64,000 nt of DNA from Hesseltinella vesiculosa (taxonomy: Eukaryota > Mucoromycota > Mucoromycetes > Mucorales > Cunninghamellaceae). The DNA is taken from contig MCGT01000023.1 in NCBI GenBank assembly GCA_002104935.1, positions 186,001 through 250,000 on the forward strand, read 5' to 3'. Positions 1 through 64,000 of this stretch are shown in pieces; the first letter of the stretch is position 1, and every line of letters starts with the position of its first letter. A program made the translations under genes and the position numbers. The notes under the pieces are model-generated. The model saw only the letters and a list, made by a program, of their open reading frames with translations, did not search any database and had not been told where the DNA came from.

Positions 1-528
1 CGAAAAAAAAGGCTTTTTTCCCTCCATTCGCATTCCCATCCAATCAAATGAGACTCCATGCCTGGACCATGCACCCACGACACTGAAGAAGCCTATTGCT
101 AACGTTTTTACAGCGTTTCTTTTTCTTCATTCGTTTATTCGCACAGTCCATGCCATGTCCAACAAGAGAGGCAGATGGCTGTTGAACATTGGCACCAAAG
201 GAAAAGTGGGGTGCGCTAGCTGCAGCCAATCCAGGTGCTTGCCTACAAAAAGCCGGCTTTTTCATTTTATTTCTTTTGGCGCGTTTTTATTTCTTTTTTT
301 TTTTTCTTCATCACCGTCCGTTACTTTATCATCTTTTGGACGATTACATCCTTCCTTTGTCCTTTTCTCTCCTTTCCCCCTCTCTGCATCCGAAAAGGAA
401 AAAAGAAAAGAAGCACGGCCCTTGTCCCATTGCCTCACACACTCTCTTTTCCCCTTGATTCCCCCTCCTTATTTCTATTTTTTTTTTCTCTTTTTAAGTG
501 TATAAATGTGTACGATTGAATTTATCCC
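1..528. other. 5' intergenic region, pyrimidine-rich leader
   Basis: No gene is supported here. The last 250 bases before the RalGAP-beta start codon are strongly C/T-rich, which is the usual look of fungal core promoters and 5' leaders. Short open frames on both strands are low-complexity Phe/Ser runs made by this pyrimidine tract. Confidence 0.6.
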
Positions 529-3500
529 ATGTTTCTAGATTGGATTGCTCAACTCGACCTATTGGATCATGACCCTCGTAAGCAAAGCACTGCAAGACAT
601 CATCGGAAGCTCACCTGTCCGTCGTGTCTTTTTAACAGAGACCAACATCTTGGCGACGTTGCCACTGACCACCCGTCGGATAATCCTGACTGATATTAAC
701 AAATTCTTGCAAGCATCCAATTCACCCAACAATAAACACGGTCCTGATCCATCCATCTTCTCTTCACCGGCCCATGTCAAATGGTATATGGAGGTGGTGG
801 CCCAAGGTTTTGCATTGCCGCTGGAAGACATGGCGATCACCAATGATGACATTACTATTTATTCGCACTGGCTCTTGGAACCTCAGCGCCGGCCAGTTGC
901 TGTTGCTGGATTGGAGCAAGAATTCTATCAACTGGTCTTTCAGCATTTCTCGCTTTTGTTTGAACCTCGTGTCTTCCACTCCCCTGCCCGTGATCCTCCT
1001 CCGCAATTCCCTTCCCAGCCCAAGGATCGAACCTCTCCCACCCCGCTGTCGCCGTCAAGCTTTAAACTGACTGTTTTGCCTGCGCAAGCCTACAGCAGCG
1101 GCATCCTCCCATTCAACACCCCCAACCACCTTCACTCGTCTCCATCTCGTTCCTCGTCACAGCTTCACTCTGAACCAAATGCCACTACCGCTCCCTCCAC
1201 CACACCCTCGGCTTCCACCGCACTTGCTAACAGCAACAATGCCAATGACCTGCCATCTTCTTACCAGACTGCTGTCAACAATAATCCTGCCGCAAAGGAC
1301 GCCTTGGCACCCTTGGTTCAGCGGCACATCGATCTTTGCAAACGAGCTCTTGCCGTCATTACTACAGCCGGACGCACGTTGGCGCTCTCCTCTGAAACTT
1401 GGGCGTTGCTACTCAAAGTTATGCTTGGCGTCACCGATTACCTGCTCAAAGAACCGACGGGCGAATCTTCCGTCAATGGCGTCAAGAACATGTCCGACGA
1501 GCTTTGCCTCCCACTGCTGAGGGTAACGACTCCTTATCTTTCAGCAGAGACCTCGCTCCTAAACCTTCTTCCATTTGTTTTTAGGTACTCTTTGAGCTGT
1601 GGCTACGCTCCAAAATAAGCCAAGTGGATATGTGGAATATGCTGAAGGCAAGTAGGCGGCGACATGTCTAAATAAAACCCAGCTTCCAACCCTCGCTGAT
1701 CTTTGTTCAAGTTAGAAATGCTTCATGCGATGGACACATCGACCCCAAGTCATTCAATATTGGAGCGCGATCTGTTTAGGTTTGACGCACCGTGTGATGC
1801 ATCAGATCTATGGACCTGAAGAAGGTACAGAATCCGTCATTCTGCCTGGCGAAGTCACCAATGTCAAACTGGACCTACCTGATGAGGTTGTCACTTATGT
1901 ATGGCACCGCATCTTGTACCTTACCCCATCACCTGTGACATTGCCGTCCTTGAATTTTCATCTGGCTATGAAAGGCGTGGGCGACATTGTAGATGTACTG
2001 AACCGTGTGGGCCTGCGGCCTTCTGCTGCCACGCCTCTGAGCTTTCAAGACAGCTGCAGTGCGCTCGGAGTGGATGCCATATGGACCAAGACCTCCCCCC
2101 CTGATGGCAACACCATCTTGAACATGTTTGGTTCCATACTGTTTGACGCCTGTGCAGTGGCATCAGATGTCGGTGACCTTGAACGACAGCAAGGCAGCGC
2201 CGAAGCTATCGGGGCCCTTTGCAAGATCTTCAGCCGACCTCAACCGTCTCGACCGTTTGACCGTACCTACCTTGAGCGGTTCTACGCATCCCTTAGCTTG
2301 TGCCTCAAGTCTGACATGTGCTTACCAACGATTTTGATAAACGGTATGGACCTGTTTGCTGCCGACCTGAATGGGATCCGTATCCTCGCACCAGACGTCG
2401 TGGCTGCGATCAAAATGGTCATCCCCAAAGTCCAGCTGGATATGCACGCTATTCCGCTTCCGCTAGACGCCTTGCGCCTCGCTGCTCTCAAGATCCTTGC
2501 CACCATCATGTGCATCCCTAATTACTATGAATTTGTCACCCTCAAACCTGGCTGGGAATGGGACATGCAAAACACAACTGCACCGGCCATGGGGGAACAA
2601 GAAGAATGGGTGTCCAAATTGGTACGTTTCTATCGAATTAGATGATATATGATCTATCCATGCTGACCCATTTCCTCGATTTAGATTCGAACATTGTACA
2701 GCAGCGATCACGAAGATGAAGTCAACCGCCCTTATACCAATGTAAGGCTCGCTAGTCTGGATGCCTTTGCACGTCCCTTTCTGACGATCTTTTTTTTTTT
2801 TTTTTTAGCTGAAGTTTTACTTGCTGGAACTGCTGCTCACTGCTTTTCAAACCGAGACGTCTTCGTATAATATGCGCTATATCCTGCATTTGATCAACGT
2901 CTATGTTGTTGAAGACGTCTCATTTTGTCCTGGGCTTGTGGGCACAGTCATAAAGTTTATTCAAGACAAGGTAAAATAGCCAGTGTCCATTCAGGTGAAT
3001 CAGCCTCTGACGCTCTCTCTCTTTTTTTTTTTTTTTGGCCAGATCTTGACCATGCAGCTGCCATCGGATGTCTCGCTGGTCGCTTTTGATGTGCTGATGG
3101 AATTTGTCGATCTTTACGATTACGTCAAGAGGGAGAGCAAGGTAAATGATATGCTGGTCAGAAAATGAACCATAGCACCTGAGCTTTTTCTTTTCTTCAG
3201 AATATTGCGCGTGAGCTGGTACTGGCCCTTGCAAGATACGTTGACTCACTGATCAATGCACGACGACTGGTATGTTATGCGCAGGGATTTTCATCTGAAA
3301 GCTACGCAACGATACTCATATTCTTGTAAATTTGGCTTCCAACAGGTCCATTCCTACCCATTGATCGTCCAAGCGTACGACTGTATGATCAAATGGGTCC
3401 TTGTAAGCCAATGGATTGTGGATGACCGCGATTGCTATCAAGCTGTGATTGCCACTCTGAGCAAAGGCATCTCGGTGATTGAACGCCCCATGGATCATAC

Positions 3501-6080
3501 CCCTCCTACCACCGAGAAGAAGAAGCGCAGAGACACTGGCTTCCCTCCTCCAAAGCAGCTATTCCAGCTGCAGCCCAAAGCCAACAAGACGCAAGCGCAG
3601 TTGCCAACGTCAACGTCATCATCATCACCCTCCAATCAAATGCCCCCTGCAGATCATCAACGCCCGCAACAGCACCAACAACCCTCAGCACAGCAACAGC
3701 CTCAAAAACAGCACCAGCAACAACAGCGCCCTACCTATCGCAAGGAGGAACTGGCTGTCCGGATGGCCGCTGAATACTGTATGTCCCAGTTCGTCAACCA
3801 CCTTGGACGGCCTGCCTTCCGCAGCAATGACAATCCGACGTTGAGTGACTATTGGGCCAACATGATCGAGTCCCAGCTGCATCAGCACCGCCACGCGATC
3901 AAGAACAGCAGCACCGGCCAGCCCCAACCGTCCACCCCCTCCTCCACCTCGGCCTCGCCCTTGTCAACACCCAACAGCGACCAATGTGGAGGTCTTGCTG
4001 CCCAGTCGTCTGGCACATTTGACTATATTCGATATTTCTTACTGGACAACAAGATGATCTTAGCCATTGCTGACACCGCCAATTACCGGGAATCGCAGCA
4101 TTTTGCCTCCCTGACCTCATCGGAAAAATCAGCCCAGCAACCACCTCACAGTATACCCGCCTTGATTGCAACCATTCGTGACACCACAGGAAAATATATC
4201 TGGTCAATGGACGCGCGCTATTTCGACCCAAGATGCCCACAGCCCACCACTCCGGCTAAATCTCCCTCATCCCCCATTTCCAACCCAAGTTTGGAAAATC
4301 CTTTTGCTACGCAAGCCTTGTCGCCCATGACCATTGCTTCTCCTCAGCCTTTGTCTGCTTCGAACAGCAGCCTCCCTCTCACCTCATCCTCCAGTGGCCT
4401 GGCACAAAAAGACGTTCAGTCCTCTGCTTATTTCTCCTCCCCTTCATTACCAATCACCACTTCGTCCTCGTCTTCAGCGCCGCACCAGCAAAGCCAGTAT
4501 CAAAAGCCGCAATATTCTCGGTCCAAGAGCTCCAGTACTCAAATCACAGTGACGCCAGTGCCTGTGTCTGCTGGTCATCGCATACCGCAGCTGGATGTCC
4601 TCTTTGAAAAGAACTCCGACAGCTGGAAGCAGTGGCGCTCTATCCAGCAGCTTCTGCAGCTGCAACAGGAAGCTGAGACGCGGTCGCTGGAGCAGCACGC
4701 TGACAAGGAGCTGCAAGCCTATGACGCTTTGATCCCTACACGCCATACAGATACTGACAGGTAATCTTCTACAGCTGGCTAGGTGTTCAGTCGCTCAACC
4801 TTCATCCTTTTTTTTTTTTTTTTTGGCTGCCAGTGCCCTTGCTTTTCGACTGCTGCTTTGTGAGATCGGATACCTGTTGCCTCAGAACAGATATCGTATC
4901 ACACCACTTCGGTTGACCGACACGTTCTTTAACGAGATAGAAGCCTTGGATCAACTCAACGAGTACGTGGCTCATTCCAAACGAGGAATCTGACACTCAC
5001 ATGTTCATTCCTTTTCTTTTTTTTTTTTTCAGTCGGGAATGTATCTCTATCTCTGCCTATTTCGCATCGTCCGGTGACGCTTCTTGGATCGATCTCGTTG
5101 AAACCCCCCCTCCATTGGCACCTGCGTTCCTTCAATTGCTCAACTGTATCGGCTGGCCGGTAATGCAAGAGAGGACAACAGGAGGAATGCGTTTAAGCTA
5201 ATGCAAAGAATTTCAAACCCTAGGTGGACCTCCACCGGCATAATGACTTCAAAGGCAAACTGGAAAGCTCTGTGTGCCAAACTGCGCCATATTTTGCTGA
5301 CCGCAATGTTGAATTCATCGTGCACGTGCCCTACTTTTTGTCGCTTCCTGCCACTGCAACTTCACCAGACACCGCAACCGCCTCACCTTTGTCTTCGATC
5401 GGCAGTGCCCCGCTGTGTAGCACTGCCTCCCATCCGGATTGGACAGCCAAAAATACCACTATCAGCATGATCCATGAGCATGTAACAAACGACGACTATG
5501 TGTGCGTGATCTGGGTCGAGAATCTAGCAAACTATGCCAATCTGGCCAAACGCATCAAAGCATCCTCTGCCACCTCGAACCTCATGGTGTACCTGTTCAT
5601 TCACCCCTTGCCCAACACATCCAATGGCCTGTATTGGATCCGGATCTTGGTGCCTCCCTTTGGAAATACACCCTCCTCCATCATGGCCAGCCAGCGGCTG
5701 CAAGAAAATGCTCTCGTAACGAAGCCCGACTGACTCCAGCTTTGCACGCGTGCGTGACTGACCTTTCTCATCTCTTCTCATTGTGCATCGTAGATTTTTG
5801 GGCCCTTGGTAGATGGCATGGTAGTAGGTCGTCACGCACTTGGCAGTATGATCCGGAACACCGCCATTTCCGCCCATCAAGCCTGCCGTGTCGTCACGGA
5901 AACATACACTCGCCCCTATGTCATCCGCAAGCAATACATCGATGAACTTGCCGCCCGACATCGCATCAAACTCTCCTTGTCCGAGTAAGAACCTGTTTCC
6001 AGCGAGGCATCCAAAAGTTGCTAACATCTGATTCTTTTAGATTTTACACTGAAATTTTTTCTGAGAAAGAATACGTCTAG
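529..6080 (+). CDS. RALGAPB: Ral GTPase-activating protein subunit beta-like (RalGAP-beta)
   Basis: Predicted 1,560-aa regulatory subunit of a RalGAP complex, which with an alpha subunit stimulates GTP hydrolysis by Ral/Rheb-type small GTPases. Exons: 529-577, 639-1522, 1585-1647, 1716-2621, 2685-2741, 2809-2970, 3043-3141, 3201-3269, 3346-4760, 4834-4962, 5033-5159, 5224-5715, 5794-5984, 6041-6080. They sum to 1,561 codons including the stop. The N-terminus (MFLDWIAQLDLLDHD) resembles animal RalGAP-beta starts, as do HIDLCKRAL, SAETW-like and YWSAICLGLTHR segments. The middle is a long Ser/Pro/Gln-rich linker of low conservation. The C-terminal Rap/Ran-GAP-like region carries FIVHVPYFL, VCVIWVEN and the typical tail FGPLVDGMVV. 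Human RalGAP-beta is about 1,490 aa. The start at 529 was chosen over the in-frame ATG at 569 because it needs only a normal GTAAGC..CAG 61-nt intron and restores the family N-terminus. The third intron (1648-1715) uses a GC donor. Confidence 0.9.
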
Positions 6081-6169
6081 CCCCGGTCCTTTGACTCTCT
6101 TTTTACATTGTAAACCTCCTCTTCTAATTAATTTCGCTAATTTCTGGCATCTTAGACCTCACATCAATT

Positions 6170-6175
6170 AATAAA
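6170..6175 (+). terminator. poly(A) signal AATAAA
   Basis: Canonical AATAAA 90 bases after the RalGAP-beta stop codon. It lies only about 105 bases from the stop codon of the convergent nucleoside transporter. Confidence 0.6.
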
Positions 6176-6280
6176 CACGATGGACTTGAAAAAAAAAATA
6201 CTTGATATTAAATAGACGGCAATACATTGAAGAGTTGGGGAGGGGGACTATACAAACATGAACAACGCAGTGTATTATTT

Positions 6281-8534
6281 TTAAGACAAGAGCATGCCAG
6301 CAACACAGGCACTCAACCAGGTAGAGCAGGCGCCACAAATACAGGCCGACACAGCCAATTGAGCCACGCGCTTACCCTTGTTGGGAGCCAAAGCAGTGAT
6401 GATACCGGTTTGCATACCTAGCGTGAAGGAGAGTAAAAACAAAAACATCGCAATGAGCAACCCTTTGCATGAGTTTTTTGCTAAATCTTACCGATACTTC
6501 CAAGGTTGGCAAAACCACACAAGGCATAAGTGGTGACAATGAGAGAGCGGTTCGACAAGGTGCCTTGAGCCAGACTGGTCATTTGTTTGTAAGCAACAAA
6601 TTCGTTGGCCTGCAAAAAAAAATAAAAAACCGTCAGCGTTTTTGCTTTTCATTTTTAACCCCAGATTACCCAAAGCTTGGTGGCCATCAATTGACCAACT
6701 TCGACCAGATCCTTGTTGTCAGCGCCGATCATCCAGGCAATAGGCACAAGGACATAGCCGGTAATCAGCTGCAAGGTCAAGTTTTGAATGGTCAAGAAAT
6801 CACCCAACCAGGTCAGACCGCCGTTGACGGCGCCAAGCAGAGCCAGCAGAGCAATCAGATCTAATCAAAGTGAGAGTATGAGCTATCAAAAAAAAAAAAA
6901 AAAAAACTCGTCACTTACTGGCAGCAATCAGCAGGGCAATCTGGATACCCGTGGCAGCACCAATACCAGCAGCATGCACAATACCGACGAGCTTTTCTTC
7001 AGATTCAGGCACACGCACCTCACCACGTGTGACAGGGGTGTCGGTTTCGGGGTAACGAAGCTTGGAGATGGCGACACTGCAAGGAATGGACATGACACAC
7101 GAAGTGATCAAAGACGAGCCATCAACACCCATTGTCAAATAACCGTACAGGACGGAACCGGAAATGGTAGCAAAGCCAGAGGTCATCACTTGATGGATTT
7201 CAGCGTCCGTCAGATAGGGCAAGAAAGGCTTGATCAACAAGATGTTTTCGGATTGACCCAAGAAAGGCTACGAAAAGATACGGTGATAAATAATCTGCAT
7301 TTTCCAAATGGGGAATCGGAGTTTACCGAAGCTACAGCAACGATAGCTTCGCAACCAGAGATATTCAAAAGATGGACAAAGATCACAGCAGCCTTGCTGA
7401 GGATCCATTGGAGAGCTCCAAGATAGTAAAGAATTTGCACCGTGGCGGCAAAGAAAATAACAGCTGGGAACACCGTCATGGCAAAGAAATGGCCACCGAC
7501 TTGGTCGTACCAATCTTCGCTAGTCAAGAAGGTAGCACCAGCCTTGGATTCACCCAAGTAGGCACGACAGAAATCGGAAATCCATTGGAAAATATCATGG
7601 CCAGCTTGCGAACGGAACACAAACAAGGCCAACAAGAATTGAAGCAAGATACAGCCACTGACAGTGTTCCATTGAATCGCTCGGCGATTCTAAAAAAAAA
7701 AAATCATCATCATGAGATGCACTGTTGCATAAAAATATGCAATAAAATTTCTTCTTTTTTTTTTCAGGCACATGTGCTTGAGATTTGGAGTAGTAATTTT
7801 TTTCATCTTCTTTTCAAAGCTTACAGTGGAAGAGGCAAACAAAGCAGCGATGAAGAAGCCCATGCCAAAGAGAGAGATCACACGCTGGACACGAGTGGAA
7901 TCAGGGGTCTCTGGTAGAGAAAACACAGTAACGAGAATGACGGCGCCAACAAGAGCTGCATACATGGCGCTGCGAATACGGGCATCCAGTCCACTGATAG
8001 GCGCATAAGCCGTGCGCACCAAGAACATCCAAGGCTTGGTAACAATGGTCGTAGGCACGAAACAGAACAGGACATACAAACTGTGCCAGGCATAAATCAA
8101 CCCAAGAATCAAGTTTTCTTGCCAGTAACCTCTTCGAGGCACTTGGATAGCATATGCAGCGCACACAAAACCAGTGAAGATCAACCACATGGCAAGCCTG
8201 AAAAAAAAACACAATCAGCGGTGTTCAAAAAAAAGTTTTTTTTTGTACACTCCTTTTTTTTTTTTCTTGGTCCTTACAAGAAGAACTTGCGATATTTGGA
8301 ATAAATCTTGGAAACAAAACCAGGTTCGTCTTCATCGGCCTGGGTATCCTTGTCTTGCTTAATTTTATAGTTGTACTCGATGACATCGGCGTGAGTCAAT
8401 TCGTTGGCACCCAAACCAGTTTCTTTATGTGTAGATGACGCTTGGTCTTGCTGGGGGGTATCCTGGGAGAACTCATGCTTTTCCTGATGAGTTTCAGGTT
8501 GAAACGACTGGTACGTTTCTTCACTATGTTCCAT
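6281..8534 (-). CDS. Concentrative nucleoside transporter (CNT / SLC28 family)
   Basis: Predicted 595-aa plasma-membrane symporter for nucleosides. Exons in transcript order: 8534-8278, 8197-7825, 7689-7327, 7267-6919, 6860-6670, 6609-6492, 6417-6281, totalling 596 codons with the stop. After an acidic, Gln/Glu-rich cytosolic N-terminus of about 85 residues come many hydrophobic segments. CNT hallmarks are visible: [13 protein letters not shown] (the GQxE motif), a glycine/serine-rich reentrant stretch around [35 protein letters not shown], and the late segment [18 protein letters not shown]. Human CNTs are about 650 aa, so the gene looks complete. Introns are 58-135 nt. It converges with RalGAP-beta. 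Substrate specificity (purine, pyrimidine) and the coupling ion (H+ or Na+) cannot be read from the sequence. Confidence 0.93.
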
Positions 8535-11500
8535 GTCGTTAGGTAAAAGCAGCGAAAGAAGAGAGAAAGAGAATGAGAGAAAAAAAAACGAATGGTGAGA
8601 AATTTATAAGTGTCACTGACATTTTCCCATTGAAACACCGATGGGATGGTTTTTTTTGCATTCATGAACATTACAATCATCATAGAAAACCCAAGCCAAC
8701 CCTTATTTCACTCGATTTAGAAATAACCTTAATCTGGAGGTAGAAAAGTTGATAACCAAGGTAGCTTCTTGGATGGTGGAAGATTTTTCATGAGGAAAAA
8801 AAAATAAATAAAGCCACAAGCCTTTTGCTGGGCACCAAGTGGAGTGTGGATATTGAAGGGTCTTTGACTCTCATTGATCGAGGATCGAGGGAAACAACTC
8901 CATTCAGGGCAAAAACAAAAAAAGAAAATTTTTTCACTTACCGCCTCGTCCCACTGGTTAGCTTTCTTTCCATTGCGCGTTTTCCCACGCTGATCCTTTC
9001 AGCGCTCATTACCCACATCATTAGCATTCTATCTACCCTGCCCACCATCATCACTGAAGAAACAAAAAAACAAGTGATTTGCTTAATCGTTTAAAGTTCT
9101 TCTTTTAGGTAACAATGCTTTTCACTATGTGGGACATTGGAAACGTCTTAAAATTAGGCAGCTTACACAAAAACGATGTGGAGGTCCCGGAAAAAGGAAG
9201 CAGCTGAAGCCTTTATTTGGGAATTTTTTCCAACTGTACCCTTCAGGGTTTCCCTTTTTCCGCTCACAATGTTTGGAAATCAGGTATTACCCTGCATTGT
9301 TGCTTTTTCATTTCCCACTGTCAGTGCCAATAAAAAAAATTTTACGTCCTGTTGCGCTCCAGACCAAAAAAAAAAAAAATCATCGACCTCGACCTTTTTA
9401 TTTTTTATCCCGCAAGCACGCACCCCATGGAGAAGGTAAAAAAAGGAGGGGAAGCTTAGGACCCTGAGGATTCCCATGCTATTCATTATACCCAGTAGAA
9501 AAATATCGTGGGTAAAGCCAATGCTTGTGAACAATTTTGCCCAGGGGGGGATCTTGTTGCACATCCTTGTGAGGCTTAGCCATTGGCTCTCTGTTCACAT
9601 GCTTACCATTTTACATCTGTCGGTTGCCTGGAATGGAAAAGCCAGCGTTGTTCCTGAAAACAATCCAATCGTGTAACCAAGCCGCTCACGATTACCTCCA
9701 TTGCTTGTTGGATCGTGTTTCCACTTCTCTTGTGGTGCACCATACCTGTCGTTTTGAAGGGAACTCACTTACGTCTACAGCGAAATCTGTAACCGTAAAA
9801 ACGGTTGGCTCTGTTGAGTCTGGACTCGTGGGTTCGGTTCTTTTTTTTTTACCGCGGGGTGGAAGCGAAGTGACGTTTTGAGCAAAACCCAGCCAGGTCG
9901 ACATGTTTCACTTTCAGGAGGAGGATCTGACGACAAGGCACGAAAAAAAAAAATGCAGCTCGTCACGCCAAGCTCCATACAAATGAAAGCGCTGATTGAA
10001 TCGATGTCACGCCGTCGTTGCTCAGCTTGAAAAGGCTCGATCAGGGATCCACAGAAGAGAGCACGTGCACTCTGTTGAGTCAATTTTGTGAGGTGCTAAT
10101 TGACATTTTCAGGCACCGCAACTTCCAAAAAAGGTCGCAAAAGTGTTTTGCAGGGATCAAACATGGTAAAAAATGAACGAAATCGGTGCCCAATGGTAGA
10201 GCAAGTCAGATGAAGATAGAGGTGGTCAGGCGATATCACATGGAGAATGATGAGTAAATTCTGAGCAGGCGACTCCCAAAAGAGGAAGTTGACTCGACCA
10301 ATGCTGGGGCTGTTCTGACATGGCAATGGGAAGATGTGGGTACATTGAGCTTCAGGGCACGTGAATCATGGTGCAGCAGATCAAAGTTTTTTTTTTTTTT
10401 TTTGCATAGTACGACAGCACCCCATCGTTCAAAGCGATAGCTTCTTTGACCCAAATGACTCTTGAGAGCAAGCCTTGGAGCGATGGAAGTCTTCAGGCTG
10501 AGGTATCAACATCGTCGAGGGCATAGTATCTTCCTCCAATTGATCCCCATGTCTCATTTAACAAATCCATCGTCAAAATTGTCTTTGATATTGATCACAA
10601 AGTGGAAGGAGTAATGGGAAGTATGATGAAAAATCCTACTATGATTGGGTTTTATGGGACGAAAGTGGGGAGTGATGGGATACAGTATGTGCAGCAGTTT
10701 CAGTAAAGATAGAGATGTTGGGCTGACGTTGCTGAACTGTAAGAGCCAGTTGAAATCACGTCTTGTCCAAATCTACCCGTTGGTAATTTTGTTATCAAAG
10801 GCTTTCATAAAAAATATCAGCATCCAATCTCACCATGCCGTTCCAACAATGAATTTTGCCAGCGTACTATGCTTATTTCATTCACCTGGCTTTGGTATTT
10901 TCATGGTTTTTTTTTTACCATGTTCCGATGGTGATTGCAGCCAGCAAGGATCGCGCCGCCCCAGTTGCGTCTCTGAAAGGATTTGAATGTTAGGACAGCC
11001 GAGGTAAAAAAAAAACACTCACGCTTGAGACTGTTCACCAATTTCCGGTTTGCCATGATGCCAGGCGAGGGTCCAGGATGAGTGATGGTATGGCTGTGCT
11101 TGATATCCATGTCATTTTGGATATTGCAGGACCTCGCAATTGTCTTGATAATCATGCCGGTGAGAAGAGCCTCCGATAATCTTGAACCCAAAATCAAGGT
11201 GGAGTTTGCCACTACGTTTCTGCGGTGAATCCTTGACAGTAGAAAATTGGTTCTTTGATAGAATACTTCATTTTCGGTTGAAATTGCTCTTTAGAGTGCT
11301 GTAATGAGAATTGTCGAGGGCAACGAAGCAAAGCGTTGGGTTTTCGTTGCCATGTTGACAGAGTTATTGCTTGACAATCCAAGGAGAGGTATAATGCATA
11401 GGCGCTTGAGATCCTAGGCTTGGCTTGGTGTAGGTGTTGCCCCGCATTCGCTTTAACGATCATTCCAGTGATAACTGCCATCGATCATGCTGTTTTCAGC

Positions 11501-14500
11501 GATGACGATGAGTGGGTCGAATAGACTAATATGAAGCCAGATTTTAGTGCTGACCGCTGAGGTGAGACGTGTAAAGCATAATCAATATCAGGTTGCTGGC
11601 TCTTCCCAGGTCATTCTTGATTGGATGTACTGGTTGCCTATTGGTGCAGTGGAACTGTTTGCAAGCGTTGTCTGTGATGATGCAACGAATGTTGGTGATG
11701 ATGCGTGGTTTTGACTTCCACGTTTTGAGCTTTGACAACCAAGAGTTCATCCTTCCAGGCTTGAATGTTGGAATGATCGTCGGCGCGTTTGGTCGATGTA
11801 TCCTGCCATCGTTGGATCCAAAAATGACATCAATCTCCGCTGCATGGAGACAGGGATGACCGTCGTCGCGCAAAAGCGGAAGAGAGGTTCCGGGGGCTCG
11901 CTGGAATTGGTGACAAAGGCAGGTAGGGCATGGTGCAGGCCAATGCGGGGTCAGTTGCTAGGGGCAGCGCGAAACTGCGCTGGGTAAAAAGAGAGCCAAT
12001 CATTCAGGTTCATGGGCTGGCCAAGACAGCAGAGGCGCTGGCCAAACCAAGGGGGGGGAGGGGGGGAGGGCAAGTATAATGAGACCAGAGGGCAGGTTGA
12101 CGTAGGAACGCGGGCTGTCACTAGAGGAAAGTAACCAAACGGTATGTTGACCATTCAATATACCTTCGGAGAGAGATTGGTTGATCTACTGGATAAGAAC
12201 TGCTAGGCAATGAAAGCGGGCATGTCCTGGATCGTTGAGAAGAACATCATGGGAACATGGCATCTGGGGTCTTGTGTTTATCAGGGCATGACAATAGGAA
12301 CTAAATAGGCTGCTACCTTGAGGACGTGGAGGTATATTTGATCATCAGGCGGCTCAGGTGAACGTCAGGAGAAGCAGAATGGATGAGCATGCTTGGTTGA
12401 TTGAGCGTAAGGTTTGGTCATTAGCAGTATGGTGCTTTTGCTGCTTTGATACAACAGTAGCATCTTGTACATGATAACCTTGAGAGGACGCAATGACCTC
12501 TGTTCATGCTCATGTAAAGCCATTGGTGTGATGCGGGTAACGTGCAATAAATAAAAAAAGAAAGAGGAGGAGGGAGGGAACGCGGCCATAAAAAGGGTGG
12601 TTTTTATTTTTTGCTCTCCTCTGCAGTGGAAGAGCAGGTCACCTTTTAGCCTTTATCGTTCATTACTACGATGTCTGACAGGGCAATGGTTTTAGCCATG
12701 ATCATTACCCATCCATTTGTACTCGTATGCAAAATTTGAAGTGAGTAGATTTAGGATGATTGTTCGCGGCTGATTTTGATCAGATCGCCGAGGGGTCCCT
12801 CCTGGGAAAAATGGCATTTTTTAGCTGGCGAAACCGAGCTGCTGAAACAAAATTGGTCAAACTTTAGCTGAGCGATTTTCGCCAAACCATTTGATTTTTC
12901 CAGCATCAAACTATTTCACAATGGTGTACTTCCATGCAGTATTTCACATTGATTTGATCACTTGTGCTCTACAGCATTTTCTTTTTTTTCTTTTTTCAAA
13001 ACGAAAAAAAAAAAATAGCAATCTCAATTCATTCCCCGACCGCTCACACAATGTGACCCAAGGATAGGAAGGCTTACTGCCAAGCTAGGACTCATATCCC
13101 AGGCAAGGATTTTGAGCCACTCCTGACGTTGTGGATGCTTGAGTTTGGCATTGACAGCCTTCTTCGATTTCTGGCTCTCACTTGGCCAGCCAGACGAAAG
13201 AAAAAAGCAGAAAGAGTTACTCCCTTCTCCGTTTTTTTGGGTCGGTTCATGGCTCCATTGGTGTAATGGCTCATTTACGAAAGAAAGAAGGTGTTTGGGA
13301 TCAGTGATGTGCCCATTGCTCAAGGTTTCCTGGGGTGGGAGGACGGATGATAGCCTTCACACTTGAACGAGTAGCGCCTACAAGTCCCTCACCTTTCCTG
13401 CGTAACCAAGGTTTATTGAAGGGCTTTGCTTAATATGCTGCCACAAAAGACATGAGATTTGTTGCAGAGGTGCTCCATAGAGAGCTTCAGGCAGTCGCCA
13501 CAGATGCAAAACAGGCGTGGAAGATGTCGATAGACAGCTGAGAAATGGGAGCTGGATCGATGAGGGTTAGCACCGGTAAGAGGATGGCTTGTGTCACATG
13601 GATAAGAACAGGTCGCATTAAATGAAAAAAGGAAACCAAGCGTTGACTAGCCACGGCACTTGTGGCTGATGAGAATATGCCATGGACGACCGGGTGACCA
13701 GCACCTGAAAATGAAGGCGTTCCGTTGATCCATCGATGAAACGTCTTCACAAACCCTGATGACAATAAAGCTATTGATCCGAGGAAAAGAATACCTGAAC
13801 GAACGTTGAAGAGAAAAAAATGGTACGCAACGAAGCTTGATCTGCTTGAACGTCTCAGTGACGTCGATGTCAGGTGTGATCTCGTTGATTTGTCACGGTA
13901 GTTTGGCTTTGGAAAAAAGCAGGAAATCCATGGCCACAGAGAACAAAAAAAAAAAAAAAAAGATACCGGTTGAGCCGAGGCTGGGGAATGCCAAGACCTT
14001 TGTAAACAAACCAAGCCCGAGCCTGATTTCGTTTTTTTTTTTGGCCAGGCTGCCTTGCACCAGATGCCATTGATAGGCACTGGCGAATGGCTATGTGGAC
14101 AATGAGCAATCATGGAAGCTGGCGTTGGTCCATGGCTGCCGTAGGATGCTTTGCTATCCAGGTGGTCATGATTCCTCTGCAAACATGATGCAGGGTTTAT
14201 TTTTATATTCAACACGCGGAAAAGAAAAAAAGTGACCAAATCCGGTTTGGCGGGCCATGGCCATTTAGAGTTCAGCGAGTGCCTCAAGAGGGATCGACCG
14301 AAATTAGGATAGCGCCAACTTGCCCTGGTGATCACCTGCTTGGTGTGGGGGGAGCAAGGAACGTCAAACGATGCCTCAAAAGGCTACTACGTGATGGACA
14401 AAGCCACGAACGAGCTGTTCGCAGTAAAAAGCTGGCAAAAGAAGCGGCTGCTGGGGATATGGCTGCGGCGCTAGTGAAAAATGCACCGGGTTGTCAGCAG

Positions 14501-14736
14501 CCAGCCAAACATCACGACCGCCTGGCGTATTTTTTTTTTTTTTTTTTTTTGGCACCTCCAAACATCATTGAACAGAAGGGACAGAGTCTTGCAGAGATGT
14601 ATTGATCAAGTTGGATAAACGAGTTTGGATGGGAAAAAAAAAAAAAAAGAGCAGCGGTCTTTTTTTTATTATTTCCTATTTCTTTTCTTCACTCGTCCTC
14701 CGTCAGCATCATCATCTAGGGACTGAGCACAAAAGA
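8535..14736. other. 6.2-kb gene-poor interval
   Basis: No recognisable gene, RNA gene or transposon protein on either strand. Open frames are below about 115 codons except one 282-codon frame (minus, 13487-14335), which is rich in His/Ser/Pro/Phe and homopolymer-encoded runs and carries no recognisable motif. The block contains many A/T homopolymers of 9-22 nt and a G-rich tract near 12050. One short repeat at 12791-12907 has a relative near 60.4 kb. The first few hundred bases serve as promoter for the nucleoside transporter, and the last few hundred for the FCP1-like gene. Confidence 0.6.
12791..12907. repeat. Dispersed short repeat, copy A
   Basis: About 115 nt sharing ordered blocks with 60398-60510: GGGGTCCC-CCTGG-AAAAATGG, then CATTTTTT(TT)AGCTGG, then GCTG-GCGAT, then TGATTTTT-CAGCA. 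Spacing between blocks differs by a few bases. It has no coding capacity. It could be the end of a non-autonomous DNA transposon or a small dispersed element; the type cannot be decided from two copies. Confidence 0.55.
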
Positions 14737-15616
14737 ATGATCGGCAAAGCGATTGCGACAAAGTATGCTCGACAGCCTCTAGCACAAGCCCTGGCCAAGG
14801 AAAAGAAGCCATCGTCCGAGTACCTCAAGATCGCCAATGCTAGTTCCACGACGCTCGATGAGCCGCTGGATGCAAAGAAGCAATTGCTAATCCTCGATCT
14901 GAATGGTGCTCTTGTCTCCCGCCTCACTAAATCAAGTCTATACCTTCGCCCGGGCCACATGCCGTTTTTTGATTATGTGTTCAAGCATTTCACGGTGATG
15001 GTGTGGAGCTCTGGTAAAGATCATCTACGTCATGCGCCTTTTGCTGACGCATGTTTTTTTTATTTAATCCATAGCGCAACCTCACAATGTAGAAAAAATG
15101 TGCTGGGTGTTTGGGGATTACAAGCAACAGCTGCGATTGATGTGGACCCGAATGGACTTTGGATTGAGCACAACCGACTATAACCGCAAGACAGTGACGC
15201 TGAAGGATCTGACCAAGGTGTGGGCTGCCCTACCAGAATTTGATGCCAGCAACACCATTCTGGTGGACGATTCGACGCAAAAGACAGTACTGCAACCGTA
15301 CAATCACATTCTGGTGCGTGAATTCGATCATCGGTTTGACTACGTCGCCAGTGAAGGTGACAATGAGCTGTCAAAGGTCCAATTGTTCCTGGAAAAGCTG
15401 CGAAGACAGGACAACGTATGCAACTACATGAAACAACACCCCTATAGTAGTTCATCACCTGACCTGGTTGCAAGAGCTTCGATGGCAACGACGGTGGCTC
15501 TGCATTATGTGTTTACACCGGCTGGCAAGGTGGCTGACCGGTACCCCATACCTCATGACTTCTCCAACAGAGCGGATGATGACTTGGCCAACCTTTTACA
15601 GCGTGTCAATCTTTAA
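14737..15616 (+). CDS. FCP1/NIF-like HAD-family protein with altered catalytic motif (paralogue 1)
   Basis: Predicted 272-aa protein of the NLI-interacting-factor/FCP1-homology group of HAD phosphatases. Exons 14737-15013 and 15075-15616. The core begins at KKQLLILDLNGALV, where family phosphatases normally have DxDxT. Here the second Asp is Asn and the Thr is Ala, so normal phosphotransfer is doubtful. Other family landmarks remain: YLRPGHMPFFDYVFKHF, VWSSAQPHNVEKM (created by splicing), and ILVDDSTQK with the conserved acidic pair. A paralogue with the same intron position lies at 45334-46185 on the same strand. The start at 14737 gives an N-terminus of about the same length as the paralogue. 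Substrate unknown. A pseudophosphatase or binding role is inference. Confidence 0.85.
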
Positions 15617-15986
15617 TCAAGCCTTCCTCCCCCCCGTTTTCTTAAATTATCCAAATATGTAAAAATAAAGCCAAAGCAGTAAACAAATCAGATCAATGAA
15701 AAAGGTAACACTTTCATATCCCATGCTTTTCTTTCTATTTTTAACCTCCAAGCTGAAAGTGAGAAAGATGATCGATTTTTTTAGAGTTGTTTTCTCTTGT
15801 CTTGGCTTTGCGCAAAAAAAGGTAAATCCCTTTTTTGGGTGACACCGAAGGAGTTTCAAATGGAGAAAACCTTGCCTGCCGTTCAACCTTTATTTTATTT
15901 TTACTCTTGTGGTTTCCTTTCTTTCTTTTTCTTTATCTTCTTTTTTTTTTGCATATTTTTTTTAAAGGGGTTCTTTATCGCCTAGT
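15617..15986. other. Intergenic region between FCP1-like gene and Cps1-like gene
   Basis: Contains an AATAAA at 15664-15669, about 50 bases after the FCP1-like stop codon, then a long T/C-rich stretch up to 15970 that fits the leader of the polysaccharide synthase gene. No other gene seen. Confidence 0.6.
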
Positions 15987-17644
15987 ATGTTATATTTAAC
16001 AGATGATGTTGGGTTGCTGCCCTTCTTTTTACCCCTAGGCGTGATTGGGTTCTATCGTTATTTGTGGTATTTCATCAAACTGATCGCCTGGTTGGTGTAC
16101 AAACCAAGACGGCCAAAAGCCAATCCAACTTATTTACCTGAAGAAGATGTCACGATTATTGTACCTACCATCGATGCCGGTGATGAATTCAAAATTGCAG
16201 CTCGAAGTTGGTTAAGTAGGTCCCTATAAAAATAGGAGAACAAAGATCAAAAAAAGGCTTACCTGGTTTTATTGGCGATGTTAGAATGCCGCCCCAAAGA
16301 AATCATCATTATCACTGAAACCAAGATGCGAGAACCATTGCAAGAATTAGCCAACGAAGTAGATCCCGCACGTATCCGCGTGTTGACCGTCCCTAAAGCC
16401 AACAAACGACTGCAAATGGTCGAGGGCGTGAATGCTACCAACACTGAGCTTTTGGTCTTTGCCGACGACGATGCCATCTGGAAACCCACGATGCTCGAAT
16501 ATATCCTCGCTTGTTTTGAAGATTTGAAAATGGGTGGTGTCGGCACCTCCCAGACGGTCCACGCTGTCGATCCCAATGGCCACCAAACCCTGTGGGAAAT
16601 TCTTGCAGGCTACCGCTTGACCTCCCGTAATATCGAAATTGCCGCATCTACCCATATCGACGGCGGCATCTGTTGTCTGTCTGGCCGAACAGCCGCCTAC
16701 CGCACCCTGATTCTTAAAGATCCTGCCTTTCAATACTGCTTCACCAACGACCTGTGGCTCGGCAAGTACCCGCTCAACAGTGGCGATGATAAGTTCCTGA
16801 CCCGATGGATGCACTCTCACGGCTGGAACACGTATGCCCAGGTCTGCTCAGAAGCCGAACTGTACTCAACCTTTAAAAACAACTGGCGCTTCCTGAAACA
16901 AGTGCTGCGTTGGACTCGCAACACTTGGCGCTCGGACTTCCGGTCTCTCTTCACCGAGCGATATATCTGGACTCGTCACCCCTACGTCGCCTTCACCATG
17001 GTCGACAAGCTATTCAATCCACTGACATTGCTTGCTGGGCCAGTGCTGGTGGCTACCTTCTCTGCTCTCCAAGAAGCCCGTGCCGGGCCGACCAACAAAC
17101 CTTTGCCTCCTTGGAACATTGCTGTCTCGTACATCTGCTGGCTGCTCGTCACCCGCGGCCTGAAACTACTGCCTCACTTTGCTAAACGCCCTCAAGACAT
17201 CTGGGTCCTCCCTTGCTGGCTGATCTTCAACTACTACTTTGCCATCATGAAAATATATGCACTCTTCACCTTACATGTCACTGCATGGGGGACACGTGCA
17301 GGTAAGAAAAATTTGATTGAACGCCCTCCTTTTGAAAAAGGGGCAATCCTCCTCGAGACTGATCCCCGCCCTTTTTTCCTTCCCCGCTAGGTGTCGGCAC
17401 AGAATTGGCAGCCGATATCAAACGTCAAGGTGAACTCGAGTCTGCCATGGATCCCAACATGAAAATTGAAATGGATGACCTAAATGGATCGAACGATAAG
17501 GAAATGCACAAGCAATATGAACAACAACAAGCCCAGATCCAACAATATTACCAGGACCAACCCGAAGCTATACCTCCTCCACGTGGAGCACAAACCGACC
17601 CTTTTTGGAATCATGACGAACAGCGCCAGCATTTAGTCGCTTGA
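15987..17644 (+). CDS. CPS1: Family 2 glycosyltransferase, Cps1-like polysaccharide synthase
   Basis: Predicted 499-aa membrane-bound processive glycosyltransferase, related to the fungal Cps1 group (Cryptococcus Cps1 makes hyaluronan). Exons 15987-16215, 16285-17301, 17391-17644. One membrane segment lies near residues 8-35. The GT-A domain follows: EDVTIIVPT, then VFADDDAIW with the DDD around residues 137-139, DGGICCLSGRTAAYR, the general-base region NSGDDKFLTRW and the processivity motif QVLRWTR (Q-x-x-R-W). Three to four further hydrophobic segments and a Gln-rich acidic tail follow. All catalytic motifs are intact. The first splice was chosen at GTAGGT (16216) because the stronger-looking GTTAAG upstream would create a stop. 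The sugar product cannot be told from sequence. Confidence 0.92.
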
Positions 17645-17670
17645 ATGTCCCCCCCCCAAGAACTTCAGAT

Positions 17671-17676
17671 AATAAA
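17671..17676 (+). terminator. poly(A) signal AATAAA
   Basis: AATAAA 27 bases after the stop codon of the Cps1-like synthase gene. Confidence 0.6.
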
Positions 17677-17770
17677 AACAGAACATGTAGAATTCTCCCT
17701 ATTTTTACCCTCTGTCTTTCCTTTTAGCCTTCCTATGGTTTAGGCTTCATGTGCGTTTTTTATTTTTAAA

Positions 17771-17873
17771 ATGAGCTCCGTATCAAAAAAAGAAAGCGAA
17801 GAAAAAAATAATCTCGTCAAAACATTCGCCCAAGAGAACGACCGTCTCCCTGAGCCACTTTATTTCGTTTCGT

Positions 17874-17905
<32 letters not shown>

Positions 17906-18060
17906 CTTCGTATGACTAGGACCGACATCACAACGCTAAACGTGACCTTCTTTTTCTTTGCCCAGCATTGCACATCAGCCGCCAAATCGCCCTACTTGCC
18001 ACCAACGCTCTTTTGGTCATGAATGTGTCGAGGCCGAATCATCCTCTTCTTCTCTTCTAA
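17771..18060 (+). CDS. Possible small two-exon gene, unknown function
   Basis: Proposed exons 17771-17866 and 17920-18060 (78 aa). Exon 1 encodes a hydrophilic start (MSSVSKKESEEKNNLVKTF). Exon 2 encodes a segment containing LHISRQIALLATNALLVMN, which looks like real protein rather than random translation. The intervening sequence has a long T-run followed by TATGACTAG, a good branch point and 3' splice site. The donor (GTTTCG) is poor, which is the main weakness. It lies between the Cps1-like gene and the 3' end of GSK3. I do not recognise the protein. Confidence 0.3.
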
Positions 18061-18352
18061 CCATAGGCAAGCTCCTTGAATGAAACAAAGCAGTGGATGC
18101 ACAATGCCGAAAAAGGAGATGAGTTGACTCGATGTCAATGGAACAGCAGAAAAAGGGAACTGGGGATTTTCCAGCTCGTGCAACGTCAAACAAAAAAAAA
18201 AAAACTAGAAACTGGACCTGTGCAACAAACATAAAAAACCAAAAGATCCAAATTTGGTGAATGCTGTTTCTACAGCTGCTATGGCATGTCATACTTTTCT
18301 TTTTTAGTTCATTTGGTAAAAAGCGAGAGGGTCAGGGGAAGAGACGAGAACT

Positions 18353-19981
18353 CTATTGAAGAGCGGAAGCACACAGTTTTTCTACAGGTATACTCTCAAA
18401 ATGATCCAGATCAATGCCACGAGATGCTAATTCGGATGCACAGTGAGGAGGTACTAATTTTTGAATCAAATCAGGACGAATCGATAATTCTATCGAGAAA
18501 AAAAATCAGTAAGACAGCCTCCCCCCCCTCACAACTTCAAAAGCTCAGCTCTCGAGCTTGCCTACCTTCTTTGGTGAAATCAAACAACACAGGCAAGTCT
18601 TTGCCATTGGCCATCTTTGTATCTGGGTTGCGCAGTTCGTCAAAGAAGGGATGGACCATGGCTTCGCTGGCAGTGGGACGAGCTTGAGGGTTGTATTGCA
18701 AGATGTGAGAAATCAAATCGATCGCTTCAGGGGGGGTGCGTTGTCGGAAGACCTGTTTAAAAAAGGGAGACACAGGGTAAGTGCATAAAAAAGCCTATTT
18801 CTTTTTTTTTTTTACTTTGGAGAAGGGATGCGGCTTGATCATTGGGAATTTATGATCCGTGTAGTGGGGGTTCATCATGGCGATGTTTTCTTGAGATGGT
18901 GTACCGAGGACCTTGATGATTTCGACCAATTGGTCAATGCCACTTTCACCAGGAAAGAGAGGTTGGCCAAGTAGCAATTCTCCCATGACACATCCCACCG
19001 ACCACACATCAATTTTGGTTGTGTAAAGCGTGGCGCCAAAGATCAATTCAGGAGCACGATAATAGCGAGAGCAAATGTAGGACACATTGGGTTCCCCTTC
19101 CGTCAAGACCTTGGCACTAAGTTGCAAAAAAAAAAAAAAATCAAGGTCTCATCCTCTACCACAAGCCACGCTTGAACATTACCTTCCAAAATCACAGAGC
19201 TTCAGTACGCCAGTCATTGGATTCAATAGCAGATTTTGTGGTTTGATATCACGATGGCAGATACCGAGACCATGTATGTAAGCCAAGGCGCGGAAAAGCT
19301 GGTACATGTACAACTTCACAAGGAGTATAGGGATCGGCTGTTTGATCTTGGTATAATGACGGCTGACCCGATACACTGTTTCAGGCACGTACTCTAGGAC
19401 CAAGTTGAGATAAATGTCGTCTTGCTAAAAGGCAGTATGTCAGTGACATCCTTGTCCCAACCCTTTTTTTTTTTTTTACCTTGGGATCGTTTCTTGAATA
19501 AAAATAGGCTCTTAAACCACACACGTTTCGATGATTCATCAATTTCATGATCTGCAGTTCTCGATTCTGATAATATAAACGTGTGATAGAATCATTAGTG
19601 TCTTCCCCAACAAAATGAATGGGCACTTACCTTGAAACGCTTGTCCTGCAAGACTTTTTTGATGGCGACCATTTCATTGGTGGCTGTGACTTTGGCTTGA
19701 TAGACCACGCCAAAAGAGCCGTTGCCGATGACTTTTTGGTGTGTATATTGTAATTGGATATCTTGTCCTGTCTGGCCATCTTTGGCAGGCACCGAAACCA
19801 CTCGAGTCATGTCCATGTCACCTGATATACGAAACGTCAAAGTCAGTCATGTCCGTGTAGACTTTGTTAAGGGTCCTTTTATTTCCTTTTCATGGCCATG
19901 TATCGTTTTACCTGGAAGCTTAAATGTATCACCAGAAGGCTGATTGATGAAGTCAAATGATGTCGATTCTTTGTGAGTCAT
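18353..19981 (-). CDS. GSK3: Glycogen synthase kinase 3 (GSK3/shaggy family) protein kinase
   Basis: Predicted 404-aa Ser/Thr kinase. Exons in transcript order: 19981-19912, 19821-19631, 19566-19480, 19424-19183, 19116-18816, 18752-18566, 18489-18353. Visible features: glycine loop [10 protein letters not shown] (residues 55-64), ATP-binding Lys in VAIKK (about K78), catalytic [11 protein letters not shown] (D175), DFGSAK (D194), and the GSK3-specific activation-loop [15 protein letters not shown], whose tyrosine at about 210 is the conserved autophosphorylated residue. Most of the C-lobe and the family tail [13 protein letters not shown] are present. Length and domain order match fungal GSK3 orthologues, which act in stress, cell-cycle and developmental signalling. 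The first coding exon is only 70 nt. All introns are GT-AG. Confidence 0.97.
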
Positions 19982-21874
19982 GTACTTAATTTTGGAGGTG
20001 ATAAAATCGATATATATATAAAAGATCGTAATTGAAAGTCAACGACAAAAGGCAATGAGGGTAAAAAGTCAGCAAGTGTAAAAAAGGAGGGAAATGTCAA
20101 TCCAAGATGAGAGATTAGTACAATGCAAAAATGTGTGATGCAAACGCAAGAAAAGAAAAAGTAGAGGAAAGAAGAAAAAAAAATAAGAGCGACCTTTTTG
20201 AAGCTCAGCATTTTTTCGATCGAGATTTTTCAGTTGTTACCCATGCTCTTGGACGTTGGTTTTCTAATTGCTTTTCATTTTTTTTTTTTTTTGTACAGTA
20301 ACCAGTGTCAAAATACCATGGCTAATCTATCCAGACGAAATACTGATCCTTTTACGATGTTGGACTGAGAATCCAGCCGTTGTCATGGCAATCAAGGATA
20401 AACAGAACTGGCTGGCAAGCATTTTCACGAGGAATGGGGCAGGAGGGAAAAAGTGGAGAAACTGAAAGAAAAGAGCAAATGAAAAAAAGAATCTCGTACT
20501 TGCATCATGGTAGGAGAAAAAAAAAAGGGGGGAATTCTTTTTTGGATGACTTCCCAGGGTGTTGGGTTTTTTTCCCACTTTTCGCGCGTCGCTGGCAGTT
20601 CCCACCCAGTAAAGAATCCAGGTACCTCCTCCATGTGCACGCTCGCATTGTGGCCTTGCCAAGATGAAAGAGAATGCAATAACCATGAAAACAATATCTC
20701 GAATGGCAGAATGGCGAGGAAAATATAACCAGCTGACTCGGTGTTCGTTTTGCATCGAGACTCTTCTCGTCTAATGGGACTTCTGGGGCTTGTCTTGTTT
20801 ATCATTGGGTTGCGTTTCGATCCAATGGAATGCAAGCAGACAGGTCTGCATTTTTTTTATATATATAAACTGCAACACCTCCTTGCGGGGGTGTATTTCA
20901 AACGAACCACGCGCCATCAGGTTTTTCTATTTTGCTCACTTTGGAGCGATGCCTTGTTGAGAGGATTGGCCAAAAGCTTTTTTTGCACAACTTAAAAAGG
21001 GATGGTTGAACAATAAAAATACAAGGTTCTTGTGAGACAACACTCAGCTTTTTAGAAGAACGCATGAACCACAGCAAAGGATGGGTGGGGGGCCGATAGT
21101 AAAAAAAAAAAAGGCGTGGCCATTTGATTAATCAGCAAAAACAGTGGCCAAAGTCACAGATGGCTGTGATCTTTTTTATTTTTGTTTTTGTTAAATGGGA
21201 TACATTGGATGACACACTTTATTATTTGTTGCAGAGGGAAAGAGTGAGAGATGGTAGGACGATGACCGGGAACCACGGGAAAAGGAAGGGTTCCCCGGAA
21301 CTGCTGGATCATTGTTTTTTCGAGTTGGATTTCGTTTAATTTCCATTATGGGATGCAATGAAAAAAAAAAAACAGATCAAAAACCGCAGCAATCTCGTTT
21401 TTTTTTTTTCAACCTCGGCTGTTTCGCTTTGATCATTCAAGCCATTCATTGACCTGTAGATTGTAGTAAGGTGGAAAGAGTGGTGACCAAAAAAAATAAA
21501 AAATGGGAGAGCGCAGAAACCAGACAAATTGATTTGTCGGTGTAAATTCCTATTGTCCAAACATGGCACACGTGAGTCATCCAAGCTTGGGGCCGAGTGA
21601 TTTGAAAAGAGGCAAGCGAATGGCAGGCACACCAATCAAATCCACCCATTCACTTACCTTGGGCAACATCCCAAAAATAGTCAGTCAGGCTGACGATTCA
21701 TTCGCCGCGTCAAAAAAAGTGAAGAACACCAGGTTCTTTTTTTCCAGGATCATTTTCTTTTTCTTTTTCCCTTTTGCTCTTTTTTTTTTAATACAAACTC
21801 TCCAATCTACCCCTCTCCTTTTTTTCTATTCTACCTTTTTTTCCCCCTTTATTTATGCACTTGACATTGCAAGC
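19982..21874. other. 1.9-kb divergent intergenic region
   Basis: Separates the GSK3 and Fungal_trans gene starts. It holds several A/T homopolymers, TATA-like stretches near 20009-20020 and 20855-20867, and a long T/C-rich leader (21730-21860) in front of the transcription factor. Open frames on both strands are short and lack recognisable motifs. I looked for upstream exons encoding a Cys-rich zinc cluster for the downstream regulator and found none. Confidence 0.55.
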
Positions 21875-24795
21875 ATGGGGGCCACAGGTAGACAACGCAA
21901 CACTCGTAAAACCTCCACAAACAAGCGCAAAAGCAAACTGCCCATGTCCGAAGAAGAGCGGGCAGCAACACTAGAGCTCAAGAACCAACAGCATGAGCTC
22001 GAAGCCTTGCAAATTACGTTTTATGAAATCGAAGCCTGGATTGAAAAAACGAGCCCCATCTTGAATCGCATGACAAGCGAACTTTGCAAAGCATCGGAAC
22101 AGTTTGAAAAACGACGATCACTTCAACCGCCCCAGCCCCAACCTGTTGCCACCACCTCCAACAACCACCTGCGTCTCCCTCCCGAGCCCATCCCCACGCC
22201 TTCCTATTCCTCGCCTAGTATTTTGAACAATACCCAACATGATCTGCATTGCCCAATGAAGTGGTCCATGTCCTTCCAGCCCAACAACTCCATGCGGCTG
22301 GAGACAAATATCAAGTCTGTCGACGAATTGGTCGAAGCCGTCCAGCAAATCCGTCTGTTGACCAACGATGACCCTGCCTTGCCCGACCATCCCTTCCCTA
22401 GCCATCCCTCCTCCTATTTCAGTCGACGCCGTTCCCGCCATACCCAAGCCGACGACGAAGAGGACGACGATGACCTCCTTTATGACGATGCTGGCGCGTT
22501 GCTGTCGCCGGTCTCCAACATCACCATGGCCACTGCTTGGACCAACATGGAATACTGGCGTGAAGCCATCCGCCGCCGGCCCCGCATCTGCCTCGAAAAA
22601 TACAAGCACCACGACATGAACCTCAGCTGCCTCACCAAGGATGTGTCGCCCAACGTCATGCACTACATCTGCCACCTCTACTGGGACTGTCTGCACCCCA
22701 AGTTCTCTTCAGATTGGATGACGTTTTGGGATCGCTGTGACGAGCCTCAGCGGAACCAGCTGTGCATCGACTCTGGGCTGGCCATTGTCTTCATGCATGG
22801 AACGCGTCATCACAAGGATATCTGTGCCAATGCCCACGACATTGCTTTTTTTTACTATGACCGAGCCCGAGAAAACCTCATGGACTACTTTGATACCCCC
22901 CACTGTGCCACCCTCGAAACCCTGCTGAACTTGTCGATGTTCTGCATTCTGTGCAAGCAACACTCGCAGTCGCGAATCTACATCGGCCTTGCCATTCGCA
23001 TGATGTTGGAAATGGGCATGCATCGCCGAAGCTCTCTGCCAGCCGACAACCTGATCCTACGCAAAAAATACCTCAAGTTCTTCATGGTCCTCTATTACAA
23101 CGATATCCAAAGCTCCCTGTACTCGGGCGAGCCCACCCAGGTCAACGACAATGAATGCGACATCGACTTTTATGAAGTCATCACCCTCAACACCAACCTA
23201 CAGCAGTCCAAGCTGACCGCCTATGACGACAAGGTGCTCGAAAAGGAGGTCTTCTTTGTCCATCTCATGGCCCTCTCCAAGATCGGCAAACAGACTGTCG
23301 ATCTCATCAACGATTACCAATGCCAGCCGCATCCTCTTCCACGTAAGAGTTTTGGCAGAGAGAGAGAGAAAAAAAAAGAAAGAAAGAAAACCAACGTATT
23401 CATCACCTTTTTTTCTTTTTCACCACAGACATCGTCAAGGATGACTTGCCTTATCGATGGGCTAAGCGGATCCAGGCACTGGAGATTGAATTGGCCCAAT
23501 GGTACAATCGACTGCCAGACTACTACCGCGTGTCTATGGAACCCAAATCGCCCCCTGCCAAGTTCCACCAGCATCCTTCCCATGGCGAATACCCTCATAC
23601 ACCCATGTGTGCCGGCGACCTGCGCATGCAATCTGGCTTAATCTTGATGCTGCAGTACCAAACCCAGTGGATCCTCTTGCACAAGACCTTTTACAACAGC
23701 GCCACCTCTCGCCGATGCTCCCCCGTCTCGACCATGGCCTCGGCATTTCCCCTGACGCCTACTGCTACCCATGGCCCGGGCCTGTCGTCGCCGCCCCTCT
23801 CCTCGCCCATCTCGCCACCTACCTTTGCCAACAACCACAGCAGCTCATCGTCCACCGCCTCCGGCTCCCCTTGCTGGCAACCCACCCAGCGCCAACAATG
23901 GCATCGCCAATGCAACTCACGCTCCGAGATCGTGTGTCTGGATGCTGCCAATCGCATTGTTGTGCTGGCTGAAACCATTACCGAGCAATTTGGCTGGTGT
24001 GTTTGCCAGCAATTCATCAATTGCATCTACCACGCTTCGACCATCTTTTGCCGCCACATCATTGATCACAACAACAATGCGCCTGCTGCCAAGACGCCGA
24101 CACGCCGCCATGCCGATGCTATGCTGCAGCGCGTCGTGCGTGTGCTGTCGTTCAGCACCATGCATTACCACGGTCTGCCCGATGACCTGTGCGCCAGCCT
24201 GAAGGACTTGCTGCAGCAGCATGGCGTGCTGCCTACCGAAGACCAGGCGCCGCCCCAGCCCATGGACCATGAGATGGATGGCCTCTTGACGGTCTCGCTC
24301 GAAGACGCCTTGATGGAGCCCCCCATCACGGCCAACATCGAGCCCCCGACCGACTATTTCTCGAGCCGACCACCCCCTCCCATCTCTACCGCAGCCGTCG
24401 ACCGACCCACCGACGCTTCCTTGTACATGCCAAGCTCACCTGTCCTATCACCCTCTTCATCCCCTACCAATCATGGCTCCACCACGTCGCCTGATGCATC
24501 CGGCTCGCCCTTCCAACCGCCTCCTCCCAACACCTTGTTTGAGTTCATTGACACCCTGCCCAACTCACCCCACATGTACCAATACTGCCTGGCCCAGCCG
24601 CGCATCCGCTCCAGCTCTAAATATCGATCGCTCATGGCTGGCGAGTCACCCACCGAAGCCATGCTGTCCATCAAGATGAAGGACCCCGTCGTCGACGACA
24701 GCCTGGCCATGGAGAAGAACAGTGCCTTGTCGGCCAGTTGGCGACACAAATTCTCCTCTCCTTATGTGGCTGCTGGCAACCAACGGATCATCTAG
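21875..24795 (+). CDS. Fungal_trans (middle homology region) regulator lacking a Zn2Cys6 cluster
   Basis: Predicted 944-aa protein. Exons 21875-23342 and 23429-24795. The first 30 residues are very basic (RQRNTRKTSTNKRKSKL), followed by a probable coiled coil (about residues 35-75), a Pro/Ser linker, an acidic run (DDEEDDDD), then the fungal-specific transcription-factor domain. That domain shows AFFYYDRAREN, LETLLNLSMFCILC and IYIGLAIRMMLEMGMHR, continuing across the intron to LILMLQYQTQWILLHKTFYN. The C-terminus is Pro/Ser-rich. Family members normally start with a Zn2Cys6 DNA-binding motif; no CxxCxxxxxxC pattern is visible here or upstream. It may have lost the cluster, bind DNA through the basic region, or act as a partner protein. 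Target genes unknown. Confidence 0.88.
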
Positions 24796-24814
24796 ACACC
24801 TTTCTATTTCTCTA

Positions 24815-24820
24815 TTTATT
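24815..24820 (-). terminator. poly(A) signal for the AANAT-like gene
   Basis: TTTATT on the + strand, i.e. AATAAA on the minus strand, 43 bases past the acetyltransferase stop codon and 20 bases from the stop codon of the convergent Fungal_trans gene. Confidence 0.45.
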
Positions 24821-24840
24821 TCTGACGCACTTCATGTAAC

Positions 24841-24846
24841 AATAAA
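24841..24846 (+). terminator. poly(A) signal AATAAA of the Fungal_trans gene
   Basis: AATAAA 45 bases after the regulator stop codon and only 16 bases before the end of the convergent acetyltransferase coding region, so the two 3' UTRs must overlap. Confidence 0.55.
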
Positions 24847-24862
24847 ACCACTTTCTCTATCC

Positions 24863-25439
24863 CTAGGATGATTGGAGGTCGAGCACGCAATCGATCCACT
24901 CGACTGGGCCATGGGTCACGCTGCTGACCCCGACCCTGACAAAGCCAACGGACGAATAAAAATCAACAAGGCTTGGCCGACTGAGCATGACGAGACGATC
25001 GAATCGACGCAGCTGGCGATGGAGGGCAATCCAGTGGGTTAGCAAGTCGCGGGCGATGCCTTGACGTCGGTGAGCTGGTGAGACGCAAACGCTATGGATG
25101 CACACCGTGGAGCCACTGGGTTCATTCGAGGCCATGGATGACTCGGGCAGTAGGGATTCATGGGACAGCGATGTGCATACAAACCCCACGATGCTGGAGC
25201 CCTGACGTGCTACTAGAAACATCAGCTCTGGCTCCGGGATCGCCGAAGCATACATTATCCGTTTGCGCAGATTCTCTTCGCTGGCGGCTTCATCGGGATG
25301 GTAGGACTGGACAATGGCAAGTGAATACAAAAAAAAATCATTGCGCTCTTTTTTTTTTTTGTTCATCGCTTACTTGAGCCTCGAGATTGGCAAGGGTGGG
25401 TAGGTCAGCTAATGTCGCTTTTGAAAATGTGAGCGTCAT
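24863..25439 (-). CDS. GNAT N-acetyltransferase, AANAT/polyamine-acetyltransferase-like
   Basis: Predicted 169-aa acetyl-CoA-dependent N-acetyltransferase. Exons in transcript order 25439-25374 and 25306-24863. The N-terminus TFSKATLADLPTLANLEAQ continues after splicing into SYHPDEAASEENLRKRI, the arrangement typical of arylalkylamine N-acetyltransferase and yeast Paa1-type enzymes. GNAT motif A is clear: VCVSPAHRRQGIARDLL (the RRQGIA pyrophosphate-binding loop). Motif B is represented by FYSSVGF. Substrates of this group are arylalkylamines or polyamines; which one applies is not visible. The short first exon was found from the ATG at 25439 and a GTAAGC donor. Confidence 0.88.
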
Positions 25440-26060
25440 TATCTTGGAAGGAAGAGAAAAGAAAAAAAAAAAAAAAGAGGGGAATTTGTTGCTGATTCTC
25501 ACTGCGGTTGGGTGGTAGCAGAATCAAGCGACGGCTGCCCTGCTGGGCATGGGCCATTCTCCTGAAATTCTCTCACGTGATGGTTGACAGGCGGTCGGTT
25601 TTGGAGGAGACAGGAGTATGAACAAACGACCGGTGTCCAGCATCGTTGCAACAGCAAAAACCACCTATGAGTGAGAGGGTCGATGCTCATGGAGCAGGGC
25701 AAGGGACAAACAGCCGATCTGATTGAATTTTGCCCCAAGCAAAAGAGCTCCGTCGATGAAGCATAGAGGACAAGAGCTTTCTGGTATCCGGTGTTTCCAT
25801 TGGTTTTGCAGGTCGATTTACGAAAAGCAAGTCATGGATGATTGTAGCTCGTGCATAGCTCAGATCTCCGTCGGTCAGCTTGTCTGCCTTTTGGGCCGGT
25901 GGTCGGGCATTCAAACGGCATCCCAGCTCAGCTGAGTCTCCTCATTGATGACCTGGGAGGACGCTGCCATCCAGGTGGACATCTTTTTTTATTTATTGAA
26001 GGTATGAGCAAAGCGAAGGAGGTCGAAGGGGAGATTGGAGAAAAGTGGAGGTTCAAAGAG
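25440..26060. other. Intergenic region, nothing recognised
   Basis: Lies upstream of the acetyltransferase and downstream of the TM198-like gene. It has an A-run at 25460-25476 and short frames of fewer than 85 codons without motifs. No RNA gene or repeat recognised. Confidence 0.5.
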
Positions 26061-27434
26061 TTACTTGCCCTCCTCCTCCTGTTTAGGCTCCATGTTGACG
26101 CCAGTCTTTCGGTTATGCTTGATGATGTTCCAGAAATATTGCCAACCAGCCGACGCGAGGAAGAAGACGCCGATGAAGGAGAGCATGACCAGGACGGTTT
26201 TTTGAATCATGTAGGCGTTGAAATGATTGGGATTGGCATCAAAGATGTACAACCATGAGTTGAGCAGGCCAGTGTGGGCAAAAAAGTCCAGGCCAAAGAT
26301 GGTCAGGTAGGCGCCGGTAAACGATGTGGCCAAGATCAGCACGTAGGTTTCCAGCAAGTACACCAAGCCAGCGCCTACGACACCAATGCCAACAATAAAG
26401 CAGATATACGCCACTTTCTATGACATCCGTGTAAAAAGTGGGGTGAGACAACATCGATGGTTTTTCTTAACGCTTCCTACCACAGAGATCACCAAACTGG
26501 CTTTCCAAGAGAGGATCCAAACGGCAAAAAAGAAGCCGCCGAGCCCGCCTATCAAGTAGATGCTGGCGCCGTACAAGAAAGCACACAGCACTGCACCTAC
26601 GAGGCCTAGGCCAGCTGAGACGCACACATAGAGAATATCGGTGTTGGGGTACCCGTTTGCAGGTTCATTGTTGGTCAAGCCAATCCAGGTCATGGTGGCT
26701 TTTGAAAAAAAAAAAAAAAAAAGCGGGTGAGCAGAGGATGACATCCAAGCGATGATATCTATTTATCTATATGGGCTTACCAAAGAAAACAAAGCCGGTG
26801 AAAGCCAAAGTCAATCGGAAAGATCGGTAGCCAAACACCATGAAATAAATACCAATCAAGATGCAAACAATACCGGTAAATGCCTGGGCCACACTGATGC
26901 CATAACCATAGGTATCTAAAGAAACAAAAAGTGAGCCGATGACTGGAATAAAAGAGGAGGTGGTTTACGCCAAAGGTAGCCGCTCCAGCAGGCATCATCA
27001 CAGACGGGGATATAGGTGGACTGGGAGCCCGAGACCGTGGTGGTGGTGGTGGCCATGTTGCTGATGGTTTCTGTGACGGTGACGGTGGAGCCACGGCCGC
27101 AATTGACGGTCTGCGTGACGGTCTGCCACAGGTTTTTCAAGCTTGGATTGCCAATGGAGACTTGGGCCTGATTGCCACCACCGTTGCATACCGATTGCCA
27201 GTTGACGTAGAGACTCAACGTTTGTTGCAGATCACGGGCCATAAGGCGGTGGTGGGTGGGTGGGGTGGTTGGTTTGGCTAAGTTCTCGTGCTTTTGCACA
27301 ATGGCAGAGGACTTTGTGGGGGTTTGTCGCGCCATGGCGGCTCTGGATTGACTGGGTATGACATAGGCATGGTAGGATGGTATGGCCATCATTAACGTGA
27401 TGACGAGCACCATGATATTCACACTGAGTTTCAT
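26061..27434 (-). CDS. TM7S3/TM198-like (DUF4203-type) multi-pass membrane protein
   Basis: Predicted 391-aa protein. Exons in transcript order: 27434-26969, 26915-26781, 26698-26481, 26417-26061. A signal peptide is evident (MKLSVNIMVLVITLMMAIP, ending near SYHA). A Thr/Ser-rich extracellular region with several cysteines follows, to about residue 155. Then come about seven hydrophobic segments, e.g. YGYGISVAQAFTGIVCILIG, FVFFATMTWIGL, YLIGGLGGFFFAVWILSW and SFTGAYLTIFGLDFF, ending in a short charged tail. The pattern of small-residue helices with an F-x-x-G/A repeat fits the TM7S3/TM198-like family. Function in fungi is unknown. The ATG at 27434 is the first one followed by a clean signal peptide. 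Confidence 0.8.
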
Positions 27435-27715
27435 GGTTGTAAATCTAAAAAAGTGATTGAAATCAAAAGAAAGAAAAGGCAAAAAAAAAAAAAAAAAAGA
27501 TCCACCCTTTCAATGCCTGACGTTAAAAAAAGAAAAGATAAAAATATCTTGGATACACAAAATGAGGATTGGCCTTGACCAGTATAAACGAATGTTTTGG
27601 GCTTGCCATTCAAGTGCATGAATTGTCCTAGTTGAGCTGTCATCCGAACAGGGAAGGCTGCTCTTGGGTACCCATTTGGCGGGGATTTCCTTTTTTGGAC
27701 GTTGTTTTTGGTTTG

Positions 27716-28197
27716 GAGAAAAAAAGCAGAATGAGCACAAACTGAATCAAATGGAACAAGAGGCTCACCTGTTTTCTAAAAAAAAAAATAAACGAGACAC
27801 TGCGCTAGCCATACTTGCATCGGTACATTCAGAGGTATTCAACAAGAGCCGACTACGCAGTATGGCACGGTTTCAGTCCGGCCAAGAGGAGGGGGGGAGT
27901 TGCGGAGGTGAGACGTTGCCTGGGCGGGTGAAGACGGTAGGACAGCGCCCCAAGAAGATGGTGTTCCAGGCAATGGCAAGTATGTTTCGAGAGGCATTTT
28001 GGTCGCGGTGCCAGTCTGTGTTGCACGTGTTGCAGTGCTTGACAGAGTACAACTTTTGATCAGCTTCTTGACTTGCAGGGATCGTCGTGGTCGTCATGGT
28101 GTTGGTTGTGACAGTTTTGTGTGTGGCGTTGGGCCCCTCGTACGTGGTGATCGTTTTCTCAACGTGGGAATGGCGGTTGTGGGAAGCGGAGGTGGAG
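27716..28197 (-). repeat. Left arm of long inverted repeat (about 98% identical core)
   Basis: Read on the minus strand, this matches 32424-32909 with only a handful of differences. A stretch of over 110 nt around 28080-28197 is identical. The match covers the last coding part of the Fanzor gene, the stop codon and about 160 nt of 3' flank, including an A/T homopolymer and a conserved stretch near 27730-27750 (GAGCACAAACTGAATCAAAT, one strand). Confidence 0.85.
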
Positions 28198-28346
28198 AGT
28201 CCATTGCGGGAAAGAGGACAGGTAAATTCGACGGACGCCACTTCCGGGAACTGCAAGTTTGGAGAAAAACGTCGCCAACCTCCTTCAGAGTGTGCCCTTA
28301 TCAAAACGTGCGGTGCGAAATCACTCCTTCCAGCTTTACTACACAT
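27873..28346 (-). pseudogene. Truncated Fanzor copy, C-terminal zinc-finger/RuvC-III part only
   Basis: Open frame of 157 codons on the minus strand ending in the same C-terminus as the main Fanzor gene: KHCNTCNTDWHRDQNASRN, then the identical tail. It lacks everything before the zinc finger, including the RuvC-I Asp, so it cannot be an active nuclease by itself. Upstream of the shared tail, the part matching the first zinc knuckle is degraded (a CSKAG where the intact gene has CSACG). It also lacks a 147-nt in-frame block (49 codons, Thr-rich) present in the full copy. The left junction of the missing block shows CTCC microhomology. Confidence 0.8.
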
Positions 28347-28499
28347 GCCATCCGTTAACCGCCATCTCCAACTATGTTCCTCTCTGCTTCCACTCTTGCC
28401 TCTCGCTCTTCCATTCCTAATTCTATTTTCTCATCCAATTCTAAAACGAAAAAGTCGGCCGAGTAAAAGCGATTCAACATGCTTTTTCTCTTTAGCTTC

Positions 28500-29060
28500 A
28501 ATAACGCTACACGCCACTTTTGATCGCACTCACTATAGAGGTAGGCCTCTCATGAATAGCCTTATATAAGAAGCGAAAGATTGGGTACTTTCAGCGACAG
28601 GGTAAACTTTTCAAAAAAAAATACGTAGCGCTTGAATCACGTTCTTGACAGAACGTTTATTTTTGACCAATGTAGGCGAGTCCAAACAAGAAGATGATAA
28701 CGATGAAGTAGCTAGGCCATCCATTCATTTTATCAATAGCAAAGCACAGTCAAGCAGGAGCAGGAGCAACTATGCTTCCTGCCCTCCCCGTCTTTTGAGG
28801 TTTGCCAATCACCAAACACCTTGTGATCGGCGTGTTTGCTCCTACTCTGACAGACAAATATAGTCTCTTCTCCCGCGCCTACCCACATCTCAATATCACC
28901 CCTCTTGGTGGTGTCCATCGATGGAAAAATATGGACAGATTCAAAAAGATATGGCCAAGCATGAGCTCCTGGGTTTTCAAGAGTTTGTGGTTGAATCATT
29001 TCTGAAGAAAAATGCTGCATAATCTGCACCAACCTCTTTGGCAAATAAAAATGGAAACCA
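28500..29060 (+). pseudogene. Decayed N-terminal Fanzor copy
   Basis: Nucleotide and frame-broken protein similarity to 29130-30060 in the same orientation. Matching parts include CACTATAG-GGTA near 28533, the shared TTATATAAGAAG, a KK-K---FQ-QGKL--KK coding stretch, and a later block encoding VIGVFAPTLT/YPHLNITPLGG-like peptides (28820-28920). Internal segments are missing (about 400 nt relative to the intact copy) and there are several frameshifts and stops. Roughly 75-80% identity where aligned, so this is an older copy than the inverted C-terminal one. Confidence 0.75.
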
Positions 29061-29129
29061 GGTTTCAAATTTAAGGTTTTCTCAGCAAAGAGACCTCTGC
29101 GCTTCTTCTTCCTGCTTGTCTCATCAACA

Positions 29130-32100
29130 ATGCTACATGCTACTTATAATCGCACGCACTATAGGGGTATGGCCCCCCATGAAATAGCCTTATATAAGAA
29201 GAAAAAGGTTGAGCATTTTCAGGTACAAGGTAAACTTCCCGAAAAAAAAATGTTGCGCTTGGTTCCTGAAAAGCGTTTGTTTTTGATCGCTGTAGATGAT
29301 CTCGAAGAAGACGGCGATGATCAAGCTAGTACTGATGACAGCGATCATGACCATGATTCTGAGAGCGATGAAGACATTGTTGACGATGAAGAAGCCGGGC
29401 CGTCAACCCATTTTATTAATACCAAACGCACAGTCAAAAAGAAGCAATCGCTGGCGGTGAAGCAGTCCAAGAAACTTGCGAAGCTTGAGGCTGAAATGGA
29501 TATGGTGGACAATGACAAGGTTGGTCCCTCAAGACGCTCCTACACCAGAAAAGATGCTATATTCCATGCCGAGCTTGGGCCATTCCGGCGGTTCTCGAGA
29601 AAAGGCAAGCTTGCCAATGGTCTCAGCCTTACTCATGGACAAAAGCAGAGCTTCATTGGCGTGACACGTGATGTCGTGCGATGGGCAACACGGCTCCGAT
29701 TCTTACACTCTCTGTTTTTGAAGTTTGTGATCGTCAAACTTTTCGACGATGCCACACCCTTCCCCAAATGTCTCTTTCACCCGCGGTTGTTCACAAGTAT
29801 CTCGCAGCTCTTCCTTGGCCAGCCCATCACCAACCAGCCGGTGATTGGTGCGTTTGCTCCTACCCTGACAGCCATGTACGATCTCTTCTCCCATGCTTAC
29901 CCGCATCTCAACATCACACCCCTTGGTGGTGCCCATCAAGGCAAAAAGTATGGGCAAATTCAAGAATACATGGCAAAGCAAGAAGTCGTGGACTTTCAAA
30001 ACTTTGTCGTTGAAAATTTTGTGGAGCGGCTGTGGTATATCACCCAAAAACGATTGGAGATGGCTGTCAAGGTAAACATCATTGCCTGGCCTGAAAAAAG
30101 AGACGTAGCCGATTTGACACTCCTCATCATCCCCTCTCACTATTTTTTTTTTTATTTCCAGGGCCTCAAAACCTCCGACGTGCTGTCCATTGCCAAGTTC
30201 ATCGTCAACTCCGTTATCAAAATTGAAGAGGAAGAAGCCATTAGAACCATTGAGTATGAAATCACTGGTGATTTGCCGACAACTATGAACCAGCTGAAAG
30301 AAGATATTTCGGTGGATTTGAAGAGCCTTGCTGCAGTGGTCGCCATAGGCAAATGCTCTCCAGGCCAGCCATCCACTGATGAAAGAAGAGGCCATGTTGA
30401 CAGTGCCATGCTGGTATGGGCCTGCCACGCCAAGTTGGGCTGTAGAGATACCTTGGACACCCTGTTGGCTATTGCCCGCCACTTGCAATGCCGCGGTTAC
30501 ACGACCAACGCTTCGGACGGGCCGCCTCTGCTCCCGATCAAGGAAAAATACATCACCACACACCGACATCTCTTTCTCCACCTGATGATCGTCATGGACA
30601 AGTTTGCCGCAGATGCAATGCTGACACAATCAAAGCTGCCTCAGAACCACAAGAAATGGCGAGCAAATCATGGGCGTATTATGAATTATCAAAGCTGAAA
30701 GAGTGCAAAAGCTTGAAGCGAAGAGTTCGCAGTCGCCTTGTCCGTGCCCTGGCTCAGGCCGTCAACACTGGTGCCTTTTTTGACAGTGATCGGTGGCCGA
30801 GTTTGACGGAAGCAACCAAGCATGTCCTCTCCCGACTTGTGTCAGTCACAAGCAAACAAATCACCTGGTCGAAAAAATGCAACCAACGACGAGCCAATGC
30901 ACCTTCGTTTTTGGCTCGCTGCTTTTATCCGCATGAGCACATTCGACCACCAACCATACGCCTCCTCGGTGCCTATCCTACACCATCCTTCCGAAGCATC
31001 CACTTAACTCTCGATGACAGTGCACTGCACCCTCTCCTGATCTCGGCTGGTCTCCGTTCCCAATTTGCAAAGCCTGGCTGCACAAATGCCATCCTCAAAC
31101 CTGGCTACTTTGTCAACGCAGGCTCACTCCGAAAGTAAGTAGCGGTAGAAAAGGACGGTGGCCCCCTATTTTTTTTTCGTCTCAAATTTTTCTCACATTG
31201 ACAAACTCTCATTCAACAATAGTGTCACCACTCACACAGGCAAGAATATGTTTACCGGCATGATCACCACAGATGGGTATTCAATGACAGCTATCTATGC
31301 CAAGTCCAAGCCGTCCAAGCCGCTTCCGCGCGTCACCCTGAGTGACATTGAGCCATGGGAATGGCCGTATTTTTCGCCGTGGGGCCTGGACCCTGGCGAT
31401 CGTGACCTAGTCGTGGCTGTCGACAATTGCGACCCATTGATCTACGACGCCCCCAATTACCTAACTGGAGAGCAGCTTCAAGACTTGTCTCGCCAAGACC
31501 CCAGCCTACAAGTCCCCCGGCAGTATGCCGCCTACAAGCGCCCTCATCAGGTACGCAACTTTTCCTCTTCTGAGTATCGCGCCAAATCCGATTCTCTCCA
31601 CCGGAAGCTCCAAAAATGGAGAACGAAGAGTGGCATCGCATGCCTTGAGTCGAGCATACCCACCTACCGCACCGTTGACCCCGTGGAATTGGATGCGTAT
31701 TTACGATACATGGACGCGCATGCTGACACGTTCCTGTCTTTCTATGCTGGGGTTCGAATGGCCAAGGCAAGATTCCAAATTTGGCGATGGCAGCAGATCC
31801 AAGACTCTGAACTGGTCAATATCTTCCTGACGGGTGGGTCGAAATACAAGGCTGATCCTGTTGGCCGCATCACCGAGACCGAACCAATTCCAAGGTAAAA
31901 AGGAAAGGATGTGACTTACTGGCATAGGTAGCTCACAGCAAACATTTTTTTGTAGAAGGAACAAATGGAGGCGAGCCCCAACGCGACATGATGCCACCAA
32001 ACTTCCGGTTGTATTTTATGGTGCTGCGAATGTTGGATCGTCCGTATTCCGTGGCCGAAAAACTCAGCATGGTCTGGCCAAAAGGACCCGGCAACTCTTT

Positions 32101-32748
32101 GAAAAAGCAGATGCCCAGTGTCGCCTGCTTATGGTTGACGTCGATGAATACATGACTAGCCAAATATGTTCGGCCTGCGGCGACCACTCCCTCCAACAGG
32201 CCTCTGTTCCCCAAAACATGCAGTTCCCAGAAGTGACCTCCGTCGAATTTACCCGCCCTCTTTCCTGTGATGGGCTCTCCAAGGAGAAGAAAACGACCAC
32301 GACCACGACCACCCCTGACAGCACCATCGTCACCACTACAACTACAACTACACTTGTGACGAATGTGCCTGCATCTGATGATCCCGGCCGCCATAGCGGT
32401 ATCACTTCAGTGGACCATGATTCCTCCACCTCCGCTTCCCACAACCGCCATTCCCACGTTGAGAAAACGATCACCACGTACGAGGGGCCCAACGCCACAC
32501 ACAAAACTGTCACAACCAACACCATGACGACCACGACGATCCCTGCAAGTCAAGAGGCTGATCAAAAGTTGTACTCTGTCAAGCACTGCAACACGTGCAA
32601 CACAGACTGGCACCGCGACCAAAATGCCTCTCGAAACATACTTGCCATTGCCTGGAACACCATCTTCTTGGGGCGCCGTCCTACCGTCTTCACCCGCCCA
32701 GGCAACGTCTCACCCCCGCAACTCCCCCCCTCCTCTTGGCCGGACTGA
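29130..32748 (+). CDS. Fanzor (eukaryotic TnpB-like putative RNA-guided nuclease), one apparent frameshift
   Basis: Predicted about 1,126 aa. Exons 29130-30071, 30162-31134, 31223-31894, 31956-32748. Their sum is one base short of a whole number of codons, because the frame shifts between about 30645 and 30662 (before ASKSWAYYELSK). Features: acidic N-terminus, long helical region, RuvC-I motif PWGLDPGDRDLVVAVD (Asp codon 31389-31391), the LSFYAG...IWRWQQIQDSELVNIFL helix, VVFYGAANVGSS-VFRGRK, VDEYMTSQICSACG with the first zinc knuckle (32167-32178), second knuckle CNTC (32588-32599), and RuvC-III HRDQNASRNI (Asp codon 32617-32619). The motif order is the Fanzor/TnpB C-terminal one. An approximately 135-residue Thr-rich insert sits between the two knuckles, which is unusual. 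The start at 29130 is uncertain (29250 is an alternative). The first intron is 90 nt and stop-free. Activity is unknown; the frameshift may be real decay or a sequence error. Confidence 0.82.
30645..30662 (+). other. Single-base frameshift in the Fanzor gene
   Basis: Upstream of this point the conserved reading frame is the one starting at 29130. Downstream, the convincing helical sequence (YYELSKLKECKSLKRRVRSR) is in the next frame. No GT..AG pair can bridge them. One missing base in the AAGAAATGG context would restore continuity, and the total exon length is exactly one base short. Confidence 0.7.
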
Positions 32749-32909
32749 AACCGTGCCATACTGCGTAGTCGGCTCTTGTTGGATACCTCTGAATGTACCG
32801 ATGCAAGTCTGGCTAGCGCAGTGTCTCGTTTATTTTTTTTTTTTTTAGAAAAAAGGTGAGCCTCTTCATTCCATTTGATTCAGTTTGTGCTCACTCCGCT
32901 TTTTTTCTC
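32424..32909 (+). repeat. Right arm of long inverted repeat
   Basis: Partner of 27716-28197 in opposite orientation. It contains the last 108 codons of the Fanzor gene and 161 nt after its TGA. Beyond 32909 the two copies share nothing obvious, so this is probably the 3' end of the element. Confidence 0.85.
32749..32909 (+). ncRNA. Candidate omega/fRNA (guide RNA) region at Fanzor 3' end
   Basis: Non-coding 161 nt between the Fanzor stop codon and the inferred element end, conserved in the inverted copy at 27716-27872. In described Fanzor/TnpB systems the guide scaffold is transcribed from the 3' end of the nuclease gene and its flank up to the element boundary. No covariation or expression evidence is available here, so this is inference from position and conservation only. 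Confidence 0.35.
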
Positions 32910-34694
32910 GATTTAGAAATAAATGTGGTTTCCTTTCTTCATCCGCCCTTTGCTCTCGATAATTCTTTTTTTTTTACAGTACAAGCGCTACCATGTTTGG
33001 AAGCTTGTGAATTTATTTAGATCAAATCATAATAAGAGTCACCCGTTTAGTCAAAAAAAATGGAAGGGAGCAGCGGCAAAATGGCGAGTGTTTGAGGCGA
33101 TGGTCCATCTCTGCACAGATCCTGCGACAGAGAGCAATGCCCCACATCTCCACGAGTGTATATTTGCGTTTCTGTATCATGTTCCCAGCCTGTTCGTCCT
33201 TGTTTTGCACGGCTGATGCTAGGCGTTGAATTTTTGGCTGGGGACACCCGAACTTTGCTGATCCACTGGATGTTTTTGGCATCCTATGTTCCAGCCTATG
33301 TGGAAGAATTGATATTGATCCGCCCATTTCATCATGTTTTACAGCACGATTTTTTTTTCCAGAGGCAGCGAGGTACCAGTCGTCATGCCCGTAGAAAGCG
33401 ATGAGAGACTGGATCTCTATCAGTCCACCCAAATCAAGCAGCAAGGGCAGCCGATCTGCCTGACAAAAGCGAGGCGTCTATTTCTAGTTGCAATACGAAG
33501 CTGGATTTGCCAAGATGTTGGCAGGTGATTCTGGCTGACATCCTTTAGCCAATCAGAAGCGGCATCCATAGGTTGAGCTTTGTGTGGACGACGACGGCGG
33601 ACTTTCATCGAACCTCTCTTTTTTTTTTTGCCCACGCTTTTTGTCTGGTAGCTCTGGCGTGGCATTTGTGATGGAGACCTGTACACGATCATGATTGATC
33701 AACACATGCTGAAATAGTTCCGGGTTTTAGGATTTAGCTCATCCAGCACATGATGGGCTGTGGTTCCTGCGGCCGAGGATGGATTTTCCACAACTGCGTG
33801 CAAGGCACTGGCTGCGGCCGACTTGAGCGCAATCGCTGCGCCAAAAAATGCACTGATCTATTTATTTATGGCTGTTGTGTTCTATCATGCCGTGATAGTA
33901 AATCGATACTCTTGCGTAGGCTCCACATTTTAGAAAGGATCATCAAGCAGGTAGGATGAATGCGCGCAACTGGCAAAGGAAAAAAGAAAAGAAGCGTGAT
34001 GGAGAGATTGGCTCAGGGCCAAGACTTTGTGGCACATGAGGCAAAGACATGGTTAAGGTTGGGTCATTTGCAAATCTGCACGAACAACGGAAGGATCACA
34101 AACACAGGTCAGCTTCTGTTTTTTTTTCTTTGCCCAGGCGTGGGAGACGTCAGAGGATTGCTGCGGTAAAAGAGCGAGGACACTCGGCCGCGTTGGCTTT
34201 GGTGCCCTCGTTTGGTAGAATAAAAGAAGTGTTGCAAGAAGACAAAGCTGGTACAATGTTCAGGAGGTGCAAGGAGAAGGGGGGGCCGTGTACGGAAAAA
34301 AGGGGGGTTGAGTGATGTCATCCAGACGAGATCCAATTTTCAGTTTTTTTTTTTTTTTTTTAAAAAAAAAAAGGTCACGGGCAAGCCAATGATCCATTGA
34401 TGAAAATAGAATCCATAGGCCAAAATCATGATGGACGAAGCAAACGAAAGGCAAGACATTCATGCAAAAAAAAAAAGGGAGAGGGGCCGGTAACAATTGG
34501 AGGGGCCAAGTGCTTCTGGTCTAAATTTGATTGGCATGCAAGCAAAACTCTTATCCGATCAAAAATGGATCCAATCGGATGTCGCAGCCAAAATTAGTGA
34601 AAATGCAGCCAAAAAAAAAAAAGTTTTCGTTTTTTATTCTCTCCTTTCTCTTCTTCTCTGCATTCTTATACCTGTTACTCATTTTTTAGACAGC
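32910..34694. other. 1.8-kb intergenic region
   Basis: No recognised gene. Minus-strand frames at 33022-33444 and 33420-33692 together give peptides such as SWQIQLRIATRNRRL that look more protein-like than their surroundings, but I recognise no family and the frames are broken. Homopolymer tracts at 34343-34358 and 34361-34371. The last 70 bases are a T/C-rich leader for the next gene. Confidence 0.45.
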
Positions 34695-35111
34695 ATGCTG
34701 GTACATCATATCACAAAGACGTCTCTATTCAAGCCAGCCATGGCTTGCCGTTGTGCTTCCGTCATGGCCTCGACCTTTCCTTCAACCAGCTCCTGTGTGG
34801 AACAGCCTCCTGCATTGCCTTATATCGTGACTCCCAGTGCTGCTCCCTTGACGACACCTTCCAACAATGCCTTTCATCCTTCCTTTATACCCAAAAAAAC
34901 ACAACAGCGGCTGTCGATGGACGAATTACGAGAGGTGCTGGATTGCTCCAAGCAGCTGCTACAGCATTTGCAGCAGGTGGCCAGTCAGCCCAACGGCACT
35001 CCTTTTACTGCCATGGAACTACAAGAGCAAATCGAGCGACTCACCAAAGAGCAAATGAAATTGATGCAATCTCTTCAGGGAGGCAAGAAGCCTGCTGGTA
35101 GCGATGATTAA
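34695..35111 (+). CDS. Small protein of unknown function, C-terminal coiled coil
   Basis: Single-exon frame of 138 codons. The N-terminal half is Ser/Thr/Pro-rich. The C-terminal half is helical and Gln/Glu/Leu-rich (MDELREVLDCSKQLLQHLQQ and LQEQIERLTKEQMKLMQSL), probably a coiled coil, ending in KKPAGSDD. A pyrimidine-rich leader precedes it and an AATAAA (35179-35184) follows 68 bases after the stop, so it looks transcribed. Methionines at 34740 and 34764 are alternative starts. I do not recognise a family. A small dimerising or scaffold protein is a guess. Confidence 0.6.
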   Translation: MLVHHITKTSLFKPAMACRCASVMASTFPSTSSCVEQPPALPYIVTPSAAPLTTPSNNAFHPSFIPKKTQQRLSMDELREVLDCSKQLLQHLQQVASQPNGTPFTAMELQEQIERLTKEQMKLMQSLQGGKKPAGSDD

Positions 35112-36003
35112 AGAAAAATAGACCCCTTCTCATTTTGTTTAGACTTCATTTTCTGTGCATTTTCACCACCGCATTCAAAATAAAAAGCATATCGAAAAGA
35201 TGACAGATCCTCGTTTTTTTTTTTTTTTCAACACAATGAATGGTCTTCGGCATTTTTTCATGTCACCCGTCCGCTGTCAATTAAAAAAAAAAAAAATCAA
35301 ATGTATTTGGCCATGTTCCTGTTTCTTGAAAAAGGAAATCAAAGGCTCAGGTTTTGGTCACTAAAAAGGCAGGGCGGGGATGCGGCAGGCCTTTTTTTTG
35401 AAAGGTTCATGTGGTCCTCGTTTTTGATCGGTGGACAATGGTGGCCAGGTAATTAAAACACAAATGGATGGGATTGGTATGCTCTCGTTGGTGTTGCGGC
35501 TGTTGTTCTTTTGGAAGCTTTGCTCGTACACTTGATTGCGTTCGAAATGAAGGTATATTTTTAGAACAGGCGTGGTGAAGCCTAGAGTGGTCACCGAATC
35601 TCAACTCCGCAAAGACCAGTCCTTGAGGAAGGAGACGGCCGTGCCTCTTTTTTATTTTTTCTGCTGTTCAGGATCATCCTTCTTTTTACGCGGTATCTCA
35701 TGTATTCGTCATACCTCATGATGGTTCCCATCATTAAACTCTTTTTTGCCAAGGAAGACCGCAGGGGACTGCTACGCTTTTTTGCCAAGGTGGCATGGAA
35801 AGAAAGAACCAGGTGGAAGATGAGAACAAGCGCAACAGAATCCAATGTCCGACGTCCATTGGCTGCTCACGATTGGCCCGTCAATGTGACGACTCTCTAA
35901 CAGTTTTAAAAGAAAGCGTGTGCTTTTTCCTCCCTTTTTCTTTTTTTTTTCTCTTTTTTCATCATCTTTTTTTCTCTCTTTAGAAAAGCATTTAATTTAT
36001 ATA
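35112..36003. promoter_or_regulatory. Actin upstream region with ATTGG (inverted CCAAT) boxes
   Basis: No gene seen. Two ATTGG sequences occur close together near 35858-35876, i.e. CCAAT boxes in inverted orientation about 130-145 bases before the actin ATG. A long C/T-rich stretch (35925-35980) follows. CCAAT boxes bind HAP/NF-Y in fungi; that they act here is inference. Confidence 0.45.
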
Positions 36004-37589
<1,586 letters not shown>

Positions 37590-37785
37590 GCGAAAAAAAA
37601 AATCTCGCCTACCTCCCCCTCCCGTTTTTTTATCCTTGTGCCAAAAAATCCTATATCTTTTTTGTTCCCCCTCTTATTATTTTGTTTAGTTTCTATCCAC
37701 CCCACCCCCTTTTTTTTGTTGCCAAATGAAGAAAAAAAAATTTAGCCTCTCTTTGTAAAGTCGTTTATTTATGACAGGGGGGGAA

Positions 37786-38085
37786 TCAGAGTTTGGTCAA
37801 GAGGTCGAGAGCATTGTCAAGATCATTCTTTGTTTGTTCGTAGCGTTGTTGCTCCAGAGCAAGCTGCTGGTCTCGGGCCGCCTTTTCCATCTGTAAGCTG
37901 GCCTTGTCTTGTCGAGGCTTTTTCGTCTTGGTCAATGGCAGATCTTTCGTAAGCTGATCCAGCTGAGCTGTCAAATCCGCATTCTTGACCCGTTCTGATT
38001 TCGTAATGCGTCGTTTTTTTTGCTCATTGGCTTGTTGGTAAGGTTTGTCCTTGCCTTTGTTTGATGTTTTCCTCAGCTTGGCCAT
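37786..38085 (-). CDS. 99-aa lysine-rich protein, unknown
   Basis: Single exon. The start MAKLRKTSNKGKDKPYQQAN is at 38085. The first 35 residues are very basic and look like a nuclear or nucleolar targeting region. The rest is Gln/Leu/Lys-rich and helical (QDKASLQMEKAARDQQLALE). An AATAAA on the minus strand lies at 37764-37769, 17 bases after the stop, supporting a real transcript. It is divergent from Ash2 across only 110 bases that hold two long T-runs. It resembles small ribosome-biogenesis factors in composition only; I could not assign a family. Confidence 0.65.
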   Translation of the reverse strand: MAKLRKTSNKGKDKPYQQANEQKKRRITKSERVKNADLTAQLDQLTKDLPLTKTKKPRQDKASLQMEKAARDQQLALEQQRYEQTKNDLDNALDLLTKL

Positions 38086-38195
38086 GATCAAGAAATGGGA
38101 AGAGAAACGAAGACACCGACTTTTTTTTTTTTTTTTTTTCTCCTTCCACGTTTTCGTGTCTTTTTTTTTTTTTTTTTTTTTCTCTTTTTACTTCA

Positions 38196-40244
38196 ATGGC
38201 TGATATTATATGGGATGAGTCGCACACCATCAATTCGCAACATGTTTATTGCTATTGTCGAAAAGAAAGGAACCTAACAGATATCGCTTTGCAATGTAAA
38301 AGTAAGCGGAAAGATAACACGTTCTCTCCTTCGGCTCAACCTTGTTTTTTTTTTACTCGCCTAAAGGATGCAAAGACTGGTTCCATCGCCAATGCTTATC
38401 ACTGGAAAAAGCTCCTCAGATCTTGTTCACCATCAATTATACATTTATTTGCAAGACCTGCGATCCCGAAGGCAAGGAGTTCTACGAACGCCACACCGCC
38501 GGCTGGAAGGACATCTGCACCACGACCTTGGCCAATCTGATCCTCGAAGAAATCCAAATGTCCCTCGGACAACAGTACGATCCTTCGCTCTTTGACAGCA
38601 AAAACGCCCACCTCATGTCCCAGTGGCATCCCGAGCGCTTTCACTTTAACAAAAAGCGCATTGTCCCGTTTGTCGACAAAAACTGGGTCGAACTCTGTAC
38701 TGAACGCGTCCGCACCACCACCTGGTAACCGTCTAAAACGACTAGCCCATCGACTGACCTCCTCTCTCTAAAGGTGGGCTACTTTAGGAAGCTGCTTGTA
38801 CTCGGCCAAAGACTCCTTTGTCTGCAAAGACGAATATCAACGCTCGGCTGCCTCTGACTTTGCCCTGGCCGATGCCAATGTCTGGCACGTCCGGCCGATG
38901 CAGGTAAAACGAACCAACCCATCCATCCTAGCCTTCTCACTTTTCCCACAGTCTAGCGGCAAATCCATCTCCTCCACCACGGTAACAAAAGCAAAAGAAA
39001 AACGCAAATCCACCCTCGAAGAGCAGAAAGACAAATGGGTCGCCACCAACACACCATCACCAGGCGCTGCTTCGCCAACCTCCACCACCGCCACCGCCGA
39101 TATGTTTACCTCGTCTACTTCACACGTCGCCGACCACCCCGTCAACCGCTTCGGCTTCAAGTATATTGCCTGTGAAAAAACTCAGCTGTTCCCTCATCTG
39201 GCCTACCGTCAATCCGAAAACCCCCATGGCTGCCAGCTCAGTGTCACGGACAAGAGCTCCTATGTATCGGTCGCCAAGGATGGCCTGACTGTCACCACCG
39301 ACCGTGGCTTCCGAATGTGCCGCGCCAACATCAGCGTCAAGGAAGGCCGCTGGTATTGGGAAGCCACCATCCTCCGTGGCAATGACGACACCGGCGGCCA
39401 TGTCCGATTGGGATGGGCAAGACGTGAAGGTAGAGATCACATCCGCCGACAAGAGCCCAGCACTGACTGACGGCCCTTTTCCCCCACAGCCTGCCTGAAC
39501 GCTCCTGTAGGCTACGATGCTTATAGCTATGGCATCCGAGATAAAACCGGCGAGGCTGTCTTTTGCTCCCGTCTGAAAGACTTTGGCGAGTCCTTCAGCA
39601 CAGGCGACGTCATCGGCCTGGGCATCTCATTACCTCCACGCACCAGCTACAACCAGCACCAGCTCACCAGCGCGTCTCGCCGCCGCATCCCTATCATTTA
39701 CAAGGATTCGCTCTGGTTCGAAGAAAAGGACTACCGCCAAAGCAAAGAAATGGAATCCCTGGCCGATCGCTACCGCAAGCCCGACAAGGACCTGTATCAG
39801 CCCAAAATCATCCCTGGCTCTTCCATCTCTATCTACAAAAATGGCCATTTCATTGGCGATCTGTTCCATGACCTGACCGATTTTGATGACTTTGGCAGCC
39901 TGGAAGAGACCGCCAATGCACAGCAAAAGAAAAAGCGAAGAAAAAAGGACGCCAGCGCCACCAACCATGAACGAGAAGACGAGTTTGACAACAACTCCCG
40001 ACCACAGCAATGGAACGAATACCCTCCCCTGTTGGATGACGGCACTCTGGGCTATTACCCAGCCATCAGTGTCTTCAAAGGCGCCATGGTGACCTGCAAC
40101 TTTGGCCCCGATTTTAAATTCCCCCCGCTCGCTGAGTATAAGCCGATGGCCGACCGGTACCAAGAATACATGGTAGAAGAATGCATGTGGGACCTCGTCG
40201 ATGAAGTCTCCCGGAGCTTCAAGCGTCAAACCGATTTGAAATAA
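38196..40244 (+). CDS. ASH2: Ash2/Bre2-type COMPASS subunit (PHD + SPRY)
   Basis: Predicted 608-aa component of the COMPASS/SET1 histone H3K4 methyltransferase complex. Exons 38196-38301, 38367-38724, 38774-38903, 38952-39429, 39490-40244. The N-terminal zinc finger is visible after splicing: CYC...LQC, then KRCKDWFHRQC and CKTC. A winged-helix-like segment follows (WKDICTTTLANLILEEIQ to TTTWWATLGSCLY). The SPRY domain starts near RCRANIS-like RMCRANISVKEGRWYWEA and continues through HVRLGWARREACLNAPVGYD and GIRDKTGEAVFCSRLKDFG, with a Lys-rich acidic insert (residues about 500-530) inside it, and closes with GYYPAISVFKGAMVTCNFGP. The complete PHD plus SPRY arrangement is closer to animal ASH2L than to yeast Bre2. 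The 48-nt intron at 38904 is in frame and stop-free. Confidence 0.95.
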
Positions 40245-40453
40245 ACAGTGCAGGAATGTCAAACTTGGTGGCGAGGGCGTCAACAGTGAAAAAAAGTCAA
40301 CATGATTCACAGTGACAAGCCACAGGCTGCCTCGCTTCAAAAAACTGCGGGGTGACTGATTTTTTTTTTTTAAAATTCAAGATTATCTGCCATTTTTTTT
40401 ATCTCTTTTTTTTCTTCCCTACTTTTTTTTTTAATTGAACCTCTTTGACTATC

Positions 40454-42292
40454 ATGTCTGACGCTGCTGCTGCCAACGATAAGAACCTCCACAAGGACCC
40501 CGTGACTGGCGAAATGATCTCCAAGTCGTAAGTGCTTGTTTCTCAATAAAGAGCGCGTTTCCTGATCCACCTTCCCCCCCTTTTATTAGCGAACTCAAGC
40601 GCCGTACAAAGAACCGTGAAAAGGAAGCTGCCAAGGCTGCCAAGGCTGCTGCTGCTCCTCCTGCTGCTGCTTCTGACAAGAAGAACGATGAAGATGCCGA
40701 AGATGAATTGAACCCCAATGTAACTCATTTATTAGAAAACACTGTTGAACATCGCCTCACCCCCCTTTTTTTTTTAGCAATACTTTGAACTTCGCAGCAA
40801 GACCATCCGTAACTTGCGTGAAACCAAGGCTCCCAACCCCTATCCCCACAAGTTCCACGTCAACTCAAGCTTGCCCGAATTCATCGCCAAGTATGGTGCG
40901 TTGGAAGCCTCGCAAACGTCAGACGAGCTTGTCCACGTGGCCGGCCGTATCCATAACAAGCGTGCCTCCGGTGCCAAGCTCCGTTTCTATGACTTGCACG
41001 GTGAAGGTGTCAAGATCCAAATCATGGCCTCGGCTGCCGACCACGAAGGCGACGACTACAGCGAAGTGCACGATTTGTTGCGTCGCGGTGACATCGTCGG
41101 TGTCATCGGTCGACCCGGCAAGACCAAGCGTGGCGAACTGTCGATTTTCCCCAAGCAAATCCAACTATTGACGCCCTGTCTGCGCATGTTGCCCAAGGCC
41201 CATTACGGCTTCAAGGACCAAGAATTGCGTTACCGCCAACGCTACCTGGATCTGATCATGAACGGTGCTGTCCGCGACAAGTTCACCACCCGCTCCAAGA
41301 TCATTTCCTACGTGCGCTCCTTCCTGGAAAACAACTATGGCTTCTTGGAAGTCGAAACCCCCATGATGAACATGATTGCCGGTGGCGCCACGGCCAAGCC
41401 TTTCGTCACCCACCACAACGACCTCAAGCTGGATATGTTCATGCGTGTGGCTCCTGAGTTGTACCTCAAGATGTTGACCGTCGGTGGTCTCGACCGTGTG
41501 TACGAAATCGGCCGTCAATTCCGTAACGAAGGCATCGACATGACCCACAACCCCGAATTCACCACCTGTGAATTCTACATGGCCTACGCCGACATGTACG
41601 ATCTGATGGATATTACCGAAAAGATGATCTCCGGCATGGTCTACTCCCTCTTTGGCAAGTACAAGATCCAATACCACCCTGAAGGCCCCGACCGCCCTGC
41701 CCTCGACATCGACTTCACCCCTCCCTTCAAGCGCCTGGACATGATCACCACCTTGGAAGAAAAGCTCAACGTCAAGTTCCCTGCCGGTGACCAACTGCAC
41801 TCTGCCGAAACCAACAAGTTCTTGAACGACTTGCTGATCAAGAACAACGTTGACTGCTCCGCCCCTCGCACCAACGCCCGCATGCTCGACAAGCTCGTCG
41901 GCGAATACATCGAAGTCGACTGTATCAGCCCCGCCTTCATCACCGGCCACCCCATGATGATGTCACCCCTGTCCAAGGTCCATCGCGACCGCCCTGGCTT
42001 GTGTGAACGTTTCGAATTGTTCGTCGCCACCAAGGAAGTCTGCAATGCCTACACCGAATTGAACGATCCCTTTGACCAACGTGAACGCTTTGCTCAGCAA
42101 GCTGCCGATAAGGATGCTGGCGACGATGAAGCTCAGATGATCGACGAAAACTTCTGTGTTGCTCTCGAATACGGTTTGCCTCCTACCGGTGGTTGGGGCA
42201 TGGGTATCGATCGTATGGCCATGTTCTTGACCGACTCCAACAACATCAAGGAAGTCTTGCTCTTCCCTGCCATGAAGCCTGTCGAAGAATAG
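40454..42292 (+). CDS. KRS1: Lysyl-tRNA synthetase, class II, cytosolic
   Basis: Predicted 572-aa enzyme that charges tRNA-Lys. Exons 40454-40527, 40590-40719, 40778-42292. A Lys/Ala-rich N-terminal extension ([20 protein letters not shown]) typical of eukaryotic cytosolic LysRS is followed by the OB-fold anticodon-binding domain ([20 protein letters not shown]). The class II catalytic core has motif 1 ([10 protein letters not shown]), motif 2 ([15 protein letters not shown]) and motif 3 ([15 protein letters not shown]). All key residues are present. Codon bias is similar to actin, suggesting high expression. The ATG is 209 bases after the Ash2 stop codon. No mitochondrial presequence is visible in this form. 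Confidence 0.98.
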
Positions 42293-42822
42293 ATCCCCTC
42301 CTCTCCCTTTTCTTTCACTCTTCAAAAGCCATCTTTCCCGTCCTGCTCTCCTTTCGTTCCCCAAACAAAACCAGAAATCAATACATAAAAAAAAAAAGGA
42401 ATCAAACAGAATGCCAAAGGATGTCATTTTGGAAAAAAAAAATGCTACACTGCACGTTGGAGAGACCGGATGGATATGAAATTTTACCAGAGTGCCTTCG
42501 CTGTCACCCCCCAGCTAATCCAAAAAAATAATGGCATCGTCGTGTCGGACGTTTTTATATTTCCTGTAATGTTTATCTCTTCAATGCTTGATGCTGCACA
42601 GCACTTTTGGTTTGGAGCGAGATTATTGTATGGGTGCCATCTACTATGAATCACAATGATGCTGATAATCATGCCATCCTGTTGATCAAGATCATGAGCT
42701 GTGAAAGTTTCCCTTTCAACAGGTCGTCGATTCATTCTCCGATTCCCATCGAATCCCCCCCCCACAGCACCGTCCTTTTTCAAGCAGCCGAAGGAAGGCT
42801 GTTTATTTTCAAAAGATGAATC
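42293..42822. other. Intergenic region between convergent KRS1 and USP genes
   Basis: Holds the 3' flanks of both genes. TTTATT at 42802-42807 (AATAAA on the minus strand) serves the stress-protein gene. No additional gene recognised; frames are short. Confidence 0.5.
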
Positions 42823-43583
42823 CTAAGCGTGCTCGTGTTCTTCACAGGGTTTTGCAATGATGACAGTGCAAGGGCAGTGGTGAGCCAAGTGGTCGCTAAC
42901 GCTACCAAGCAGTGCTCTATGAGGAAGAAGAAGCGGAGGGGAAAAGACCCAGGATGAGTACTGTCGCCTTTCACTGGCTATTTCTTGTAGGCCTACCGTT
43001 TGAGGACACCATAATTTCGTGAACCAACAATGACGGCGTCCGCCTTGATTTCTTTAATTTTACGCACCAATTCAGACTTGGGATCACCCACCATGGAAAT
43101 GGCCTTGCAAGCAACCTAGGGAACTCTGTGAGGATCGCTTTTCTTCCCTGTGTCAACATGCAGGAAGCGCTACCTTTTTCCGGACCAGGATGGAAGCGTA
43201 ATGCTTGAGCAATCGATGGCTTTCATCACGCCGTTCTTCGCTCATTTCATCCAAATAGCCTGCCGCATTCATGTAAGGAGCAATCGGAATATCCAATTGT
43301 CGCACGTGCAGTAAAGTGATCTGGCATGGGCAATAAAAGGTCTGATGAGCACATCCCATGCAAACCAAAATCCTTTTCTCTTTACCATATCTGTTGCAGG
43401 CTGGATAAATTGGTCAAGAGCCCATTCAAAGGCAACCTTGCCCGAGCTTTCATCCAAGCAAATGCACACGACACGCTTCACTTGGTCACTGTGTTCTGGA
43501 TGCGGGGTGGAGCTATGCACTTCAAGGTCACTGCCAAGGGTAGATGACTCCGTGGGAGAGCAATCAGCTATCGATGTTGACAT
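42823..43583 (-). CDS. Universal stress protein (UspA-like) domain protein
   Basis: Predicted 185-aa protein. Exons in transcript order 43583-43386, 43320-43174, 43115-42997, 42916-42823. The USP fold is recognisable: VKRVVCICLDESSGKVAFEW (first strand and helix), ITLLHVRQLDIP, then the nucleotide-binding end VIVGSRNYGVLKRALLGSVS followed by HHCPCTVIIAKP. This matches the ATP-binding G-x2-G-x9-G-S/T pattern in most positions: VGSRNYG-x-LKRALLGS has Gly, then a Tyr-Gly, then Gly-Ser. The N-terminus adds about 35 Ser/Thr-rich residues. Roles in stress survival are family knowledge. Divergent from the dioxygenase gene across 414 bases. Confidence 0.9.
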
Positions 43584-43997
43584 TTTCTTAATTGTTGAAG
43601 AGAAAGAGGGAGCTTTCCATTTTTTATTCTCACACTTTTTTTCTTTGAAACCACCGGGAAAAAATAAATCACGCCACCACCCGCTTTCCTGCATGAATGA
43701 CTTGGCGCTGCGCCTATGCCAGGTTCTCAGCCCTGGTCTCCTTGGTGGCTTTGTCTTTGCACTACTATCAACAAGAGTTTAATATAAAATGAAATGCACC
43801 TTCTGCCTGGATGCGGCCATGGTTTATTCTTTGCAGTGGCAGTGGTCAATCAATAGATTGCAGTAGGAGCGGTGAAACTCCGAAGGATTGCTGGCTATCT
43901 TCAGGATAGGGTGGTTTCACTGAAGATTCCAGTTTTACTTTTTTTATTTATTTATTTATTTTTTTTTTTTGCATCGCAGTGCGCCTCGAACTGACCC

Positions 43998-45050
43998 ATG
44001 ACGGACACATCCCTTGAAGCCCAAATTCTGAAGGCTGCTGCCAAGTCTGGTGCTGATGATCTACCTGATTTTCCTGATGACCAAAGCGATCTGCCCTCCG
44101 ATTACGAATACGTTCCCAATGACGACGACGACGAAGAAATCATCGAAGACATCACGGAATCGGATCTGCTCAAATATCTCGATCAACAACGCGATCCATT
44201 GCAAGTGGTCCAACGATTGTTCTACCATGAAATCAACACCCTCTCAGCGCAAAAACACGAACACGATTGGAAACTCAAATGCATACCTAACCGCTGCATG
44301 GAGGAGCTGTATGGCCAAGGTTGGACACAAATGGACTACCTGCTCGATTTGGATACACTCAAAGGTAATCAACCGCCCAGAAAAAAAAATTTAGTGCCGT
44401 TCTGATCCTTTCTATGGAACCCATGGATCTAGGTGCTAATCAAGAAGCTGTGCACATGCTCAAGGAAGGCAAGTTTGTGCCGGCTGGTCGAGTCAAGGAC
44501 GTAGAGGATGATCCTTTCCGTGATAACAATGCGCGTGACGATGCAATTATTTGGTAAATCGCTGGAAAGTGAGAGTGTGAATCAGACCGTAGCTCACTAT
44601 TTTTTTTTTTTATGTAGGATGGACCCGGCGGCAAATGACAACCCTCCTTTTTTTCAAAAAGTGCTCGATTTTTACAGTGGACCATTGCATGACGATTTAT
44701 CCTCGATGATCCGACTGAACGGCAAGACAGAATACCAACTGGCCTATTATCACCCCAATAACGCAAGGTACGAGCGCCATCGCGACGCCTTGCCTACAGA
44801 CGATCCCGAAGACACCAACCAGCGCCGCGTCACTGCCATCCTCTACTTGAATGCCAACTGGACAAACGGCGACGGTGGTGAATTGAAGATCCATGGTCAC
44901 GAAAATGCCGACACCGGACTGGAAGACAGCGCCGATCGGTACGTCCACCCACTGCTAGGTCGTATGGTCATCTTTATGAGCGGCGTCACCGACCACGAGG
45001 TGTGTCCTGCCAAGAAGGAACGCTTTGCCTTGACTGCCTGGATGCGGTAG
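43998..45050 (+). CDS. 2-oxoglutarate/Fe(II) dioxygenase, prolyl-4-hydroxylase-like
   Basis: Predicted 306-aa protein. Exons 43998-44364, 44433-44553, 44618-45050. The N-terminal 60 residues are acidic. The catalytic double-stranded beta-helix lies in the last 150 residues: QLAYYHPNNARYERHRDALP carries the HxD iron ligands (H-R-D), LYLNANWTNGDGGELKIH is the usual core, TDHEVCPA carries the distal His, and ERFALTAWMR carries the Arg that binds 2-oxoglutarate. The layout resembles EGLN/PHD-type oxygen-sensing hydroxylases more than collagen hydroxylases. No signal peptide, so cytosolic or nuclear. The substrate is unknown. AATAAA at 45144-45149. Confidence 0.9.
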
Positions 45051-45143
45051 CTGGTAGACATGAGTGAAGACGACAGGAGAAATAGAAATAGCCCACACAT
45101 ACAAGGCACATCTGCCTAACGCGCGATTTCCCATTCTCACAAT

Positions 45144-45149
45144 AATAAA
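45144..45149 (+). terminator. poly(A) signal AATAAA of the dioxygenase gene
   Basis: AATAAA 94 bases after the dioxygenase stop codon and 185 bases before the next start. Confidence 0.5.
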
Positions 45150-45333
45150 AAAGGATACTTGTCATTGAAGAAGGGGCTGGGCGAGCGCCACAAATGTAAC
45201 CAAAGTTATAAATAGCTGCGGCAGGCTGCGTAAAAAAAAAAAAAAAAAAGAAGAGGGGCCTTGGATTGCTTTCCCTTTTCTTTTTCTCCAATCACCCACG
45301 GAAGCAATAAAAAAAAAAAGGTCGAGAAAATAG

Positions 45334-46185
45334 ATGACTGTGAACGACTACGACTACCCCAGCTCTGAAAGGACCGACACCAGTAGACAAGCGACGCCTT
45401 CGTCGGTGTACCTGGCACTGGCAAAACGGGCATCGACAACGTTGGTCGAGCCACTGCCACCGAAGAAGCAGCTGCTAGTGCTCGACATCAATGGCACCAT
45501 CTTGTACACCCATCCGTTTCTTGGTATGTTTGTACGCCCTGGACATGGGCCATTCTTTGATTTCATTTTCAAGCACTTTGCTGTCATGGTCTGGAGCTCT
45601 GGTAAAACTGAACAAGTAAGCAAAGGAAGAGTGCTTGACATGATTTTTTTTTTTTTTTTCATAGCTGATCCTGGCTGGGTTAAGCAGTTCTGTCGGGTAT
45701 TTGGGGAACACAGGAGCAATTTGGAATTGGAGTGGTCGAGAATGGATATCGGCCTACGGCCTGAGGACTATTTCCAGGATGTCTTGACCCTCAAGGATCT
45801 GGAACGAGTGTGGAAGGTGCATCCTCAGTTCCACGCAGGCAACACGATCTTGCTGGATGACACGGCTGCCAAGGCGGCGTTGCAGCCGTTCAATCACATC
45901 TTGATCCGCACCTTTGACCTGGATTATGACGACGTGTGCTACACAGGTGATAATGAGTTTTCAAAAGTCCAGGCTTACCTGGATCGACTGCGCTACCAGG
46001 ACAATGTGTCGCATTACATGTCCAAGTTCCCTTACGACAGCGATGCACCTGATTTGCTGGCAATGGCGGTGCCAGCTTCGACGATCGCAACGCGCTTCAA
46101 TTTCTCCCTCCATGGTGAACGTGAGCTTCCGCCTTCGTCATATGATTTCAAAGAAGGAAGAGTCGGCAGCCCTCCACCGTCTTGA
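45334..46185 (+). CDS. FCP1/NIF-like HAD-family protein (paralogue 2)
   Basis: Predicted 262-aa protein. Exons 45334-45601 and 45665-46185. The intron sits at the same place (WSS|A) as in the 14737-15616 paralogue. The catalytic loop reads LLVLDINGTIL: the nucleophile Asp and the Thr are kept, but the second Asp of DxDxT is Asn. Further landmarks: FVRPGHGPFFDFIFKHF, VWSSADPGWVKQF, DVLTLKDLERVW, ILLDDTAAKA, and FSKVQAYLDRLRYQDNVSHY. About half the residues match the paralogue. The 63-nt intron is stop-free and a multiple of three, so a retained-intron protein is possible. Substrate unknown. Confidence 0.88.
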   Translation: MTVNDYDYPSSERTDTSRQATPSSVYLALAKRASTTLVEPLPPKKQLLVLDINGTILYTHPFLGMFVRPGHGPFFDFIFKHFAVMVWSSGKTEQVSKGRVLDMIFFFFFIADPGWVKQFCRVFGEHRSNLELEWSRMDIGLRPEDYFQDVLTLKDLERVWKVHPQFHAGNTILLDDTAAKAALQPFNHILIRTFDLDYDDVCYTGDNEFSKVQAYLDRLRYQDNVSHYMSKFPYDSDAPDLLAMAVPASTIATRFNFSLHGERELPPSSYDFKEGRVGSPPPS

Positions 46186-46248
46186 CCTTGATGTCGCCTA
46201 GTGGGGCTCGTCTTCTCAACCTACAAAAAATAAGTCAGAGCTGCTGAG

Positions 46249-46309
46249 AATAAACAAACTCTCAGGATTTCAGAAGAACATGGATGATTTAATCAAGAAT
46301 AAGTTTATT
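46249..46309. terminator. Facing poly(A) signals of FCP1-like paralogue 2 and the SPX transporter
   Basis: AATAAA at 46249-46254 (+) and TTTATT at 46304-46309 (AATAAA on the minus strand) face each other with 49 bases between, so the 3' ends of the two convergent genes are nearly abutting or overlapping. Confidence 0.5.
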
Positions 46310-46407
46310 TCTAAAAAGATATATACAACAAGCATGAGCGGAAAAAGAAAGAAAAAAGAGAGAGAGAGAGAGTGGTTGAAAGAGGGGTATGATCTACATG
46401 ATGCTTT

Positions 46408-48834
46408 TTAATAACCGACGCCAGCCATGATACCATAGCCAAGGGTGATGACCAAGATGGCAGCAACGACACTGGTGATACCACCGACGAGCATAAAGTC
46501 CTTGGAGCGCAAATAGGGCTTGCCGGTGGGGGTTTCCAGCATGACGGCGGTGAGATTAGGGAAACCGCTGATGGGCAAGGCTTGGCCAGTGGAGCAGGCA
46601 AGACCAGCACCCATGACGAGGAGGTTGGGGTGAGGAATAGGCAAGTTGTTGCCGACTTGCTGGACAATGGGGATGATAATCAAGGCAGCAACCGTGTGGG
46701 AGACAAAGGTGGAGAACACCAGGATCAGCAAAACAAACACAGCCAAAATGGCAATGACGGGCAGGTTTTCAATGCCATCTTTGATGCGCATGGCAATGTC
46801 CTTCAGAAGCCCCGAGGTGGTGACAGCTTCACCGAGAGCCATGCCACCTTGGGCCAAGACCACAACAGACCACAGGAAGGCATTGAGGTCGCTCTTGTTC
46901 AAAAGACCGGTGCCAAAGAAGACGAACAGAGGGATGGCAGCCACAATGCCAGGGTCGCCAAGGGCATAGCTCAGGCTGCTTTCAGCACACCACAGAGCAA
47001 TGGTAAGGATGGTGATGAACAGGATGAAGTATTGGGTGCCGTTGAGCTTGGTGCTGGTTGCCTTGACGGTGTTGAGGTGAGGAACAGAGCGGTCGGGACG
47101 GTAGACAAGGAGCAGAAGAAGCCAGCAGACAACCAAGGAGATGACACCGATGGGCAGAGCAGCGGCAAACCAGGTGCCCCAGGAAGGGTTCTTGAGGTAC
47201 TGCATGGTGATGATGTTTTGAGGCGACGAGATGGGGGAGGCCATGCCGGCGATACAACAGGCCAAGGCAATACCGAGAATCAAGCAGGAGCCGACAGTCG
47301 AGTGATCAGGCAAAGTGCGCAAGATTGGGTTGATGAGCGAGAAGCACATGACAGGAGTGGCGACGTTGGAGATCCACATGCTGAGAAAAGCCGAGACAAA
47401 CATGAGAGTCAGCAGGACCCAGCGAGGACGGGTGCCGGCGCGGGACAGGATGTTGGAGGCAAAGGCCTTGGCAATGCCATACTTGGACAGAGCCGCGGCA
47501 AGAGAGAAACCGCCGAGGAGCATCATGATGGTGCCGCTGAACATGGAGGAGAAAACAGCCTTGGAAGCAGCCGAAGCGGTCATGGGTGAGCCGTCGGGGT
47601 TGCGCATCACGCCGAGCAGGACAACCAAGAAGGGGATCAGCATCGAGGTGGCATACAGAGGAATGGCTTCGGTAGCCCACATGACGGCGGCAAAGATCAG
47701 CAAAGCAAAGCAGTAGTTTTCGTACTTGTTACCAAAGGTGTTGACGGTCAGGAGCACGATGAAGACAACGATACAGAAGAGAAAGGCAACAAGCTGACGC
47801 AATTGCTCCCCGTTCAATTGGACTGGGCCATAACCATAGCGTTTCTGAGGGGCTTGGGGTTCCTTGACGTGCATTTCAGTAGCCTTGCGTTCTTGGCTGA
47901 TCATGTCACGCCACACAGTGTTGCGGTCAAAGCGGACTTGGTCCTTGAGGTGGATCTTCATTTGGCGCATGGCGATGCTCATGTTGCCTTGACAGAAGGC
48001 GTCGGCATAGAGCTTTTCGACACGGGAGATTTGCGAGCGCAGAGTGTCCAAGGTGGCAGGCATGAAGGGCCGGGATTCCAGAACCATCTTGCGCAGGTAT
48101 TGGTCACGCAAGTGCCCGTCGAGGACCTTGTCATGCTTCTTGAGGATCTTTTCAAAGGCAGTCTTGTTAAGTTCCACATAGGATTCCAGTTCAGACAGTG
48201 AAATGTACAAGTGGAGCAGTTGCGAGCGTTTGTCAGCGAGTTCTTGGACATGAGATGGCGCCTCGGAATGCATGGTGAAGCGTGATTCCATGGACAGGCG
48301 GCGACGATGGGCCGCGGTGAGTTTTTCGTCGGTCTTGATGGACGAATCCAACGTTTCCAAGTTGTACATGCCATTGTTGTTGGGGAACTGGTGAGCATCT
48401 TCCCTGTCGACAGATTCCAGGGCATTGTTCAGAGCATCCAAGCCATTGTACAGTTCCGTTTCCTTTTGGGTATAAAAGTCAAACACCTTTTCGAGCTGAG
48501 TGTCCAGCTGGTTCAAGAACGCCGATTCATCCACCGTCGACTTGCTGCCATGTTCTTCATCTTTTTCTTCAGATCGATTCAGAGCATCCACTTTTTCCTT
48601 TTCCAATTGGAAAATGGTTTTTTTCAAATGTTCATAACTATGAAGAAAGTAAATGTAAGCAAAAAAAAAAAAAAAAGACAGAAAAAAAAATAGAAGCGGT
48701 GAACCAAAAAAAGCCCACATTTGGAAGAAGGCTTGTTGGCCTGCGCAGTTGTCAAGGGGGAAGAAAACTTACGCCACATATTTATCAATCCATTCTGGTA
48801 CAGCATTAAACTGAAGCGCATGAGAGAACTTCAT
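46408..48834 (-). CDS. PHO91: SPX-domain SLC13/DASS phosphate transporter (Pho87/Pho90/Pho91 type)
   Basis: Predicted 763-aa low-affinity phosphate transporter. Exons in transcript order 48834-48773 and 48637-46408. The N-terminus MKFSHALQFNAVPEWIDKYV continuing to AYEHLKKTIFQLE is a canonical SPX start (inositol-pyrophosphate sensor). The SPX helices extend to about residue 290 with KILKKHDKVLDGHLRDQYL, the basic binding-surface helix. About 11-12 membrane segments follow, with DASS landmarks: MWISNVATPVMCFSLINPI (the SNT/AT signature), GMASPISSPQN and FVSHTVAALIIIPI. In yeast, Pho87/90 act at the plasma membrane and Pho91 at the vacuole. Which orthologue this is cannot be settled from this sequence; the symbol is provisional. 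Confidence 0.93.
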
Positions 48835-49571
48835 TGTTTAAAGAAAAAAAAAGAGGTAGGAAAGAAATGAGAGGAAGAGCAAAAAAAAAGAAAGAAAGAT
48901 GCAAACAAACAAGAGGAATAAGCAAAAAAAAAAAAAAAAGATCGGTTTATATATGCTTTGACGGTTTGGAACGGAGCTTTTTCTTTGACGGGCTTCGGGC
49001 AATGACAAAATAAGGTAGTACAGATGATGATTGGACAGTACAAAGGCACACCACCTCACGTGTCGTCAGACGACACCATCCCACCCTTCCAAAAAAAGAT
49101 GCAGGAAGCTATCCGTCGCCCTTTTGTCAAGGAAACCAACAGCACCCGTCTTTCAATGTTGATGCTCATGAACGAATGCAAGTTTATTACGAAATTCCTT
49201 TAATTTTCCTCGAGGGCTGAGACGGTAAAACGGTTTCCATGGGCCGTGAAAAACGGTTCCTTTTTTTTTTTTTTAATTGATTGTCGCTTGTAACGAACTC
49301 CGTTGAGAATCGTAGGAACACGGTTTTAAACAATGCATTCTTACAGCCAATCATTACCCGCACGTGGGGACACATGGAGGTGTCTTTGGCCAGAACAAGG
49401 TTTAGGTCGCCATTTGAACATGGTGATCACTTTTTTTCAAAAAACTTTTTTCTTTGCTGTTTTTGGAAGGACGGTCAACCCCCTTTTTTTTTGGTTCGTG
49501 CATTTTGGAAAAACGAAATAGTAAAGCCGACACGATTGTTGCTTTTTATTGGGGAACAAAGAAAAGAGATT
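48835..49571. other. Intergenic region upstream of the SPX transporter
   Basis: Contains the transporter promoter with two CACGTG boxes (separate entry), A-runs at 48843 and 48925, and the AATAAA (minus strand) for the Hir3 gene at 49545-49550. No additional gene recognised. Confidence 0.5.
49057..49366 (-). promoter_or_regulatory. Two CACGTG E-boxes, candidate Pho4-type sites
   Basis: CACGTG at 49057-49062 and at 49361-49366, about 220 and 530 bases upstream of the SPX transporter ATG. The second occurs as GCACGTGGG, which equals the high-affinity Pho4 site known from yeast phosphate-responsive promoters. CACGTG also occurs elsewhere in this window without a phosphate gene nearby (for example 10061 and 10355), so chance is possible. 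Confidence 0.45.
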
Positions 49572-52500
49572 TTATCGGCTACCGAGGGAATGCATCAATG
49601 TTTTCACTTGGTCCATGACGTGAGATCGGCCAACACGGTCACAGGCATCGCCCTCGGCCTCGTTCTTCAACAGCGTGCTGATGATGGTGCATTGGAACAT
49701 GATAAAACAAAAGCACTCTTGAAGTGCCTCGTCCAGAGCCTTTGTGTCTGCAAACCCGTAAGCTGTTCGTCGTAGTTCCCATAGGTCTTGCAGCGCCATG
49801 AGCTTCGGATGTCGGATGCTGGTAATCCATTTGGCAGACATGGCAAAGAACTTCTCGAAATCCACGTAGCTGTCCATCAGGATCTCCAGGTCTCGTTTAC
49901 CCAAGCGTTGTTCATCGATTTCATGGAGGGATACCTTTCAAGAATTCAAATTGAGCTCATTCCTCGTTTCATTTGTTAACCGTACCTCTACAAAGGCATC
50001 CATGGCAGCCTGGAAGGTTTCCTTTTCGTTCAAGATCAGATGGGTCGATTTGCGCAGGCGGCGGCAGAGATACTTTAGCGATTCCAAATCCTTGGTGGCC
50101 CGCGCTAAAGAAATCAACATGGACACATACTGTGTCATGTACACAAAGTGCTTGCCCGGCCTAGAGAAAAAAAAAAAAAAAAAAGGTCAGCTGTGAAAGG
50201 TCTCACCCTCCACTTTTACCTTTCTAAATCTGGTTTCCAAATATTGACGATGCCCTTGTTCATCAGTTTCAAGGTAAATAATTGCAACAGCTCCGTCTTG
50301 GCTTTCTTCTTGTCCGAGTAAATCATATCATATATCCATGCCACCTACACACGGTATAATTAAAACGTGAGCCTCTTGTGATCTTTCGTGAGACGAGCCG
50401 CTCGTTTCTTTTACCCTGTAGATGGGCCGATGGTGCCAATGTTTCTTGTCGTGACGCTGAATATCCATGAGTTTCTGAAAGAGGGATTCAAAGGCTTCAA
50501 TGTCAGTAGCCGAGCGAGTATCATGCAACTGAGGAGGTGGAGGTGGTATAATCTCGGTTGTCGTGAGATCGATAATCGACATGGCATTGGAAAAGGTATC
50601 GGGCTGAGTAGCAGCGTCAGAGGGCTGAGCAGTCTGGGAATGACCATTGGCTGTCGAGCTCGAGGCGATTCCGTTCATTTGATTTGACGGCGCGGCATAC
50701 TGACCAAAGCTTAGACCTAGGCCATCGATTTCGTTTACATAATGGGTGACCTGTTCCGGCTAAGAGTGTCAAACGACCAAGTTAGTCGGGAGGTGAAGAT
50801 GAGTGTCAGCTGGGCTTCGGTTGTTTACCTTGATCGATTGAGAGTAGAGATGTTTGACAAGCGTGGCACATAACTTGTACAGAGGTTCGATGTAATGGTT
50901 TGCCACACGAGGCGCCTGACGTAAAGACCGTAAATACCAATCCGCAATTTCCTAAGAGCCATAGGGCAACAAAAACCATCCGTCAAAACTGCAATAACGA
51001 TGCGCATTGCCCTTTTTTGTTTGCTACCTCAGCGGGCCGTTTCAACCGGCTGTAACAGTTGCCGATGGCATAGAGAATCCTAAGGAAGAAAGTCAGCCAC
51101 CACCAGCTGCATATGGTAAAGGCTTACTTGTATTCAGTTTCATCAGCCGAGGGGTACTTTAGGGCACAGGAATTCAAGAGTAGGCAAAGGTGATAGGCGG
51201 CTTTAGCGGACGGTTTCTTGGATTGTCGTGGCACTTGGTGTAGATGGCCATCGCTGTCCATGGTGCGGATCAGAGTATCGTCACAGAAGGCAGCCATCGC
51301 CATGGGTTGGCAAGCCATGGATTCCAACAATAAACCAAAATTGCTGAAAAACTCGTGTCGAAGCTTCGCCGGTAGGGGCCGACCGCCTTTGAGTAAATGC
51401 CAGGTTTTCATATAGGCATTGAACGCCACCTGTTGCACCAATAAAAGCGATGAGACCTTTTTTTTTTTTTTTTTTTTTTTTTCGTGTCCCTACCTTTTGA
51501 TATCTGGCAATGTCCATGCGGTTGTTGTTGATATTTTCGGCGCTCCAGGTCAATTCTTCTTCGGCCAAATACATGTAAGTGGTGCCCAAGTCATACCAAC
51601 CCAGCTGGTCGTCAGGATGCATCGTCACATGAAACTAGTGCAGTGGAGGTAAGAGTGAGGGGCTGTTGCCGATCTCGACATCGCTTTCAATTTGCTTTAC
51701 CATGAACTGCTCAGCGGCCTCTTCCAAATCTAGAAAAGTCCGCTCAGTGACAATCTTGGCACGGTTTTTAATCAGAATGCGAAGCATGCGGCCTTGAATC
51801 CAGAAAATATGCTCATACACACCTATTTCGTTTTGTAAAAGAAAAAAAAAGTCAGTGATAGACCTACGTGTCGTTTATAGGCGTCAGCGCAGAAGACGTT
51901 CTCCTTACGAGTCAGAGACGGCATTTTTGTGAGCACATCGTGAATCGGAAGGACAGACTGTTGCTGCATCTGTTTCAGTGGAATAGCAAGGTTGATTTCC
52001 TTTTCAAGATAAGCCTTGATGACCGCCGTGTTTCTGGTGACAAAAGCTGAAAAAAAAAAAAAAATAGGTCAGAGGCACCTGTGAATCCAACACTCAGCCG
52101 TCTGTATCCCTGGTTACCATTGTTCTCGGGTAGCTTGTCAAACATCTGAGCTACATTTTCGATGCCATCCTTCAAGTCATGCTTCAGGGACACATTGCGG
52201 TGCAGACGCTCCATCACGTCGTCCACCACCAAGCGGTACAGCTGTTCGGCTGTCTCCTTGTCCATTTCACCGTGGTTGGCGTGATGCTCTTCAACCGCCT
52301 CGCCTTCTTTCTATCAGAAGCCAGATCCAATAAAAGTAAAGGAATAAGTATACCCAAAACAGCCCATGCCAGCACACTTACCGCCAAGAGGATACCATAC
52401 AAGCAATGATAGCACTGGTAAATGCTGCGACGGTCATCGTCCATATCCAGTTTTTCAAGAATCATCATCAGGTACTTTAAGAAGATGCCTAGGTTTACAC

Positions 52501-55500
52501 AGAACGAATGGAAGGATGAGTTCCAATTGTACTGCCTTCCCCTGCTTCCTTGTTTTCCCTCGGTCTTGTTACCTTTGCTGGCCCCGCATATCTCACGCTC
52601 GCCTAGTTCATCATGCAGACTTTGCAGTACAGTGGCCATGGCCACCATCTTGTCATGGTCTTCGTTGATGATTTGCTGCAATAGGACGCCGGTTGTTACC
52701 CAAGCTTTGGTGATCAGGCCGTTGAAAAAACTATTCACCGTGCAGCGCGAAGGGACGTGGGGTGGGCTGTCTGGTGAGGCGAAGTTGTTGACCAGAGGAA
52801 TGAAATCGGAATGCCGGAATATGTAGATCATGGTGGTACGCAAAAGAATCAATAATCCATCTGCTACTTTGGTGTCGAGAGTCGCTGGAAGCCATTCTAC
52901 AATTCCGGAAGAAAGAGATTGAGCGCAAGCTTTTTTTTAAAAAAAAAAGACTGGGCTGCCTCTTTTTACCCTTGCAGTTCGTCTCGCGCATCAACGTGGC
53001 TATTTCATTCATCACCGTGTCAAGCTAGTAAAAAAGGGGTTAAGTGATTGCTCGACAAAAATATTGTGTGAATTACCATGACCAAAATGCGGTAAAATTC
53101 CGTATTGTCTTTACGCTTCGATAGCGTATCAGCAGTCATAGCCTCGGCTCCATGCAGTACAAAGCCAGACATGATGCTCACAAACAGTTTCGTGTAATAG
53201 CCCCATGCCTTGAGATATTGCTCCGTGGCCATATAGCACTGTTAACAACATGTGAATATCTCATCTATTATCAGTAGCCAAAAAAAAAAAAAAATAAAGG
53301 TATACCTTTGCGATCATGGACAAAATTTTGAACATGTGCTCGGTAAGATGGTGATCCAGGTGGATAATCTCGGACGCCAACAGAGGTTCCATTTGCTTCA
53401 ACACGTCGGCATAGTTTTTTTGAGCAAACGAGCGGCTGGCGGTCACGATGGCAGTGTCTAGTTCTAATGAATGGATTTTGGTGTTGATTGCTTCGAGGCT
53501 GATCACCGCGTCATAATGGCTGTCAGAGGAAAAAGTAAACAATCTCGTGAGTGACGCGCTCATCCTAAATCTGCATCCCCTCTCTCTCTCTCTCTCTTTC
53601 TCACTTACCACGAGAGATGGAGCGAGACAGCTTCCATAGCCTGAGAGCTCAGCATGGTCTGGCAGTGGTGGTACCAAGACGTAGCGAGGACAGCATCGCC
53701 GCTGCACTGTGCAATCTTGCCAAGGAGCATCCAGTAGCGCAGCATATCCGTACGGGTCGAGACATCAATGGCCGATACATCCTTTATCGCGTCGTGGTCA
53801 CAAAGATTCATATCAACGATCGCCATACCAAGCCATTTTTGTTCCAACAGTCCAATCCAGGTTGTGCACATGGCTCTTTGCTTTTCAATCAGGGTATTTT
53901 GTTGTTCCATTTGCGTGCGCGTTCGGATGGATAGAGACGTGCCAATATTGCCAAAGTTCGCCTGGTAGGACTGAATGCTTGAAATTAGTTGATCTACCAG
54001 CATTTCGCAAATAAAGAGCAGGATCTAGAGATATACCCCCCCCCCAAAAAAAAAAAGTTGAGATTGTGCATCAGAGAGAGGCATGCTATTTTACCTTGAT
54101 TTGGTGAGACTTGTCTACCCAGGTCAGCCCAGCATGAATGAATTCGTTCCCAAGCAACCCCATGATGTCGAGTAGGGTGTTAGTCGTGATTTGATCAACG
54201 TTGAATGGTGATTGGCATTGCTGCTCCAGGAAAGCCAATACCACTCGGGTCAGTGACTCCAGAGTACCGCCATTGTGATTGTTAAGGCCATCAATCACGG
54301 TCAGGACAGCTTGTTTGCTATTGTCGGTCAAGTCTTGCTGAGATGTGGTGTCGACCTGGGGTTTCTTTGTAAATTTGACGTGCTGATAGCGCTGTGACTG
54401 CTTGGACCGGTGCGTATTTTTGTGTGCGTCCCTATTTGTTCATTGGGAGAGGATGGGAAAGCGTGAGGTGCTCGTTTTTATCTCGTCCCCTGCAACCTTT
54501 CTTACGCTGTGATGCTATCTAGCGGATCAGCAGACCAAGATTCGGCGGCGGACAGTTCAGACACTTTGGCGTCGAAATAATCCCAAAAGTGAGCAAGGTC
54601 AGAGGCAGACACGTCCATCTGGACCGTGTTAAACCAGGGGGTGGGACGTTTCCAGTCGGAAGTATCCTTCAGTAGATCAAACAGCTCTTGCGCCTTGGCC
54701 ACCAGTTCTTCCTCTTCCTTGAGCATTTTCAGTTTGAGCAATTCTTCGCTTTCCTGTTTTTGCTTTTGTCGCTTGGACGCTCTACAAAGACAACAAAAAT
54801 GAGGTCCCTGGTTGTTAGGCACAGCGCGGTTGTTCAGCCTTTTTTTTTTTTTTTTTTTTTACCTCAGGACAGGTCGCTCTTCGGGTTCGTCAGGCTCGTC
54901 TTGGTCATCTTGGCCGTCGTCGGTTTTTAAGTGCATTTCATCCTGCTTGCGTTTGGCCAGCGTGACGGTGCTGTCATCTTCACCCAAGGTCAGATCGACA
55001 ATCATCTTGTTCAAGGCGCTGGGGGAAGCAGCTGAGTTGGGCTGTGGAGGTTCAGGCATAGGTGCGGGGGGGAGGGCAGAAACGGCTGCAGAGGCAGAGG
55101 TTTCTGGGTCGTTGTCAACTTTGATCGGGGAAGCGACATTGGGTGTCATGTCTGGTGGAGCATCAGAGGGGGCCGGCTGGTCGATCGCGTCAGCAGGAGG
55201 TATTATTTGCGCTATTTGCGTAGCCTTTTGTCCATTGTGTGACTCGGGATCGACAGGTTCGTTTACTTGGATGTAAATGGACCGATTGATAAACTCGGGA
55301 GGATCGCATGACAGGCTTTCGTCGGCAGTAGCATCTTGTTTGTGATGGCGTGACGAGGGAGGAGGCTTCTTCTTTTCGTGCCGTTTGATCTGGTGGTCGA
55401 CGACGTAGCGCTGTAGTAGGGCATCTAGGAGATCGTGCCAGGATGGTCTGATGATCGAGATGGTGCAGGGGGTGGACGGGTCGACGGGCATTAGGCTGTC

Positions 55501-56556
55501 CGTTTCCATGGGCTCTTCCACAGTAGGTTCGGCAAGAGCTGCTTTCAAGTCGTTGCCCACTGGCCAGTTAGCGTACCGGGTGAAACCAACCGTCAGCAGT
55601 TGGCCACAGAGTGCATGGTCGCCAATTTTGTAAAGCACCTGGATATTAAAAAAAAAGGCGTGAGTTTGGCTTTCAAGGCATTATTTTCCGGCGCACCTGG
55701 CAAAGACTTTCAAAGCATTTCCATTGCAGAGGGGATAGCTGGACGTGTTGCAAATTGTCTTGTAGAAGCGCGGCGATTGAGTTTGACGAGGCAGTGGTGG
55801 TAGCCAGGCCACGTTCAAAGGCCAAACGGGCGACTCTATAGTGGTGGCGATACTGTGCAAGGCGGCCGAGTCGATACCAGAGGGATCGCTCAGTGGGATC
55901 GATTTGGACTGCCTATGAAAAAAAGAAAATATAAATTGAAGGTGTAGTTACAAGGGGGGGGTGCGTTTACCTTGAAATAAAAATCCATGGCCTTTTGGGC
56001 AATGGGGTGGATGGCCTGCTGGTGATCGGGAGTTGCTTCCATGAACTCATCGTCAAGAATGGTGGCATAGTTTTTGAAGACGAGGAAGCGTAACATCACC
56101 AAGGAGGATGAATGCAAAGCATTGCCTTTGGTCATTTCCTACGCATTAAGAGTGAGGCGGCTGGCCATTTCAAGCGAGAGGTTGGAAAGGAAGTTGCACT
56201 TACTTCGATTTCTTCATCGTTCATGATACTGTTTGCCAGGATGTCTTCATACTTTGTCTTTGCTAAGGATCGATTGCCTTTTTGATGGATCTTCAGTGCC
56301 TCCTGGTAGAGCGTCAGTAAATGCTCAGTCTACGTAACAGCAAAGAGAATGATTAGAAGAGGCCAATGATCCTGTCATTTCTTTAAAGGCAGTTGTCTCG
56401 TTACCAAGATTTCAATATTAGCATCCTCTTCAGCATCCTCTTCAATTTGATTGACGGTGCGCCAACGGATCTAGGGAAGCAAAAGTATAAAATAAAAGAC
56501 AAAGAAATACATCAGGGCTCACTCTTTGACGAAGAATGCAGGCGAATGTTTACCAT
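49572..56556 (-). CDS. HIR3: HIR histone chaperone complex subunit Hir3 / Cabin1 homologue
   Basis: Predicted 1,774-aa subunit of the HIR complex, which deposits H3.3/H4 and represses histone genes. 25 coding exons in transcript order: 56556-56554, 56470-56405, 56329-56204, 56138-55971, 55912-55697, 55638-54863, 54781-54506, 54431-54095, 54024-53609, 53519-53306, 53238-53077, 53024-52970, 52896-52573, 52488-52382, 52310-52118, 52046-51909, 51822-51701, 51634-51494, 51429-51128, 51079-51028, 50951-50829, 50759-50415, 50344-50220, 50160-49986, 49934-49572. The N-terminus has TPR-like repeats (ERSLWYRLGRLAQYRHHYRV). An acidic disordered region and a Lys/Glu coiled coil (ASKRQKQKQESEELLKLKML) follow. 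The remainder is helical with further TPR-like units (DDQLGWYDLGTTYMYLAEEE). The match to Cabin1/Hir3 rests on architecture and the M-I-R start. The first coding exon is just the ATG. All phases agree. Confidence 0.85.
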
Positions 56557-56795
56557 GATAAACTAGTAGCAATGCGCGGAAGAGCTAGATTCAATCTGAA
56601 AGACGAGAGGATCAAATGGGCAAAATAAAGAAAGGAGGAAAGAAGCGTGTCGCCAAAAAGAAAAAAAAATAAGCTGGATCGGAGTGAAGGCTGCAGTTTG
56701 GAACGAGTTAGGGATGTGCTGTTGCAGCAAACATGTACAAATAGAATAACTGTTTACACTTCTTTCGCCTAGTTATCACTCTTTAAGATTGATTA
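56557..56795. promoter_or_regulatory. Bidirectional promoter between HIR3 and a small gene
   Basis: 239 bases between two divergent start codons. A-rich on the HIR3 side. No CCAAT or TATA element stands out. Confidence 0.4.
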
Positions 56796-56965
56796 ATGTC
56801 ATCCACTGGTTTGGACGAAGACTCTGACGCGACTGCGCTTGAGAACCGACACTCGGTAAGGGTGCAAGTTTCGTCGGCGTACTCCGTTGCATGTACCTCC
56901 AACAGTTTGCTCGTGGAGAATAAGACTACATTAATAGACGACCATCTTCCCCACGAAGTGAGTGC

Positions 56966-56998
<33 letters not shown>

Positions 56999-57384
56999 GA
57001 AAATCGAAGCTTGCTACTGTTCCTGTAGCTTGCTCCAAGCGATAGCAGCATTCATGCGGACTTTGAATCCGGATGGCATTTTTTCATCGCTTTTTTTTTT
57101 TTTTTTTTTTGGAAAAAATGCTGATGCTTCCTAGCATGTCTGAATGAACCGATGCATATCAGGTGCAAAGAATCAGGGATGACGATGACCCTGAAAAAAA
57201 AACAAGCCGATGGGTTAAGGCTGCCCACCCAATCTTTCACAAATTGGACGGCTTCGATTCGCCAGCTAAGAAACATGAAGCGACCACGTTCCTCAGGGGA
57301 TGGGCAGGTGAACTGAGCAGATTCGACAGAGACAGAGACATCTGCTTGGCCTATTTAGAAACTGCAACATTAGGCGCAAAATAA
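56796..57384 (+). CDS. Small two-exon gene, unknown function
   Basis: Proposed exons 56796-56957 and 57163-57384 (127 aa, in phase). The N-terminal part is Ser/Thr-rich (MSSTGLDEDSDATALENRHS). The C-terminal part is a convincing hydrophilic helical sequence: IRDDDDPEKKTSRWVKAAHP, then FLRGWAGELSRFDRD and DICLAYLETATLGAK. The 205-nt intron contains T23, T11 and A20-like homopolymers and ends in CTGAATGAAC...TATCAG, a good branch point and acceptor; its donor is GTGAGT. The distance from the stop to the convergent fumarase stop is 116 bases. I do not recognise a family. Confidence 0.5.
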
Positions 57385-57500
57385 ATTTTGAAAAGAGGGT
57401 AGGCCGGGGCTATGAGGTGTTGATGCAGGTTATTTTACTTTTTCTTGATAATCTAGTGAATCAAAGCTATACAGAGGAGAGGGAAGGAGGGGGAAACCAT

Positions 57501-59635
57501 CTATTGGGGATAGACCATCTTCTTGGGGTCGACCCACAGGTCGAATTCTTCGGAGGTAACATAACCCAAAGCAAGGGCAGATTCCTTCAAGGTGGTGCCT
57601 TCGGCATGGGCCTTCTTGGCGCACTTGGCAGCCTTGTCGTAACCGATCTTGGAGTTCAGGGCAGTGACCAACATCAAAGATTCGTTCATGATCTTGTCAA
57701 TCTTGTCTTCGTTAGCCTTGATACCAACCACACAGTTCTTAGTGAACGAGCGGGAAGCGTCAGCCAACAAACGGACGGATTGGGTCAAGTTCTTGATCAA
57801 CACTGGCTTGAACACGTTGAGCTGCAGAAAACGAGCCGTTAGGATCTCTCTTTGATGGGTCCCTGTCTTTTCACGCTTACTTCAAAGTGACCGTTTGAGC
57901 CGGCAACAGAGACAGCAGTGTTGTTACCCATTACTATAAAAGAAAGAAAAAGGCAGTGAGAACCTGCCACGGTCTATCCAGAGCCAAACCATTTTTTTTT
58001 TTTTTTACCTTGGGAGCAGACCATGGTCATGGCTTCACACTGGGTGGGGTTGACCTTGCCAGGCATGATGGAGGAACCAGGTTCGTTTTCGGGCAAGCTC
58101 AATTCACCAAGACCACAACGAGGGCCGGAACCTGTGGGAAGAAAAGGTCGTTCAGTGGATTTCGTGAGAGGAAGGTAGGGCTTACCGAGGAAACGGATAT
58201 CGTTGGCAATCTTCATCAAAGACACAGCAACCACGTTCAATTGACCGTGAGCTTCAACAATGGCATCATGGGCGGCCAAAGCTTCGAACTACATGCAAAA
58301 GAGATGAGCTGGAAGTCTAGGAATGGACCACTTTGATCGCTTACCTTGTTGGGAGCGGTGCGGAAGGGAAGACCGGTGATGTCAGCGATGGCGGCAGCGA
58401 CCTTCACGTCAAAGCCCTTGCGGGTGTTGATACCCTATAAGGCAAAAAAAGAGACAAACGTGGTGAATTTCGTGACCTATTGACATGAGGGGCTGACACA
58501 TACGGTACCAACGGCGGTACCACCTTGGGCAAGGTTGTACAGACGGTCCAAAGAGGACTCAACACGTTCGATGCCAAAGGTGAGTTGTTGGACATAGCCC
58601 GAGAATTCTTGACCGAGAGTCAAGGGGGTGGCGTCTTGCAAGTGAGTACGACCGATCTTGATGATATCCTTGAATTCGGTGGACTTGGCTTGGAGAGCGT
58701 CGCGCAATTCAGTCAGGGCAGGAATCAAACGGTGGTGGATTTCCATGACAGCAGCCACATGCATGGCGGTGGGGAAGCTGCAAGAGAAAAGACTGAGAAC
58801 CCGTCGGATGGAAGAAGAACGAGGACTTACGTATCGTTAGAGGATTGGCTCATGTTGACATGGTCGTTGGGGTGCACGGGGTTCTTGGAGCCCAATTCAC
58901 CGCCCAACAATTCAATAGCACGGTTGGAGATGACTTCGTTGGAGTTCATGTTGGATTGGGTACCTAGTAACACGATCATCAAAACCTGATCCGGGCTTCT
59001 CGTTTGTTCTCACTTACCACTGCCAGTTTGCCAGACAACAAGGGGGAAATGGTCCATCAATTTGCCATGGATGACCTACACGAAAAAAAAAAAAAAAAAA
59101 AAGGAAGAAAGAGGAAACAAAGGGTCAGCCATCGTAAAAAGAGAAGACGTTTGAAAAAGACTTACTTCGTCAGCAGCTTGCTGGATAGCCTTGCCGACCT
59201 TTTCGTCCAAACCATAGGTCATGTTCACGGTGGCAGCAGCCTTCTTGATCACACCAAAGGCCTTGATCACAGGTTCAGGCATGCGTTCAGGCACACCGCC
59301 AATGTCAAAGTTTTGCAAGGAGCTAAAACAATCAACGACGTCAAGCCACGGATCCAGAGATGTTATCTACCTCCAGCTTTGTATACTTACCGTTGGGTTT
59401 GAGCACCCCAGTACTTGTCGGCAGGCACTTGCAAATCACCAAAAGTGTCACGTTCGGTACGGAACTTTTGCTACAAAGATAACGACACCAAATAAGCAGT
59501 TTAGATAAAGCATCGCAAGACTATAGAAGACAATGGCGGCCTTACCAGAGCGGCAGAAGCAGCGCTGAACAAACGGGTGGAGGAGATAGGAGACACAGTC
59601 TTCAATTGACGGGCAGCAGTGAAAGTACGCAACAT
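57501..59635 (-). CDS. FUM1: Fumarate hydratase, class II (fumarase)
   Basis: Predicted 493-aa TCA-cycle enzyme converting fumarate to malate. Exons in transcript order: 59635-59546, 59470-59391, 59322-59166, 59075-59018, 58963-58831, 58777-58504, 58434-58345, 58288-58186, 58131-58009, 57933-57881, 57821-57501. The N-terminus [20 protein letters not shown] with RLFSAAS is a mitochondrial targeting peptide. The active-site landmarks are intact: [47 protein letters not shown] and the family signature [11 protein letters not shown] (about residues 347-357). Length matches yeast and human fumarases once the presequence is counted. Eleven exons for 1.5 kb of coding sequence is the densest intron load here. 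A second ATG for a cytosolic form is not obvious. Confidence 0.97.
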
Positions 59636-60775
59636 GGCTGATCGATGTGTGTTGTTTATTTCAAAAAAAAAAAAAGGAAAAGTGCAAGGGCGGTCTCCGC
59701 TCTTTTTGATCTCAAAGGTTGCCACCCCCCTGGAAAGAATACCAGCCAATCAGAGGCGCGCCGCCCGAGCCATATCGGACATTGGAATTTTTTGGCTTCA
59801 CGCATTTTTTTTCGCTTTGGCTGGGAAATGGAGGCCCAAAAGCTACTTGCTATCAAATTGGCTGGGCAACCTTCTGATCGCCATCCATGTGCTGGAATAG
59901 CACTTGTCACCCTGAAAAATTTAACGTTGGCTTACGGTATTCAATAACTTGTAGTAAAGCATTTTCTTTTTATAAGGGTCTCCCCAAGTGACCGACCTCG
60001 CCAAAAAAACATGTTTTATTTATACTTTATAAATAAATGGTGAAAACTTGTACTATCAGGCTAATCAAAAGGATGGTGTCTGGCCCGGTATTTTTTTGGG
60101 GTGAGTTTATTCTCTGTTGTCCGCGTCAAAGATGTCGTTTGCTACTTTGCCAGGGATTTTTCTTGCCAGCACCAAGTGTATCTACTGCGTTCCATCGCTA
60201 AGTCAAATTTTTTCGACACCCAGAGATCGCGTATTTATTCACTCGGCAAGCTGCACAAGAATCTTTTTTTTTTTTGCTACCACTCAGCATCTTAATCGAT
60301 AGCAATCGCCTTCTCCAATTTTTTTCTTCATCATTTTTTACTGGAATGTAATATTTATACAGAGTAATTTTGCACTGTGATTTCTGGTCAGTAGGGCTGG
60401 GGTCCCACCTGGCAAAAATGGTCGATTTTCCATTTTTTTTAGCTGGAGGATCGGAAGTGGCAATACGAAACTGACTAAAAGTTGGCTGTGCGATCTTGAT
60501 TTTTTCAGCAGTGCCACTCAGATGAGCGGGTTTCAACAGGAATGTGATGGGTCAACATTTATTCAGGACGGAAGGGAACGAGAGACGAAAGACGGGTTGT
60601 CAGGGATATCGGTCATGGGATTGTTGGAGGGGGGGATTATAAGGTGAAGGTGGCCGATATCCCCTATTAGAAAGGAAGGGGGTTCTTGGGGAGGTGTTGA
60701 TGTTGCGGTCATGAATAACCGAGGCAGCGGCAGCTGACAACATATACCTATTACTTTTCACCTTCAACCTGACAC

Positions 60776-60812
<37 letters not shown>

Positions 60813-61033
60813 AACTTCGGCAGTTGACACCTAGGCTGTTTCCCAGGCGACAGATACGTCTGTTACTGACTGATCAGCCAGTTGGTTCAGTATGAGAGCA
60901 GCAACCCATTCTCTTCATCCAAAAAAAAATGCGAGAGGCTCAGCGACAAGGGCCGTCCATTCGTCATTGCTTTTTTTTTTTACACTTTTTTATTATTTTG
61001 CACGGCACTAAAAGATGAAAAACAGGCTGGTGC
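59636..61033. other. 1.4-kb intergenic region between FUM1 and RPN7
   Basis: Contains the fumarase promoter with a CCAAT box at 59746-59750 (CCAATCAGA, about 110 bases upstream of the ATG), the dispersed repeat copy B (60398-60510), a 10-bp perfect inverted repeat (60603-60612 and 60654-60663), a 31-base A-run (60777-60807), and AATAAA on the minus strand at 60989-60994 for RPN7. No gene recognised. Confidence 0.55.
60398..60510. repeat. Dispersed short repeat, copy B
   Basis: Shares ordered blocks with 12791-12907 (GGGGTCCC-CCTGG-AAAAATGG, CATTTTTTTTAGCTGG, GCTG-GCGAT, TGATTTTT-CAGCA) in the same orientation, with small indels between blocks. Non-coding. Confidence 0.55.
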
Positions 61034-62495
61034 TTACACATCAATCACTCTACTTAATTTCTGTACACGGTTCAAGAGAATGTCGCCTTGCTTGATGACG
61101 GTTTGATATTGAGCATTCTTGGAGTCGGGACGGTTGGTTTCAATGATGCCATTGACCTTGTCGATCACACAGTTGAGGCGGCCAGCAGCGATGAATTTGT
61201 ACAATTCCCTGGGAAACAAAGTCAGGGATCGATGCATAAAAAAAGACGGATGTCACTTACTTGTCGATGAAGGATTCCGTGACACCAAAGGCATGGGCCA
61301 TACTTGAGATGGTCAAGGATCGATAACTTTCTAGCAATTGGTCATAGGCAACAATGCGCATTTCTCGCACATAGTAACGCATGTGAGGGTGCAAGTAACG
61401 GGAGGTGCGGAGATGAGCTTGTTCCACATTGCCTGGTTGAAGAAAAGAGAAAAAAAAAAAAAGGGCGTAAGCTCAAGGGTGTGGGAGAGGCAAAATGGGC
61501 GTACCAAGAGCTCGGAAGAACTGGGCATAGTTGCAGTTGTATAGGCTTGTCATGAATTCTTCCAGATGAGGGATGTCTGAGATGACTTCAAGAATTTCAG
61601 GGGCATCCAAGACCTTGACGAAGAAAAAGAGAGTGAGCAAGGCGTGGGCAGTGAGGGGGCTTACCTTTTTTTTGATATCGACTCGCTCCATGCTGATCAT
61701 GCTTGTGAGGACTGCATATTTGACGAAATCTTGATAGGACATCATTTCGGTGCTAGTAAAAGTGCTCAAGGTATCGATGAATTGTGAAGCAGCGCCCTTG
61801 AAATCGCGAATGGACATGAGGTAGACGCCTTCATAGGCTTTAAGGCGGTTACGGCGGTCCCAGTCGCCGCCTTGTTCGACCAGCTCCTTGAGTTTGTCAA
61901 TGTTGGAGCGCACCAAGTCGTTATCTTCGTAGAAGAAGCCGATGCGTACCAAGGCAAAGACGATATCGATCCGGGTGCCGGCGGTGATAGGTTTGTCGAG
62001 TAGCTGGGTGTAGCTGACCAGGGCGTTTTCCTTGTCGCCAATTTTTGCGTAGTAGTCAGCCTTGCCCAGCAGAGCATCGTTGATTTCCGTCTCGCCTTGG
62101 TTTTGTTCGGCATCCTTCACTTTGTCATCAAAGCCTTGCAAGGTTTCTTGATTGACTTTTTCCATTTGTTGCAATAACGAAGGATCTTGAGCCAAACCTA
62201 GCTCATCGACCATCAACTTGTAAAATGGTGCCATGTCTAATGGGCCATGAAACGAGAATTAGTCATCGAAGAGTGTCCGTATTTTTGTCTTGCTTGTCCT
62301 TGCTTTGTTCTTTAATAGCTGTCATCAGATTATCTTTGGCTTGTTGTTTTAATTCGGAAGGGCCATGCTTGACGATAAATCGGTCATGCTAAAAAAAGGT
62401 GTCAAGCTATGTCCAGGTTAAAAAATGTACAAGCTGCTTACAGCAAGCTGCAAATCAGGGATCCTTGAAACGTCGTTTTCGTCTTGATGAGCCAT
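61034..62495 (-). CDS. RPN7: 26S proteasome regulatory subunit Rpn7 (PSMD6)
   Basis: Predicted 388-aa lid subunit of the 26S proteasome (yeast 429 aa, human PSMD6 389 aa). Exons in transcript order: 62495-62442, 62388-62304, 62236-61665, 61613-61505, 61432-61261, 61208-61034. Family features: [16 protein letters not shown] near residue 45 (created by splicing through a GC-AG intron), TPR-like helices, [20 protein letters not shown], and a C-terminal PCI domain ([20 protein letters not shown], then [24 protein letters not shown] winged helix) ending in the usual coiled helix. Divergent from RPN6, another lid subunit, across 225 bases. Confidence 0.97.
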
Positions 62496-62720
62496 GGTTG
62501 TAAAGAGAAGAAAAAAAAAACCTTAAAAGAGAACAAAGGAAGAAGAAGAAAAAAAAAAAAAAAAAAGGAAAAGGGAGACGCGGAAATTGTTTTAAAACGC
62601 AAGTGACTTCCTTGGAACACGTCAGCAGAGAAAAAAAAATAGAGGGCGAGCCTTTTTTTTTTTTTTTTTTGCTCTTTTTTTTCCAACCCTTTTTTTTTTT
62701 TTTGCTTACACTTTTTCACC
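62496..62720. promoter_or_regulatory. Shared RPN7/RPN6 bidirectional promoter
   Basis: 225 bases with A-runs at both sides and T-runs near RPN6. It contains ACACGTCAG near 62611, a CRE-like half-site. The yeast proteasome-associated element (GGTGGCAAA) is not present on either strand, so co-regulation, if any, would use another factor. Confidence 0.6.
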
Positions 62721-64000
62721 ATGGTCAACACAAAACATACTGAGCGTATCGACAATGCCATAGGGCTAAAGAATGCACAACAAACCGAAGAAGCCATTGA
62801 AGCGTATCGAGCCATCTTGGATGAAAAATCTACCAACGAAAACATCTTGCGTGAACAAGAACTCGCCGTTCTGCACTTGGCTGAAATCTACCGCGAACTA
62901 AAGTAAACTCATGATCGCTTCTTTTGTATGGATGACCATGCTCATGCTTTTCTGTCCACCATAGATTACCCAAGAAGCTGGCCGAACTGCTTCGATCGTC
63001 ACGAGACTTTATGTCCACCATTGCCAAAGCCAAAACCGCCAAACTGAGTACGTTCCCTCTTTTTGCACAGTGCTCCTTCCATCTTGCAGCAGTAGACTCA
63101 CTTTTTTTAATGGATAGTCAAGAGCCTGATCGATATGTTCAGTGACATTCCCGATTGCCTGCCTTTGCAAATTGAAGTGTGCCGTGAAAATATCGAATGG
63201 GCCAATCAAGACAAGCGTATCTTTTTGAAGCAATCCCTGGAGACTCGTCTGGTCGCCTTGTATCTAGATAACAAAATGTATCACGAATCTTTGACCTTGA
63301 TCTCACAACTGTTGAAGGAACTCAAGCGCTTGGACGACAAGATGGTCTTGGTTGAAGTGCAATTGTTAGAAAGCCGTGTGTGCCATGCTTTAAGGAATCT
63401 ACCCAAAGCCAGAGTAAGGTTTTCGCCTGCTACCACAGAACGTGCTCAACTCTTTGACTAGGCTGCCTTGACCTCTGCACGAACATCTGCCAACTCGATC
63501 TACTGCCCTCCCTTGTTACAGGCGGCTTTGGATATGCAATCTGGCATTCTCCACTCTGAAGAAAAAGACTACAAGACCGCCTACTCGTACTTTTTCGAAA
63601 CCTTTGAAGGCTTCTCCAGCCAAGAAGATCCAAAGGCCGTGCTAGCCCTCAAGTACATGTTGCTGTGTCAAATCATGCTGAGCAATGTAAGGAATAATAA
63701 TAAAAAAAAAGCCACGATACTCACCTTCTTTTAGGCTGAAGACGTGCATGCGATCATTCACGGAAAGGTGGCCTTGCGTTATGCTGGCCCTGACATTGAT
63801 GCCATGAAATCCGTGGCCACCGCCCATCAAAACCGCAACTTGCAAGAATTCGAAACCGCCCTTGCCACCTACAATACCGAGCTGAACGAAGATCCCATCA
63901 TCCGAACACAATTGGCCACCTTGTATGATACCTTGTTGGAGCAAAACCTAGTGCGCATCATTGAACCCTTTTCCCGTGTGGAAATTGCCCATATTGCGGA
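62721..64000 (+). CDS. RPN6: 26S proteasome regulatory subunit Rpn6 (PSMD11), partial at window end
   Basis: N-terminal about 350 residues of the lid subunit Rpn6 (family about 420-430 aa). Exons 62721-62902, 62965-63047, 63118-63413, 63462-63686 and 63735 onward, still open at 64000. Family landmarks: [90 protein letters not shown] and [12 protein letters not shown]. The PCI domain starts in the last exon shown ([18 protein letters not shown]). The remainder of the PCI domain and the stop codon lie outside the window. Rpn6 clamps the lid to the core particle by family knowledge. Confidence 0.96.

Follow-up and report, generated by a model that had tools for sequence, protein, structure and literature searches.

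A 5.2-kb element in Hesseltinella vesiculosa whose inverted ends are probably copied from the tail of its own Fanzor gene

Introduction

Fanzor transposons have been known in Mucorales since 2013. One fungal Fanzor1 in an element with terminal inverted repeats (TIRs) is SpuFz1 (PDB 8gkh), carried by Spu-1 of Spizellomyces punctatus (PMC10432273). Spu-1 is ∼2.1 kb long, with one ORF and TIRs of 30-33 bp (PMC3627910, PMC10432273), whereas the H. vesiculosa element described here measures 5.2 kb, has five exons, and ends in ∼0.5-kb arms which include coding sequence. The two are alike in that Spu-1 also has Fanzor-less “ghost” copies which keep the guide-RNA end (PMC10432273). Another Mucorales fungus, Parasitella parasitica, encodes the Fanzor1 protein PpFz1, whose RuvC carries a cyclophilin-binding insertion (PMC11423790); in the H. 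vesiculosa Fanzor, by contrast, the large insertion lies between two zinc knuckles, as a linker rich in Thr and Ser.

Other Fanzor1 genes are carried by the Mucorales transposons ROr-4, PBl-3, and MCi-4, all MuDR-type, and MCi-2 (PMC3627910). The MuDR-type elements have 9-bp target-site duplications (TSDs), while MCi-2 has no TIRs; it resembles the present element in that its 3' side is uniform and its 5' ends vary (PMC3627910). The available text of the same source does not mention, for Mucorales Fanzor elements, inverted ends derived from the tail of the gene itself. The Fanzor1 elements of SfAV and related insect viruses are similarly non-autonomous, with the TIR and TSD forming part of the reRNA scaffold (PMC10711439), but differ in their 13-bp TIRs and 4-bp TSDs (PMC3627910). 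In a literature search confined largely to papers outside subscription, without their supplements, we found no report of ends derived from a nuclease's own catalytic exon, and no paper on Fanzor with Hesseltinella or Mucoromycota as named terms. Published Fanzor lists may well include the locus studied here.

Results

The Fanzor gene is the cargo of a 5.2-kb element

We analyzed a window of 64,000 nucleotides from H. vesiculosa (Mucoromycota, Mucorales, Cunninghamellaceae), which carries a Fanzor gene as the cargo of a 5.2-kb element. The earlier note on this DNA described the gene and missed both the surrounding element and its inverted arms. The genome-wide search for further copies that it proposed yielded two full siblings, at 98.1% and 96.7% identity over 5.2 kb (blastn, with the window compared to stretches taken from the genome), plus shorter derivatives. 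The siblings are L009 (C16:316887-322102, on the same contig as the window) and L010 (C45:710234-715441). The flanks differ among the three full copies. Outside the gene, the parts of the element are as follows.

27716..32927, + strand: whole element common to L009 and L010 (blastn, end contexts)
27716..28267, - strand: left arm, the inverted end of the Fanzor last exon (second zinc knuckle, RuvC-III) with the 3' region
28498..28995, + strand: decayed direct duplicate of the gene 5' region, exons 1-2 (repeats at 79-82%; blastn pieces at 76-77%)
32207..32927, + strand: right arm, with its outer part, 32424-32909, as the homogenised stretch

The inverted repeats around the gene comprise 420 nt at 99% identity and shorter stretches reaching 27716-28267 and 32207-32909. 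The ∼0.5-kb arms match the end of the Fanzor's own last exon and its 3' region, and the left one lacks ∼140 nt of linker relative to the right one. The decayed 5' duplicate sits between the left arm and the gene. In public data the left arm is annotated as hypothetical protein DM01DRAFT_1409033, residues 5-129 of 129 of which correspond to 27876-28250 (- strand); this entry is the Fanzor tail in reverse and not an independent gene.

The last 179 nt of the element occur at no fewer than 23 places in the genome. Opposed arm pairs lacking the full gene were found on C45 (0.45 kb), C7 (1.2 kb), C10 (0.43 kb), and C78, where there are two (1.4 and 0.9 kb). We found no recombinase gene in the TIR element, and no transposase. 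In the search for vacant sites, the two right flanks tried, those of the window copy and of L010, matched nothing but themselves.

Around the element, five of the ten frames scanned for host genes had a domain match:

539-1615, + strand: RALGAPB N-terminal domain gene
16236-17387, + strand: glycosyltransferase 2 gene
21533-23638, + strand: fungal transcription factor domain gene
40778-42289, + strand: class II tRNA synthetase (D/K/N) gene
46411-48768, - strand: gene for an SPX and citrate/sulphate transporter protein

Exon 4 has 98 matches in the genome and exon 5 has 102 (matches, not genes), which points to several Fanzor families. Other DPG-motif families, with many copies, some nearly identical, are represented by L014, L016, L017, L018, L019, and L020.

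The gene is probably closest to Fanzor1

Profile evidence supports the assignment of the gene at 29130-32748 (+ strand) to Fanzor/TnpB relatives, probably most like Fanzor1 and therefore of a known kind. A profile (HMM) check of the sort suggested in the earlier note bore out its reading of the gene as a Fanzor/TnpB relative: the last exon matched the Pfam family PF07282 at 1e-9, above the cut-off. All seven aligned family members also matched PF07282. The three other gene pieces scanned had no above-cut-off Pfam match. For the PDB search, the query profile was built from the RuvC region of L009 and five paralogues, leaving out the window's own frame. Its best match was the solved Fanzor1 SpuFz1 (8gkh; E 9e-14). 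It also matched mimivirus L79 (7.6e-5), which we take to be a Fanzor2-type protein, PpFz1 of Parasitella (9cf0; 2.4e-4 over the whole chain, with no single stretch passing alone), and GtFz1 (0.023), as well as bacterial TnpB and Cas12 relatives.

The NCBIfam guided_TnpB match had an E-value of 6.7e-6, yet its score of 25.6 bits falls short of the cut-off, which is 100. PDB searches with exon 4 alone or exon 5 alone yielded no meaningful match. A protein search with residues 540-950 of L009 went through 2,796 candidates and left none at E ≤ 0.001, and one with profile A3 retained three proteins among 7,331 candidates, one of them the window's own left arm. A structure of exon 5 alone, predicted without an alignment, had a pLDDT of 44 and was discarded. 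By analogy with its relatives, the Fanzor would be capable of RNA-guided cutting.

All motifs named in the earlier note are encoded on the + strand of the window, in the order it gave. The catalytic and zinc-binding positions are:

31389-31391, + strand: RuvC-I D codon, exon 4
32146-32148, + strand: shifted RuvC-II E codon, exon 5
from 32167, + strand: CSAC knuckle, exon 5
from 32587, + strand: CNTC knuckle, exon 5
32617-32619, + strand: RuvC-III D codon, exon 5

Fanzor hallmarks are DPG at RuvC-I and a catalytic E that precedes the zinc finger by six residues (PMC10711439). The L009 protein has D673-P-G, and E905 followed after six residues by C912; the corresponding codons are present in the window copy. 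The published Fanzor pattern, D-X(125,275)-[TS]-[TS]-X-X-[C4 zinc finger]-X(5,50)-RD (PMC3627910), fits the L009 protein as well, with D673, T-S-Q-I-C at 908-912, CxxC twice, and RD six residues past the second CxxC. The L009 zinc ribbon is split, its knuckles lying 136 residues apart, which is unusually far, with a linker rich in Thr and Ser (32 and 16 residues, respectively). A paralogue on C12 (47-48% identical in exon 5) carries a similar insert between the zinc knuckles, which is absent from two other aligned families (L014-L016 and L017-L018).

The window copy is broken and one sibling is open

Four GT..AG introns of 66, 90, 88, and 61 nt are predicted, giving a five-exon gene:

29130..29229, + strand: exon 1, start codon inferred
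29230..29295, + strand: intron 1 (GT..AG, 66 nt), inside which the siblings differ in length
29296..30071, + strand: exon 2
30162..31134, + strand: exon 3, carrying near 30615 a one-base frameshift that neither sibling shares
31223..31894, + strand: exon 4, containing RuvC-I
31956..32748, + strand: exon 5, with the RuvC-II E, the split zinc ribbon, the RuvC-III D, and the stop codon (PF07282 1e-9)

The earlier note had proposed four exons and about 1,126 codons, missing intron 1. Near 29241 the copies differ in length, which disrupts the frame of the siblings if it is left unspliced, whereas L009 stays open once spliced, and the four-exon model was rejected for this reason; nor does the length stand, as the L009 frame, open across five exons, encodes 1,104 aa.

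The window copy is a pseudogene, because its frame is lost in exon 3 and 16 stops follow in the spliced reading. In L010 the frame is lost in exon 2. The earlier claim that the window copy was recently active, its residues being intact, is thus not supported: besides the frameshift, its left end lacks the outermost ∼13 nt of the siblings. The comparison of the three copies shows that intact motifs do not imply an intact gene. Recent activity of the family is supported by L009, which is open over five exons and whose arms differ at 1 of 476 columns. The dN/dS ratios were 0.44 for the window and L009 (Fisher p 0.015), 0.27 for the window and L010 (9e-8), and 0.35 for L009 and L010 (5e-6). As all three are below 1, the Fanzor protein was under purifying selection while the copies diverged, though two of the three are now broken.

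The outer arms evolve in concert

We compared all six arms, two from each full copy, over 476 outer ungapped columns and 65 inner columns. Among the outer columns 28 vary, and none of these separates left from right arms. Seven outer changes are common to both L010 arms only and three to both L009 arms only; 17 are confined to a single arm (nine in the window left arm, five in L010-left, and one each in L009-left, L010-right, and window-right), and one variable column has three states. The inner arms vary at 11 columns, eight of which separate left from right, none is private to both arms of one element, and three have another pattern. A Fisher test of 0/10 against 8/0 gives 2e-5, which is only a guide, the columns not being independent.

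In the arm tree, the L010 arms are sisters at 96/91 and the L009 arms at 94/88, while the two window arms do not pair; the window right arm has five or six mismatches to the L009 arms and nine to its own left arm. One of the 13 inner branches is well supported, and the arms of the short derivatives do not resolve. Homogenisation of the outer arms thus holds for L009 and L010, and the window left arm has drifted.

Judging by eight Fanzor loci examined, long arms are not a general trait of the Fanzors in this genome. Five of the eight (L011, L014, L016, L018, and L019) have no inverted pair of at least 40 nt. L012 and L017 have other inverted pairs, and L013 is a member of the window element's family.

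The right end is exact and may specify an omegaRNA

Exact copies of the 20-mer that ends in TAAATGTG lie at six places in the genome, and one further copy has two mismatches. The exact terminus forms one end in each of six elements, after which the bases differ, and is found solely at places of this Fanzor family; it is kept even in a C78 element with 85% arm identity. In L009, L010, C7, and C78 the opposite end stops 4-8 nt earlier than the exact end. Two left ends are damaged, that of the window copy, without ∼13 nt, and that of C45:857, which is shorter still.

Among the four elements with both ends visible, one, L009, has a plausible TSD, the 7-bp TGTGATG, although 45 of 2000 shuffles did equally well, a figure uncorrected for four tests; its TGTG may be part of the element or of a preferred target. 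No TSD was seen in L010, C7, or C78. Two further sites resemble the element's end. At 8713 (+ strand), 19 kb upstream, CTCGATTTAGAAATAA is followed by CCTTAATC and may be either a chance occurrence or a remnant. The two-mismatch end belongs to a degenerate relative at C85:243166-243852 (L043, L062), near pieces of exon 5 and of an arm.

The region between the stop codon and the exact end is a candidate for the guide RNA:

32749..32927, + strand: candidate omegaRNA scaffold ending in TAAATGTG (fold z -3.79; exact end at six places)
32928..32947, + strand: predicted guide, at the start of the right flank, following published Fanzor/TnpB logic

The window fold had a z of -3.79, which none of 200 shuffles matched, and the L009 fold one of -2.70, matched by 2 of 200. 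In all six exact-end arms and in all three opposite arms folded, the strand continuing the mRNA gives a better fold than the complementary one, a preference that G-U pairs in the U-rich strand alone would favor. The terminal AAATAAAT closes the last stem in each of the six predicted folds of exact-end arms, as would be expected of an omegaRNA whose guide lies in the flanking DNA. In these arms 96.7% of cells pair, compared to 35-51% in slid controls, with the structure derived from one arm. No covariation was seen among them (none of 60 pairs is altered on both sides), and in 13 arms, under a different fold, 1 of 35 pairs covaries. The consensus fold of these 13 arms, seven of which lack the full end, did not return the terminal stem. 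A search of Rfam over 27500-33200 gave no match. By analogy, an omegaRNA is likely to be made from the right end.

Discussion

We suggest that the locus is a Fanzor1-bearing DNA transposon whose ∼0.5-kb inverted ends were probably copied from the Fanzor's own last exon and 3' region. The right arm would make the omegaRNA, its last stem closed by the last bases of the element, with the guide read from the flanking DNA. Fanzor from an intact copy could then cut the vacant site, and repair would restore the element. Movement would need a transposase that is encoded elsewhere or has been lost. The arms may be kept alike by gene conversion that stops inward at the ∼140-nt length difference. Precedents exist for two parts of this scheme, as the TIR and TSD lie inside the reRNA of other Fanzor1s (PMC10711439) and “ghosts” are elements with a guide RNA and no Fanzor (PMC10432273).

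It is much less likely, but deserves attention, that the element is an ordinary non-autonomous Mutator-like (MuDR) transposon, with usual long inverted ends for arms and the Fanzor as passive, dispensable cargo. The broken genes of two of the three full copies would agree with this, as would the short derivatives without a Fanzor gene. Against it speak dN/dS below 1 in all three pairs, the position of the arms within the nuclease coding exon and the guide-RNA region, and the sole TSD seen, which has 7 bp. We consider it quite improbable that the element uses two guides, each end making an omegaRNA that reads into its own flank, so that two guides cut the vacant site. Both ends could do so, because each arm copies the 3' guide-RNA region of the Fanzor; the left scaffold would be 4-8 nt short, and the terminal stem is kept in two of the three opposite arms folded. 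If this were true, either arm could serve to repair damage at the opposite end, and the lack of drift between the outer arms would be explained.

The decayed extra 5' piece, the mostly degenerate derivatives, and the lack of a TSD in three of four elements could also be read as traces of a dead end, a single chance inverted duplication spread by other events with neither guide RNA nor meaningful conversion. We regard this as very unlikely given three full copies with separate flanks, the open frame of L009 with its purifying selection, and the persistence of the exact end in the diverged C78 element. Inverted repeats that are nearly identical are known to endanger correct assembly, so the structure might be an artefact; the separate flanks, the private indels in each copy, and the 28 variable arm columns make this scarcely credible.

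The element bears on how Fanzors help eukaryotic transposons. If the Fanzor1 transposon with ends copied from its own gene is the right reading, the guide-RNA region and part of the catalytic exon would be built into both ends of an element whose outer ends evolve in concert. The Thr/Ser-rich linker splitting the zinc ribbon is a further natural variant. A single 27-Mb fungal genome contains an open sibling alongside broken copies and derivatives without the gene, so that three questions become testable: whether elements lacking the gene provide guides in trans, whether an end acts as template for its counterpart, and what sets the exact right end.
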